A DNA stretch of 64,000 nucleotides from positions 122,129,586 through 122,193,585 of the forward strand of contig NC_134537.1 of NCBI RefSeq assembly GCF_050624435.1. Reading direction: 5' to 3'. This DNA comes from Tenrec ecaudatus (Eukaryota; Chordata; Mammalia; Afrosoricida; Tenrecidae). Positions within the stretch are counted from its first letter, which is position 1; each line of letters opens with the position of its first letter. Both the position numbers and the translations under genes were made by a program. Below are positions 1-64,000 of the stretch, one piece after another. The notes beneath the pieces were generated by a model. That model saw only the letters and a program-made list of their open reading frames with translations, was not told the DNA's origin and made no database searches.

Positions 1-575
1 TGGGCAGTGCGACCCCTCACATCACCGTTTCCCTGCGGACGCTCACCCAGCATCGGGTTTCTTTTCTCCTTCCTAAGACATTTAATCATGCTCTCTCTAA
101 TGGGACCTTCTCTTTTCCCGTGACGTTGGGGATGACCCCCCATCCTCCCCTCTCACCTTCAATGGTGACCTGTCTCTCTTCTGTTAGAAAGCTTGAGGTT
201 GAAGAGTTAGCCATTCATTCCCTTTCTTGTGAGTTGGACAAGTGGCCAACCTCAGTAAAGTTTTAAACCATGATCACCGGTAGATTTATTTTCTGTTTCC
301 TTTTATATATTTTAATGTTCTGGCCCAGGATTCATTTCCCTTGTTTGCGGGCATAAGCTATTTTCATAGACAGTCCTGGTTTCAGATGGTAGTTCAGGTA
401 CAGCGTTGTCCTCATCCTTTGTGGCAGGAACCACGCTAGTGTTTTATTTCTCCCCTGCTCTCCTGGGCCTCGGGAGTGGCACTTCTCAAAGAAGCAGGCG
501 TTTTGAGATCTGGCTGTGTTTCAATTAATGGAACCGACAGAAAAGAATATGCTCATGGGGTCCATGTCTTTCTTC
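1..575. other. unrecognised sequence
   Basis: No open frame, known repeat or retrocopy was recognised on either strand. It is ordinary A+T-rich mammalian sequence up to the start of an antisense L1 end. Confidence 0.5.
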
Positions 576-589
576 CTTTATAATTATTA

Positions 590-1062
590 TTATTATTACT
601 TTATTTTTATTAGACATTTTATCAGCGGGATCTTGCAGATCTTATGAGAATCCATAATGCAATTGTATTAAGCACACTTACTCATTTGTTGCCATCATCA
701 GTTCCAAAACATTTTCTTTCTTCTTGAGCTCTTGGTCTCAGCTCCTCTTCCCACCCCCACCCCCAGCCCTCCCACCCTTGTGAATTCTTGATCAACTATT
801 TATCATTATAGTTATTTTGTATCTTACACCTTCCTTTGTCTCCCTTAACCCACGTTTCAATTATTCATCCCCCTTGGGGGGGTTATAAACCCTATCTTGT
901 GATCTACTCCCCCTTTTTCCACCCCGCCCGCCCCATGGCGTTGCTGCTCCCATTACTGTTCCTGAGGGGTTTATCTGCCCTGGATTCCATGTTTGAGAGC
1001 TCTTATCTGTACCAATGTACGTACTGTGGTCTAGCTGGATTGTTGACAAACATTCTAATGGC
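590..1062 (-). mobile_element. L1 3' end (tenrec-type long 3' UTR), 5'-truncated
   Basis: Read on the minus strand this is the last 470 bp of the L1 lineage that recurs through the window. Landmarks are 'ttattagac' near the tail, the pyrimidine-rich 'cccacccccacccccagccc' block, the 'gtctcccttaacccac' block and 'gtaccaatgtac'. Only 3' UTR is present, so no protein is encoded. The short open frames on both strands here are artefacts of this non-coding DNA. It lies head to head with the plus-strand L1 end at 1195. Confidence 0.8.
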
Positions 1063-1194
1063 CATTCTTAATTGATTTCTTTTTCTCCTTTTAAAAAAAT
1101 TACTTTCTCTTCTGATGACGTCCAATCAATAACCATGAAAGTGATGGTCATAATTATTGCCTTCTCTCCCTGCTGGAGAAAATGTTCCCTCCCC

Positions 1195-1665
1195 CCTCTC
1201 ATGACCCCATTTCTCCCTTACAAATCCAGCTAGACCAGAGCATTCGCACAGGTAGAGATAAGAGCTGAAACACAGGGAATCCAGGACAGATAAACCCCTC
1301 AGGACCAATATTGAGAGTAGCCATACCAGGGGAGTAAGGGGAAGGTGTGGGGAGAAATGGGACACTGATCACTATAATCTACCTATAACTCCCTCCCTGA
1401 GGGATGGACAACAGAATAATTGGTGAAGGGAGACATCAGTCAGTGTAAGACATGAAAAAAATTATAAATTATCAGCGGTTTACGAGGGAGGAAAAGTAGG
1501 GGAGGGAGGGGAAAAATGAGAAGCTGATACCAAGGACTCAAGTAGCAAGAAAAGGTTTTGAAAATGATGATGGCAACAAATGTACAAATGTGCTTGAGAC
1601 AGTGGATGGATGTATGCATTGTGATAAGAGTTGTACAAGTACCAAATAAAATGATTTTTTTAAAA
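1195..1665 (+). mobile_element. L1 3' end (same lineage), 5'-truncated
   Basis: Plus-strand copy of the L1 3' terminus: 'accagagcattcgcacaggt', 'cacagggaatccaggaca', then the end block 'gtgataagagttgtacaag' and the signal-like 'aataaaatg' followed by an A-rich tail. It duplicates the segment found inverted at 590-1062, so the two form an imperfect inverted repeat with a spacer of about 130 bp. Because both contain the same 3' end, they are two insertions rather than one 5'-inverted element. Confidence 0.8.
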
Positions 1666-1847
1666 AGAAAACCAAATAATGAGTTATAACAGGTGTTCTT
1701 TTCTCTGATGAGCTTGCCGATGGGTTGGGACTTCCATTAAGAGAAGCACTTAGCATAATTTCTTCTTACTAATTACCCATCACTAAGACTTCTTTTCTCT
1801 AAATTAGGAAACGTTTATTTTTTCTAAAACTCAGTCACTAGAAGCAA

Positions 1848-2115
1848 AGGTGGGATTCCTCAAACTCACTGTCATTGAGTCAATGCTGACTCACAGTGAA
1901 TCTGTAGGACAGGATAGACTGCCCTGTGAAGTTCCAACTCTGGCTCTTTCAGGGAACAGTGAACCTGTAGGACAGGATAGACTGCCCTGTGAAGTTCCAA
2001 CTCTGGCTCTTTCAGGGATAGAAAGCACAGACTTTCTCTGCAGAGCAGCTGGTGGTTTCAAACTGCCGACCTTTCAAATTGCAGTCCAACTTATAACCAC
2101 TACCCCACCAGGGCT
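1848..2115 (-). repeat. AfroSINE-type tRNA-derived SINE with internal 63-bp duplication
   Basis: The antisense SINE shows 'gagtcaatgctgactcac', 'gcagagcagctggtggtttc' (B-box region) and the terminal 'ccaccagggctcc', which is the reverse complement of the tRNA-like 5' end. A 63-bp segment around 'ctgtaggacaggatagactg' is present twice in tandem (copies near 1890-1952 and 1953-2015). The duplication makes a 114-residue open frame with a repeated peptide; this is not a gene. Confidence 0.85.
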
Positions 2116-2179
2116 CCAAAGGATGGGATTAGGCTCTGAATGTATTGTCCTGGAATATTCTCTCTGTTACTCTGGCTGG

Positions 2180-2850
2180 AGTTCCAAAAAATAAAGACAA
2201 AAATAACCTAAACAATATGATTTTATGTTGTTTAGGTGCTTTTAGTGTTGTTTTTGGTACTTGCTAAACAAATCAAGTAAAATCAGATTTAATAATTCCT
2301 TGATATATTCTGGAGTCTCAATTTTAAGCATTTTTTCTACAAAAAGCTATCATTGAAGAAATATAATTATTTAATATTGGTATGTCTGGATTTTGGAGTG
2401 GCATATAACTTTCCTTTCTAATAAAATCTACAATTCTATGGCCTTGAAACTAAAAAATTAAGAGTTTTATATTGAGTCAGGAATGAATAATATTGGATTC
2501 AAATACTTGTGTATTGGCATATAGATTTTGGTTCTTCAGAGATTATGATTTTTAGTTATGTTTCAAATGGCTGGGATCTTAGGCAGTTAAATCTCATTAC
2601 TATATAAAACATTTACTTAAAATATTATTAAAGGAGCTATCACATATTTATGGGAAAGAGAAACAGTTACTAGATATAACTGTATATGGTACATGCAGGA
2701 TATGGATGACTTGTGGTATAGCAATCATTGATAATAAACTTAATGGTCACTTAACCTGACTTTTACCATAATTATTTTGTGGAAATTTTGTCAAAATATA
2801 ACATAATGATTACTTTTTATAGAGATAATATTTAAACCTAACTTTTATAG
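2180..2850. other. unrecognised A+T-rich sequence
   Basis: No supported gene or repeat. Strongly A+T-rich, with stops in all frames. Confidence 0.5.
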
Positions 2851-2852
2851 AT

Positions 2853-3865
2853 TTTATCAAGTGGCCCTCTAGCTCAGAAGTAACAAAGCCCACATGGAAG
2901 AAGCACACCAGCCTGTGTGTTCACGAAGTGTGGAAGGGATCAGTTATCAGGCATCAAAGAACAAAAAGTCATATCATTGTGTGCTCACCTCCCTGATATG
3001 ATCGCTGAAGACAAATGGGTGCATAAGCAAATGTGGTGAAGAAAGCTGATGGTGCCTGGCTATCAAAAGACATAGCATCTGGGGTCTTAAAGGCTTGAAG
3101 ATAAACAAGTGGCTATCTAGCTCAGAAGCAACCAAGCCCACAGGGAAGAAGCACACCCACCGGCCTGTGTGAAAACGAGGTGTCAAAGGGATCGGGTATC
3201 AGGTATCATCAGAACAAAAAAATCATATCATTGTGAATGAGGAGGGAGTACGAAGTGGAGACCCAAAGCCCATTTGTAGGCCACTGGACATCCCCTTACA
3301 GAAGGGTCTCGGGAAGGAGACAAGCCAGTCAGGGTGCGATGTAGCAACTTTCCTCTAGTTCCTAAATGCTTCCTCCTCCCCCACTATATGATCCCAATTC
3401 TACCTTACAACTATGGCTAGACCAGAGGATGTACACTGGTACAGATAAGAACTGGAAACACAGGGAATCCAGGGAGGATGATCCCTTCAGGACCAGTGGT
3501 GTGAGTGGCAATACTGGGAGTGGAGGAGGAGGGTGGGTTGGAAAGAAGGAACCAATTACAAAGATCTACATGTGACCTCCTCCATGGGAAACGGACAACA
3601 GAAAAGTGGGTGAAGGGAGATGTCGGAGAGGGCAAGATATGACAAAATAATAATTTATAAATGATCAAGGGTTCATGAGGGAGTGGGGAGTGGGGAGGGA
3701 GGGCAAAAAAATGAGGAGCTGATGCCAGGGGCTTAGGTGGAGAGCAAATGTTTTGAGAATGATGAGGGCAATGAATGTACAAATGTGCTTTACCCAATTG
3801 ATGTATTATGGATTGTGATAAGAGTTGTATCAGCCCCCAATAAAACGATTAAAAAAATAAATTAT
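2853..3865 (+). mobile_element. L1 3' UTR with internal 248-bp duplication
   Basis: A 1-kb plus-strand piece of the long L1 3' UTR ending in 'cagcccccaataaaacgatt' and an A-rich tail. The module 'ctcagaag.aac.aagcccac.....gaagcacac' occurs twice, at about 2861 and 3109, a period of 248 bp. A related duplication with a 174-bp period occurs in the copies at 18546 and 21290. Open frames in it are not genes. Confidence 0.85.
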
Positions 3866-3894
3866 ATATGTGTATATCCTAACTGTTAAATAGG

Positions 3895-4602
3895 TACTTT
3901 CCCCCATTTTTTTAATTTATGGAGACTTGTTCTATAAATCTACTTAATATTATGAATGAGAAAATATATTTGTGAGGTTGTTTGTAGCCATCATAACTAG
4001 TATTCCTCTCCTCAATGTATCCGCTCAGATAAATTATGATTGTTTTACTATCGTTATTGTTAGGTGTCATTGAATCCGCTCCGATTCATATCGACCCTGT
4101 TGAATAAGAACAAAGATGAACAAGCTTGATGCCTTTGAGTCCATGCGCACTCACAGCCATCCCGTGGCACAGCGCTGAACTGGCCGAGAGGGTTCTCAGG
4201 GTAGTGATCTCAATGGAAGCACTTTACTGCATCTCTCTTCCACCGAGCACCGGGTGGGTGCAAACTGCCCATCTCTTGACAGGCAGCCCCGTACTTAACC
4301 ATGGGGCCACCAGTGCTCCTTTAAACTAGAGAGAGACAGGAAAAAGGATTGATTGCTGTAAATACTATCTGTACATAACTAGGTCATCCTTCCCTGTCCT
4401 TGATTTGCAGAAAGTTTTTCCATAAACCTGCGTTACATTATGAGTGAGAACAGACAATGTGGAGGTTGTTTGTATCCATCATGCACGGTATTTGCTCTCC
4501 CCAATGTATCAGGTCAGGAGAATTATGCCTGTTTTCCTATTGTTGCTGCTGCTATTGTCAGGTGCCACTGAGTCCATTCCCGTTCACAGGGATGCCATGT
4601 CT
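3895..4602. repeat. diverged 488-bp tandem duplication
   Basis: About 215 bp at 3895-4108 recurs at 4385-4602. Matching landmarks are 'tatgaatgag' (3951) against 'tatgagtgag' (4439), 'gaggttgtttgta.ccatca', 'ctc.tcaatgtatc' against 'ctccccaatgtatc', and the end 'aggtg.ca.tga.tcc'. Each copy ends in a SINE or RTE-tail-like segment. An antisense AfroSINE (4115-4322) lies between them. The copies differ at many positions, so the duplication is old. Confidence 0.65.
4115..4322 (-). repeat. AfroSINE-type SINE
   Basis: Antisense SINE with 'gagtccatgcgcactcacag', 'gcaaactgcccatctcttga' and the end 'ggggccaccagtgctcc', the complement of the SINE's tRNA-like start. It sits inside the diverged tandem duplication. 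Confidence 0.8.
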
Positions 4603-4799
4603 AACAGAAGGGAACATTGCTGGGTCCTGCATTGTCCCCACAATTGTTGCGACATTTCTTTCTGTTGACTGTGGAGCAGCTTGTTGCTATGGCAGGGATG
4701 TTGCTTATCCCCAAAGAAAGAAATAGTCCTGAGTGGAAAAAAACACAGCTACATTGAAAGAGTGGGTAAAACAAGAAAACAACAAGTTGATACGTCCTT

Positions 4800-5820
4800 T
4801 ATATATTTTATACAAATTTAAGGCCTAATTTTCATACAGTAGCACGTACTCACTGATATGTACATACAATTTGTTTGGACAGATATATTCACCACCACAA
4901 TCAAGAAGATACAAACTCCTTCCGTGTTTCCAAAGGATACCTTCTTGTTTGTTTGCTTGCTTCATCTTATCCCCAAGAAACTAAAAATGTTTCTCTGATA
5001 CGGTACAGTGTGTTCGCTGGTGTGTCTGGCCTGTTTTACTCAGCATGTTTTTGAGAACCACACATGTTGAGTGCATCAGTAGTCTTTTGCTCAGGTTGTA
5101 CTGGATATGGTGTAGATTGTATAGAGAACCCATCATTTGCTTATCCATTCACCTGCTGATGAATGTTTGCGATATGGTGAGTGAAGCTGCTGTGAATTGC
5201 AGGTAGGGGGTTTGCGTTTTCTTTGGTGACTATGTAAGGAAAGGCATAGGAAGGGAATTTCTAACTTAACAAAACCGGCTAAGCTCTTTTTGTCACAGGT
5301 TACATCTCACTGGAAGTATTTGATGGTCCTAGTTGCTCCTTACCTTTCTTTGAGAGAATTTAGCTAGTCTGTCAGGTATGATGGCACCTCATTGCAGGAT
5401 TCCACGCGCAGTTTCCTGATGACACATTATGATAAGCATCATTTATGTGCTTTCTGGCCGCTTTTATTCTTACTGCCATCCCGGGGATTCAGACTCGCAG
5501 CCACCCTATAGGACAGAGTGGGACTGCTGTGGATTTCTGAGACTGCACATTGCTACAGATACAGGTAACCTCCTCTTTCTGCAGTAAAGCCGCTCCTGGG
5601 TTTGAATGACTGATCTTGCCCTTGACAGCCCAGCCCTTAGCTTGCTACCCCACCAGAGCTCCGTGCTCAGGATTTGCTGTTGTGAAGCGTTTGTCCAAAC
5701 CTTATACCCATTTTTACTGAGGTTCTTTGTATAATTATTATTGAATTGTGGGAGTTCTTTTTATCTTCATGACTTAACAGCATTTCACTATAGATTGCTT
5801 ACAAATAGAATGGCTGCAAA
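4800..5820 (-). mobile_element. old L1 fragment, split by an AfroSINE
   Basis: Antisense L1 sequence of an older mammalian type. Landmarks are 'ttactcagcatgtttttgag', 'cttatccattcacctgctga' and, beyond the SINE, 'gtccaaaccttatacccatt' and 'tgggagttctttttatcttc'. It encodes nothing intact. The interruption by the SINE at 5474-5662 gives the relative age: the L1 is older. Confidence 0.7.
5474..5662 (-). repeat. AfroSINE-type SINE nested in old L1
   Basis: Antisense SINE: 'gccaccctataggacagagt' at one end and 'ccccaccagagctcc' at the other. It separates two parts of the same antisense L1. Confidence 0.85.
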
Positions 5821-7080
5821 GGGATGGTCACACTTCAGAAGCCACTGACCCATTTGAAAAGGAGAGAGCTACCCCAGTGATGGACCCAGTGCAAACCAGC
5901 CTCTCGGCTTCCCCCTTCTCCAGCCTTCTCCAGTCCCCAAGCACCACGTGCACTGCACTGGGCTTCCTGACCTCACTCCCTTCTCTCCTGAGACCTGCCG
6001 CAGGAAAACCGTCCTCTGCTCCCCGATGAAACGCTAACAGTGCTGTCTCAAATCAGAATCGATCAGGTTTCTAGTGGATAATCAACTAAACGTCAGCATA
6101 CTGCCAGTCACTTAAGAAAACACAGAAGACAATACGCGGGGTGAAGTTAGTCGATCACCAAAGGACACGTGCTGCATGAGTCCCCTGCTGCAGGGAAAAG
6201 CAGCAGGGCAGGCGCACGCTCACACTTGCAGGGCTGGAGTCCAGTCTGCTGGCCAGCGTGGCCAGACAGCTTGGTAGAGAGCCTCACCGGCGTCAATGAC
6301 CCTACACCATGCTCTCTAGTATGTATCTTGAAGCGTGACCCGGATCCGCTGGGATCGATAGCTAAGGGATGTTGTCTATTGAGTGACTGCCATGGAAAGC
6401 TATGACGAGGTCCCCTGGACAGGGAGACAGTTCTGTCAGAGGGGTGAGGGATGCTGATGGGGAAATCAAGTCAGGGGAGGAGAAAGGGAGCAAACACATC
6501 CGGGAAGCACAAATGCAGACTGTTAGTAGAGGATTGTCGCTGGTGATCTGCACTGAATGGGCCACATTGACCCAGGCTTCTGGACGCATCCTGGGGACCC
6601 AGGCCGGGAGCCATTGGGACCCTAAGGCATTGAATCTGGATCTTCAGGGTGCGCGGCCTGCTCCAGAGGCTGCCTTGGTGAGATCCCATGCGGCCAATCC
6701 ACTGGGTGAACTGGTGTCTACCTCAGACACACTTGTAACCTGAGAACTTAAAGACAGAAAGTACATGGTGTCTGAGGAAGCAGGAGAGAGCTGTGCCAAG
6801 ATTGCTGAACTGGTAATAGGCAGACTAACATGGTCTTGCCACACCAATGCCCTATATGCTGTATTAAGATACATATTATTCCCACAAACCCGCGGCTGAC
6901 ATGTTCTGTGAATCTTATTGTAAATTTCCCATGACATTGTTTGTGTCTAGCCACAAAAGGATCGATTCTGTACAAGTGAATAGTTTAGGTACTGTGATAT
7001 GGAGTTAGCTTACATTGGCCCAATATCCCTCTCTCAACAGGGGCTAATCAAAAACTGTATTAATGGAATATTGTTATCCC
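5820..7080. other. unrecognised, moderately G+C-rich stretch
   Basis: Short overlapping open frames of up to 113 codons occur on both strands, but none has a recognisable domain or a start context that stands out. It may be the upstream part of the L1 3' UTR that follows, or unique sequence. No splice-site pattern or CpG island could be argued by eye. Confidence 0.4.
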
Positions 7081-7912
7081 ACAAGGGAGAATGATCGATA
7101 AGACCCTCTACCATAAATTAACAAGGAGTTTCCGAAAAGGAGACAAAGGCAGATTAAGCAAAGCAAAACAAAACATAGATCCAGGAGTGAGTTTAGAGTT
7201 CGCACTAAATCCCAGCTTGCCCTTGCCCTCAGGAAGGGAACACCGAAGATATGGGGGCTATCGCGAAGTGTGGTGAAGAACTTAGAGGGTGCCTGTCCTC
7301 TCATAAAATAGGGTCTGAAGCCTTAAACGCTTGTCGCCAAACAAGCAGCCATCTAAGGGAGATATCAATTCAATCCACATGGAAGAAGGTGACATCGGTC
7401 ACCGAAGGATTGCAATCCATATAATTGGAAGTCAAAGGAGGGAATAGTATCAGCTCCTGAATTGTAAGAATCTGGTTCGCAGAGGCTATGGACGACAATG
7501 GGAGCTCAAGACACATTTGTGGGATCTACATGGGAAATTAGCCTCTGGGGATCTCCCTCTATCCCTACTAGAGGCACGGGAGGAAAGTGGACACCAAATA
7601 AAGAGCATGGGAGTGAGAGTTACAGAAGAGCGTCATGATAAACCTGACTTGAATGCTTAGACCCTTGTCATCTGATCCCTCTCTGATGTATGTCGGGCCT
7701 GATTTGCTTCACATTTTCTGTATTTGTTCATATTGGGGTTCATTTCAGATGTGTTATGTCACTGGGGGTGACCCTCTTGGGTTTTTGTTCTATGTTTTTT
7801 TAGTATATGAAATCTGGGGTTGATGTAACTTTGGAGACAGCAAGTAGAGTAAGAGTTTTGGGGGCTGGGGTGTTGTTGGATAAAGGGAACCGATGTCAGG
7901 GAGTTCAGGAGA
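7080..7912 (+). mobile_element. L1 3' UTR, second type
   Basis: A different but related L1 3' UTR. It shares 'aaacaagcagccatctaa' and 'ccacatggaagaag' with the main type, but ends with a block containing 'catattggggttcatttcag', 'gtatatgaaatctggggttg' and 'gatgtcagggagttcaggag'. The same block recurs at 59010-59399. The last roughly 80 bp and the tail are missing where the SQSTM1 retrocopy begins, so a deletion or rearrangement joins them. Confidence 0.65.
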
Positions 7913-7946
7913 CACCTGGGGGGCACAGATGAGCTGAGCAACATTG

Positions 7947-9062
<1,116 letters not shown>

Positions 9063-9119
9063 ACCAAAAAAAGAGTCAAGTTTTCTGTAGACCGAAACTC
9101 CACGGTTCCTAACCATTTC

Positions 9120-9998
9120 CCTTTCCTGCCTCGTTCTTGGCGGCGGTGGTGTTTGCTAGTGGCCCACGAGTGGGTTCTGACTGCTAGCACAACCAACACC
9201 ATCCTCACCATTGCTGGTGTGTTTGAACCCATTGTTGCAGCCATTGTGTTACTCCATCTCATCCAGGTCCTCCCTCTTTCTCCCTGTCCCTCCGCTTTAC
9301 TGAGTATGATGTCCCCTTTCAGGGACTGTCTCTCCTGATAACATGTTCCAAGTAAGTGAGACAAAGTCTCACCATCCTCGCTTCTCAGGACTCTGGCTGT
9401 GCTTCTTCCCAGACAGATGTTTTGCTTCTTTGACAGCCCACGGCGCTTTCGACATTCTTCACCTCCCTCCCACTTCAACTCGATTGATTCTTCTCTGGTT
9501 TTCCTCATTCGATGCCCAATTTTCACACACATATGAGGCCATGGCTTTGTTCAGACGCACCTTAGTGCTCAAAGTAACATGCTTGCTTTTTAAGACTTTA
9601 AAGCGGTCTTATGCAACATACTTACCTAATGCAATATGCTGTTTGGCCTTTTGACTACTGCTTCCAGGAGCATGTGTTGTGGGTCCCAGCAAGATGAAAG
9701 CCTTGAAAACATCTGTCTCTGTTTATCATGTTACCTGCTGGTCCAATGGTAAGGATTTGGGTGTTCTTTACATTGAGTTGTAATCTATACTGAAAGCTTC
9801 AATGTTTGATTTTCATCAGTTAGTGCTTCAAGTCCTCCTCAGTTTCAGCAAGCCAGATTTTGTCATCTTCATTTCCCAGGTTTTTAATAAGCTTTCCTCT
9901 ATGCCACATTCTTCTTCACATAGTCCAGCACAGTATACAGGTCCAATAAGTGTGGCAGATGGATACAACCAAGATGCACACCCTTCTTGGTTTTAAAC
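9120..9998 (-). mobile_element. RTE-clade LINE, 3' part, antisense
   Basis: Antisense copy of the RTE element that recurs in the window. Landmarks in order are 'cccattgttgcagccattgt', 'gatgtcccctttcagggact', 'ctcaggactctggctgtgct', 'ctaatgcaatatgctgtttg' and 'cagttagtgcttcaagtcct'. On the minus strand this corresponds to the region after the reverse-transcriptase active site through to near the 3' end. The reading frame is broken, so only short open pieces remain. Confidence 0.85.
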
Positions 9999-9999
9999 T

Positions 10000-10420
10000 A
10001 TGCAAATTTTCCTTGATGGGTTTGCACAATTGCCTTGGTAGCCATTAATAAACTTTGAGCTATACAATTTTACCTAATCTAAGTGTTTTATATAAATGAG
10101 AGTATATACCACATTTTATTTATCCATTCGTCTGTTGATGGCTCTTGAGACTGTTTCCACCGTTTGGCCATTGTTCCTTAGCTACACTGAGCACAGGTGT
10201 GTGCGTTTCTGCTTGTATGCTTTCACGTCTCGTAGGTGTACACCTGGACTGAGGTTTCTGGATCACATGGTAGTTCTGTGTTTAACTTTTTGAGACACTA
10301 CAAATTTTTTTTCCACAGTACTGTACTATTTCACATTCCCATAAGTAATGGACAAAGTTCCTAATTTCTTCATATTCTCACCAATATTTGTTGCCTTTCA
10401 TTTACTTTTGTCTTATTCGT
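10000..10420 (-). mobile_element. old L1, ORF2 C-terminal region, antisense
   Basis: Antisense old L1: 'tttatccattcgtctgttga', 'ctggatcacatggtagttct', 'cacattcccataagtaatgg'. With the plus-strand ORF2 piece that follows at 10440 it has the order expected of a 5'-inverted insertion on the minus strand. Confidence 0.75.
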
Positions 10421-10439
10421 TTTACTGTGGGGGTTAAAG

Positions 10440-11430
10440 AGATATCTCACTATAGCTTGAGTTTGTATCTCCCCTTTTCACAGATGACAATTCAGTTAAT
10501 AGGAAATCCAGAAGATTCCACAGAAATCTAGGGTTAATAAACCAATTCAGCAGGATACAATGCCAACATACAAAACTCAGTTGACATTTTATCCCACCAA
10601 CACATAATCTAAATATGAAACTAAGGAAACCATTCCATTTGCATAAGCATACAAAACAATAAAATACGAAGGAATACATTTGATTGTAACGGTGAAGGAT
10701 TTATACACTGAAAACTTCAAAACATTACTTGAAAAATTGAATAAGCCTTAAATTAATAGAAATATATTCCATGCTTTGAAATCAGAAAAGTAGTATTGTC
10801 AAGATTGTCAATTCTCTCTACAACAATCTACAGATCCAACACAATCCCCATCAAAATTCTAACAGCCTTCCTTGCAGAAATAAAAAAAAAACTGTTCTCA
10901 GATATATGAGGAATGTAAAGGACTTTGATTAGTCAAAGAGAACTTGAAAAAAGAGCAGAAGAATTCAAGTTCCTTATCTCCAAATACATTATAAAATTAC
11001 AGTAATCAAAACAGTTGGGTACTTGTATAATGGTAGATATATAGAACAAATGTATGATATTGAGAGTCTAGAAATAAGTGTACAAATCTATGGTTAATTG
11101 GTCTTCAGCAGGAGTGTTAAATCCATTTGACAGGGGAATATAGCCCCTTTAATAAACGTTGCTGGGACAATGGTATTACTACATTGAAAATGATGGGTTT
11201 GGATACATTCTTTACACCATGTGTGAAAATGAACACTAACTGGATTATACTGTTATGACAGAAACCACAGACCCTTAGAAGGAAACATAGGGACCATGTT
11301 TGGCGACCTGTTTTGTAATAATGGATTCTTAGCTATGACATGGGGAATACAAAGCTAAAATAGATTAATGGTGTTTCATAAAAAAGAAAACTTCCTTACA
11401 TCTCAGGGCTTTATCAAACAAATTACTAAA
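10440..11430 (+). mobile_element. old L1, mid-ORF2 region, degenerate
   Basis: Plus-strand remains of L1 ORF2 downstream of the reverse transcriptase: 'gatacaatgccaacatacaa', 'tctacagatccaacacaatc', 'tggtcttcagcaggagtg' and 'gaccatgtttggcg'. Frameshifts and stops are everywhere. It is the opposite orientation to 10000-10420 and comes from an earlier part of the same ORF. Confidence 0.75.
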
Positions 11431-11431
11431 A

Positions 11432-13267
11432 AAAGACTTTTGTTTTATTTAAATCCAATTTTTATGAGGTGTTTTTTGTTTGTTTTAGATATCTTAGAAT
11501 TATATTAGAATTTTCAGTGTCGCTTTTCTTTGAGTACTATATAAATTCAGTTTAATTATCACTCATATTTTTATATGTGCTTTTTAAAATTTGGGCAAAT
11601 ATAACACATACAAATAATTAATTTTAAAGTGGGAAAATTAATTTTAGACTAATAATTCAGATACAGAAATGTAGGCCCTTAGAATTAACTTAAAGAAGGC
11701 TTAAAATACTTTTAAAGGGGGCTTTTCATCTCTTATCAAAGAAGACATATTAAAGACTAATTCTATAGGTAGATCCTAATGAAAAAGAATCCAGATGCAC
11801 TGTAATGGAACTGCTTTTAAATGCTCTGCTTATATTTTCCATTCTTGTTTCCTTTTTTTTAAAATCAGCTATGACTACCATTAAAAAGAATAATCTGATT
11901 CAATTAGTATTATTCAAAAAAAAATCAATCCATTTTGGTCTCTCTGGCCATACTTGCTCCTACCTATAATGCATGCAAGTCTTTGGCATGGGAGTATCTT
12001 AAGTAAACTTTTCAGAAGGAAAAGGAGTGATTTTCCAATGATATTCTGCCAGACTTTAGCAATATGTGCTCTCTTGTGGCATACAGAAAAACTGCAATTC
12101 TGGGGTATGTATCTATAAATAGAGCCTGAACTAGATTTAACAGTAATGGAAAATAATAGAAATTAAGGTAATTAGTGTGTACCAAATACATGAAGCTCCC
12201 GGATGGGGCATAAGTAAATTCTACAATTGTATAGGATAGTAACAGTGATACCAAGAAAAGGCAGCATGTCCCATTTGATTATTATCATTTGAAAATCCAT
12301 AACTGGATTGTCTTTCGCCCTGTATGCAGAGATGATATATACTGTGAGAAATTCCTTGATGAGGATGACACGTGAATAAAAATTCACAGTAAGGAATGTA
12401 CAATATCTCAGGAAACAAAATAACCAGATCCTGATTTTTAAGAAATGATTCCTAAGTGGATATAGGGCTCTGAAGGGGCGGAGATGTCAAGGACATTTTT
12501 TCCTTTATTAATTATCCTAAATTTAACTCCTCAAAAAGCCTACATTTAACCAAGCCAAGAAAGTTCACTACACCCAACTCTTGACCATATCACATTCTTT
12601 CTGACATCTGTCTCATCCTTCCGGAAGCGCACTCTGTTATGTAATGTCAGGAAAAGTCTTACTGCAATGTTGATTTCTCAGACACACGAAGTTTGAAATC
12701 ACCCCAGACAACACTACACATCTGGATTGAACATGCCACCCAGTCTTCTGACATCCTCAGAGAAAACATGGTGAGGCCGTGTCAGTTTTTAGGAGCAGAG
12801 ACATTATTGTTTTCCTGCAACTTTCGGTGGCCCTGAGGCTCCTTGAATCTTTTATTTTGCTTCCGGCACGAGTCACGTTTGTTTGTGTGTGAGATTCCTC
12901 ATGATATGCACTGGCTCAAATATTCTCCCTTCCCACTGCACAAGGGAGCAACACGTGTGGTGGTTCACATCGTCGAAAAGGATGCCAGTGACAATAATCA
13001 GACACACAGCAGAAGCTTTCAGTCATGTTGACCTCTCCGATAGAGATAGTGCTACTCACCCTTTCAGAGCCTATGGGATTTCTTATCTGAGTGCTAGTAA
13101 TTCATGACACCCACTTTTGATTTTCAGACTGATCGCCTTGCTTTTACTTATGATCACATATGCTGGATTCAGAGATCATATCTTTCTCATTTGCTTTATC
13201 ATGACAACATTGAGAACAGCATGGGCGGCACACAGTCAGTGCACAGTATAGAACAAGGCATTAAAGT
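11432..13267. other. unrecognised sequence
   Basis: A+T-rich, stops in all frames. Short open frames of up to 80 codons lack any recognisable motif. No repeat boundary or retrocopy could be supported. Confidence 0.45.
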
Positions 13268-13481
13268 TCTGACTAACTTTTTTTTTTTTTTTACACAAAC
13301 ATGCATTCGTTTTATTCACAAAACAGCCTGGTTCCCTACAACAATGCAAACAGCATGTTCATCAGCAGGAAGCCAGCCATGGACAGGGGGCCCCTGGGTA
13401 CCCACCCCCACAGGGGCGGGGGAGGAGAGGTGGGGACCCTCGCAAAGGAGTCCTTTCTTCTGTTACGTCTGACTAACTTTT
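13268..13481 (-). pseudogene. retrotransposed mRNA 3' end, gene not identified
   Basis: A 186-bp insert is flanked by a 14-bp perfect target-site duplication, tctgactaactttt (13268-13281 and 13468-13481). A run of 15 T at its plus-strand left edge is the poly(A) tail of a minus-strand transcript. On the minus strand 'gaataaaacgaatg' supplies a polyadenylation signal about 20 nt before the tail. The body is G+C-rich and resembles a 3' UTR or the very end of a coding sequence; the source gene was not recognised. These hallmarks identify an L1-mediated retrocopy, strongly 5'-truncated. Confidence 0.85.
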
Positions 13482-13691
13482 ATATTTAAATGTCTAGTCA
13501 TTCTCTTTACCAGGTCCAAGAAGTCCCTTCAGAATAGAGTATTGTGTATTTAAGGATAAGTCCTGAAAGTACATTCTACTAATCCCTTAATTTTCCAGAA
13601 CTAGAACACAACCATTAAAAAAAATAACCTGCTAGAGTGACAAACAACACCAGATAATGAAGCAGTTTTTGAGTACACTTGAAAAATATTT

Positions 13692-14346
13692 GGGGAAACT
13701 GTGACAGGTTTAGTGTGCCCACTAGACCGCCATAGGAACATGTGGGCAGAGTTTGATCAGGTCACAGCTTGATTGGAGGGCGACTGAGATACATACTTCC
13801 CATGGCCTCTCTTTCTCCCTGGTGGTTGGACCGGTGTGCTGCTGCTTGAGCTAGTTCTTTGCCTCAACCGTGTGCAGCACTACCTGTGGGCTGAGCCAGC
13901 CCTTGAATCATGTCACTAGAACTTGAGGTTCCTTCGAGATCTTCTTCCCCACACTGCTGGTCAATAACTTGAGTTGGAGATCCCATTGGGGCCTTCAAGT
14001 TCCCAGTGCTACCCTCTGTTTGCTGCCTTACCCTGCTGTTGACTGCCTGCGGGACTGACTCTGCCTGTCTTGCCTGAGGGCAGACTCAGATTTCTGCTTC
14101 CTTGACCTTGGACCCGCAGCCTGTGCAAATTCCAGAACCTTCATTGTATTAACTGTTCCGTGAAAATGAGTTCAACTGAGCCCCTCTGTAAAGTGTACTG
14201 GTTTTGTTTCTCTAGAGAACCCTGCCTAACACTGACTCCTCAGTACTGCTTTGTGGACTAATTAGCTGTGATACTTCTTCTCGCTATATAAACCTATTAT
14301 ATAAGTGCCATGTTTTTTGTTTCTGTCAAGAACCCTGCTTAACACA
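13692..14346 (+). mobile_element. ERVL-like LTR (endogenous retrovirus remnant)
   Basis: It starts near 'tgtgacaggtttag' and ends with 'aaccctgcttaacaca', the TG...CA pattern and terminal motif of ERVL/MLT2-type LTRs. The terminal motif is present twice, at about 14205-14231 and 14320-14346, so the LTR end carries an internal duplication of about 115 bp. It contains no intact gene. Confidence 0.6.
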
Positions 14347-14347
14347 A

Positions 14348-14365
14348 TTGATACCAGGAGTTGGG
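14348..14365 (+). promoter_or_regulatory. degenerate ERVL primer-binding site
   Basis: Directly after the LTR end, 'ttgataccaggagttggg' resembles the leucine-tRNA primer site that names the ERVL group. It supports the LTR call and marks 14347-14588 as the start of ERVL internal sequence, which has no open frame. Confidence 0.55.
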
Positions 14366-14588
14366 TGTTTCCTGGGTGCTATCAGCAATATCTTGTAAGA
14401 CATCACCCCAGGCAATGCTCCAGATGCACCCACCCCACATGACATTTCAGCATGTACAGTGTGGTTAGTCTGCTCAAGTGTGAGGTTTTTTTACTGATAG
14501 TGGATTAATCCCCTCAGATGAGAGGGGTGAATCTTGACTGGGTTGGCTCAATAGACTATAGGGGCTCAATATCCTCCTGGTACCATAA

Positions 14589-15090
14589 TGTGTTAGACTG
14601 GGTTGACTAGAGAAACAAATACAGGGACACTGCTATGTGTAAGAGAGAGATTTATATCAAAGAGCAATTGTACATTGAGAAAACATCCCAGTGTAGTCCA
14701 GATCAAGTCCATAAGTCTGGCACTACCCTTATGTCGGATACTAGTCTATAAGTTCCTCTTCAGATTCAAGCAGTCATTTGCAATAATGATGAGTGCAGGA
14801 AGATCACAGACCCGTGGGTGAAAAGTCTTGTGGGTCCAGTGGTGGTGGAAGCAGCTCAGCACTGGTGCAGGTCTCACGAGGTTCCTCCAGCTCTCTGAGT
14901 GTGTCTCCTCAACAGGAAGGTGAAGCACAGAGAATGTGTGGCCCGCTTCCAGGGATATAGGGCGGAAGCTCCTAGAATCCTCATGAGAAAGCCATGCCCA
15001 CAAGGAGGCCTCATTAGACTGTGACCTGATTGACAGGCTAGACTCCCCTCCTCCATACTTTTTTTATCAAGTTGCCATGAAATTATGTAA
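14589..15090 (-). mobile_element. ERVL-like solo LTR, about 500 bp
   Basis: Minus-strand copy of the LTR family also found at 17556, 35896 and 38570. Shared landmarks are 'gactagagaaacaaat', 'aaacatcccag', 'gatcaagtcca', 'gatcacagacc' and 'attatgtaa'. The far terminus is eroded and no clean target duplication is visible. Confidence 0.7.
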
Positions 15091-15094
15091 GTTC

Positions 15095-15785
15095 TCCAGA
15101 AAGTAATGCTGTGAGGGTCTGGGAATATGTTCCTTATCAGTTAATATCTTCCTGGCAGAAATGGTGGGATTAAAATTCTGGCTATTCTTTGGTAACTATC
15201 TTCTCATTGATTATTTTGGAAAAATTTTAAAAGGGGAAAGATAAGGTTCTCTGATGTATTGTAGGGCAACAGAAAAGTGAAATGGAATGAAAGTCTCCAT
15301 GGGCTAGCACACGGGAACATGTGTCTGCAGAGTGATCAACAGATGCACATATGGCTTATCTGCATGTTAGGATAATTTTATAATTTATGGCAATATGCTT
15401 TACTTATTAAACATTATTCACAGTGAACCCAAGATAGGAAGTCCATCTCATGCTAATTATCCTATTTAGTGATACCACTGAGACCAATGTATGCTCTAAC
15501 AGAATCTAGGATGTTAGCCACTAACCAGGCTATGAAATACTTTGTCCTTCTTCTCCATTGATCCCTGAAAACTCAGTGTGTCTCATTATGAGATTTACAT
15601 GTTAATCTAGCTTCTCTGATTATTTGCTCAGCATACAGATTCGATAATATGTGAGTGGATACGACTTTGAGTCACAACTTCCTTAAGTGAAAACACTTTG
15701 TGTAAATTGAAATAAATGCCTAATTGCAGATCATTTTATTGTGCAATTTGACATGTTAAATTTAAAATGAGAAGTGGCTTTCTTC
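15095..15785. other. unrecognised sequence
   Basis: No gene or known repeat recognised, up to the short RTE remnant that hosts the next L1. Confidence 0.45.
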
Positions 15786-16712
15786 ATTGTGGGGAATCTT
15801 TTTTTTAATCATTTTATTGGGGCTCGTATGACTCTTATCATAATCCATCCATACATCTATTGTGTCAAGCACATTCGTACATTTGTTGCCATCATCATTC
15901 TCAAAACATTTGCTTTCTATTTGAGCCCTTGGTATCTGCTCCTCATTTTTTATCCTCTCTCCCCACTCCCCTACCTCTTGAACCCTTGATAATTTATATA
16001 TTATTATTATTATTTCATGTCTTACATTATCTAATGTTTCCCTTCACCCACTTTTCTGTTGTCCATCCCCCAGGGAGGGAGTTATATGTAGATCCTTGTA
16101 ATCAGTTCCCCCTTTACACCCCACCTTCCCTCCACCCTCCCGGTATCATCACTCTCACCACTGGTTCTAAGGGGTTCATCTATTCTGGATTCCCTGTGTT
16201 TCCAGTTCCTATCTGTACCAGTGTACATCCTCTGGTCTATCCTGATTTTTAAGGTAGAATTGGGATCATGATAGTGGGGGAAGGAAGCATTTAAGAACTA
16301 AAGGAAAGTTGTATGTTTCATTGTTGCTACACTGCACCCTGACTGGCTCATCTCCTCCCTGCGGACCCTTCTGCAAGGGGTTGTCCAATTGTCTACAGAT
16401 GGGCTTTGGGTCCCCACTCTGCACTGTCCCTCATTCTCAATGTTATGTTTTTTTGTTCTTTGATGCCTGATACCTGATCCTTTCAACACCTTGTGATCAC
16501 ACAGGCTAGTGTGCTTCCAAGTGGGCTTTGTTGCTTCTGAGCTAGATGGCTGTTTGTTTACCTTCAAGCCTTTCAGACCCCAGACACTATATCTTTTGGT
16601 TGTCCTGCACCATCAGTTTTCTTCACATTGTGGGGAATCTTTATTGTGCTCATGTGTAGCCTGTACATGAATCAAGAGGTAATTGTGAAAACAGAACAAG
16701 GAAATACTGCAT
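15786..16712 (+). mobile_element. RTE remnant interrupted by L1
   Basis: Only about 75 bp of RTE remain. 'attgtgctcatg', 'cctgtacatgaatcaagagg' and 'aacaaggaaatactg' (16643-16712) match the stretch after the RTE motif 'GIPE.' seen at 19550-19640. The left edge at 15786 is the target site duplicated by the L1 insertion. Confidence 0.6.
15802..16626 (-). mobile_element. L1 3' UTR insertion with target-site duplication
   Basis: Antisense L1 3' end of 825 bp, 5'-truncated within the 3' UTR. It is flanked by the 16-bp duplication attgtggggaatcttt (15786-15801 and 16627-16642), so its boundaries are secure. The duplicated bases belong to an RTE remnant, which makes the L1 the younger insertion. 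Confidence 0.85.
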
Positions 16713-18545
16713 ATCTTGTATCATCTCTGTCTCCCTTCAACGTTTCTGTTGGTCATCCCCCTGGGTGTGTGTGTATTATATGTTAATCATTGTGATCCGT
16801 TCCCCACCCACCCCTTCTAGCCTCACCTTCCCCCTACCCTCATGGTATCACTCCTCCCATTACTGTTTTTAAGGGGGTTATCTGTCCTGGATTTCATGTG
16901 ATGAGAACTCTTACCTGTACCAGTGTGCATGCTCAGGTCTAGCCAGATTTGTAAGGTAGAACTGGGGTCATGGTCGTGGGGGTGGGCATTAAAGAACTAG
17001 AGGAATGTTGTGTGTTCTGTCGGTGCTGCACTGCACCCTGGCCCATTCCTTCTTTCCTTGCGATCCTTCTGTGAGGTGACGTCCAATTGTCTACAGATGA
17101 GTTTTGGGTCCCCACTCTGACGCCCTCATTAGCATCGATATAATTGTTTGTTTTGGGTCTTCTGATGCCTGATACATGATCCTGTTGACACCTGGTGATC
17201 ACACAGGCTGGTGTGCTTCTTCCATGTGGGTGTTTTTGCTTCCCTGCTAGATGGCCACTCGTTTAACGTCAAGCCTTTAAGACCCCAGATGTTAACTCTT
17301 GTAATAGACAAGCATCACCAGCTTTCTTCACATTTGCTTATGCACCATTTTGTCTTCAGAGATTGTGTGGGGAAGATGAGCATCACAGAATGTCAGGGTA
17401 TTAGAACAAAGGGTTCTTGCATTGGGGGAGGACTTGAGTAGAGGTCCAACTGCTACCTTGATACTTTTACATATAAATATATGTACATAGACCTATATCC
17501 CTGTTGTTATCTATTAATATATTTCCATATGTACATGTCTATATTTATACCACTCTGTAGTAGTTACATAATCTGGTGTCAATTTGAGAGGATTATGAGT
17601 GAAGGGGTGGAGTCTGGCCTGTCAATCAAGATATAACCAATGAGGCTGCTTGGTGGGCATGGCCCTCTCCTGTGAATTCTGGGATTTCCTGAATTTCCTC
17701 CTTGGAGGTGGAAATACTCTCTCTCTCTCTCTGCTCACTCCCTGAGAGACACTCTACTGACAAGACACATAACACTACGCTGATAGACCCCTGGGAAGTA
17801 GAGAAGCCATGTGGAGACCCCTGCCAGTGCTTAGATACTTACATTACTACTGGATCCAAAGACTTTCTACCCACTGACCTGTGAACTCCCTGCATTCAGT
17901 GTCATTGCGTGTGTTTTGTGTGTCTGAAGAGGACTTTAAAGATCGGTGTCGGATATATGGGCTAATGTTGGACGTATGGACTTGGACTGGACTGAGTTGG
18001 GATGCTTTCTTAATATACAATTACCCTTTATATAACACTCTCTCTTATACACATGTGTGTTTATGAATTTGTTTCTCTAGTCTACCTGGACTAACGTACC
18101 TATAAATATTTTTTTAATGTCTTTTGCCTCCTAGTTCTTTGCTCTATTTCCTTTTACTCCTCCTGTCACACTATCATGTTCAACCTTCATTCGGCTCTCA
18201 GTCAATCAACCCCCACCAGGCATTCTATGCCCTTCTCACCATTGATTTTAGATTTCTTGTTGGTCCCTTGTTCCTGGATTTGTTGGCTTCTCCCTCCTTT
18301 TCCCCCACCTCCTCCTCTCCCATGTCACCCTGGAACTGTCGGTTCCATTGTTTTCTCCTCAGGATTGTAAACGATCCTGCCTGTCTTATATAGATAGACA
18401 TGAAAAAACAAAGCAAGTCTATAAATAGTTCCAGGTCTGTTTGCTGAGCTTTATGAATATTTTCCAAGGATCAAAGCTTATACTGCTCCTTTTGCATCAA
18501 AAAGTAGACAGAAACTCGAAACAAGAGGAAGGGGTGACTAGCTAG
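16713..18545 (-). mobile_element. L1 3' UTR, 3'-truncated, split by an LTR
   Basis: Antisense long L1 3' UTR running from 'ctccctt.a.c..tttctgttg' to 'atcaaagctt'. The terminal 230 bp expected at its 3' end are missing, which normal retrotransposition does not explain; a deletion at the junction with the RTE remnant is likely. The LTR at 17556-18098 interrupts it. The L1 resumes with 'tttttttaatgtcttttgcc', matching 27825-27840 in the long copy. Confidence 0.8.
17556..18098 (+). mobile_element. ERVL-like solo LTR nested in L1
   Basis: Plus-strand member of the 500-bp LTR family. It starts 'tgtagtagttacataatctg' and ends near 'tttctctagtctacctggac'. It divides a continuous L1 3' UTR, so it inserted after that L1. 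A short CT microsatellite lies inside at about 17720. No coding sequence. Confidence 0.8.
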
Positions 18546-19118
18546 ATGGCTGCCTGTTTATCTTCAAGACTTTAAGACCCCAGATGCTATATATTTTGAT
18601 ATCTGGGCACCATCAGCTTTATTCACCACATTTGTTTATGCACCCACTTTGTCTTCAGCAATCATGTCGAGACAGCCTGGTGTGCTTCTCCATGTGGGTT
18701 TTGTTGTTTCTCAGCTAGATGGCTGCTTGTTTGTTTTCAGGCCTTTAAGGCCCCAGATGCTATATCTTTTTTTTTAAAAACATTTTATTAGGGGCTCATA
18801 CAACTCTATCACAGTCCATACATATACATACATCAATTGTATAAAGCACATCTGTACATTCTTTTCCCTAATCATTTTCTTTTTATTCCCTCCTCTTTTC
18901 TTTTTTTACATTTTATTAGGGACTCATACAACTCTTATCACAATCCATACATATACATACATCAGTTGTATAAAGCACATCCATACATTCCCTGCCCCAA
19001 TCATTCTCAAAGCATTTGCTCTCCACTTAAGCCCTTTGCATCAGGTCCTCTTTTTTTTTCCTCCCCTCCCTCCCCGATCCCCCCTCCCTCATGAATGATA
19101 TATCTTTTGATAGCCGGG
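18546..19118 (-). mobile_element. L1 3' UTR with 174-bp duplication, interrupted
   Basis: The antisense module 'agctagatggctg' occurs at about 18540 and 18714 (period 174). At 18770 the element is broken by the L1 end at 18770-19093 and resumes with 'atatcttttgatagccgggc'. The bases atatctttt on both sides look like the target duplication. Confidence 0.7.
18770..19093 (-). mobile_element. L1 3' end with its terminal block duplicated
   Basis: Antisense L1 end in which the last ~110 bp occur twice in tandem, at about 18780-18890 and 18905-19020. Both contain 'cattttattagg', 'actcat', 'catacatatacatacatca' and 'gtataaagcaca'. The extra copy lies between the normal end and the poly(A). The element is nested in another L1. 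Confidence 0.8.
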
Positions 19119-19121
19119 CAC

Positions 19122-20095
19122 CATCAGCTAATTGATGGAATATCAATAGAAATGTTTCAAGAAGCTGATGAGGCACTAGAATTACTTACTTATCTATGCC
19201 AGGTAATTTGGAAGATAGCTACTTGTCCAACTCATTGGAAGAGATCCATATTTGTACCCATTTCAAAGAAAGGTGACCCAAAAGAATGCTCAAATTATAG
19301 AATAATGTAATTGATATCACATGCAAGTAAAATTTTGCTGAAGATCATCTGACAATGGTTGTAGCAATTTATTGATAATTTGCTGCCAGGAGTTCAGATT
19401 CAGAAGAGGAGTTGGAACAGAGGATTTCATTGTTGATGTCATATGGATCTGGCTTAAATATCAGAAAGACTTTTAGTTGTGTTTCATTGAATATGTCAAG
19501 CCATTCATCTGTGTATATAATAACGAACTATGGATAGCCTTGAGAAGAATGGGAATTCCAGAACTCTTTATTGTGCTCATGCAGGACCTGTACATGGATG
19601 AAGGGGTAGTTGTGGCACAGCACAAAGGAAGCTTGCATGGTCTAAAATCAGGAAGGGTGTGCATCAGGGTAGTATCCTTTCTCCACATTTATCCAATCTG
19701 TATACTGATCAAATATCAGGGCCGCTGGATTATATGAAGAAGAGTATGGCATCAGGATCAGAGGAAGGCTTACTAACAATCTGAGAAATGCAGATGACAC
19801 AATCTTGCTAGCTGAAAAGTGAAGGGAACTTGAAGCACCTACTGATGAAGACCAAGGATTTCAGCCGTCACTATGGATAACAACTCACTGTAAAGAAGAC
19901 CAAGTTCCTCACGACTTGATGATCAGGTAACATCATGATTAACGGAGAAAAGGTTGAAGTTGTCAAAGATTTTATTTAGCTTGGATTCACAATCAATGCT
20001 CACTGAAGACAATGGGTGCACAAGCAAATGTGGAGAAGAAAATTGAGAAGAAACATTGTCCTCAGGGCTTGTTGAGTCAGGATGTGCTTCACTCT
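19122..20095 (+). pseudogene. RTE-clade LINE, reverse-transcriptase region, inactivated
   Basis: This encodes remnants of the RTE reverse transcriptase, which copies element RNA at the target site. Visible in order: 'MFQEADEALELLTYLCQ' (19150), 'WKRSIFVPISKKGDPKECSN' (19230), then after a frame break 'CFIEYVKPF' (19480) and 'ALRRMGIPELF' (19540), and 'LRNADDTILLAE' (19781). The catalytic YADD box has become NADD at 19787-19798, and the first active-site motif has lost its aspartate (FIE instead of FID). Frameshifts and stops also break the frame. It ends facing an antisense RTE copy. Confidence 0.85.
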
Positions 20096-20580
20096 GTTTT
20101 TGTGTGCTTCACACTGAGTTGCAATGTATACAGAAGGCTTGATTTCATGGATGAAAGTGGCTTCCATCTTTTATCTTTATCAGCAAGTGTCCCATTACCT
20201 CATGACTTTCAGCAAGTATGGTGGTGTCAGGTGCATATTTAAAGTTATCAGTTAGTCTTCCTCCAATCCTTGCCTCTAAGAAGCACTCTGTCCTTATTCT
20301 TTCAATACAGAGAGATTTGTCCTTTAGCAGCCCATGGCACGTTCAATCTTGTCACCAACACCACAATCCAAATACAGTTCTTCCTCTTCATTCTTTTATA
20401 CTCAGTATCCAATGATCATATGCAGATGAAGCAATTAAAATACCATGGTTTGTGTCAGGTGCACATTAGTCCTGAAAATAACATAATTGATTTTCAATAC
20501 TCTAAACAGGTCTTGTGCAGCAGATTTGCCTAATGCAATATTTCTTTTGATCTCTTTAATGCTGCTTCCATGAGCATTGA
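20096..20580 (-). mobile_element. RTE-clade LINE, antisense, two out-of-order pieces
   Basis: 20096-20270 matches the segment around and just after the RTE YADD region ('gagttgcaatgtatacagaa', 'cagttagtcttcctccaatc'). 20270-20580 matches a more downstream segment ('gccca.ggcacgttcaat', 'cctaatgcaatatttctttt'). In an intact antisense copy these would come in the opposite order, so the block is rearranged or made of two copies. Confidence 0.7.
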
Positions 20581-20582
20581 TT

Positions 20583-21525
20583 TTTAAAAAATAATTAAAT
20601 CATTTTATTTGGGACTTGGAAAACTCTTATCATAATCCACACATACATCCATTGTGTCAAGCACTTTTGTACATTTGTTTCCCTCATCATTCTCAAAACA
20701 TTTGTTTTCTACTTGAGCCCTTGATATCAGCTCATTTCCCCATCCTTCCCCGCTAATCCTCCCCCATAAACCCTTGATAATTTATAAATTTTTATTATTT
20801 TGTCATATCTTACACTGTCGGGCATCTCCCTTGACCCACTTTTTTTGTTTTCTATCCCTCAGGGCGGGGGTTATATGTAGATCCTTGTAATCAGTTCCCC
20901 ATCCTACCCCACCTTCCCCTTCCCCTCCCGATATCGCCACTCTCACCACTGGTTCTGAGGAGTTCATCTGTCCTGGATTCCCTTGTTTCCAGTTCCTATC
21001 TGTACCAGTGTACATCCTCCAGTTCAGCCGGATTTGTAAGGTAGAATTGGGATCATGATGGTGGGGGGTAAGAATCATTCAAGGACTAGAAAAAATTGTA
21101 TGTTTCATTATTGATATACTGCACCCTGACTGCCTCATCTCCTCCCCACGACCCTTCTTCAAGGGGATGTCCAGTTGCCACAGGTGGGCCCTGGGTCCCC
21201 ACTCTGCACTCCCCCTCATTCACAATGCTATGATTGTTTTGGTATTTGATGCCTGATACCTGATCCCTTTGATGCCTCGTAATCCCACAGGCTGATGTGC
21301 TTCTTCCATGTGGGCTTTGTTGCTTCTCAGTTAGATGGCCTCTTGGTTATCTTCAAGCCTATAAGACCCCAGGCTCTATATCTTTTGATAGGTGGGCACC
21401 ATCAGCTTTCTTCACCCCATTTGCTTATGTATTCACTTTGTCTTCAGCGATCATGTCGGGATAGGCTGATGTGCTTCTTCCATGTGGGCTTTGTTGTTTC
21501 TCAGCTGGATGGCCGCCCTTAAATA
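20583..21525 (-). mobile_element. L1 3' UTR with 174-bp internal duplication
   Basis: Antisense L1 3' end of about 940 bp. The module 'gtgcttcttccatgtgggct' occurs at about 21297 and 21471, a 174-bp period matching the copy at 18546. An open frame with a repeated 'MCFFHVGFV.SQLDG' peptide results from this duplication and is not a gene. Confidence 0.85.
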
Positions 21526-21801
21526 AGGCAGAGATTATAGAACTGTACGGAGGAAATCATGTCAGTTTGCATTATCCTTGTAGATTTTGAAATCGATTAA
21601 AAAATTAAAGACAGCATTATGTCTCTATAAATTCAACACAATTAGATTTATTTGTTGAGCTACAGAGGTAGCCTCATTTTGAGTCAATGATTAGTTCTAA
21701 TAATGCTGTAGTTTTATACACTAGATATTATAGGCTAGATACAAAGACCTGGAACTATTTATAGGTTTGTTTTGTTTTTCATGTCTTTCTATATAAGACA
21801 G

Positions 21802-22205
21802 TGTTAAACTGGGTTTTATGGAGAAGCAAAGCTAGTTATACTTCTATGTGTATGTATAATAGAGATTTATATCAAGAAATGGCTCACACAGATGTAAAAT
21901 TGCTAAGTCCAGTCTGGTTTAAGTTCATAGGCCAGATGGAAGCTGGAGGTTTCTTGTGAATCATGTAGCTGCAGGGGCTGATGAACAGGAAGCAGAAAGA
22001 TGGAGCAGGAAGAGCCAGCGCAGGTGGATGCATAGCTGAATGAATCTAGTATCAGATGAATGAGTCCGGGTTAGCAGTCGGATAATGGCTCCTGTGATTG
22101 GCAGGCCGTATAACAGGAGGTGGTTGAACTAGAAGCAGGAATCAGATCCAGCAGTCAAAGTGAGCTAGCTTCTGCACACTGTCAATCTATACCAAGAGCT
22201 GGTCA
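21802..22205 (-). mobile_element. ERVL-like LTR, divergent
   Basis: It begins 'tgttaaactgggttttatgg' with 'gagatttatatcaag', as in the other minus-strand LTR copies, but diverges after about 150 bp. Probably a different subfamily. The right border is uncertain. Just before it, 21745-21800 is a short plus-strand L1 3' UTR scrap. Confidence 0.45.
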
Positions 22206-22214
22206 CATCCCAAA

Positions 22215-22560
22215 TGACACCCTCCTTCAATTTATGAAGACGACGAGAAGATTAAGGAAGTGGCACTCCATTCTATTCTTTCCACAAATGCTTGGCTGCT
22301 ACACGGGAGACCCCATTATGGGTTGATCACACCATGCTACGGCATATCATGGGAGAATCATGGCCCAGCCAAGTTGACTTAAAGACATCCTTATCGCACT
22401 TGGATATAGAGTCACTGTACCCCAAAGAACTGGTCGATGTCCCACCGTTTCAGGAGGTAACAGATGAGCAATGAGCAAAAGCCTGTGGTGCTGAAGGAAG
22501 AAGGTCAAGCTGCACTGAAAGAATTAGCCAAAAACCAGACTCCAGGAATTGACTGCATTT
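22215..22560 (+). mobile_element. RTE-clade LINE fragment upstream of the RT
   Basis: Plus-strand RTE. 'ESLYPKELVDVPPFQEVTDE' (about 22410) is the conserved stretch just before the reverse transcriptase, followed by 'gtgctgaaggaagaaggtca' and 'actccaggaattgactgc'. The frame breaks right after, and the copy stops abruptly. Confidence 0.8.
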
Positions 22561-23030
22561 TCCTATTTGCTGGCCACTGTGAGGGCTCTGCAAGTGTGGA
22601 TTATTATTTTTATAATTGTATATCCAGCTTTTAAACTAAATTTTATATACACATGTTAACGTAATAGTAACTATTTTTAGCATTGTTTATTTCCTATTGT
22701 TTTTCCAAGTAGGCTTTCAGTTCTCAGTCATCAACAGGGGAAAAGACATTCAAACTCAAAACAGTGAAGTGTTCAGTGTTACTATTCAAGTCTCAAAAAG
22801 GTATCACCAGGGAAATGAAAATTATTCAGAGAAAGATGAAGAGCTATGTCAAGGGACCTTGTCATTGTGTGCCTGTTCATTATTCTTACATTGGCAGGAC
22901 TCACACGGTTCTGTTTCCACACAGTGCCTTCAATGTAACAGCATGGTGCTTTAATCAATGTTGCTTAGTACCAAGAGCTGCAAAATCGAGCATGTAAAGT
23001 AATATATTCACGTAGTACTAGAGAGGAGTA
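22560..23030. other. unrecognised sequence
   Basis: Two overlapping open frames of 77 and 85 codons occur on the plus strand, without a recognisable motif. No repeat assigned. Confidence 0.4.
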
Positions 23031-23035
23031 TATAC

Positions 23036-23092
23036 AGTAGATAGATGATTGATAGATAGAAAGATAGATGATAGATAGATAGAAAGATAGAT

Positions 23093-23141
<49 letters not shown>

Positions 23142-23146
23142 ATGGA
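23036..23146. repeat. (GATA)n microsatellite
   Basis: Interrupted tetranucleotide repeat: irregular GATA/GAAA/GATG units, then a clean run of GATA units near 23090-23140. It produces a Tyr-Leu-Ser-Ile repeat open frame on the minus strand, which is not a gene. Confidence 0.95.
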
Positions 23147-23149
23147 TAG

Positions 23150-23305
23150 AGAAGAGGTGCTGGGAGGCACCCACTGAGTGGAAGCTTGGAGGAGAAGCTT
23201 GGCAGGCTGGTTCGGTGATGATCACAGTCAAGGACACGCGCTGCAGTCCACTTCCACTCTGCAACACATAGAATCCACTCTATGGCAGTGGGTTTGATTT
23301 TAGAT
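23150..23305 (+). repeat. AfroSINE-type SINE, partial
   Basis: The right end has the SINE 3' pattern 'catagaatccactctatggc' and 'agtgggtttga'. The left part is too diverged to place exactly. Confidence 0.55.
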
Positions 23306-23775
23306 AACAGAAAGATAATATATACGCATGTTAAACAATGACTAAAACCACCCCAAGATAGGTGAGCTTATGACTAGAAGCAGCAATTCAGTATTATGCT
23401 TTTGTATTATGTATTACGATTTTGTATTATGATGCTTTGTGTGAAGTGGGCTCGTAATAAATATGTGTAGAATAAGAGATCAAGAAGTATTCTGTTTACT
23501 CAGAAAAACACATTTTAAAAAAGGGAGGTGGAGGATTTGACATGTGTTTGCTGTTTTATACAGGTTGATAATATGTTTCAGAGAAGTTAATTTTTTGAAG
23601 AGAAAAGTGCTTTTAGAAGTACCTGCTTACTTATTATAAGATGCTAGAGAAGAATGAACCACTGCCTGGCTGTTTCCAGAAAAACAAACTGACGCAAGGA
23701 TGGAGAATGACGGCAGAGAGTGGAGCGGCTGGAGTAGTCGCTCCCAACTTCTGTGACCGGTCGCTGTCAGTTCCA
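23305..23775. other. unrecognised A+T-rich sequence
   Basis: No supported feature, apart from short TATGAT-like repeats near 23400. Confidence 0.4.
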
Positions 23776-23779
23776 TCCC

Positions 23780-24025
23780 AGCTCACAATGGGCTCACACG
23801 TAACAATTATGAGGGTGGCGCCGGGTCGAGCCTTGTCTCACGCTATTGCGGCTCCATAGCACTGAACTGCAACATACTGGACCTGAACGATAGAGTAAAA
23901 CGACCCCATTGGATTTAGTGACTGTAAGCTTCAGGGGAGCAGACAGTTCCTCAATCTTTTCACCTGAGGAACCTCTGATGGATTTGAACTGTCAGCCTTT
24001 CAGTTGGCAGCCTTTCAGTAGAACT
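23780..24025. repeat. RTE 3' tail (+) followed by antisense SINE
   Basis: 23780-23860 resembles the RTE 3' end ('acaatgggctcacacgtaac', 'gagggtggcgc'). 23880-24025 is an antisense AfroSINE: 'gtgactgtaagcttcagggg', 'tggatttgaactgtcagcct'. Both are diverged. Confidence 0.5.
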
Positions 24026-24039
24026 CTATGTCCAGGAAG

Positions 24040-24480
24040 CTAGGAACCTAAATTCAGGCTAGGATTCAAAAGAAAGTGCTCCCTTTTCTATTTCAGCTTC
24101 CAGTAACTGCTGGCCATCGTCAGTGCTTCTTGGCAGGTAGATACGTTTGCCATTGCCTGTCTTCAAATAGCACATTGCCCCTGTGTGTCTCTGTGTCTCC
24201 TCTGGGCTTCCGATAACTCAGACGTGATTCCGTTTAGACCCACCTCAGTCTGAATACGACATCATTAACATAACTGCAGGAATTCTAAAATCGATTCAGT
24301 CCATCAAACTGGAGAATCAAGAAATCCTGGGAAACTCGAAGAGGACTAGAAAGGAAAGAATGAAGAAAGGCACTTTTAAGGGCAAGTGAGCAACAGAGGG
24401 AGAAGAAAGAAAGGAAGAAACACAAGAAAGGAGGAAGGAAGACGGGGAGAGAAAGGAAACTGGCTGCATAGATGCAAATT
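24040..24480. other. unrecognised, with a purine-rich tract
   Basis: 24350-24450 is almost purely G/A on the plus strand (AGGAA/GAAAG units). Nothing else was recognised. Confidence 0.5.
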
Positions 24481-24482
24481 AA

Positions 24483-25620
24483 TAAATTAAACAAAAAATA
24501 TTAAAAGCAGCCAAAGAGAAAAGACACATTTTGGTTTATCCTCAACCAAAACAATGAACACAAGAATACGATAGAATATCATCTTTAAAATTCTGAAGGT
24601 AACAAGCGGCCATCTAGCAGGGAAGCAACAAAGCCCACATGGAAGAATCACACCAGCCTGTGTGATCACGAGGTGTCAACAGGATCAGGTACCAGGCATC
24701 AGAAGACCCAAAATAGTCATACAGATGCAAATGAGTGGGGTCGGAGTGGAGCCCCAAAGCCCCTCTGTAGACAACTGGACATCTCACAAAAGAGTCACAA
24801 GGAAGGGAGGCGTCAGCCAGAGTTGAGTATAGCACAGAGGAAGCCCACACATTCCTCCAGTTCTGTAATGCTTCCTCCCCACCACGATCATGACTCCAGT
24901 TCTACCTTACAAACCCAGCTAGACCAGAGCATGTGCACCGATGCATATAAGAGCTCTCAACACACAGAATCCAGGACAGATAAGCCCCCCAGGAACACTA
25001 TGGAAGTAGTGATACCTTGAGGGTAAGGGGAAGATGGCGGTGGGGGTGGGGGGAGGCGGGGCGGGAAAGGAGAAAAGAGGAACTAATGGCAAGGATCAAA
25101 GTATAATCCCACCTCCCCAGGGAGATAACAACAGAAATGTGGGTGAAGGGAGACAGCGGATGGTGTAAGATATAAAAATAATAATAATTAATTATTGATC
25201 AAAGGCTCATGAGGGTCGGAGGTTGGGGAGGGAGGGTTAAAAAGAGGAGCTGATACCTAGGGCTCAAGTAGAAAGTAAATGTTTTGAAAATGATGATGGC
25301 AACATGTGTACAAATGTGCGTGATACAATTGATGTATGGATTGTTATAAGATCTGTAAGAGCCCCCAATTAAATGATGTATATTAAAAAAAACTGCCAGA
25401 AACATGTTCTTTAAAAATAAGCTAACAACATAAACATATTTTTGATCAAATGAAAGCTGAGGACTTTTCTTACCATGAAGAGAAGACTGCGATACTATGT
25501 GCAATAGAAAGGAATGGTAAGGATGCAAGGGTACAGAGAGTTTCCAGGGACAAGGGGGACCCCAGTAGCTACTGAAAAATAAGATGAAAACTAGGAAAAA
25601 GTCATTGGTTTTCACAGTTT
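24483..25620 (+). mobile_element. old L1/HAL1-like fragment split by a younger L1
   Basis: 24483-24602 ('attaaaagcagccaaagaga') and 25393-25620 ('catatttttgatcaaatgaa', 'agctgaggac') look like consecutive parts of one old L1 or HAL1 copy, separated by the L1 3' UTR at 24603-25392. No frame survives. Confidence 0.55.
24603..25392 (+). mobile_element. L1 3' UTR insertion, plus strand
   Basis: From 'aagcggccatctagcaggga' to 'gagcccccaattaaatgatg' and an A-rich tail. It has the single-module form of the 3' UTR, without the 174- or 248-bp duplication. Nested in an older L1. Confidence 0.85.
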
Positions 25621-25632
25621 CTTTCCTATTTA

Positions 25633-26178
25633 GAATATAAACACAAGTTTATTTTTACAAATTAAAGCCTTTATGTTTCACAGCTCACTAAAGCTAACAA
25701 AAGTTTAGGTAATCCTTCAAGTTTACAAACCTTTTACGTCTGCTGCCAACTATCAAATGACCTGAACAAACATGATCAAATCAGACATGATAATAAGACC
25801 ACATCCTTTAAAGGAGACGGTGTTATTTCTTGGTGTTGTTTCTTGGCCTAGGTGATCTCTGTGGTGTGGGATGGTGTGATCTTGAATCTTGTGAAGCCTC
25901 CCTGGGAGCCCCATCGTTTTGAAATTCAACAAAAGAAATGTCATGCCTTCTGGGTACCAACTGTACTTCCTTAGCACCAGGGAACTGATTAGGCAGCCTG
26001 GGTAACACCATCTCCCCAGTCGCTTCAGGTAAGTTAGTGAGGGATCCGGTATAGCTCGGAGGAGGATAAGGAGCCTGAGGACTTGGGGTTGAGTTTCCAA
26101 GAGTATTAACCGAATTTGATGTTCCTTGGCCAGGTGGTTTTTTTTTGTAGTTTTATTCTATTCCACTTTGACTAACAC
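25633..26178 (-). pseudogene. SNRPB2: SNRPB2 (U2 snRNP B'') processed pseudogene, 5'-truncated
   Basis: SNRPB2 is a nuclear U2 snRNP protein with two RRM domains; the second ends the protein. On the minus strand the linker and RRM2 are recognisable: '[20 protein letters not shown]', '[16 protein letters not shown]', '[17 protein letters not shown]' and '[10 protein letters not shown]' (RNP1 region). In another frame come 'FKITPSH' and a degenerate lysine-rich end, with the original stop at 25823-25825. About 190 bp of 3' UTR with an 'aataaa' follows. Exons are fused without introns, RRM1 is absent, and frameshifts and substitutions disrupt it. No poly(A) run remains. It cannot encode a functional splicing protein. 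Confidence 0.9.
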
Positions 26179-26179
26179 A

Positions 26180-26735
26180 CCCCTTCCTCCCCCCATTTTT
26201 TTTTTGGTCAGGAAAAGTACTAGGTATTTTAGATATTATATCAGAATCTGTTTTTCCATACTGGATTTGCCTTGGTTTGGCAGAAAACAGAAATTCTTGA
26301 AACTGTCTCTAGGCATTTGTGGATGAGCCCAGTTCTTTAATCATGAAAAAGTCCTGTCCCCTCATCTTCATGGTCTGTAAAGCTACAATAAAACCACCAA
26401 AATTGAGAGAATAGAGCATATCAGGATATCTTCAATTATTTTAATGTTTGTGGTTCATGTTGTTGGCATAAATTGCATGATTAATCTGATAGCCATGTTC
26501 TGATTAAGTTGTTCAGACAACTTAAAAAGGTTCTCCCACTAAAGCCGAAGGCATTGCAGGCTCATACTGACAGAAAGAACATTGGAGTTTATTTGGAAAT
26601 TGGTCGGGGTAAAATGTCAATTGTGATAAGATACAGTGCAAATGGTAGGGAAAATTATGGTTACATTTCCATTTTCTTTTTAAAAATTTTAAAATACACT
26701 TTACTTAATGTTGCTGAGAATATACATTTTAACTG
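26180..26735. other. unrecognised sequence
   Basis: A+T-rich. One plus-strand open frame of 77 codons at 26509-26742 has no recognisable motif and runs into the L1. Confidence 0.45.
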
Positions 26736-26737
26736 TC

Positions 26738-29700
26738 TTTAAAAAAATCACTTTATTAGGGGCTCATGCAACTCTTATCACAGTCCATACATACATCAAC
26801 TGTGTAAAGCACATTTGTATATTCATTGCCCTCATCATTCTCCAAACATTTGCTCTCCACTTAAGCCCCTGGCATCAGATCCTCATTTTTTCTCCTCCCT
26901 CCCCCTCCCCCTCCCTCATGAGCCCTTGATACTTTATAAATTATTATTTTGTCATATCTTACCCTGTCTGATGTCTCCCTTCACCCACTTTTCTGTTGTC
27001 TGCCCCCAGGGAGGAAGTCACATGCAAATCCTTATAATCGGTTCCCCCTTTCCAACCCACTCTCCCTCTACCCTCCCAGTATCACCACTCGGGCCACTGG
27101 TCCTGACGGGATCAGCTGCCCTGGATTCCCTGTGTTTCCACTTCTTATCTGTACCAGTGTATATCTTCTGGTCTAGCCAAATTGCAAGGTAGAATTGGGA
27201 TCATGATAGTGGGGTGGGGGGGGCAGACAGAGGGAGGAGGAAGCATTTAGGAACTAGAGGAAAGTTATATTCTTCATCATTGCTACATTACACCCTGACT
27301 GGCTTATCTCCTCCCCAAGACCCTTCTGTAAGGGGGTGTACAGTGGCCTACAAATGGGCTTTGGGTCTGCACTCCACATTCCCCACCTCATTCACTATGG
27401 TAAGATTTTTTGTTCTGATGATGCCCGATACCTGATCCCTTCGACACCATGTGATTGCACCAGCTGGTATGCTTCTTCCATGTGGGCTTTGTTGCTTCTG
27501 AGTTAGATGGCCGCTTGTTTACCTTCAAGCCTTTAAGACCCCAGATGCTATATCTTTTGATAGCCGGGCACCATCAGATTTCATCACCACATTTGCTTAT
27601 TCACCCACTTTGTCTTCAGCAGTTGTGTCAGGAAGGTGAGCATCATAGAATGCCAATTTAATAGAAGAAAGTATTCTTGTATTGAGGGAGTACTTGAGTG
27701 GAGGCCCAATGTCCTTCTGCTACCTTAATACTAAACCTATAAATATATGCACATAGATCTATTTCCTCAGCCTCATATATAAATATATTTACATATGTGC
27801 ATGTCTTTATCTAGACCTCTATAAATGCCCTTTGCCTCCCAGCTCTTTCCTCTATTTCCTTTGATTTTCCTCCTGTCTCAACATCATGCTCAGTCTCCAT
27901 CATGATTTCAGCAATTCCTCTTGGTTACATTACCCTTGATCATGCCTTACCAGTCGTCCCACACCCTCCTCACCACTGATTTGGGTCACTTGTTGTTCCC
28001 TTGTCCCTGGGTTTTTTTTAACACCACTACCTTTTCCCCCACCTCCTCCTCTCCCATTCCCCCCAGAACTGTCGGCCCCATTGTTTTCTGCTCCAGATTG
28101 TTCATCCAGCCTATCTTATTTAGACAAACCTTCGGAGATAATAACATATACAAAAACAAGACAGAGTAAAACCAAGCAACAATATACAGCAAAACAATGA
28201 CAACAAACCAATGACAGGAAAACAAAACATAACAATAAAGAAAAGCTTGTAGTTAGTTCAAGGACTGTTTGTTGACCTTTAGGAGTGTTTTCCAGTCCAG
28301 TCTGTTGGGGAACCACGCCCTGGCCCCAAAGTCCACCTCCAGTATTCAGTGGGGGACCTCGCTGCTCCATTCCCTTGCTGTACTGTTGCACACCCTTAGT
28401 GTTTTGCTTCTGCGTGGCGGGACCAAATCGGTGCAATTCCCACATTGTGTCTCTGGTGTTGTTCCCTATAGGGCTGAGTCAGTGAGGGATGTCATGTCTC
28501 ATAGCGGGTCTGGCCATGTGGTCCTCTCTGTGGACTGGCTGCTCTAATTGGGAACATCGTACTCACGGCCTGGTGGGCCAGGATGTGCTCCACTCTCTCC
28601 TCCGCCTTCATCTGCACCTGTGTGTTCTGATCAGATATGTCCCTCTCCAGGAACTGCAGATTCAATGCTGTCCTTTGAACTAAATTCCTCTGGGGGGAGG
28701 GGCAGGTGTCCACTTAGTAGTTGAGATTGGGGTCGACCCCCCAGACCTCTCCTCTGGTTCCCTACTCCACGCCAGCATGTTGCATTCACATCTTGGAGCA
28801 CTGGGTTGAAGTCTGGTCCCTCTTTCCCTGTGGAGATATAAACAATGCCCTCCTCTTGGGCGGGTTAGTGCCCTGTGTCCCCGCTACTCATTTCTTTGTT
28901 GTTATTATTTTTTTTCCTTTTCCCACCTCCTTTTCAGTTGTCTACCATGTGTGTCCCTGTATTTAGTCTGGTCCCTTCCATATTACCTGGTCCTCACCCC
29001 AGGAATGTTTGTATGCAGTAGCTTTTTTCCATATTCCCCTTTTGCATTTTTTTTTAAAAAGCTTACCTCAGTGAACTCATGTTGTACTTGTCCTTTTGTG
29101 CTTGGCTTACTTCACTTAGCATGATTTCCTCCAGTTCTTCCCATGCAGTGATGTGCTTCATACGTTCATCACTGCTTTTTAGTGATGCGTAGTACTCCAT
29201 TGTATGTATATAACACAGCTTTTTAATCCAATCATCAGCTGATGGAAATTTGGGTTGTTTCCAACTCCTTGCAATTGTGAACTGTGTTGCAATGAACATT
29301 GGAGCACAGATGTCTGGCCGTGGTTTGTGCCTTGCCTCTTCTGGGTATATGCCCAGTAGGGGGATTGCTGGGTTGTATGGTAACTCGATCTCCATCTGTT
29401 TTAGATATCACCAGATTGATTTCCATAGTGACTGTACATAATTACAAGTCTACTAGCAGTGGATGAGAGTCCTGCCTCCCCCAGCCCCTCCAACACTTGT
29501 TGCTTTTAGATATTTTGAATTGGGCTACCTTTTAGGGTGGTAGGTGGTACCTCATTGTTGTTTTAATTTGCATTTATCTTATGGCTAAAGATTGAGAACA
29601 TTTTCTCATATGTTTGTTGGCCATTTGGATTTCTGCCCCTGTGAAACTTCTGTTCATGTCCTTTGCCCACCTCCTCAGAGGGCAATTTTTTTTTTTCTTT

Positions 29701-30362
29701 TTGGAAGCTAGCAGAGTATTGTAGATTTTGGTAATAAGGCCTTTGTTTGATGTGTCATTGCTAAAGATGTTTTCCCAGTCCATGGACTCTCTTATTACTC
29801 TCTTGGTGAATTCTTTTGATGTACACAGATGTTTTATCTTCAGTATATCCCATTTGTCAATTTGTGGCTCCTCCGTGTTTGTATCCTTCCCTATTTCTGG
29901 TAGCCTGTGTATTCCCTGCGCCAAAGTTCTCAAGTTGGTCCCAATTCCCTCATTGATGGCTCTAATGATTTGGGGTTTAACTTCAAGGTCTGTGATCCAC
30001 CTTGAGTTTATTTTTGTGCATGGAGTGACATAAGGGTCTTGCTTCATTTTTCTGCAGGTAAATATCCATTTTTTTCCATCACCACTTGTTAAAGAGGGCA
30101 TCTGCTTCCCATTGGATATATTTGAGCCCCTTATCAAAGATCAGTTGTCTGTATGCTGATGATTTTATTTCTGGGTTTTCAGTTCTTTTCCATTGGTCTG
30201 ATTATCTGTCATTGTACCAATACTATGTGGTTTTGACAACTGTGGCTGCATAGTATGTGCTAAAATCAGGTAAAGCAAGCCCTCCCACGGTGTCCTTCTT
30301 CTTGAGGAGGTCTCTGCTAATTCTGGGCTTCCTTCCACCGAGAATATACTTAACAAAACATC
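26738..30362 (-). mobile_element. L1, 5'-truncated, 3.6 kb: ORF2 end plus 2.3-kb 3' UTR
   Basis: The longest L1 in the window and the reference for all 3' UTR fragments. On the minus strand it runs from within ORF2 (30362) to the ORF2 stop just below 29066 and on through a 3' UTR of about 2.3 kb to an A-rich end at 26738. The 3' UTR includes T/C-rich blocks (28020-28060 and 26900) and the recurrent modules seen elsewhere. Open frames on its plus strand are antisense artefacts. No perfect target duplication was found by eye. Confidence 0.9.
29063..30362 (-). pseudogene. L1 ORF2 C-terminal remnant
   Basis: ORF2p is the endonuclease and reverse transcriptase that drives L1 retrotransposition; only its region after the polymerase remains here. 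Minus-strand landmarks are 'INSRWITDLEVKPQ', 'IDKWDILKIKHLCTSKE', 'RWAKDMNRSFTGAEIQMANK' and 'HMRKCSQSLAIR'. After a frameshift come 'YNPAIPLLGIYPEEARHKPR' and 'IKKLCYIHTMEYYASLK', ending 'KDKYNMSSLR'. The two main open pieces are in different frames, with at least one further break upstream. Endonuclease and RT domains are absent, so it is dead. Confidence 0.93.
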
Positions 30363-30364
30363 CA

Positions 30365-31550
30365 CCAATCACATAGTTTCTGCAGAGACAATTCAGTGAC
30401 CTTGATTATATTCTTAAGATTTCACACCTATTCACACCTTTCCGTTTTAAACTGGTCCGCCCCCATTAAGGTAAGCTGATTGCCTCGGTGGCTTCCTACC
30501 CGGTCTTTGAGTTGCTGTTTTCCATTTGACCCCACATGTATGGGTCTTTTTAACGAGCAGAATGCTCGCGAAGACAGTCTATCTTAGTTGCTGCAAACAC
30601 TGTTGGATCTAAAGAAGACACCAGGCACTGTTTTTGGTTTGAGGCTAAAAAGATGATCAGGGCAATAGTCTCAGGGGTTCACCGACTCTCCATGCTCCAG
30701 AATTTTTGAATTCTCTGAAAATTTTAATTCTCTTCTGCATTCTTGCCCCTTTGATCCAGATTCTTCTCCTCGCAGTGATGGTGTCCGAGCACCCCTCCGT
30801 TCCTGTGGTGTCATCAGAGGGAGTTATGTATGGGGACAGTTTACCTCACATTTCAGTTCCTCTTACCACTCCTAAATCTTCTTAAACTTTCACTCTATTT
30901 TATTACACTTCCTAAACTTACTTTATGTGTTAGTTTGAGCTCACCAAGAAGCAAGTGTCAAGATGAGGTTAAACATGGAAGAGGTTCATAAGGAAAATCC
31001 CTGTAAAGAACGAAGGGGTAGAAATAGGACAAGGAAGGAATGCCTGGTCTCTGTGACTTCAGGACCTCATCATCCCCACAGCAGTCAGTGAACCGCTCTT
31101 GTAACTACCTGTCTGACCGTCAACACTAGTTTGCAAAGGAGAGCACAGCTCTTTCTAATCAGCTCTCTTATTTCCCGCCCCCCTATCAATCAACTTGACA
31201 ACAATGGTTGATTGGGCTTTGTTTGATGAATCTTTGATCAGAGGAAATGACAGTTCTCTTTCACAAGTGTCATTCATAGTTTTCTGCAGGCAAAGAGCCA
31301 TTCTAGCAGAATGTTTGCTTTGTCCTTTGAGGTCCCTGCTTTAGTGTTATGTCTCAGATTCAAGAAATGGCTTCAAACTCTATGAGTTATTATTTATACG
31401 CTCTGATTTTTGACTCCCTGGATCAAGTCCCTCAAGTAAAATGGCAGATGTGCTCCCAGTTAACTTACAGGAACGACTTCAAGTTATAGTATGTTCTTTT
31501 CACACCCAGAATGTCCCCAACATGCTGAAATTTAACTCAAAATACGAATC
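30365..31550. other. mostly unrecognised; possible old LTR at 30928-31200
   Basis: 30928-31200 begins 'tgtgttagtttgagctcacc' and has 'agaggttcataaggaaaatc', reminiscent of LTR sequence, but no family could be assigned. The rest is unrecognised. Confidence 0.35.
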
Positions 31551-31551
31551 T

Positions 31552-31970
31552 TGTAACCCTTTTCCTGGTGACCACCAAAGAATGTTTCTTTTCGAGTGAA
31601 AATCGTTTACCTACATTTACCATAGGGGCCTCACAATGTTTTTCCCTTTGTGATTGAATGATTTCACTCAGTACAGGGTCCTCCTAGTTCATCTATGTTA
31701 TGGGATGGCTAACATATTCATTGTTATTCTTTAACATTTCGTGGTATTGCATTGTGTACATGTACGTAGTTTGTTTATCCATTCTTCCAATGATGGACAT
31801 TGTTTCTGCTTTTTTTGTTGCTATTGTCAATAATACTTACGTGAACATGGATGTGGATTTATCTATTTGTGTTACAGTTCTTATTTCTATAAGATATATA
31901 CCAAGTAGAAGATATGATGGATCATATGGTATTTCTATTTCCAACTTTTCAAGGAAAGGACATAGTTTAA
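31552..31970 (-). mobile_element. older afrotherian L1 fragment, antisense
   Basis: 'ccaccaaagaatgtttcttt', 'ttgtgattgaatgatttcac', 'tttgtttatccattcttcca' and 'tggatcatatggtatttcta' match, read antisense, the 3' UTR to ORF2-end region of an older L1 type that differs from the young lineage here. Confidence 0.75.
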
Positions 31971-31974
31971 GTGC

Positions 31975-32705
31975 TTATTAAGAACTCTCAAAAAAAGAGA
32001 ACTCTCATATTTCATTATTTCTCTTCAGGGTGAAAATATAAGTTAGACATGACCAACCTTTTTAGATATCCATGTAGATACCTTTTCTCCATATCTCTCA
32101 GATACCTAAATCATTGCACTTCCAAGAAAATTTCTCTCAGAGGGATATGTTTCCCATCAGTCAACATTGATAACATTAGGAATTGGGCTATACCAATGAC
32201 TATTCTTGTCCATCATACTATCGAAGATGTCTTGATCTTGTCCACCAGAGATGAATGACTTGGCCCCCAAACCATGTTTTTACTAGTTTTCTCCAACCAC
32301 ATGCAGAGTCACCTATGTTAGTTCAAGTCTAATGAGAATAAGCTGCCCAGATGGTATTAGAACTACAAGATGTATTGAGGAAGATGCCTGTTAAAAAGAA
32401 AAGGAAGGAAGGAGGAAGCTTGGAAGAGTCATCTGGTTGAAGCTACCATGCAGATTTAATATCTGTGACAAAAGAGAGTGAAATCATAGAAACATCTTAG
32501 GCTACAGAACAATTTCAAGCAAATTTCAGCCAGGATGAGGGGAGTCCAAAGCTGACATTGGGCAATGGTGCAATTCCACCTCTCAGAGAGTAGATCCCCT
32601 ACATACTCTTAATGGGTTGGGAGCCGGCCATGGAAGCATAACATTGAGGATGTGTTGCTTCCTACAGTAGGCACTAGAAACAATATCTTTTTGTAGCTGC
32701 TGCAC
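31975..32705. other. unrecognised sequence
   Basis: No gene or repeat supported. An A/G-rich tract lies at about 32390-32420. Confidence 0.4.
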
Positions 32706-32711
32706 TTTTCC

Positions 32712-32920
32712 TAAGGAACCGTATGGTGGCATAATGGGTTAAATTTTGGATAGTTAACCAGCAGTTCAGTAGTTCAAACCCACCAGTCAAACCAAGGTGA
32801 AAAGATGAGGCTTTCTGTTCCTGTAGAGGTTTAAAGCCTCAGAGCTCATGGGGAGCTGTGCTCCTCTGCTCTTCAGAGCCGCTATCCGTGGGAGTAGAAT
32901 AAATGGCAGTGGGTACTTTT
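32712..32920 (+). repeat. AfroSINE-type SINE
   Basis: Plus-strand SINE from 'ggcataatgggttaaa' (A-box region) and 'cagtagttcaaacccaccag' (B box) to 'aataaatggcagtgggtac'. Diverged. Confidence 0.8.
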
Positions 32921-33039
32921 CCTAACATGTTAGCATTTTCAGAGTGATTATATGAAAATATTCACATTAGGTATAATTCTTGTCTGTATATTTGATAAAT
33001 GGCACGATTGTGCTTATTTAGCAGTCTTAAAAACTAACA

Positions 33040-33190
33040 GTTTTATTGCCATATAATTCACATATCATGCAATAGTTCAATCACAACAAGAAGGGTTGTA
33101 AAATTATCACTACAATCAATATTAGAACATTTCCTTCATTTTGTAATCATCGTGATTAGCTCCCCATTCCACCCCAACATTCCTTGCCAC
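33040..33190 (-). mobile_element. old L1 3' end, antisense
   Basis: 'tttattgccatataattcac' and 'caatagttcaatcacaacaa' are typical of antisense old L1 3' ends. A second copy is at 37378. Confidence 0.6.
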
Positions 33191-33203
33191 ACCCCCAAGG
33201 AAC

Positions 33204-33364
33204 AATTGATATAGCTATGTGTCTATATAATTGAGATAGCTATGTGTCTATATATAATTGAGATAGCTATGTGTCTCTATATAATTGAGATAGCTATGTG
33301 TCTATATATAATTGAGATAGCTATGTATCTATATATAATTGAGATGGCTATGTGTCTATATATT
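33204..33364. repeat. 27-bp minisatellite, about 6 units
   Basis: The unit 'gatagctatgtgtctata' plus 'tataattga' is repeated with lengths of 25-27 bp. Length changes are in the TA dinucleotides. One unit has 'gtatct' and the last has 'gatggct'. Confidence 0.9.
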
Positions 33365-34355
33365 ACCTATCCTGGATCTCATATACAGAAAAACATGAAA
33401 AACAACCAAAAGTAACAGCAACAGCAAAGTAAAACAGATGAAACCACAATCAAAAAAGAATGTAGAAAATATAAAAAAACTAGAACAAATATAAAATGGA
33501 TTGAGAGGCCAAATTATAAAGTTCAAGTTCTAACCTAATGGCATCTGCAATTATTCACTTTCCAGTGCATTCCGTATGAGAGCAAGGCTACTGACATCCC
33601 TGATCTAAGGTCAGAGATGATTCACCAGAGGGATAATCCCTTTTTTTTCAAAACTGAAACAGCTTTAGCACGGATGAAAAGGGAGATCAAATGAAGGAAG
33701 AAAAGGAGTATAAATAAAATATTTAAGCTATGGAATCTCTTATAATCTCAGTCATTTCAAAGAAAATGGGTAACATTTGATAAAAACAAAATATCTCAAG
33801 TTCACCTCTTCATAACAGGGTGATTTCTAACAATTCACAGGCATCTCTTGTGAAGATAAACTGAGAAAGCCAACCTATTTTCAAACCAAATCAGGATACA
33901 CTTTCTAATAAACTAAAGAGGCTTTCTGCACTCTACAGGGGCTTGCTTGTTAGTTTCTGATGAACCATGAAGACTGAGATGTCCCTGAGTGAAGTAAGTC
34001 GACAGCTAACTTAGTCCCTTAGAATTGCCTTGGAAGAAAGCCCTGCGGATCAATTTTTGAAAAATCAGTTAGTCAAACTCTGGAGCACAGTTCTACTTTG
34101 ACACGCACGAGGTCACCATGTGTTGTAATCTTGAGAACAGCTTTTTATTTTGGTTTTGGTAAAAATATATTGAAGGCTGGAATTGTCTGAATATATGTAT
34201 ATTAAAGGCAAACAGTGGTCAGGTTTGAGATAAAATAGTTGTCTTTAAGCAATTGTCACAGGTGATAAGAAATGTAATTTTACCTCTTTTTAGTTAAAAT
34301 GTAATTGATTTTTATATAATCTTCCCTCCTAAAGCATCTATACTTTTACTGTAAA
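33365..34355. other. unrecognised sequence
   Basis: A-rich at 33380-33500. No supported feature; a degraded L1 is possible. Confidence 0.4.
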
Positions 34356-34359
34356 GTGA

Positions 34360-34530
34360 GTGGGTATGTGTTGGGTTGCTAACTGAAAGGCCAGCAATTT
34401 GGAACACCAGCCTCTTGGCAGAGAAAGATGAGGCATCTCTATCCTGTGCAGCCCCCGAGACCTACAGAGGCTGTCCTATAAGGTCTCTATGAATTGGAAT
34501 CAACACAATGGCAGTGAGCTAGGTTTTTGA
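34360..34530 (+). repeat. AfroSINE-type SINE
   Basis: 'ttgctaactgaaaggccagc', 'cagcccccgagacctacaga' and the tail 'atgaattggaatcaacacaa' then 'tggcagtgagctagg'. Plus strand; the 5' tRNA-like start is partly lost. Confidence 0.8.
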
Positions 34531-34534
34531 GTTT

Positions 34535-35090
34535 TTAATCGACAAAATACACATAACAAGTTTTAATAAAAATGGATGCATCATTACGATGTATGAGTTT
34601 CACTGCTTTTGATTTAATCATGAAAGTATAAGACTGATAAATCCATGGCTTTTGGAGACCATTACCCTTAAGCCATCCAGCACAAATCTCCCGTAATATG
34701 ATTAAGTTGCAATCTGGTTAATGACGTCAGTACTCTCATTTGTCACATAGACGTGTTTTTGTATTTTTAATCTAAATATCTCTAGAGTTTATCTGTAACT
34801 TAATCCCATTGCTTTTTGTGACATCTTCAAGGGAAATTAAGGACAGCAATTCACCTCGGAATTTCAAACACTACTCATGTTGGCATTCAGCCTTTTCTAC
34901 ATGGAAATTTCTTACCAACTCTCCATGGAAATTTCTACCAACTCTCTTGTTGCATTATTTTCATGCATTTTAGTTGAACCGAGTTTGAGCAGAAGCATTT
35001 GAATTACCGTTTGCTTCAAAGCAAGCTACCTCAAAGTTAAATAACGCTAAATACTACCATTTAATCATATATCACAACCTTATAGGTTAA
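34535..35090. other. unrecognised sequence
   Basis: No supported feature. A 17-bp segment around 'ctccatggaaatttct' occurs twice near 34900-34935. Confidence 0.4.
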
Positions 35091-35094
35091 AACC

Positions 35095-35445
35095 AAAAGG
35101 GAATGACGCACTCAGCATATTTGAAACTGAAGGAACTCACGAAAAAATTCAAGGATCCAATTGCAATTTCAAAAGATTCTACAGGCAAAATACTGAATGA
35201 TGCAGGAAACACCGAGAGAAGATGGAAAGAACACAGAGTCACTGTGCTGAAAAGAAGCAGTCGGCAGCCCACCATTTCAGGAGGTAGTATAAGAGCAAGA
35301 ACCAATGGTGCCGAAGGAAGAAGTGCAAAATCACAGTTCCAGGAATTGACAGAATAACCACCGAAATGTTTCAGAAAGCTGAAGAAGCGCTGGAAGCCCT
35401 CACTTGTCCATGCCCGTAAATAGGGAAGACAGCTACCATGTCCTC
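35095..35445 (+). mobile_element. RTE-clade LINE, pre-RT region, plus strand
   Basis: 'tgatgcaggaaacaccgaga', 'ccaccatttcaggaggtag', 'agttccaggaattgacagaa' and 'gaaatgtttcagaaagctga' follow the RTE order from upstream into the start of the RT. It abuts a homologous antisense RTE. Confidence 0.8.
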
Positions 35446-36710
35446 TTCTGAAACCAGTTTGAGTTTCTGGCAGCTCCCTGCCTCTGTTGAATTTCATTTA
35501 GGAAAATTTAACATGCATGTGACATTTATGATATTGTCAGCTAATTTCTGCATTTTTTCAGGTCATTTTTTGGGGGAATGGGAACAAATATGGATCTCTT
35601 CCAGATAGCTGGCCAGGTGGCTGTCTTCCCAACCTCCTGGCCTAGGTCAGTGAGTGCTTCCAGGGCTGCATCAGCCTGTTGAAACATTTCAATTGGTGTT
35701 CCGTCAATGTGAGTGCCTTCTTTATAGCTACTGCCTGCAGTGCAGTTTGAACTTCTTTCCTCAGTACCATTGGTTCTTGATTATATATTACATATTAAAT
35801 GCTTGAATGCTGACCAGTTTTTTCGGTTACATTCATTATGTGTATTCCTTCAATCATCTTTTGATGTTTCCTGCTTTATTCAACATTTTGCCTATTGTTT
35901 AGACTAGAGAAACAAATCCAGGGAGACTCAATATGTGTATAAGAGAGAGCTTTATCGGAAAAGTAATTGTATATTAAAAAAACATCCCAGCCTAATCCAG
36001 ATCAAGTCCACAAGTCTGATATGAGCCCCTAGGTCTGATACCAGTCTATAAATTCCTCTTCAGACTCACATAACATATGCAATGATGCTGAATGCAGGAA
36101 GATCACAGACCAGTGAATGTAAAGTATTATTGATCCAGTGGTGGGAGAATCTCAGCACTGGTGTGGGTCTCCAAGTGGCTCCTCTAGCTCCAGAGCTCTT
36201 GCTGCATCAGTGTAACTCCATGTAGCTTGTCAATAAGAATGTCTCACAGGGTGAGTGTGTGTCCCGCCTCCATGGAGAAAGACAGGAATTCCCAGAATCC
36301 TCAGGAGAAGGCCATGCCTTCAAAGAGGCTATGACTTGATTGGCAGGCTAGACTCCACCCCTTAACAAGTTGACAGGAGATTATGTAACTGCCACACCTA
36401 TGGACTCTTTCAATATTGCAACTGGAGGCTTGATTTTTTTCATTTCTTCTAGTGTGAGATATGTTGACTGTGTTTTTTGCTTTTTGGCAAGCTCCAGGTC
36501 TTTGCACATCTCATTTTAATATTTTGCTTTGTGTTCTCAAGCTACTCTTTGGAATGTTCTGCTCAGCTTTTACTTCATCATTTTTTCCATTTCCTTTAGT
36601 TGTCCTACAATCAAAAACAAGTATGAGTCTCTTCTGATATCCATGATGATCTTTTCTTTCATTCTTTCTTGTTGTGGGAAGAAGCACCTTAATCATCAAG
36701 GTGACAGTAC
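35446..36710 (-). mobile_element. RTE-clade LINE, antisense, split by an LTR
   Basis: From 'aaaccagtttgagtttctgg' through 'aatatggatctcttccag', 'ttgaaacatttcaattggtg' and 'ttggttcttgattatatatt' up to the LTR at 35896. It resumes at 36402 with 'actctttcaatattgcaact' and 'gttctcaagctactctttgg'. This continuity proves the LTR came later. 36728-36826 is a further short antisense RTE piece from a more 3' region. Confidence 0.85.
35896..36396 (-). mobile_element. ERVL-like solo LTR with exact 5-bp duplication
   Basis: A 501-bp LTR on the minus strand. On the plus strand it runs from 'tgtttagactagagaaacaa' to 'ttatgtaactgccaca'. Flanking bases cctat at 35891-35895 and 36397-36401 are an exact 5-bp duplication, as expected for ERVL integration. 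It sits in an RTE copy. No coding potential. Confidence 0.88.
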
Positions 36711-36829
36711 CTGACTATTAAATTTATAAGAGTCATTTTCAGCAGATTTACCTAGTACAATATGCTGCTTGATTTTTTTTACTATCTCCTAGTATATTGA
36801 TTGTTGATCCAAGTGAAATATAATAGCAA

Positions 36830-37375
36830 AAGATTCTACTTACATTTCAGTACAAATTAATCCAAAAGTTTACTTCTACCATGCAAAATTAAATAGAATA
36901 AAGCTCACTTTAAAGACAGAGATTTAAAGTCTATGACTCTTTGAAAATGCACATCCCTCCCCCCCCTCCCCCCCCTCCCCCCGGGAATCCCAGCACTCTG
37001 TATCTCCCTTATAGTCAAGCGACTTAACTGTGAAAGGTTTTGTGGCTTTCATGCAATCTGAACTCAATACAATACAAGCTAATTATTCTGACTAGAATCT
37101 ATTAAATTAGAAGAGATTGTTTGCATTTTCTGCTTTTTTCTGCCTTCTTTTTCATTGTTAAAGAGATTCTTAGGAAGGCCAGCCACTGCTGTTAGAAGTA
37201 TCTGGTTCCTTTTTTCCAGGTCAGTGTTGGCACACACTAGTGGCTGTCTCTGAGGGGTTTTAAAATATAGATGCAGGGTATTACCTAAGTAAATATTCAT
37301 TTCAATCTGAAAAGCCCTATTTCTTCTAGAAGTGATTAATAAATTTTCCTCTAACTAATGTTAATGTCTATTTAA
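36830..37375. other. unrecognised, with a C-rich tract
   Basis: 36955-36983 is a C-rich run with CCCTCCCC units. Otherwise no feature. Confidence 0.45.
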
Positions 37376-37377
37376 AG

Positions 37378-37500
37378 ATTTTTAAAGAGAATTTTATTGG
37401 CACATAATTCACATATCATACAATTCAATGGTTCAGTCACATCAAGAAGAGTTGTACAATTATTACCATGACCAGTCTTAGAATATTTCATGCTCTCTGG
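37378..37500 (-). mobile_element. old L1 3' end, antisense
   Basis: 'ttttattggcacataattca', 'caattcaatggttcagtcac', 'gagttgtacaattattacca'. Same old type as at 33040. Confidence 0.6.
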
Positions 37501-38563
37501 TACGACTTGTTATTACGGGATCAACAGAATAAATTCTAAGTAAACACCTGAGTCACAGACTGTAAGGTCAGATCAAACTGCAAATGGCTTAGATATCATC
37601 TCCTACTTTGAAGCTCAACATGTTAGCTTAAATAATGATGCAGCCAAAGCCCTTGCTGGTAAAGAAATTATTATTTCCTTTCTGAAGGATTAGTTTTCTT
37701 TTAAATGTTAGATACAATCTCAATTTAGCGCTGAACCAAATTCTTAACTCCTTCCACATACGTAAAAGCCTTAAAGCACAATTAGGTCATACTTTTCCCC
37801 CACATGCTTAGTTTATCCCTTTTTGGATATTTTCTTTGATGCATGCGTATGTATTGAGGGTGTGGACTACACAGAAAGGGAAGCTGTCTGCTTTTCTGAG
37901 TGGAGAATCTTTGAGGCAACTGTAAAATTGTTTAACTCAAAGACAGATAGCCACATTGAAGACTCAACTCCAGAGCAGGGTGTCAGACAAGAGAGCAACA
38001 GCTAAGACTGAGCAGATTGCGTGTTGGTGGGAGGTGAAGCTCACAAACCACTACTTAATGGAACAATAAAACATTGCCACTCAGTAGGATATGAAACAGA
38101 TTATGTCAATGGCTTATACTGTTTCTGCATCTGCTTTTTGGGCAATGAGACTGTCACTTTCTACTTTATGCTTTGACAGTTAATTAAACTGAATGCTGCT
38201 CTAATATTTACATCATACAAAGAATATTGCAATGAGTTCCGAGGATGAGGGTCCCCCAAACTGTCCTGTAGTTGAATAGTACATTAACTCCAAGCTTACA
38301 AATTGCAATGGATGTGGGGTGAGCCTTGCTGTATAAATCATCATTTTCTCCCTTCCCCTTCCCTTCCTGGAATTCATAAAAGAAAATTTTCATTTTGAGC
38401 AAAAGTCAGAGATAGTTGTAATCACTATCATCCAAAATGCATGCAAGGGTTGACAAACACAGCTGAGATACAGCAGAAGTACACATGCAAAACGGAAGGG
38501 TAAAAGCATGAAGAGTGGCAGGTGGACAAGGAGGTAGCTAGTCTTAGGAGTTATCAGACACAT
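37500..38563. other. unrecognised sequence
   Basis: No gene or repeat recognised on either strand. Open frames stay below 65 codons and show no motif. Confidence 0.45.
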
Positions 38564-38569
38564 GCCCTC

Positions 38570-39080
38570 TGTGATAGTTACATAATCTGGTGTCCACTTG
38601 AGACTATTAAGAGTAAAGGGGTGGAGTTTAGCCTGTCAATCATGTTGCAGTTTTATGACCTCATTTGGAAGCACTGCAGACATAAATAGCTCACAGGAGG
38701 TCAGACACATTCTCTCTGCTTCGTTTTCCTGTTGACAAGCCACATGAAGCTATGCTGATGGAGCCAGAGTCCTGGAGCTAGAAGAGCCATGTGAAGACCC
38801 ACAGCAGTGCTGAGATGCTTCCATCACCATTGGATCCACAAGACTATCCACCCACTGGCCTGTGATCTTCCTGCATTCGGCGTCATTGCACGTGTTGCAT
38901 GGGTCTGAACATGAATTTATAGACAGTATCAGACATATGGGCTCATATCAGGTTTATGGACTTGATCTGGATTAGGCTGGGATGTTTTCTCAATATACAA
39001 TTGCCCTTTTATAGAAAGCTCTTTCTTATACATATGTGCATGTTATGATTTTGTTTCTCTAGTTAACGCAGACTAACACA
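38570..39080 (+). mobile_element. ERVL-like solo LTR with exact 5-bp duplication
   Basis: A 511-bp LTR, TG...CA, from 'tgtgatagttacataatctg' to 'gttaacgcagactaacaca'. The 5-bp duplication ccctc lies at 38565-38569 and 39081-39085. Homologous in the opposite orientation to 35896-36396 and 14589-15090, and in the same orientation to 17556-18098. Confidence 0.9.
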
Positions 39081-39085
39081 CCCTC

Positions 39086-39885
39086 TTTGGAAGTAGTTGG
39101 TTCATACTTCAGTTCGCCATCTGATTCCTTTTTTGTAACGATAGGTGGAGATATGGGAGGGGACAGAGATGGAAACAGAAGCCTTCCTAAACCCAGCTGT
39201 ATCGAAGCGTTAGCGAAAGTAGCTATAAACATACGATCTGCCCTAACTGGCTGTATGGACAAGAAGCTGTCTGTCAATATGGCAGTAAAGAAGCAAGGGA
39301 TCTTTGATGTTAAAAGTCATGAAAGTAGATTGGTCTCTCCCATACATAGACCATTTCTACACAATCCAATTCACACCATGACTTAAAAAAACAAACAAGG
39401 AAATACAAAATGAGCAACAATGGACAGGGACAGCATTGATACATGGGACTATACAACAACAATTATTGAGGATGGGGGGAGCAGCAAAACATCAATAACA
39501 AATAATACCAGAGAAATTTACTGCAGTATAGATTAAAAGAATGATCAAATATGTCTTCATGATTTTAAACATCTCAAGTTTCATGGAGGACCACAAACAA
39601 AAAATACATGATTCTAAGGTGATGATGGTTAACAGTGATAAAATAAGTGTTTACAAACTCAGGGAGTTATATTAAAGTATACACACACACACACACGAAA
39701 TTAAAAGTAAGACAAAGGAGGATAGAAACTGAAGACAGTGTTAGTGGGGAAAAGGAAAGAACAGAAAAGTGACTTAAATTGAATGGTGAAAAAAAAACCA
39801 AAAGGATTGGGGAGGAACGTTATATACAGAAAACATACTAAGAAATAGAATTCTAAAGAAAATTTAAAGCAGTAGAAGAAAATAG
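39086..39885. other. unrecognised sequence
   Basis: A 99-codon plus-strand frame at 39087-39386 has no recognised domain and a competing antisense frame. An (AC)8 run lies at about 39680. Possibly an old, unassigned repeat. Confidence 0.35.
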
Positions 39886-39889
39886 TTGC

Positions 39890-40005
39890 TCCACAGGGAT
39901 TCTGAGACTAAATCTTTATGGGCGCATCCAGCCTCATCTTCCTCCCAGGGATTTGAACTGGTGACCTTGTATTAGTATCACTGCACTAATACTCAACTAC
40001 TCAAC
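39890..40005 (-). repeat. AfroSINE-type SINE, partial
   Basis: 'cacagggattctgagactaa', 'agggatttgaactggtgacc' and 'gtatcactgcactaatact' mark an antisense SINE fragment. Confidence 0.7.
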
Positions 40006-40022
40006 TCAAGAACACTTCTGAA

Positions 40023-40045
40023 ATACACACACACACACACACACA

Positions 40046-40082
<37 letters not shown>
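40023..40082. repeat. (CA)n microsatellite
   Basis: About 60 bp of CA repeat with one interruption (CACCACAC near 40053), lying between two antisense SINEs. Confidence 0.95.
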
Positions 40083-40083
<1 letters not shown>

Positions 40084-40104
40084 CAGGCTGGTAGCCAGTG
40101 TAAT

Positions 40105-40308
40105 AGCAAACCTACTGCCCTTGACTTGAACCCAGCTTACAGTGACCCCCGGTGGATAGAATGGAACTGCTACTTTGGGTTTGCAACATGGTAAATCATT
40201 ACGGGAGCAGAAAGTCCCATATTTCTGCAGAGGGGCTGGTAGGTTTGAAATGCTTGAATTTCTAGACTTTAGGTCATAAATATCACCCATTATGCCACCA
40301 GATTTCTT
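40105..40308 (-). repeat. AfroSINE-type SINE
   Basis: 'cagcttacagtgacccccgg', 'gatagaatggaactgctact', 'ggtttgaaatgcttgaattt' and 'attatgccaccagat'. Antisense. Confidence 0.8.
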
Positions 40309-40609
40309 TATAGTATGATATATGTATATGAAATAAATATGTGGTGGGGCTTCAAATGGGCAATTTCCAATATTTTTCAATTTCATTTCTACAAACTTTT
40401 AAAAGCTGTTTTGTGTGTATGTATGTGTAACACAGGACGCCTTTCTGTGTTCATTGTTCATAACAGTAACCATACTGAATGGGGCTTATTGTGTGCTACT
40501 GAAATTTTGGAGAAAAAATCCTAAGGATGTTACTGTGTTTTGAAGATAAAGATAAAGGTGCAACAACTTACCTGTGAAGGGTTAGGAAGAGTAAAGGTTG
40601 ACCCTTATT

Positions 40610-41032
40610 TTATATTGCCACTAGTCAACATTGAATAAGGAATACCATAGAAAACTAGATGAATTTGAATTTTGGTGGTGGAGGAAAATGTTGAAAGTAT
40701 CATGGACTGCTAAAAGGACAAACTGATCTGTATCGGAAGAAGTAAGACCAGAGTGCTGCTTAGAGAACAGGATGGCAAAACCTCGTGTTACATATTTTGG
40801 ACATATTGTCAGAGAACCCAGTCCCTGGAAAAGTACATCATGTTTGGCTAAGGGGAGGGGTGTTGAGCAAGAGGAAGGCCCTCGATGCGGTGATGGACTG
40901 ACACAGTGGCTGCAACAACCGGCTCAGGCCAAGAACAATTGTGAGGATGGCACAAGGCGATGCAGTGCTTTGTTCTGTTGTGCCTAGTCTCTCTGTAGGG
41001 AGTAGCCAACTCAGTGGCACCTAACAACCACC
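40610..41032 (+). mobile_element. RTE-clade LINE, 3' end
   Basis: Plus-strand RTE end: 'tatcatggactgctaaaagg', 'tggcaaaacctcgtgttaca', 'gacacagtggctgcaacaac', 'attgtgaggatggcacaa', and the tail 'ctcagtggcacctaacaac'. The homologous 3' end at 46105-46432 shares these landmarks. The translation is broken. Confidence 0.88.
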
Positions 41033-41605
41033 CCCACAGTGTACTCATCACAGTGAAACATTTTCTTAAGCATATAGTCATGTAGGAACTAGTGTTCTCA
41101 TCAGCCTTTTTATTAAAGAGTAAATTTTACTCAACCAGGAGATGATAAAGGAGACCATGGCTAAAGGATCTGCAGTAATCCTTAAATATTTGTGAAAATA
41201 AACCTCCAACAAGTCTGACTTATAAAGCAAAGCCATGAGATAAGTACAACAGGCACGTCTGAAATGAACATGCTGCGAAAGATTTGACCGTGCAAGGATA
41301 CCGAAATGTCTACTCAAACCACAGAACCAGACCTGGTGCCCCTGGGGATTCTGCCTCGTGGCCACCCAGGTGTGACAGAGTAGAACTGCTGCTTCAGAAT
41401 GCCTCATCTGTCGTCTTGTGAAAACTCACCTTAGCCTTCTCCTCTTGCCCTTCCATCCTGCTGCACAGTCTCCTTTGGGTTAAAAGATGAGCACAGACCA
41501 TTTGAATCACTCAGGGGGATGAGCACAGACCATTTGAATCACTCAGGGACTCAGTCTGTCTGCGAGGCATTACAGACCAAGAGACTTGGGAGCACCAGTT
41601 TATTG
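41033..41605. other. unrecognised, with a small tandem duplication
   Basis: A 32-bp block starting 'atgagcacagaccatttgaa' is repeated directly at 41487 and 41519 with almost no differences, so it is recent. 41335-41395 resembles a SINE scrap ('gtgacagagtagaactgctg'). Confidence 0.6.
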
Positions 41606-41609
41606 TCAC

Positions 41610-42535
41610 ATGAGACGACATCTAGACAAGTAACCCTTGTGGTTGGGTGCCATACTGTTGGTTCCAAGTCCCAGCAGCCCTGCGCACAACAGAAAGAAAC
41701 TCTGCCTGTTCCTGAGCCAACTTCACAATCGGTCCCAGCCTTGAGCCCATTGTCCCAACCGTGGTGTCGATCCGTCTTGTCAAAGGTCTTCCTCTTTTTC
41801 ACTGCCCCTCTACCATGCACGATGCCCTTCACCAGGGACAACATGTTCAAAGTATAAAAGATGAAGTCTGGCCATCCTTGCCTTTAAGGAGCATCCTGGC
41901 TGTACTTCTAAGACAGATTGGTTTAGGCTTTTGGCAGTTCATGGTACTTTCGACATTCTTTGCCAGCACCAGGATTCAAATGTATCGATTTTTCTTTGCT
42001 CGTCTTTTTCCGTGTCCCACTTTCACATGTTTTTGAGGCAATGGGAAATACCATGTCTTGGCTCATGTACACGTTAGTCTCCAAAGCAACCTCTTTGGTT
42101 GTCAGCACTTTAGCGGTCCTGGGCAGCAGACTTACCCAATAAAATTAATCCTTTGACCTCGTGACTGCTACCTCCATGAGTATTCATTGTGGAGACAAAT
42201 GAAATGAAATCCTTGACAACTATAATCATTTCTCCATTTATCGTAATTTTGTCTGTTGAGCCCTCATTTCCTGTTACCAAGTCGATGCTGACTCATACCG
42301 ACTCTATAGGGCAGCGTAGAACTGCCTCTGTGAGTTCCCAAGACTGTAACTTTTCATGGGAGTAAAAAGCCCCACCTTTCTCCCAAAGAGCAGCTGGTGG
42401 TTTTGAACTGCTGACTTTGCTGTTAGCAGCCCAACACTTAACCAGTTGGGAGGATCTTTGTTTTTCTTATACTGGGTTGTAATCCAGACTGAAAGCTGAA
42501 GTCTCTGATTTTCATGGACAAGTGCCCCAAGTCCT
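41610..42535 (-). mobile_element. RTE-clade LINE, antisense, split by a SINE
   Basis: Landmarks are 'gcccattgtcccaaccgtgg', 'aaggtcttcctctttttcac', 'tttaaggagcatcctggctg', 'ttggctcatgtacacgttag', 'cagcagacttacccaataaa' and 'gaaatccttgacaactataa'. After the SINE: 'tatactgggttgtaatccag' and 'caagtgccccaagtcc'. Frames are broken. Confidence 0.88.
42265..42447 (-). repeat. AfroSINE-type SINE nested in RTE
   Basis: 'taccaagtcgatgctgactc', 'ctatagggcagcgtagaact', 'cagctggtggttttgaactg' and 'cccaacacttaaccagttgg'. It interrupts the antisense RTE. Confidence 0.9.
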
Positions 42536-42539
42536 TATT

Positions 42540-43800
42540 AATTTAAATGCATGGAAGAGAAGAAAGAAAATGAATAGCATTGAACTATTATGTCTCGACC
42601 CGAAGAACTCAGGCTTGTGAATAGAACGGTGCCTCACTGAATGAGTGCATCCAACACCAGCCTAATACCTAATTTTATCAGAAGCGGCTTAGAGATTCAT
42701 TTAGCAGGTGCTTCGAAAGCTGAAAGGGTCCCACTCTAGCCTCTGTAGTCACCTTTTATGAGCTTCCTACAAGCTCACACACCATATTCCAGTTCTGTTA
42801 GGTGTGTCACCCTTAACGTCTGTTTGCATGACTCATACTGCTCCGTTCCAAAGACCCTCCATACAGTAAAGAGCAAAGTGATGCAAATTACCCGGTAAGT
42901 GAATAATAAACAATAAATAAACACGTTTAAGTAAATTGATCACTATGAAGGTATTTACTACACGTTTTTCAAAATATACTTCATTTAAGTGTACATTTTA
43001 TCAAAGTATTTCATGACTAGCATCATTTCTGAATTCCTGAAATCTCAATACCAAAAGTGATTATATAACTTTTGGAAAGCGTTATCTGCTTTAAACTTTT
43101 ATTTCTACTAATTTTTTATTTTATTTTTTTCTACTAATTTTTAAAGTAATGTTTGCAATGCTCAGTTTATTTTAAGAATGACATACAGATACATATACAT
43201 ATGAATATATATGTTTATATATATGTTTTCCTTTTGGGCACTTTTTGTTAATTATCAATTCATACCAGTGCATATTTTACTGATGGTATCATTCTGTGAT
43301 GTAGTCAGTTAATGTGGCACTTCCAGCCATAACTCCTGTGTGATGCATTATCATCCCAGACTCTGTGCCTGCGGCTATAACCCCATGTTGGAGCGAGTCC
43401 TCTGTTATGCTAATGCACACAGATAGAGTGGAATTAAGTCCTGACCTTAGTAGAGGGTGCAAATGAAGTCACACCCTTTGTTTCCTGGGGAGTCTGGCCT
43501 GCTGAAAGACAATAATCTCCACCAAAGCACTCCTCTAGGTATGAGAGTTGTTTCAGACACAGGGAAAGATCTCAGAAACCACTGGCAGAGGAGTGTGTTT
43601 GAGATCTCCGTGTGAGGCGGCAGAGGCTGAGACCAGAGTCGGCCCACACAGAGTGGCACAGACTGACCAAGAGGTGGAGGCCAGGAAAACCTGAGACAGA
43701 GCAGGGGAGCAGCATGAAGATTATGGGGGGTGAGGGTTAGCAACGGGCAGGCTTCCTGGTCAACAGAGGGGAGGCCAAGATGTGGGGTCCTGGTTTACAA
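42540..43800. other. unrecognised sequence
   Basis: A+T-rich up to 43330, with a TATA-rich stretch at 43190-43230 and a short duplicated 'tttctactaatttt' at 43100-43140. 43440-43790 is G+C-richer and could be LTR or internal sequence related to the LTR that follows, but this is not established. Confidence 0.4.
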
Positions 43801-43913
43801 CTGCCGGCACCAGCACCACGACAGGCCATATAAAACCAAAGTCTGTGGCAGGCTTAAGCTCTTATTTCAGATTCCTGGACACTGAGGTAATTCTGTCAGA
43901 GAAGGCATCACCT

Positions 43914-44278
43914 GTCCCAGACTGACCAGTAGGGAGCAGCGACCACCATCCCCAATTGACCAGTCAAGAGAATACGCGCGGAACTACTCGCCAACCACCG
44001 CTGGACAACGCTGATGCCAGAAGTTTTCTCCAATAAGTTTAAAGAACAGCAACACTGGACTGCCCCCCGTCCCTGGATCCATAAAAGCCCAGGGAACAAA
44101 GAACTCGGGGCTGATTCCCTTCTGGGCGCAAGGTCCCACTGCGCTGGGCAGTGGAGGGAAGGAAGCCCTAGCTCGAGCTAGTCCAAAATTAAGACTCCTT
44201 TTGCCGTGTTTGCATCTCAACTGGTCGTAATTCTTCCGTGCGCCCAAGGTGAGCTCGCGTTCCCTTCCCCAGTCCAAC
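43914..44278 (+). mobile_element. probable retroviral LTR (ERV1-like)
   Basis: 'tgtcccagactgaccagtag' at the left, a TATA-like 'ccataaaagcccagg' at 44078, and a T/C-rich 'attaagactccttttgccgt' with 'gtgcgcccaag' near the end resemble the promoter and R-U5 layout of gammaretrovirus-type LTRs. No target duplication or primer site was confirmed and the exact ends are uncertain. No viral gene is present. Confidence 0.5.
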
Positions 44279-44439
44279 AAAGGGACTATGTGGCTGAGAG
44301 ACTGAGGATTGGGAGACTTGGTTGTTGGCTGAAGAAAGATGTTGCCGTAGACTAATGACTGTATCCTTAATGTTTTCCCATTCTCGCTTGTGATTACCTG
44401 TTAGGTTCCATAATAAGCACTCTCTTTAGTCATGATTGA

Positions 44440-44630
44440 GGGGACCTGCTGGGCTAGGGGCTATGCATTGGGCTGTGATCCGCAGGGTCAGCAGTTAGAA
44501 ACCACCAGCAGCTCAGCAGGAGAAAGACTGGGCTTTTCGCTTGCTCAGAAAGCAGTCATAGTCTTGAAAACCCACAGGGGGTCGCTGTGGGTTAGCATTA
44601 ACTCCACAGCAGAGAGTTTGCTTTTTTAGG
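44440..44630 (+). repeat. AfroSINE-type SINE, relatively well preserved
   Basis: 'gggacctgctgggctagggg' (A-box side), 'gcagttagaaaccaccagca' (B box), 'caggagaaagactgggcttt', 'cccacagggggtcgctgtgg' and 'ttaactccacagcag'. The tRNA-like head and the tail are both present. Confidence 0.88.
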
Positions 44631-44639
44631 TTTTAGTAA

Positions 44640-44967
44640 GTATTTTCAGTAAGTCCTGTGTGCCCATTGTGAGAAAGTATTGAACCCCAAGCAGAAGTAG
44701 AGCGCTGTGGGAGGGTCAGTTCCTGTTAGAATAGGGTACAGGGAGATGGGAGGTCCGGGCATGCCGGCCCTTTGCTTTGTGGCAACAGAGAAGCCAGAGG
44801 TCAGACAATAGTGCCCCTCCATGCCAATTTGCATCCATTCTCAGGTGTGCACTTGCAGATGCGCAATGTTATGTTTTTTTTGGAATGAAGCCAGGGTCAG
44901 TGAGTCTTTATGGGTAGGATGTTGGGCAATGTTTATCTATGATGATATGCTCTCAACGAATTTCATA
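44640..44967. other. unrecognised sequence
   Basis: No feature recognised. Confidence 0.4.
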
Positions 44968-44975
44968 GTCTAGGC

Positions 44976-45200
44976 CAGGCATCCTCAAACTACTGCCTGA
45001 GGGCCACATGCAGCCCGCCAAGGATAATTATCCGGCCCCCTGGGCGTTTTTGCCCTGTTTGATTTTTACTTCAAAATAAGATATGTGCAGTGTTAGGAAT
45101 AGGAATTTGTTCATAGTTTTTTTTTAAAAGTATAGTCCGGCTCTCCAACGGGTTTGAGGGACAGTGAACTGGCCCCTTGTTTAAAGTTTGAGGACCCCTC
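44976..45200. mobile_element. non-autonomous hAT DNA transposon, 225 bp
   Basis: The terminal inverted repeats are 'caggcatcctcaaact' at the left and 'agtttgaggacccct' at the right. Internal text such as 'gagggccacatgcagcccgc' and 'gagggacagtgaactggccc' matches a hAT family I recall from tenrec, bats and bushbaby. Flanks gtctaggc and tcttaggc look like an imperfect 8-bp target duplication. No coding capacity. The exact family name is not certain. Confidence 0.85.
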
Positions 45201-45209
45201 TTAGGCAAT

Positions 45210-46100
45210 CATTACAACTTTGACTTCATGGTTATAACCCTGACTTCATTGTAGACCGACCTAGAGCGTGTTCTTATTCAGCATTTTGTACCATCAGAAG
45301 TTGTTAATTTGAAGTGTTGTTGCTATAGTGTTTTTACACTCGAACACCTGTATTGCTTACAATCCTAATAGTCAAAGGAAATCATAGCATGACAAGTTTT
45401 AATCTAAGAAGAAAGTGGTGAGGAAGTCTCTAGACTATAAATAGAAAGACAGAGATCATTAAGTCTTAGGATAATGGACCTAAAGTAGAGGAAATGGCAT
45501 TCGAGGGGAGACTGCCTCATTCAACTGTTTCAACCATTTCTTAAGTATAAAAATAGGACTGGGAGGCAGCTAGCGGAGAGATGGCCATAAAATATATACT
45601 TCTAAGAAAGAAGAGGCAGGAGGAAATCCATGGATCCATCGAAGTTCAAAAGCAGATTCCTGTGAGTTTCTTATGATTCAAACAAAAGTCTGTAAGCTTT
45701 CTGAAACCCCGAACAATAGCAACAAAGAGAAAGAGTTCTCTGAGGACTTCCGTGCCCTCGAGGGCTGATTTTACTGCTTTAAACACAGACTTGGTTTACA
45801 GAACATACTGAAGAAGCAGGACTTGCTGAAAGAACCAAGAATAGTCTGGACAAAGTAATATAAGATGAAGATTATCTACACAAGTTTCTGTGGGGAAAAT
45901 ATGCCAGAATGGACCTGTATTTACAAAGAGACCTGACTTCTGGCAAACGATACTATTTCTCAGTGCCAGGCAGACCTTATGTCTTCCTGGGAAACTGTAT
46001 GCAGGGTCTTTGGGGGAAAACTGCTGAATTGTGTGAACACACTCCATGCACTCGATGAAAGAGATCAGTGGGAAGCCCATCTGAAGGGCAAGGGAGCTGC
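45210..46100. other. unrecognised sequence
   Basis: A 110-codon minus-strand open frame at 45796-46128 has no recognised domain and runs into an RTE end. No other support. Confidence 0.4.
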
Positions 46101-46104
46101 ATTT

Positions 46105-46432
46105 AGAACTTGATATTGGTGCTGGCAAGGAATATTGGAAATATCATGGACTGCTAAAAGGATAAACTGATCTGTCTTGGAAAAAGTACAGCCACGGTGT
46201 TCCTTACAGGCAAGAATGGCAAGACTTCGTCTTACCTGCTTTGAACATATTGTCAAGAGAGACCAGTCCCTGGGGAAGGACGTCATGCTTGGAAGGTGGA
46301 GCGGCAGTGAATGAGAGGATGGACGGACACAGTGGCTGCAGCAATGCGCTCAGGCACGGGAACAATCGCGAGGATGGCACAGGACCCAGAAACGTTTCCT
46401 TCTGACTCAAAGGCACCCAACAACACCATTGC
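46105..46432 (+). mobile_element. RTE-clade LINE, 3' end
   Basis: 'aatatcatggactgctaaaa', 'aatggcaagacttcgtctta', 'gaccagtccctggggaagga', 'gacacagtggctgcagcaat' and the tail 'aaaggcacccaacaacacc'. Plus strand, homologous to 40610-41032. Confidence 0.88.
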
Positions 46433-46439
46433 CATCTGA

Positions 46440-47880
46440 GAAGGGACATCGACTGACCGAAGTTTGAAGAGGAAAGAAATAGTGAAGAAGAAAGAAATGA
46501 GGAAGGGGAAGAAGAGAAGTTGCAAAACCATTGTTACAGCGAAAGATTTACACTTGATTTTTTTCTGTGCTGCACCTGGGACTTCAGTTGGTTGAACAAC
46601 TGGACTAAAGCGCGAATCATTTTTGCTAAACTTGATCGGCAGATTCAGAAAACAGAGATGTTAGCAAAAAATAAATGAAATAAGAAAGGAAAGTAACATA
46701 TAGCAATTCTCACTAGAAATGCCATTTTCATTCCAATGATCCAAAACTTCCTACCAGCAGAGATGTTATTGTAATGGACAAAATGTTAACATGGCCCACC
46801 TCTTCTTCATCTTCAGAGTAAAATGTTATAATGTATATTTTAAATGTATATATGCAATAAAATTTTATATGAAATATTTCCAGTTTTAAAGAAAAGAAAT
46901 ATAGGATTTATCAAGTTACTGATAATAAAATTCAAAAATAATAAAAACCAAAAAAAAGAAAAGAAAAGTTACCCGAGTCAGCTAGAAGTTCGAAATGTCT
47001 ACACCAATATGCAATCTTAGTTCTAGTGCAGGGCGATCATGAGATCGCTGGAAAACCAGGCACCGCTTCCTCCCATTGTCCCGGGGTCACTGTGAGTGCT
47101 AACAAGATCATTCCGAAGATGAAAGGAGAAAACTAAATCTACCTTCTTTGAATTTTTAAATAAACCATGTGAATAAATGGATCTTTTAATAAATTTCAAG
47201 TCTAGAGACGGCAATTCTTTCTTAACTCATTATATTCTGCGATGTAAGTTTAATGAAGTGTCAGTAATTTCTGGGAAGTAATCTTGAATTTTTACTCAGC
47301 CAGTGATTTGGCAGAGAAAATAGCAATTTAGCAAGACGCCAAACCACAGTCTCAAAAATCCTTTTTAATATCAACAAGAATAAGCATCATGTTCACTCTA
47401 TAACCTCCATCCCTTAAGGTCTGACAAACCCGTAGGGACCATTTCAAAAGGATTCTTTACTCCTGTCAGAAAGCATAAATTGTTTTACTAGCATGGTGTA
47501 ATTTGGAGGGAAGACGTGAAGACAGCTGCGGGTCCTTTTTTGTTTCTTGTCTTGGTTTCGCATGTGTTTTCTGTGCATTCCAGTCAGAATGGGTGGATAA
47601 ACGCAGACAGCAACTGGATTGGCAATTACCTGGGGCAAGTAAGAGGTAAAGCAGAGATGGAGAGTCAACAATAGTGGGTCCAAAAAGAAAGACAATATTC
47701 CAACATTGATTGCAGTGACGAATGCACAACCCTTCTTAATATGATTCAGTGGTGTGACATGCTAATTATATCTTAGTAAAACTATCTTTATAAAAGACAC
47801 ATGACTAGATGTCACTTTTTTTAGGTCAAATTTGTATGCATCTCAGAACAGTAAGTACACGTATCTAATGTTAGTCAAAA
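46440..47880. other. unrecognised sequence
   Basis: A+T-rich overall. An (A/G)-rich tract lies at about 46955-46970. Open frames of up to 87 codons on the minus strand (47444-47729) have no recognised motif. Confidence 0.4.
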
Positions 47881-47887
47881 GTTTGTC

Positions 47888-48045
47888 TCAAAAAATGAGG
47901 AGCTGATGCCAGGGGCTCAAGTAGAAACAAAATGTTTTGAAAAATATGACGACAATATATGTACAGATGTGTTTGACACAATAGATATATGTATGGGTTG
48001 TGATCAGAATTGTAAGAACCCCCAATAAACTTTAAAAAAAAAGAA
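47888..48045 (+). mobile_element. L1 3' end, extremely truncated (about 150 bp)
   Basis: 'aaatgaggagctgatgccag', 'gggctcaagtagaaac', 'gtgatcagaattgtaagaac' and 'cccaataaac' with a short A run. It is the last 150 bp of the main L1 lineage. Confidence 0.85.
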
Positions 48046-48049
48046 AATT

Positions 48050-48820
48050 AGAACTTGTGTTAACAATGAAAAAAAAGTTCGTCACAACATATTTTATATA
48101 TATCTGGTAAACTTTTCCATGCATAAAACTAAATAAAATACACTAAAACATTAACGTTATAATACACTAATAATAATGTGTTGTTGTATGTAAAAAAGAG
48201 AGAGAAATGACACATCTTTAAGAATGACATCTTCTCAGATTACTCACTCCCTAATCCTTGCTCCATTCCTGATTCAACTACTCTCCAGTTGCACTGAACA
48301 TCCCTGTTTGCCGCGTGTGTTTCAAGAGCCCACAGCTTGGTGTGAGTTCCCTAGAATGCACCCCCTTCACGAACCTCTGCCATCCCCCCTCCCCCACCCG
48401 TATGGTCACTTTGCCCTCCTGGATAACTTCTTTCAAACTATAAGACCAGGATCAGGATCTTAATTGTATACTTTTATGGTAATAATTTCTTTTAGAAGAA
48501 TTAATACCAGACTAGTCAAAAGGAGTGGGAAATTAAAGATGTCTCAAATGTCCAACTCTTCCAAAATGCTATTTAGCTCCATTTCCTCCCACCCACCCTT
48601 GAATATATTCCCTCATGTCCTTGGGCTCTGTGATTCACTGCAAAGTCCCACAGAAACTCACGCAACTTTGAAGAAATATATTACTTGGTGGTGGATGGTG
48701 TTCAGTTCCAAATCTGAAGGTCATGTAGGGATTAGCCTAATGCAGGGACTAGACAGATGCCAAAAAATGCCCACAAGTCACAGCAGACCTTTTTTCTACC
48801 AACACTCAGTCAGGAAATAG
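48050..48820. other. unrecognised sequence
   Basis: Includes a 118-codon plus-strand open frame (48464-48820) and a C/T-rich stretch at 48380-48420. No domain or family recognised. Confidence 0.4.
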
Positions 48821-48821
48821 A

Positions 48822-48841
48822 GGTGTGGCTTAAGCCACACC
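48822..48841. repeat. 20-bp perfect palindrome
   Basis: The sequence is ggtgtggctt followed directly by its reverse complement aagccacacc. It lies at the start of a region with a tandem duplication. Confidence 0.9.
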
Positions 48842-48847
48842 CTCTCC

Positions 48848-48972
48848 TAAGGTAGAGTTTTAAAGATGCCCCCAAAGAAACAAAAAGTGTGGATGGCTTG
48901 GTTCATACCCTGTAAGGTAGAGTCTAAAGATGCCCTCCAGGGAAAGAGTGTGCTTGGTCCACACCGTCTACT
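48848..48972. repeat. imperfect tandem duplication, about 63 bp
   Basis: 'aaggtagagttttaaagatg' (48850) recurs as 'aaggtagagtctaaagatgc' (48916). Both units continue with 'ccc.ca.....aa' and 'gtgtg..tggtt.ataccc' or 'gtgtgcttggtccacacc'. Confidence 0.7.
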
Positions 48973-49054
48973 GATGTCAGGTCTTGATGCCACTCTAATC
49001 CTGCCCTTGACCTTGCATGCGCGATCAATCAGTGGTGTCCTTCTATTGTTTGAC

Positions 49055-49580
49055 ATTCTGTTGGATCACCTCTCTTTGGAATGAGCACACCTAGGGAGCT
49101 CTTCCATTCAGTTGATCAGCTAGCTGTCTTGCAAATTTCCTGGCTTAGATGAGTAAGTATTTACTTCATCAGCTTGTTGAAACATTTCATTTGGCATTGC
49201 ATCAATTCCCGGAGCGCTGATTTTGGCTAATGCATCCGGTGCCGTTCGAACGTCTTCCTCTAGCACCCTTGGTTCTTGCTCATACGCTGCCTTCTGAAAT
49301 GGTGGACTGTCAGCTAGTTCTTTTGGGGACAGTGACCCTGTGTTTTCTTTTGGAGCTTCCTGAATCACTCAAAATGTTGCCTCTAGAATCTTTTAAAATG
49401 GAAACTTGAGGGTTAATTTTTCGTTCAGTTTCATGTATGCTGAGAGTTCTTCCCTTGGGGTTTTCTAATTCCAGTTCTTTCACGTTTTGTTATAATGTCT
49501 GCCTTTGTCTTCTCAAGCTGCTCTTTGAAATATTCCCTTCAACTCCTCGACTTCATCCTTTCCCCCATTTTTTTCCCTAC
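49055..49580 (-). mobile_element. RTE-clade LINE, 5' (inverted) part
   Basis: Antisense RTE from the RT start upstream. On the minus strand it reads 'SPKELADSPPFQKAAYEQEP', 'APGIDAMPNEMFQQADE'. It meets a sense RTE copy at about 49590 that carries the following part of the same ORF, as in a 5'-inverted insertion. Confidence 0.88.
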
Positions 49581-49594
49581 AATCATCCAACAAT

Positions 49595-50025
49595 CATTGT
49601 AGCAGTACATTGACAGGGAGCTGTCAGAGGCTCAGACAGATTCGGAAGAGGATGTGGAACAAGTGATATCATTGCTGACGTCAGACGGATCTTGACTGAC
49701 AGCAGAGAACACCAGAAAGATGTTACTTGTGTGTCATTGACTAGTGTGCACAAAGAACAAGGAGATACTGCATGGTTTAAAATCTGGAAAGGTGTGTGTC
49801 AGGGTTGTATCCCCTCACCACATCTGCTCAATCTGTATGCTGAGCAAATCTTCAGTGAAGCTGGATTGAAGAAGAAGAGGGTGGCCGATTCAGAAGAGGA
49901 TGTGGAACAGGGGATGTCATTGCTGATGGGAGGATAGCACAGGGCCATGCAGTGTTTCGTTCCATTGTGCACAGAGTCACCATGGGTAGGAGCCAACTTG
50001 ATGGCATAGAACAACAACAATAGTC
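49595..50025 (+). mobile_element. RTE-clade LINE, 3' (sense) part
   Basis: 'cagtacattgacagggagct' (RTE 'QYIDREL'), 'gaggatgtggaacaagtgat', 'tctggaaaggtgtgtgtcag' and 'aatctgtatgctgagcaaat'. An internal deletion follows to the 3' tail 'gccaacttgatggcatagaa' with 'caacaacaa'. Together with 49055-49580 it is one 5'-inverted element. Confidence 0.88.
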
Positions 50026-50029
50026 TTGT

Positions 50030-51955
50030 GAATTGTAGTTGAGAATGTCCTCCCAAATGGGATGATAGCCGCAATTGTAGACTCCAGGATGATAATACAT
50101 TGCATAAAGAAATAGGACTAAGAGGACCATATTAATTGACTACAATTCAATTTCGAATGAAGCACTTCTTTTTTGGCTTCCACCACAATACCTCCGCCAT
50201 ATTTCAGTAAGAACACATATTAATTTGGAGTGTTTTACATGTAAGACTTCCCTAAACAGGATTACTTACCCAAGCTAATACTCTCCTTTGAGAATCAGGT
50301 TCTGGCACAAAGCATCTTCATAAATGTGTACTGAATTAAGGAACACATGATTTTGCAACTGACACAAACAATCCTTCAACTCTCTTGCTCCGCATTCCTT
50401 GTCTCATGTGTAACTGTGCACCAACCCAGATTTCCTTTACACGTTTTTGCGACTGATATTCCCATTGGGGCCATGACTGATCTTGTTTGTAGAGAGATCT
50501 ACGCAGCAAGAAAAAAAAAGTAACAAAAAAAGTTGCAAATAAATTTAAAATTACTTTTACTCTGTGTTTATTGAAAAAAAAACCACTATAGATTTCACTT
50601 GCCATTTGAAGGATGGCAAATCTAAAACCCAGCCTAGCAGGTTGCAGAGAACACCTCCTAAAGGACACTGATAAATTTAGGTCTCATGTATGTCAGGGAA
50701 AATAATTCAAATAGCAAGCATATTATGAGTCTATATTTCTGATTGCTAATTTATATAAAAGGGAGTAATAACCAAATCACTAATTACCACATTCACTTAT
50801 TTTTGTTGCATGGACAAAAAAAAGACAAGCCTTCCAGAAAACTGGTTCATCCTTAAGACTAGTTTAGAGGAATGGTTGGGCTTTTAATAGGTGGAGGGCA
50901 ATAGCGGGGAAGCTGACATGCCAATTTGAAGGATCAACATGTGAAAAGGTAGGAAGACATGAACAATATGCTGTAAAGTTTATGAGCTTGATTTGAGTGT
51001 CTATAGTGGTATTTATATGGCTGGGTTTGAAATAAATTAGAAGTGGGCAGAGGCCTGGTTGGGAAGCCATTGGAGCGCTGCTAAGGAGTTTGACTTTTTT
51101 ATTGAAGGGAAGCCATGTGAAGATTCTAAACTGGGCACAATTAGATTTGGGGTTGAGAAATATAACATTGTGCTGAGCACATAGAAAAAAATGTATGGGA
51201 GCAGATTTTAATAAAGTGGCAATTTATAACTAAATATTTTAAAGCTATGTTTCCAGTAACTACTACATACTGAAAAGAGAACACTTTTCTCAAAGTGTGA
51301 AACATAAAATGTTTTCTTCCTTACATTAAGTCTCTTGGGTACATGAAATAAGATCCTTGGATCATATAATTTTCCATCAGAGTTTTGATAAATGGTTAAC
51401 AAAATGATATAAGAGAAAGTGAAATTAAAGAGCAAAAAATGCCTTTGCAATTAGATTTTGTTTATAAGAACTGGCTTCCTGTTATTGGTAACGACCATCT
51501 GTCTGAGATAACCAACTCAATTTAAGTAAGTGAAAACATAGTCATTAGAGATATCGATCAAACTAGTTACAGAAAACTGTTATTAAAACAGAGATTATAT
51601 TTCTCCACAATGTGGGCTGTTTGTACGCATACAGTGTTGATTCATTACATAATAGTCATAGGACAATTTTTATAGAGATAGTTAATATCTTGCTAGAATT
51701 TAACTCAGAGAAATAAAAAATTTGAAAAAATACAACTAGAATAAAGTGAAAGATACCAAACAAATCCCCAAAACTCTCCATCAGAAATGTATATATAAAA
51801 GAGATGTATACTATTCTTTCAAATGTTTATCAATTAGTCAATACATGGCAGAGATTTCTCTGCATACTCGGGAGGGGGGGTATACGGGTGAACAGGCTAC
51901 TATTCGGGTCTCAAAAACTCTAATATGACAGGGAAAAATAAAAACAAACACAACC
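50030..51955. other. unrecognised sequence
   Basis: Nearly 2 kb of A+T-rich sequence with no gene, repeat or retrocopy recognised. Short minus-strand open frames at 50336-50668 and 51208-51450 lack motifs. Confidence 0.45.
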
Positions 51956-51958
51956 CTA

Positions 51959-52333
51959 TATTGTGGATTGAATTGTATCTTCCAAAGTTTTTATTGAAGT
52001 CCTAATCTCTGCGAACATTAGTTTGTGTGAAAATAAGGTCTTGAAGATGTGATCAGTTGATTTCGGGCATTATGAGCATCAGGTGGCTCCTAATATAATC
52101 TAGCTGGTATCCTATAAAAGAGGGCACCAGCTTTAGAGCAACACAGAGAGGGAGGGTGATCGTGATGATGGAGTTTGCCGCTACTACAAGTCCAAGGGTA
52201 CCTGGGCTACCTGAGCCTTGGGAGAGAACCTAACCTGCCAACACACCGAGCTATGACGCCGTCCTCTGGAACTGTAAGACAGTGCGCCGTTGTTGTTAGC
52301 CACCCACTTGGTGGAGCTCTGCTGTAACAGCAC
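51959..52333 (+). mobile_element. MLT1-like (MaLR) solo LTR
   Basis: The start 'ttgtggattgaattgtatct', the mid part 'gaaaataaggtcttgaagat' and 'cctataaaagagggcaccag', and an end near 'ctctgctgtaacagcaca' follow the MLT1/MaLR layout with TG...CA ends. Old and without coding capacity. Confidence 0.7.
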
Positions 52334-52339
52334 AATGTG

Positions 52340-53640
52340 ATGCCACGAAATGAGCTCAATGTGGTACCATGGCATAGCACAAAGGAGGTTTGGGGAAAGG
52401 GGCTTTATAAACAAGGTGGCTGAGTCTTCCAGAACAAATAGCAGGCTACTCGTGCAGTTCCTGTGCAATGAAAATGATTAACCTGCTCAGTGGCTAACAG
52501 GAATGTTGGAAATTTGAGTCTGTCTCTCAGAAGAAAGACCTGTTTTTTACCTCCTAAAAAAAGGCGTGTTTTTTTTTTCCTTCCTAAAAGCCACCTATTG
52601 GAAATCCTATGGCACACAGGTCAACTCTGATGCACGCAAGCTCACCGTAAAGCAGAGATGACACGACAAACGGGGAAATTAGATAAGCAAAGGAAATACA
52701 CTCCAGGTTGAGAGCGCAACGCGCACAGAGCGGGACAAGGGCCTGGCATTTTAGAGAAGGGTCAAGGTTTACGTGGATGGTGCGCAGGAGCAAGGGGGCT
52801 TCAAATGGTTTGTGGGAAATTTCCATGATCTTTTAATGGCATTTTCCATGAACTTCTGGATGCCTCTCTATATTGTGGAAAATCCTGTATATCACATCAA
52901 AATCATTTCGCTTGATTATTTAGGCCCATGCCTACCAAAATGGAGGGCCTCCTTCCTGAGCCTTAGAATAGTACAAGAAACTATAAGTATATTACATATC
53001 TAGGGAATACAATTTTATATGCTGTCAAAACATTATTCAAAACATTATTTTTATTAGGAAAACAAGTTGGAGTAGGTTAAAAAATTGCACAAATCTTTAA
53101 GAACAACTGTGTTACCTAAGAAAGTTTATACTTAAAATATTAGGTTGATTTTTAACTATAAAGTTAATCATCTCAGAATTAAAACACCTCTGCTATTGGA
53201 AAAACATAAGAAGATAAATAGGAAAACAAAGTAAAATCCAAACTCTGGTTGCAGTGTTTTGTCATGAGAAGCAGTTAAACAGGTTTTAAACAAAGTGATC
53301 ATATTGTCAGTGATAAATGCTTATCTCAGGGGTATCGAAAGAAATATAAGCAGTGTCATATCTATACAGGCCTCTCCCCCAAGGGCCTTCAAAAAGTCAT
53401 GACAAACTGAATTAAAAGATAATGGAACTTTCCATAATTTTTGAAGTCCTTTTGTATACAAACACACATATCAATTTATTTCCACCTTGAACTGGCTTGC
53501 ACAATTGTAGCAGGTTGGCCAGTCCAAGATTCATAGGTCAGGCAACAGAATGAAGACTCTTGAATTCTTGAATTTCAAGAGCTATAAGTTAAGTGATGGG
53601 AATAGTGCAGAATGAAGTTTTACCCAAAGACATACTTGTG
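52340..53640. other. mostly unrecognised
   Basis: Two stretches, 52790-52860 and 53390-53460, are diverged inverted copies of each other: 'gatcttttaatggcatttt' against 'gaattaaaagataatggaa'. They may be ends of an unassigned repeat. Nothing else was recognised. Confidence 0.4.
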
Positions 53641-53649
53641 TTTGAAGGC

Positions 53650-53917
53650 AGCACATTGCAGGGAAACTCCCTTTTGAACTGACCATTTGAACTACAACTC
53701 AGTGTACAGAAAAATGAAATCCTCACAACGGGACCAATAGCTAACATGATGACAGATGGAGAAAAGATTAAAGTTCCAAGATGTGTTGTATTGCTGGGAT
53801 CCATAATCCAATGGTAACCTAGGGACTCCAAACTGTGAGTATTTAGCAGGCAGGAGATCAGAGGACGCATTGCATTGGGTAAATATGCTGCAAAAGACCT
53901 CTTTAAAGTGTTGAAAA
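53650..53917 (+). mobile_element. RTE-clade LINE, post-YADD part
   Basis: 'gaaatcctcacaacgggacc', 'gacagatggagaaaagatta', 'gcattgcattgggtaaatat' and 'gacctctttaaagtgttgaa'. Plus strand. It joins an antisense RTE piece from an earlier part of the ORF. Confidence 0.8.
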
Positions 53918-54470
53918 GTGTTCTGAAATTCCCATTCATTTCAAGGCTGTCGTTTTCTTATGATCTACACAGTTGATTGCTTTCCATAGTTAATAAAACA
54001 AAAGTGAACAACTTCTGGGGTATCCTCTGATTTAGCCAAGATTTATCTGACATCAGCAGTAGCAGCCCGTTACAAGCCCTCTTCTGAATCCAGCCTTAAT
54101 TTCTGGCAGCCCCTGTGAATGGACTGTTACAGCCATTTTGGAATTGTCTTCAGAAACATTTCCCTTGCATGTGATATCAGTTGTATTGTTCTATAATTTT
54201 CACATCCTGTTGGGTCACATGTCTTTGGAATGTGTATATATATGGAAGTCTTCCAATCAGTTGGCCGGATAGTCATCTTCCAAACTTCTTGGCATAGATG
54301 AGTGAGCGCTTCCAGTGCTTCACCAGCATCTTGAAACCTTTCACTTGGCATTCCATCAATCCCCGGAGCTTTGTTTTTGGTGACTGCCTCCAGTGCTGTT
54401 TGTATTTCTCTTTAAGCACCATTGGGTTTTGATCACAAGCTACTGCAAGGATAGTGAATTATTTAATATG
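53918..54470 (-). mobile_element. RTE-clade LINE, RT region, antisense
   Basis: 'gttctgaaattcccattcat', 'aatttctggcagcccctgtg', 'aatcagttggccggatagtc', 'ttggcattccatcaatcccc'. On the minus strand: 'MPSERFQDAGEALEALTHLC' and 'DWKTSIYIHIPKTCDPTGCE'. The order with 53650-53917 is not that of a simple 5' inversion. Confidence 0.85.
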
Positions 54471-54479
54471 GCCCCTCTA

Positions 54480-55345
54480 GCCAAAGTCTCCAACTCCCCC
54501 CATCAAGCTTTTCCTGCACGGGTCTGCTAAGAAGGTGGGGGGAGATACTGATAGGAGTCACCGGTGAGTAAACCCACAAAACCAGACCTTCCCTCAGTAC
54601 TGTAAGCTACTGGTGACTTCCCTGGAAGATTCCAAGGTGTTTAACAAGGCATAGGAGACTTTTTATGATTGGCTCTTGTTCAATTCTTGGGTGTAATCTT
54701 TCAATTGTGTCTAAATGTAAGTACCTAGTATACCAAAATTCTTGAACTTCACTGGAAAAATTTATCTAGGTCTAATTTCCTACAAAAGGAGCCTGAAACA
54801 GAGATCCTGGTCCTCACTATTTACTGAGGGAGTACTCTCAGAACATAGGGATGGGGGCAGCAGGAGAAGGCAGGGTGGAGCTTTGCAAAGATTTGGTCTC
54901 CTTCGGGGTCTAGCTTCAACCTGATTCCTGAAACACAAATGTGACAAGTAGGGTCAGTCAGTCTTTGGCTGTGGGCTAGCGGGAAGGATGGGCAGTAGGC
55001 AGATGCTGTGATGTGGCATGGTGACTACCTTCTATGCCACGGTGGGCACATCTCTCTGAGAGCAATTATCTGGAGAATTGGAGCAGCTGGGAGCCTCCAG
55101 CCTCCACAGTTCGAGCAGCTGTGGAGGGTTTGCACTGGCCAGGCAAAGGGACTGATGAGTACACACAAGGGCCATCACGTATTTTCAGCTGTTTCAAGGC
55201 AGCAGACCCTGGAGTATAATAGTCCTTTTTCTTGGAGCATAGCTTGCTTTGTCTTTGCTAGCTCCTCTTCAACTCTTCAAGGTCAAGTTCGGACCTCAAC
55301 TCCTCCAGGATGTCCTCTGATATATGACCTTCCATCTAGATGCTG
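54480..55345. other. unrecognised sequence
   Basis: Moderate G+C. A 112-codon plus-strand frame at 55008-55346 has no recognised domain. It could be an LTR, but no termini were found. Confidence 0.35.
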
Positions 55346-55349
55346 ACTT

Positions 55350-55400
55350 GCTGACTTGTCAGAATTGACTTGATGGCAGTGAGTTTGGTTTGGTTTTGGT
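55350..55400 (+). repeat. AfroSINE 3' tail only
   Basis: 'gtcagaattgacttgatggc' then 'agtgagtttggtttggtttt': the SINE's conserved 3' end without its head. Confidence 0.7.
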
Positions 55401-55584
55401 TAGATTCCGTTCTTCTGTGTGCTCATGGAATCCTGTGCCACTCCCTCCCTCTCTTAGGATCCTCATTGGTAGAACAAGGAATTTCCCTAAAGGGCAAAAC
55501 CCACCGGGGAGCTTGTCTGGGGCTTTTCCTTGGGCATGTGTTGTCACCCAACAACTTTCTTTCCAGCACACACCATCACATCCC

Positions 55585-55785
55585 TTAAGTTGTTGTATGC
55601 CGTTGAGTCGATTCAGACCCGTAGCAAGTCTACAGCACAGGGAGGAGCCTCCCCAGTGGATCTCCAAGGTTGGAATTTTTGTGGAAGCATATGGCCAAGT
55701 CTTTTCTCTGGTGGAGAGGCTGGTGGGTGGTTCAAACTATTGAACTTTTGGTTGGCAGGTAGGCACTTCATCCTGGCACCATCAG
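55585..55785 (-). repeat. AfroSINE-type SINE
   Basis: 'gttgtatgccgttgagtcga', 'ctccaaggttggaatttttg', 'aggctggtgggtggttcaaa' and 'cttcatcctggcaccatcag'. Antisense. Confidence 0.88.
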
Positions 55786-55789
55786 AAGG

Positions 55790-56155
55790 GAGATGCTCAA
55801 AAGAATTATGGCCGGTCCTTTGCTGGGCACTTTGCAACTCTGGAAAGGCAAATGGCTGCACCTGGGTGCCATGCACCTCAGTTCTCTGGGCACTCCACCA
55901 TCGTGACTACCTCTTGTCGGTCCTCTGCAGAGAGAGGATTATTAAAAATGCAGTGAGGTTAAGATGTAATACTTTATCATTTAATCTCCCTTTGACCCAT
56001 TTAAAATTTGTTCCAGTTTTTAATAATTTCTGCTTTATTTTCTCCTAACCTTTTCCTCTATTTTATTTTGGATTGTTGTTGGTTCTCTTCTTTGTTTGCT
56101 TGGTGATTTTTTGGGGGGGGCAGGGTATGTTTTGCCTGTGTTTTAAGTCTGATAG
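55790..56155. other. unrecognised sequence
   Basis: No feature recognised; G run at 56112-56118. Confidence 0.4.
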
Positions 56156-56159
56156 GTAA

Positions 56160-56355
56160 AACTATAGAAACTGGATTAATTGTTTCTTGGGGGTATGGCA
56201 GGGAAGGTAGTGGGGAAATTGGGAGCTAATAATGAGTATAGGAAAGAAAGTGTTCTAAAATGGACTGTAGTGATGATTGTACAACTCTTCTTAATATGTT
56301 TGAATTATTGAATTGTACAATATATACATTATACATCATTAAGGCTGTTAAAAAA
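56160..56355 (+). mobile_element. old L1 3' end
   Basis: 'gatgattgtacaactcttct', 'gaattattgaattgtacaat' and 'cattaaggctgttaaaaa' are the typical sense 3' end of an old L1. Confidence 0.7.
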
Positions 56356-56369
56356 GGCACGCCACCCTT

Positions 56370-57180
56370 CCTTCCAAGAAGCATATTACGTATACATCTT
56401 CCTTGACAGATTTGTTCGTTCTTCTGACTGGTCATTGTCCTTTCAATATTCTTAGCCAACTCCATATTTCTTTTTAAAAATCATTTTATTTGGGGCTCGT
56501 ACAGTTCTTATCAGAATCCATACATCCATCCATCGGGTCAAGAACATATGTACATTTGTTGCTATTACCATTCTCAAAACATTTGCCTTCTACTTGAGCC
56601 CTTAATATCTGCTGCTCATTTTCCCCTCCCTCCCCACTCCCCCCTACCTCATGAACCCTTCATCATTCATAAATTATTATTATTTTGTCATATATTATAC
56701 TGTCTGACATCTCCCCGCCCCTGCCTTCTTCTCTGCTGTCCCTCCCCCAGGGAGGAGGCTGTAGCCAACTCCATATTTCAAAGTCACTGGTTCCTCTCTG
56801 GACTTCCACAGTATTTTCATTTTTGTGAAGTGCCTGAAAGGACCTTGACTTGCGTCAAGAACACCTTACACCTTAAAGCGATGTCTTTGCTCGTCAACAT
56901 TTTAAAGAGGTCTTGTGCAGCAGATGTGCCCAGGGCAATGTGTTATTTGATTTTTTGACTGCTTTCTCTGTGTGTGTTGAGTGAGTGTGCAAGCAAGATT
57001 AAAGACCTTAAAACTTCTATTTTTTCCCTGTTTCTCAGAATGTGCAGTTATGAGGATTCTTTTTACAACTGCAATTCACACTGAAGACTGTAGTTTTTTA
57101 TTTTCCTCAGCAAGCGATTCGAGTCCTCCTCACTTTCAGCAAATAAGGTTGTTTGTTATCTGCTTATCATAGCTTGTTCA
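56370..57180 (-). mobile_element. RTE-clade LINE, antisense, split by L1
   Basis: 'ttccttgacagatttgttcg' and 'caatattcttagccaactcc' before the L1. After it: 'cttgacttgcgtcaagaaca', 'aaagaggtcttgtgcagcag' and 'agcgattcgagtcctcctca'. The split is explained by the L1 at 56471-56761. Confidence 0.85.
56471..56761 (-). mobile_element. L1 3' end insertion with 18-bp target duplication
   Basis: A 291-bp antisense L1 end, truncated within the 3' UTR. The perfect duplication tagccaactccatatttc lies at 56453-56470 and 56762-56779 and fixes the boundaries. The A-rich tail appears as 'tttttaaaaa' on the plus strand. Host sequence is RTE. Confidence 0.95.
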
Positions 57181-57615
57181 TAAGTTTTCCTGTAATTCTG
57201 AACATCCACTGACTCTTTTAAATCTGATGAGTTTGTTAGTGCAGGATTACTTTTGTTTTGTACTTTATCTCCTTTTTTAAAATGTGGCTGGCAAATGTTG
57301 CCAGTAAGATGTTGGCTCTGCCATTTTCTTAAGCCTATATTTGGATAAAAATATGTAAAATGAAGATTTTGAACTTATCTCTGCCACTTTCAAATTGTGT
57401 GATTCCTGGCATATTAATCAATTTACCTGGCACATCCATCAATATATAAAAGGGGAATATGACCTACATAATAGGTGTGATATGAGAATATAACAATCTG
57501 AAGAAAATATTAACTTAGATAATAGGTTTTAAGGATTAAATAATATATTGCTATAACACAGACCCCTGGCTTAGCCAAAACTATATAGCTGTGGTATAGT
57601 TTGTATCCAAACCAA
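57180..57615. other. unrecognised A+T-rich sequence
   Basis: No feature recognised. Confidence 0.4.
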
Positions 57616-57619
57616 AAAA

Positions 57620-58022
57620 CCCACAAAATCAATCTCACTGCCTTTGGGTTGATTATGATTCATACCAACTCTCTACAGGATGGAGTAGAGCTGCCCCCAT
57701 GGGTTTCTAAGACTGTGCAGTGGTTTTCAATCTTCCTAATGCCGCGACCCTGTCATACAGTTCCTCATGTTGTGGTGACCCCCCAAACTATAAAATTATT
57801 TTTGTTGCTACTTCATAACTGTAATTTTGCTACTGTTGTGAATCGGGTGACCCCTGTGAAAGGTTCATTTGACATACCCCACTCCCCTTCCCCCCACAGG
57901 TTGAGAACCGCTGCTTTACAGGGTTAGAAAACCCCATCCTTAGCCAGTGGAACAGCTGGTGACTTCAAACCATTGACATTGAGGTTAGCAGCCCAATTCT
58001 TAAACACTGCACCACCAGGCCT
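57620..58022 (-). repeat. AfroSINE-type SINE, split by SPIN
   Basis: Left part: 'aatctcactgcctttgggtt', 'caggatggagtagagctgcc', 'gggtttctaagactg'. Right part: 'ctttacagggttagaaaacc', 'gcccaattcttaaacactgc', 'accaccaggc'. The two halves are continuous once the 196-bp DNA transposon is removed. Confidence 0.9.
57718..57913. mobile_element. SPIN non-autonomous hAT transposon, 196 bp
   Basis: Termini 'cagtggttttcaatcttcct' and 'acaggttgagaaccgctg' are inverted repeats of the SPIN type. Internal 'gcgaccctgtcatacagttc', 'ctcatgttgtggtgacc' and 'gctacttcataactgtaatt' match the SPIN_NA sequence I recall. The middle of the element is deleted, and no transposase is encoded. Flanking ctgtgcag and ctttacag agree at 6 of 8 positions and may be the target duplication. 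SPIN is known for horizontal transfer among tetrapods. Confidence 0.93.
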
Positions 58023-58029
58023 CATCAGG

Positions 58030-59005
58030 GGAGAGAATTCCTATAAAAACTTACAGAATAAAAGAAATTAACTCTTGACTATTGAGTTTCAAAGCCTAGG
58101 TCCTAAAGCAAATAATGTAGAAGAATGTTTGCTAATCTGATTTCCAAGTCTTGCTCATCCAAACCTGACTGAGAAGAAGAAAGATATTTTCTGAGAGAGG
58201 TGCAAGTAGGATTCTGGATCGCCTGGCCTCTGAGAACAACACAGGCAAGCTGTGCTTTTCTTCCCAGGTGCAGCCCGAGGAAGCAAGCTGACAGAGGTCC
58301 ACAGCAGCAGCACGGATTAAGAGCACTAAGCAGCCTTTCGGTGTTTCTCATGGCGACAGAACGATTTGGAAAGTTAACTAAATTATTTCACACCTTCAAA
58401 GTGAATTCAGAATTAGCTTAAATAGAGTTGTGCAAAGAGATCTTATAGTCTAATCAGGTTCATAGTAAGACCTAGTTAAATCAAATCAAGTCAGCCTACT
58501 CCAATGAGAAGAGACCACAGTAAAATGAGGAATATCTTAGGAGACACTATATGACAAGATGCTTAAAATAAAAAAAGATGGAAACCAAGAATACTGAGGA
58601 TCAAGGCCTACTGTCACACTGTGTAAGTCCACTGGAACTTAGATATAACCCTAGGGCAAGAAGTCAGAACAAAATCAAATTAACAAAGAAATTTTTCTTG
58701 GATGGTATTTCCCATGAATTACTTTATATTACCTTAATCTGTAAATGTATTGAGACTGCTAGATTCAAGTCAATATGCAGAGTTTAATTGGACTTTCATA
58801 TGTCAGTCACATAAAACTGGAACATAAACATTTTAGTTTATAATGCATACAAAGCCAAAAGGAATAAGTATAATAAAAGATGTTCAAGAATTTTTTGCAC
58901 CAACAAATAAATGAAAACCTAAATAAAGTTAATAATTTAATAATAAAGGGATGGGAAGAAATCGGTCACCAAATTGGAGAGGTGACTATAAAGTATTAAA
59001 ATGAA
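58030..59005. other. unrecognised sequence
   Basis: No gene recognised. 58850-59000 is A-rich and may be old L1. Confidence 0.4.
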
Positions 59006-59009
59006 AATC

Positions 59010-59399
59010 CTGACTTGAATGGTTGAAATCTTGTCAGTTGATTCCCCCCTCTGATGCACATTCGGCCCGATAGGATTTTCAACATTTGCTGTATTTTTGT
59101 TTGTTTTTCATATTGGGGTTTAACTCAGTGTATGTTGTCAGTGGGGGGGTGACTCTCTTGAATTTTTAAAATATGTTGTTCAGTATATGAAACCCAGGAT
59201 TCATGAACCTACAGGGATCGCAAGTAGCATAAGGATTTCTGACGGGTCCAGGGGAGGTGGTGGTTGGGGAATAAAAGGGAGCTGATGTCAAGGAGTTCAA
59301 GAAGGAAATGAATGTTTTGAAATGCTGCTTGATGTGATTGAACTATGGGATAATTTGATATTGGTATTAATTCCCAATAAAATAGTTTTGGGAAAAATT
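59010..59399 (+). mobile_element. L1 3' end, second type
   Basis: Shares the terminal block of 7640-7912: 'tttttcatattggggtttaa', 'agtatatgaaacccaggatt', 'gagctgatgtcaaggagttc'. It continues to the true end, 'ttaattcccaataaaatagt'. It follows directly on unrecognised A-rich sequence and is joined to old L1 ORF2. Confidence 0.75.
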
Positions 59400-59745
59400 A
59401 ATATTTCAAATTCATGGATAGGAAGGCTCATATTCTTAAAATGTCAATTACTTCCAAAAATGTATAGAAATTAAATTAAATCTTTGACATGATTTTGTGG
59501 GAATCAATAGATTCTAAAATTTATATAGAAGTGCGAAGGACGTAGAAGAGTCAAAATCATCACAATAAACAAGAAAGTCAAAGTCAATGGCCTTTTATTA
59601 CCAAATTTCAAAACTTTTTATAAATTTTCTGTGATTAACAAAAATTATATTGATGCAAAGCTAGGGAAAAGAACCACTAAAACAGGATAGAACGTTTAGA
59701 AATACAGCCCAACTATTTTTAATAACTTAATTAACAACAAAAGTA
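59400..59745 (+). mobile_element. old L1 ORF2 remnant
   Basis: 'tcatggataggaaggctcat', 'gtcaattacttccaaaaatg', 'tggccttttattaccaaatt' are typical of old L1 ORF2 downstream of the RT. No open frame. Confidence 0.7.
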
Positions 59746-59789
59746 CAATTCAATTCAATTGTCTCTCTAATAAATAGTAGAGAAGGCTG

Positions 59790-59945
59790 GTGAGCGTGAG
59801 AAAGCCTCAACAAGGTAATATTGGCACTGTGGCTGCAATAAACGGCTCTAGCACAGCGGTGACTTGGTGGATAGCTCAGGACTTTCTTGTTCTGTGTACA
59901 TGGAATCACTCTTGGGACAGACGCAGCATCACCTACTCACAACAA
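59790..59945 (+). mobile_element. RTE-clade LINE, 3' terminus
   Basis: 'ggcactgtggctgcaataaa', 'cggctctagcacagcggtga', 'ttgttctgtgtacatggaat' then a 'cacaacaaaa' tail. Highly diverged. Confidence 0.6.
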
Positions 59946-60164
59946 AATATGGACGCATATTGTTTAAGTTAATTTAAAAAATACATTCACTAAAAGAAAA
60001 AAGTGTGATGGTAGCTATAGGTTTGTGATGACAACCAGCGTGTAAATAGCCAAATTTGTCTTAGAAAGAGAAAAGATTTAATAACATCTACTTATGAAAT
60101 TCTATTCCTTAAGGAATCTATTAGCACAAATGATAATACATGGACTACAGTAAATGTCAATGGT

Positions 60165-60290
60165 TGTAACAGGTGAAAACAGTCAAAATGTCCATCAAGA
60201 AAACATATAACTCAATCATGCCGTACTCATGCAATGGATATTGCACAGGTGCGAAATAGCAAGCAGCTACTGTGTACAAAACCATGAACA
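60165..60290 (+). mobile_element. old L1 fragment
   Basis: 'gtcaaaatgtccatcaagaa' and 'actcatgcaatggatattgc' resemble the ORF2 C-terminal end of old L1. The unassigned sequence from 59945 to 60165 may belong to it. Confidence 0.5.
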
Positions 60291-60392
60291 AATTAAATAA
60301 ATGGCAATGGAGGGCCATCTGACCCTTTTTGGCTTCTCTATTGCCATGAGGTAAGGGTCAGACAGCCACAGTGGTCTTCCGTTATACCTAGT

Positions 60393-60527
60393 CTTTTAAA
60401 AAATCATCTTATCGGGGGTTCGTCCAACTCTTATCACAATCCATCCATCCATCCATCCATTGTGTGGAGCACATTTGTGCATGTGTTGCCCTCATCATTC
60501 TCAGAATGTTTGCTTTCTACTTGAGCT
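60393..60527 (-). mobile_element. L1 3' end, 135 bp, with short (ATCC)n
   Basis: 'aatcatcttatcgggggttc', 'cacaatccatccatccatcc', 'gttgccctcatcattctcag'. The ATCC run near 60442-60462 is an expansion of the 'ccatacatac' segment of the normal L1 end. Confidence 0.85.
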
Positions 60528-60532
60528 ATCCG

Positions 60533-61112
60533 TGTTGGCTCAGTAGTTCATTACAATGTCCACACAGAACTCAGACACAATACTCGCAACGAAGGGGATT
60601 TATTAGGGAATTTAATAGGTTACCACAAGTCAGAATCAGCAAAAAGTAAAGATATGCTCATTGGTCTTCTCAGCCAGCAGCCAAGCCTCTCTGGTTCTCA
60701 GCCTGTCAGCTCGTGGTGGTGAAGCTCTTAAGTCTTTCGGTCTTTAGTCTCCAGTTCCTAGCCTTTCAGCCATGTGGCTCTTGGCCTTTGCCGCAATGGG
60801 TCAGGAAACCAGCCTGCCCATCACTGTCTCATAGTTCCGCAGTCTTGAGCCAGATAAGAAGCGGACAGCCTGTAGTCTCAGTGCCTATCCTTTGAGACTC
60901 TGCCACAGTCAGTGTGGTGCATCTGGTTTCGGCTGCCTCCACCACTTCAGATGGAGATCTGGAACGTGCTCTTCCAAAGTCCTCGGGGTTTGGCTCCTCT
61001 GTACTGCCGCTTCCAAAGATGGCTCATCATTATACCCACCTCCCAGGGTAGGGGGTGGGGGTCTTGATGTGCAAAGGCAGCCTGGCCAATCCCCTCAGTT
61101 AGTGTTACAAAT
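60533..61112 (-). mobile_element. probable endogenous retroviral LTR
   Basis: On the minus strand: start 'tgtaacactaactgagggga', a TATA-like 'gggtataatgatgag' at about 61030, and a polyadenylation-type end 'cctaataaatccccttcgtt' with 'gcgagtattgtgtctgag', finishing 'tgagccaaca'. TG...CA ends and a promoter-to-R-U5 order support an LTR. The class was not determined, no target duplication was confirmed, and no viral gene is present. Confidence 0.6.
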
Positions 61113-61135
61113 GTGCTGTTTGCACAGCTCTACCC

Positions 61136-61725
61136 AGTGGTGGGATTCAAATAACTCAACAGCTGGTTCATTGTCCTAGTGACCATTTTAAGTATGTCTC
61201 TTTCCATTTGTCTTGGAAAGAGAATGAAAAGCCAACATATTGAAACGTAGTTTATTATTTCATAGTTAATTAATCCTTAGATAAGAACAATGAAAGAGGT
61301 ACACAAAGCTAAATTGTGTTATAAGGAAGAGTTTTCAAATATTAATAAAATATTAAATAATACCCGATGTGAACAATAAACTGTTATTTAAGCTATTTCA
61401 ATATTCCTTCCTTTTTTTAAAACATTTAATATTGCTTCTTGACTGACATCCCCACTTGGAATCTTCTTCACTTTTTCCCGAGCACCACAGGCTGTGTGAT
61501 TTATCCTCAGTCATCTTTTCACTACAGGAGTAGGATCCTATTACAGTCAGTGTGTTTGATATATTAGAAACAGTTTAGGCAGCTTCTCTTGTCTGAACAT
61601 ATTATGTTCGTCTTTGAAAAATGCCTTTCCATCCCTGCCGGACATACAAATATTGGTCTGACAATATTTTTAACTCCAAATATTTTCACTAATTGTATAA
61701 TTCACTCATAAGATCGTGGGAATTG
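61136..61725 (-). mobile_element. hAT transposon fossil with transposase C-terminal remnant
   Basis: The edge 'cagtggtgggattcaaataa' followed by 'ctggttcattgtcctagtga' resembles a hAT terminus I recall from other tetrapods. On the minus strand, 61612-61641 reads 'PAGMERHFSK', followed by 'TNIICSDKRS'. This resembles the hAT C-terminal dimerisation signature (PA..ER.FS..G......R). No intact ORF; the far terminus was not found. Confidence 0.5.
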
Positions 61726-61729
61726 AGGG

Positions 61730-62225
61730 CATAACAAAGCTTCAATTAATGACAGTATGCCACCCTCTGGTTCTTTTTCTCTTTCTATGTTTATTTACTG
61801 AAATAACAAATGCAAGGGAATAAAATGTCGCATTTCATCAAAAGTATATTGAGTTTTATTAAATGAATAAATGAGTATTACATAGTCCGTTTAGCTTTTT
61901 ATCCCTAAGGACCGAATGAACACTTCTATGGATACGTAGAATACACGGTTGCACAGATGAGCATTAAAGGTGGAAGGGACGTTAATTTGTGACTTAAGTC
62001 ATTGAGTGGCTGACTAGTTGCCCACCTTAGAGAGAACCCTGATTACAAGTGCTATGGGTCCTCCAAACTCAATAAAAATTAGCTATCAGTTCTGCTACAC
62101 CAGTGTGAACCTGTATGAACCAGGTGAAACCTACCACTGGCCCCATTCAATCATTTGGGGAGAGTTACAGAGACTTGGATACAAGATCCATAGTAGGAAA
62201 TGTCACTCTACCACACAATTTTTAT
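61730..62225. other. unrecognised sequence
   Basis: May include more of the hAT fossil on its left side. A 69-codon open frame at 62018-62227 has no motif. Confidence 0.4.
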
Positions 62226-62394
62226 GAATAATGTTACGTGAAAGTAGCAATACTTTGATCTCTTGACTGTTTCTTCCATGAGTGCTAATTGTGCATCCAA
62301 GCAAAAATCAACTCCCATCTTTTCTCCATTTATCATGAGCTACTGGTTCTCACATGAGAATTTTATTTTCTTGTCATATGATTATAAAAAGATA

Positions 62395-62530
62395 AACACC
62401 TACTATCATCAATTTAATTTGTACCCATAGTGACCCTATCGAACAGAGAAGAATTAACCCTTAAAGGTGGTTTTCCAAGGCTGAAATGCATCACAAAACC
62501 AGACTGCCACATTGTTTAGAATGCTTTCTT
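62395..62530 (-). repeat. AfroSINE-type SINE, partial
   Basis: 'catagtgaccctatcgaaca', 'ttccaaggctgaaatgcatc', 'aaaccagactgccacattg'. Antisense; the tRNA-like head is lost. Confidence 0.75.
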
Positions 62531-62717
62531 TCCCCCCAGAAAGTCATGTGATAATTATGAATAAAAGTAATACATAATTATTCTGTAATTAATGGTTGGT
62601 CAAGAGGATTTTATTTTCCATTGTAATCCATACTGAAGGCTACAATCTTTTATCCTCATCCGTAAGTGCTTCAAGCTGTCTTCACTTTCAACCACCAAGG
62701 CTATGTCATCTGCATGT

Positions 62718-62862
62718 CTAACAGAACCACCACCACCACCACACAAAACAGCTCACAGCGACCCTAGAGGACAGGTAAGACTTCCCCTGTGGGTTCCTGA
62801 GACAGTCTTCAGGGGGATCGAAAGTCTCATCTTAACCCTGTGGAGCAGCTGCAGCCCAATGC
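62718..62862 (-). repeat. AfroSINE-type SINE, partial
   Basis: 'cagctcacagcgaccctaga', 'ggacaggtaagacttcccct', 'cctgagacagtcttcagggg'. Antisense. It ends just before RTE sequence resumes at 'ccttcctccagccttgatgc'. Confidence 0.75.
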
Positions 62863-62876
62863 CTTCCTCCAGCCTT

Positions 62877-63602
62877 GATGCCACATTCCCCATCCTAGAT
62901 GCCACATTCCCTATCCTAGATGCCACATTCCCCATCCTAGATGCCACATTCCCTATCCTAGGTGCCACATTCCCTATCCTAGAGCCCATATTCCCTATCC
63001 TAGAGCCCACATTCCCTATCCGAGAGCCCACATTCCCCATCCTAGATGCCACATTCCCTATCCTAGATGGCACATTCCCCATCCTAGATGCCACACTCCC
63101 TATCCTAGATGCCATATTCCCCATCCTAGATGCCACATTCCCCATCCTAGATGCCACATTCCCTATCCTAGGTGCCACATTCCCTATCCTAGATGCCACA
63201 TTCCCTATCCTAGAGCCCACATTCCCTATCCTAGAGCCCACATTCCCTATCCTAGATGCCACATTCCCTATCCTAGAGCCCACCTTCCCTATTCTAGAGC
63301 CCACATTCCCTATCCTAGAGCCCACATTCCCTAACCTAGATGCCACATTCCCTATCCTAGAGCCCACATTCCCTATCCTAGAGCCCACATTCCCTATCCT
63401 AGAGCCCACATTCCCTATCCTAGAGCCCACATTCCCTATCCTAGAGCCCACATTCCCTATCCTAGAGCCCACATTCCCTATCCTAGAGCCCACATTCCCT
63501 ATCCTAGAGCCCACATTCCCTATCCTAGATGCCACATTCCCTATCCTAGAGCCCACATTCCCTATCCTAGAGCCCACATTCCCCATCCTAAAGCCTACAT
63601 TC
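62877..63602. repeat. 21-bp minisatellite, 34 exact-length units, open on both strands
   Basis: Starting at 62877, 34 consecutive 21-bp units run without a single indel to 63590, followed by a partial unit. Two main variants exist: gatgccacattccctatccta (DATFPIL in the plus frame) and gagcccacattccctatccta (EPTFPIL). The gat type dominates the left half and the gag type the right, including eight gag units in a row at 63360-63527. Because 21 is divisible by 3 and the unit lacks stops, one plus frame (328 codons, 62703-63689) and one minus frame (277 codons, 62753-63586) stay open. The unit derives from RTE sequence. I do not call either frame a gene. Confidence 0.95.
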
Positions 63603-64000
63603 TCGGATTATCTGCTCAGCGTTCAGATTGAACAAATAAGGGGCAAAGAAACAACCTGGCAAACACATCTCCTGATTTTAAACCAATAGTATCCCCTAGG
63701 TATGTTAGAACAACTGCCTCTTGGTTTGTATGCAGGTTCCACATGAAATGTTCCATTACACAATTAGGGATTTGGGAATTTCTATTCTTTGAAATGTTAC
63801 CCATAGTTTGTTATGATCCACCCAGTTGAATACCTTGGCATAATCATAAAATACAAGGAAATGACTTTTTGGTATTCTCTGCTTTCAGCTAAGATCCATC
63901 TGACATCAACAATGACATACCTTGTTCCACATCCTCTTCTGAACCTGGTTTACATTTCTTGTAGCTCCCTGTTTTAACGTATCTTCAGCAGATTTTTACT

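Follow-up and report, generated by a model that had tools for sequence, protein, structure and literature searches.

The 64-kb window studied here, that is, the whole stretch of 64,000 nucleotides, contains a single-locus minisatellite that arose in place from a segment of an RTE retrotransposon. The array is made of 34 units, each exactly 21 bp long, at positions 62877..63590 (unstranded), and a partial unit extends it to 63602, as an earlier sequence-only reading of this DNA had described. Its register starts with GATG, and 12 distinct sequences are found among the 34 units, the commonest of which occurs 15 times. Tandem Repeats Finder (TRF), the check proposed in that reading, returns a single array at 62881-63602 with a period of 21, 34.4 copies, 92% matches and 0% indels; its score of 1101 is the highest of the 17 TRF rows in the window. 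With head-to-tail units between 10 and 100 bp in length (34 x 21 bp) the array belongs to the minisatellites. Taken as a whole, we regard an explanation by birth in place and later growth, with no supportable function, as highly probable. A minisatellite derived from a transposable element (TE) is an ordinary kind of locus; here it is well resolved, and the starting text and the spacing are unusually clear. Elsewhere in the window, at 33204-33363, there is a 27-bp minisatellite of 6 copies with 94% matches.

The array is flanked by a LINE that we take to belong to the RTE clade. A consensus of 471 bp was built from 30 RTE copies of the animal's own genome, which are the first of 100 listed places, all of them exact 23-nt matches on one contig. 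In its normal RTE form the 23-nt text of the site has 5601 genome matches with at most one mismatch (reversed control, 0), so that the flanking element is interspersed and of high copy number, as an RTE-like element should be. The flanks were expected to align to RTE, and against the 471-bp consensus they are collinear on both sides of the array: 62610-62724 corresponds to consensus 4-116, 62858-62888 to 123-155 and 63574-63900 to 148-466. On the right, the RTE text resumes as had been read, with consensus 177 onwards from 63603. The left flank is also RTE, and a SINE that is absent from the earlier reading lies at about 62725-62857 between the RTE text and the array.

Analysis of the flanks from left to right starts with the antisense text of the RTE LINE at 62610..62724 (consensus 4-116, reverse transcriptase (RT) coding on the minus strand), which is identical to the consensus in 92/115 columns and has similar copies elsewhere in the window. 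The inserted SINE follows at 62725..62857 (unstranded, ends approximate) and is delimited by its similarity to window copies and by the jump of the consensus from 116 to 123, with 6 bp of RTE (117-122) missing across it. It has a CACCACC-rich stretch on its left, and it matches window copies at 42292-42396 (from 62752-62851, E 6e-9) and at 1956-2051 (from 62755-62851, E 2e-5). We take this SINE to be AfroSINE-like, and the LINE and the SINE together look similar to the RTE1 / Afro SINE pair. Between the SINE and the array the RTE returns on the minus strand at 62858..62876 (about consensus 123-143; 28/33 columns for 62858-62888 against 123-155). Beyond the array, degraded reverse transcriptase text on the minus strand occupies 63603..64000 and runs past the window end (253/334 columns for 63574-63900 against 148-466). 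Pfam RVT_1 covers about 63612-63923 of it with E=0.0018 and 18.5 bits, which is below the cut-off of 29.6.

The surroundings hold several other rearranged or repeated copies. Two RTE copies of the window cross the site of the array and have no array. An RTE copy at 49600-49930 has a rearranged order, in which element text from farther right precedes the text of the site. A SINE resembling that next to the array contains a 63-bp tandem duplication at 1893-2018 with copies that are 98% identical, and a longer SINE copy of like appearance is found about 2.2 kb past the window end (L002, 4230-4435). Elsewhere in the genome, six RTE matches, all on the minus strand, lie within about 190 kb at G000:C1:8171490-8362308 (the region that holds L033 and L034); four of the six share an identical 33-nt text at the site, and this cluster was perhaps made by segmental duplication.

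The unit had been interpreted as RTE text of its own place, and our alignments agree. The units match consensus 144-164, GATGCCACATTCTTCTTCATA, without gaps in 12-17 of 21 positions (mean 14.9), and since they do so in register, one 21-bp segment became 34. Both joints are in register with the element, so the net length change is 33 extra 21-bp copies, without further gaps or insertions. At the right end, a half unit at 63591..63602 (unstranded) takes the place of consensus 165-176, where the native second half-repeat of the RTE is located, and its text now resembles the array units more than it resembles RTE. Two forms of the unit exist, TG (GATGCC) and GC (GAGCCC). When the TG unit was shuffled 5000 times, the mean score against the RTE segment was 5.9, three shuffles reached 14 and none reached 16; against the RTE consensus, no more than 0 and 4 of 2000 shuffles equalled or exceeded the TG units. 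Of the left-flank text CCAGCCTTGATGCCACATTC, 18/20 positions agree with the unit as well. The locus is therefore one in which the unit comes from TE text and the flanks are collinear with the TE, the left one also holding the SINE. A piece of the RTE was amplified in place, as had been claimed, and the minisatellite was very probably born inside a dead, SINE-interrupted RTE copy.

One of the questions raised by such a locus is how the first duplication was made. The RTE has at this place two degenerate half-repeats 21 bp apart, GATGCCACATTC and TAATCCAGCTTC. In the consensus they agree in 7/12 positions, the best agreement among offsets of 9-59 to both sides of box 1, and 7/438 positions of the whole consensus reach 7/12 at an offset of 21. 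A similar picture is obtained from 50 RTE copies (half of the 100 listed places; 30 of the loci measure about 3 kb and 20 about 5 kb), chosen by an exact 23-mer containing box 1 and all on one contig. Between the 12-mer and the sequence lying 21 bp downstream of it, 6.5/12 positions agree on average, against at most 4.7 for the other offsets between 15 and 30, and at least 8/12 is reached in 10/50 copies at offset 21 and in at most 1/50 at the others. Genome-wide, the pair spaced by 21 bp has 135 matches with at most 3 mismatches (19 of them in the array by our own count; control, 1) and the pair spaced by 20 bp has 7 (control, 0). The support for a seed comes only from this box-to-box test and the genome-wide patterns; autocorrelation of the complete surrounding text is unimpressive, with 28 bp scoring higher than 21 bp. 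Based on these counts, the founder duplication may have been produced by slippage or unequal exchange between the two half-repeats, a layout that is expected by the slippage model in the parts of PMC3389668 and PMC6947457 that cite Haber and Louis. We consider nucleation of the array by the half-repeats, as suggested by the sequence comparison, to be about an even call.

Another option is that the array is an in-place RTE minisatellite founded by chance break repair, or by way of a CCT(G)-type microhomology made by mutation, and not through the half-repeat. Exact repeats of the 12-mer GATGCCACATTC within 3-33 bp occur 6 times in the genome, 5 in the array and 1 at C1:200496701. The latter (L083, 501-532; G000:C1:200496701) is a two-copy duplication of 20 bp, found in a different RTE copy at the site that corresponds to the array, with some RTE text missing to its left; CCTG microhomology is visible there by eye, and it is possible that this duplication is an early stage of such an array. 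An independent array of 20 bp x 13.7 (L041:523-800; G000:C1, about 21.12 Mb) occupies a different RTE site. Its flanks are collinear with 19 other RTE copies, in which the empty site measures about 22 bp, and its unit agrees with the RTE consensus of that place in 17/20 positions. No strong native 20-bp half-repeat was found at that site, so an array need not always start from a half-repeat. It is the only array among the sampled RTE loci (1/50, 95% interval 0.05-11%). The match of the unit to left-flank CCAGCCTTGATGCCACATTC also speaks for a founder of this kind; against it, the array has a period equal to the spacing of the native half-repeat and keeps the register of both halves. We give this option a substantial probability, somewhat short of even. 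Of the 116 pair matches outside the array, 81 are listed, of which about 76 are RTE text and 5 are another repeat as judged by eye. None of the 81 forms a run of units, and a sharpened half-repeat thus rarely expands. It is for these reasons, namely the 28-bp autocorrelation, L041, the period of 20 at L083 and the missing runs among the listed matches, that half-repeat nucleation is held at about one half.

A more general proposal, which we find doubtful, is that a built-in 21-bp half-repeat just upstream of the YADD box in the RT gene would be a latent minisatellite seed in the RTE family. As RTE copies decay, chance substitutions would sharpen the half-repeat in some of them, which could then nucleate an array. 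If so, the RTE family would repeatedly give rise to new VNTR loci with a predictable period and place.

The unit variants give some indication of how the array grew after its founding, whichever way the founder was made. Since the RTE consensus carries TG, the GC form is derived. The sequence-only reading placed the two variants in separate halves. Segregation is indeed found, as TG is present in 12/17 of the first units and in 3/17 of the last (Fisher p=0.005; runs test p=0.004 by permutation), but the split is not clean, for GC units occur early too, at positions 5-7, 16 and 17. Adjacent units are more similar than in shuffled order (106/20000 shuffles as low). Outside the TG/GC pair, the first 17 units have 13 differences from the commonest unit and the last 17 have 5 (one-sided p 0.048), and units 23-30 are eight identical consecutive units. 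The pattern of the right half, mostly GC with fewer differences and the identical block, fits later copying there, as inferred from one assembly. Gene conversion or unequal sister exchange may have added units later and spread the derived GC form through the right half. A G-quadruplex was considered as a driver of the array and found to be weak. The minus strand of the array has a G4Hunter score of 0.94, and no 700-bp stretch of the window scores higher; its loops look long by eye, where G-quadruplex minisatellites of the CEB1 type have short ones, and the usual cut-off is 1.2.

Tandem arrays are often collapsed in assemblies, and the unit number, or the array itself, might be an artefact of this kind. 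The 12 unit types stand in an ordered pattern, however, and the array is located inside a contig of 166.7 Mb, which makes an assembly artefact very unlikely.

Another question is whether the array encodes anything. It had been described as open on both strands, and so it is, with two open frames on the plus strand (one of 350 codons) and one on the minus strand (284 codons), yet this has no special meaning, as chance predicts it: of 20000 21-mers drawn at random with the same composition, 97.5% have both strands open. Few of the 63 single changes to the commonest unit close an open frame, namely 3, 1 and 0 for the three frames. The frame in RT phase is a different one from these; it keeps its phase through the array and reads (ECG-I/L-stop-DR)n, with a stop in 33/34 units, which rules out RT protein for the amplified frame. 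The absence of indels had been presented, together with the open frames, as something to be explained, and neither is. In RTE copies there are 0.065 indels per substitution (22 gap openings/338 mismatches in BLAST pieces of the window), with an upper rate of 0.167 (310/1851, 30 copies against the consensus). For the 11-13 substitution events in the array, counted by us by parsimony from the unit list, 0.7-2.2 indels are expected and the probability of none is about 0.11-0.5; zero indels are therefore unremarkable. Indels do occur in such arrays, as the units of 20 and 21 bp at L041 indicate. The preference of the earlier reading for recent homogenisation over a constraint on length agrees with these data.

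The suggestion that selection on a protein from an open frame holds the array at multiples of 3 could draw on the uniform 21-bp length of all 34 units, on the 350- and 284-codon frames and on Pfam matches to the open frames, some above cut-off (Baculo_PEP_C 51.4 bits, FlaC_arch 39.2, HV_Gp350_C-term 27.3, and further V-SNARE_C, HSBP1 and RmuC). These families are unrelated and most have no single stretch above threshold, and the matches are read as artefacts of the 7-residue repeat. With openness at the level of chance, few single changes able to close the frames, 33 stops in RT phase and an expected lack of indels, we see no frame constrained by selection, as a protein-coding tandem repeat should have, and we consider this suggestion exceedingly improbable. 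A coding function, preservation of the RT frame and a significance of the missing indels were each rejected on the grounds of chance openness, the 33 stops and the indel expectation. No function is supportable for the array, and the locus has no sign of one; Rfam gave 0 matches at gathering score in the 64-kb window.

Pattern searches covered the animal's own genome (G000; 3.92 Gb, 2140 contigs), where counts for repeats may be lower bounds. A dimer of the unit (30 nt, at most 3 mismatches) has 33 genome matches, 33/33 of them in this array, with 0 for the reversed control; a DNA search with the whole array found only itself, and the exact 30-nt dimer has 0 matches in viral contigs. As the dimer is found in this array only, the locus is a single-locus minisatellite, a local array as opposed to a satellite family dispersed through the genome. 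If an independently arisen satellite had by chance inserted into an RTE copy, this might explain why the unit part CCTATCCTA differs from RTE and why the GC unit, taken by itself, scores no higher against RTE than its shuffles do (144/2000 as high; 169 and 80 of 500 against two RTE copies of the window), but the unit is absent elsewhere in the genome at up to 3 mismatches, the ancestral TG units beat nearly all shuffles and the array keeps the RTE register, so that such an origin has next to no probability. Neither of the two results that were to speak against the sequence-only reading, flanks not contiguous with RTE and an independent satellite family, appeared in the alignment and the genome search; a satellite family with the same unit is rejected for this assembly within the limits of that search (at most 3 mismatches).

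The starts of minisatellites are poorly known. In the parts of Ahmed and Liang (2012, PMC3389668) that deal with human TE-derived minisatellites, these number 7,276, or 23% of the total, and the start is explained in only 6%. For the RTE site described here, the ancestral text and the internal half-repeat can be read from thousands of empty copies in this genome, and the site also offers one two-copy stage (L083) and one long array. With empty copies, half-repeat, two-copy stage and long array together, the starting step becomes testable by counting. A table in PMC3747384 lists the RTE1 / Afro SINE pair for all afrotherians, so an afrotherian host is probable. No mammalian RTE-derived minisatellite was found in a literature search that included portions of the reviews PMC9659126 and PMC6947457, which is weak evidence of absence.

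Minisatellites derived from TEs are well known, and the new point here is the likely half-repeat seed. The human cases in the available portions of PMC3389668 are likewise tandem pieces of a TE expanded by local duplication, and short flanking direct repeats are one start proposed there (with reference to Haber and Louis 1998); that paper has no mention of RTE (0 occurrences). Unlike the cases in those portions, the half-repeats here are degenerate, overlap the unit and have a spacing equal to the period. In mouse, Ms6-hm (MaLR) and the SINE B1 minisatellites were likewise made inside a retroelement copy, according to passages of PMC6947457 and PMC9659126, but in element classes other than RTE. 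The B1 minisatellite family is called unstable in a title cited in those passages, whereas the array here is known from one assembly. Human MSY1, as treated in the relevant sections of PMC2599865, also has blocks of variant units, for which gene conversion by synthesis-dependent strand annealing is proposed there; polarity is suggested in those sections and stated as not significant. Mutation at MSY1 was measured, as the same sections report, whereas the turnover of the RTE-derived array is inferred from one assembly.

Follow-up and report, generated by a model that had tools for sequence, protein, structure and literature searches.

A human survey attributes 7,276 of 31,472 minisatellites and satellites to transposable elements, places 5,747 of the 5,932 clusters of such element-derived repeats at a single locus each, and puts their growth down to local duplication (PMC3389668). 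For Alu arrays, the same survey gives means of 2.30–2.42 units, with slightly more units in older subfamilies, and describes one 17-unit AluJo array (PMC3389668). Models of minisatellite birth invoke slippage, either between direct repeats of short length or at noncontiguous repeats (Haber and Louis 1998; Taylor and Breden 2000, as described in PMC3389668). Such births are usually hidden because in most cases the starting sequence is not known. At the locus described here, sister copies in the window (the whole 64-kb stretch of DNA that was analysed) supply the starting sequence, and direct comparison with them allows the individual steps to be proposed: from 22 to 21 bp, then whole-unit growth by a net 33. 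The array is worth keeping on record because the unexpanded sequence, a unit of founder length and the grown array share one window.

Like the human element-derived minisatellites, the array has grown within an old retrotransposon copy, and it is a tandem array of units in the 10–100 bp range lying within a transposable element. It belongs to the element-derived minisatellites and, as these are counted by the thousand in the human genome, is a new case of a known kind (PMC3389668). Its host, in contrast to those of the human survey, is RTE-like (the term RTE is absent from its main text, that of the survey), and its 34 units are many compared with the Alu means of 2.30–2.42 given there (PMC3389668). 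Among the literature matches listed, titles and the beginnings of abstracts gave no RTE minisatellite of this kind, although absence from print is not claimed. As a case of tandem-repeat birth, the array is ordinary, though unusually easy to read: with high probability, it grew in place in a decayed RTE-like reverse transcriptase (RT) gene from the gene's own 22-bp stretch before the YADD box, likely by slipped-strand copying or unequal exchange.

Tandem Repeats Finder reported the array at 62881–63602 with a period of 21, 34.4 copies, 92% matches and 0% indels. A core of 19 bases, with up to three mismatches allowed, matched 34 times on the two strands of the 64-kb window, always inside the array and at a spacing of 21 bp; elsewhere in the window it had no match on either strand, and 100 shuffles gave none. 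Both results bear out the 34-unit, 21-bp minisatellite of the preliminary description, although this unit number comes from one assembly and may reflect that assembly. The edges given there were less exact. The array is real, but when its units are begun at TTC, a founder-like 22-bp unit precedes the 34 units of 21 bp, RTE sequence follows directly, and the edges fall at 62864 and 63599 (Table 1). The array units are of two main variants, the TG type and the GC type. A comparison of the window with Rfam yielded nothing at gathering score, and the two matches to solved structures (E = 0.7 and 0.89) were not meaningful.

Table 1. Coordinates of the array, its host element and the related copies in the window
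Feature	Position	Strand	Basis or remark
34 tandem units, each exactly 21 bp	62886..63599	-	Tandem Repeats Finder, unit tables, pattern scan, RTE alignment
Outermost left unit, 22 bp, length equal to the RTE paralog sequence	62864..62885	-	Likely founder left in place
Last unit, diverged, adjoining the RTE junction	63579..63599	-	Alignment
Right flank, decayed RTE-like RT, ends ...NLNAEQIIRE at the array and runs off the window	63600..64000	-	RVT_1, proteins, paralogs
Left flank, RTE-like RT continuing with RHADDIALVVESEDSLKHL, YADD box reads HADD	62610..62719	-	RVT_1
RTE paralog c19, unexpanded site (30 bp)	19395..19883	+	Site region ~19600-19800
RTE paralog c97, unexpanded site (30 bp), deletion after the site	9778..10080	-	Site region ~9850-10080
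Insertion with (CCA)n end, between array and YADD box	62720..62863	-	Strand and edges by eye, approximate
Run of 8 identical consecutive GC-type units	63354..63521	.	Local homogenisation

The host element, which we take to be an RTE/BovB LINE, was recognised by an RT profile and by its paralogs in the window rather than by a repeat library. With stops read as X, the right flank aligned with positions 52–139 of Pfam RVT_1 (E = 1.5e-4, 22 bits against a cut-off of 29.6), and the left piece, from GSVRHADDIALVVESEDSLKHL on, with positions 150–183 (E = 0.062, 13.4 bits). Both scores lie under the Pfam curated cut-off, as is expected because the copy is decayed. The two pieces are colinear across the array and leave about ten profile positions for it. 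That RTE resumes to the right of the array had been proposed from the outset and agrees with these alignments, in which RT-like sequence is found on the left as well. Among the four translations searched against Pfam, right-flank frame 0 and a frame of c19 were without a match, and right-flank frame 2 additionally matched TMC (0.028) and a zinc finger (1.9), both weakly. When the right flank was used as the query of a protein search, 12 proteins (P0001–P0012) were returned, all 12 of which carry RVT_1. As judged by eye, five of them (P0002, P0003, P0007, P0008 and P0009) read through the array site, and all five have xGL or xRL seven residues before xGI (xGS in P0003); the other seven stop short of the site or differ in text there. 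When the 12 proteins were compared by tblastn with the short left flank, no match was found. At the nucleotide level, the left flank and paralog c19 share 78 identities with 21 mismatches, and the YADD-box position, HADD in the array copy, reads NADD in c19 and YADD in the relatives P0003 and P0008. The host resembles RTE/BovB LINE RT in having colinear RT sequence on both sides of the array. It differs in that the copy is dead, with stops and frame changes in the flanks and 33 stops in the array's RT frame, and in that an element has been inserted before the YADD box.

This insertion splits the RT gene, is absent from the RTE paralogs c19 and c97, and carries two copies of CCCTGTGG; it is presumably SINE-like. 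A search of 62560–62880 for direct repeats of at least 8 bases, a length below which repeats would be missed, gave no target-site duplication, as the one pair found lies entirely inside the insertion. The preliminary description had placed the array just before the YADD box, which is right as to the RT-coding position but overlooks the insertion between array and box.

Several other RTE-like stretches occur in the 64-kb window, two of which, c19 and c97, cover the site of the array. In both, an interval of 30 bp opens with (G/T)ATGCC and closes with CCAGC. Its right anchor is diverged in c19 and, in c97, deleted or followed by a deletion; two other copies, c49 and c15, are the basis for placing TTC after AGC at this anchor. 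In the array copy, the interval that begins with GATGCC and ends just before TTCTCGG measures 723 bp, exactly 30 + 33 × 21. Therefore, 33 whole units were gained and, net, no other base. Paralog c97 also contains ATGCCACATTC, as does the array. Another RTE copy, at 49600–49960, carries RT text to AGLKKK and then, as seen by eye, jumps to other RTE-like text (SEEDVEQGMSLL), and so looks internally rearranged or deleted.

The units themselves were compared with the unexpanded sequence, using a combined RTE 22-mer made of the left part from c19 and CACA from c97. Over its whole length, the TG unit aligned with this combined 22-mer at 20 identical bases out of 21 and with three 1-base indels, and none of 5,000 shuffles scored as well. 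This gapped alignment displaced a first, ungapped reading of the unit (15/21 matches to one paralog phase). Both the GC-type unit and the 22-bp outermost left unit (score 14.0) likewise exceeded all 5,000 shuffles when compared with the combined 22-mer, although the 13 unit/stretch comparisons made with 5,000 shuffles were chosen after the sequence had been seen and are uncorrected for this choice. Against single paralogs, the shuffles as good, out of 2,000, numbered 43 (c19) and 9 (c97) for the TG unit, 670 and 206 for the GC unit, 289 and 21 for the first unit taken in 21-base phase, and 10 and 695 for the last unit. The last unit is identical to the GC-type unit at 18 of 21 positions and to the paralog 21-mer at the same place at 12 of 21. 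Across the window, 9 of 620 other stretches scored as high with the TG unit as did c19. Together, the lengths of the unexpanded paralogs, with their 33 × 21 arithmetic, and the full-length TG-unit alignment support the central claim, already made in the preliminary description, that RT-coding RTE-like DNA was amplified in place.

In the phase of Tandem Repeats Finder, the left 17 units comprise 12 of TG type and 5 of GC type, and the right 17 comprise 3 of TG type and 14 of GC type. The types are clustered (permutation p = 0.0048 for runs and 0.0025 for the difference between halves), but the halves are mixed and not segregated as the preliminary description had stated. Eight consecutive GC-type units are identical, a run equalled in only 27 of 20,000 shuffles of unit order. 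Units differ from one another by 9.5% on average, or by 5.1% when the two variant positions are left out, whereas 21–23% of aligned bases differ between the flanks and c19. This indicates that the array is younger than the element's insertion or has been homogenised. A block of three units is repeated at units 2–4 and 12–14 of the 33 inner units; its length is within chance (3,588 of 5,000 shuffles), and higher-order structure was rejected on this ground. The rare unit within the block has the same pair of units to its left on each occasion (658 of 20,000 shuffles), which as a sign of higher-order structure is only suggestive. Two similar seven-unit runs, at 62913–63059 and 63123–63269, lie ten units apart, with the first three units identical and two of the seven differing; they possibly reflect a multi-unit duplication inside the array, for which the signal is weak by shuffling.

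What made this stretch prone to duplication may be its resemblance to the neighbouring RTE sequence. Successive stretches in the paralogs begin with TTCCTC, TTCTTC and TTCTCT, at distances of 22 and 21 bp, and the 22-bp stretch is thus bounded by TTCCTC and TTCTTC, which are alike at 5 of 6 bases. These boundaries and the founder-length unit left at one edge would fit the model of birth by slippage between direct repeats. The noncontiguous-repeat model, as summarised in PMC3389668, predicts a shortened terminal unit, whereas the odd edge unit here is 1 bp longer. For the self-similarity of the triplet of stretches, the paralog string was equalled by 0 of 3,000 shuffles and 5 of 2,500 window triplets, and the string built with the window's own outer units by 29 of 3,000 and 58 of 2,500. 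Pairwise, the three TTC-led stretches were matched by 131, 4 and 238 of 5,000 shuffles, and an ungapped offset scan of c19 did not single out offset 21 (score 4, with other offsets up to 8). With these tests in conflict, seeding of the array by a 21/22-bp self-similarity of the element is plausible at most.

The two unit types may be related to the same pattern. In a comparison with the 21 bp of RTE that come next, the GC type scored 5.0 (28 of 5,000 shuffles as good) and the TG type 3.0 (270 of 5,000); a likeness to the third stretch, which begins TTCTCT, was seen for the TG unit as well (5 of 5,000). GC types are commoner on the side of the array that faces the next 21-bp stretch, with 14 of 17 units on the right and 5 of 17 on the left (p = 0.0025). 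These comparisons hint that GC-type units may carry something of the neighbouring 21-bp stretch. Read in the RT frame, the GC type gives ECGL*DR and the TG type ECGI*DR, and ECGL and ECGI might correspond to GL and GI in the RT proteins, a likeness that is suggestive only. Taken further, the RT gene of RTE/BovB elements would contain, just before YADD, a built-in seven-residue echo (xGLxxxx / xGI, 21 bp apart) that acts as a standing minisatellite seed, with repeated births in many RTE copies and with the GL-coding and GI-coding unit types descending from its two halves. We regard this extended version as a long shot. If other RTE copies have arrays at the same place, the seeding feature becomes testable on many natural replicates in one genome.

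The comparison of array and paralogs suggests a model in which an early copy of the 22-bp RTE stretch lost one base net, after which the 21-bp copy would have been duplicated in whole units by slipped-strand copying or unequal exchange. Later rounds would have homogenised the right part and given rise to the run of eight identical units. More tentatively, the TTC-led stretches 21–22 bp apart in the RT gene may have provided the first misalignment, and the neighbouring 21-bp stretch may have left traces in the GC-type units. The model requires no function, and the peptide frames would be by-products of a period divisible by three.

Other origins of the array were weighed against growth in place. 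An independent satellite or minisatellite family might have been inserted into the RTE copy, and the GC-type unit, which taken alone is not clearly RTE-like against single paralogs, could be read in this way. However, the core has no copy elsewhere in the 64 kb, the exact 33 × 21 length relation leaves the RTE bases without net loss, and RTE at this very place can be aligned with the whole of the TG-type unit, which together make an inserted family highly improbable. Alternatively, expansion could have taken place in a source element or in the course of retrotransposition, the array then being copied to this locus; the human survey does suggest that initiation of tandem repeats can accompany retrotransposition (PMC3389668). 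Yet neither c19 nor c97, the two in-window copies covering the site, has an array, and the units resemble one another more closely than the flanks resemble c19. This points to growth after insertion, but homogenisation could produce the same pattern. We therefore consider expansion before or at insertion improbable. With regard to the force behind the growth, a G-quadruplex on the minus strand might have driven it, as the change to the GC type gives each unit a second GGG run and it is the GC-type part that has been homogenised. GGG runs in 62871–63605 number 52 on the minus strand and 0 on the plus strand, and motif starts with loops of up to 10 are more frequent in the right half (21) than in the left (5). 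In contrast, motifs with loops of 7 or less are absent, and in yeast it is G-quadruplex minisatellites with pyrimidine loops of at most 3 nt that are more prone to instability, in a study that also stresses that non-canonical G-quadruplexes count (PMC5491262). As the loops are too long, growth driven in this manner was rejected as very unlikely.

The array could also be coding or constrained in length, with one of its long open frames translated and selection keeping whole 7-codon units. Indeed, stop-to-stop frames of 350 aa on the plus strand (62637–63689) and 284 aa on the minus strand (62753–63607) are present, as the preliminary description had stated, and 34 units in a row are without indels. 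It had taken these two features as a sign of recent homogenisation or constraint, but both are expected by chance and neither calls for constraint. Among random 21-mers placed in tandem, 96–98% are open on both strands (96.7% of 50,000 window 21-mers, 96.1% at 41% GC and 97.9% of unit shuffles), because 21 is divisible by three. The unit itself has three of six frames open, below the commonest simulated number of four, and over the array two frames are without a stop, one has a single stop and three have 28 to 33. The probability of seeing no indel is 0.17–0.40 for 11 events and 0.09–0.29 for 15 events, assuming an indel share of 8–15% and at least 11 substitution events. The variants give no sign of selection either. 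The 11 distinct variants, counted in the inner 33 units with the two differences between the unit types treated as separate variants, include 8 that change an amino acid in the long plus frame and 8 in the long minus frame, about as frequent as the 69% and 73% expected without selection; in the other open plus frame, 6 are changing, 4 silent and 1 a stop, against 70%, 26% and 4% expected. Moreover, the long open frames differ from the RT frame, which enters the array as ...NLNAEQIIRE, leaves it as IKAGGRH and has 33 stops within. Coding constraint was ruled out on the open-frame simulation, the variant classes and this interrupted RT frame, and is scarcely credible. The earlier preference for homogenisation over constraint is upheld.

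Three further tandem repeats were observed in the window. A second minisatellite, at 33204–33363, has a 27-bp unit in 6.0 copies (94% matches), and a 32-bp tandem duplication at 41486–41548 has 2.0 copies with 100% matches. At 1893–2018, a 63-bp unit is present in two copies with 98% matches, a young duplication inside sequence that by eye is SINE-like.
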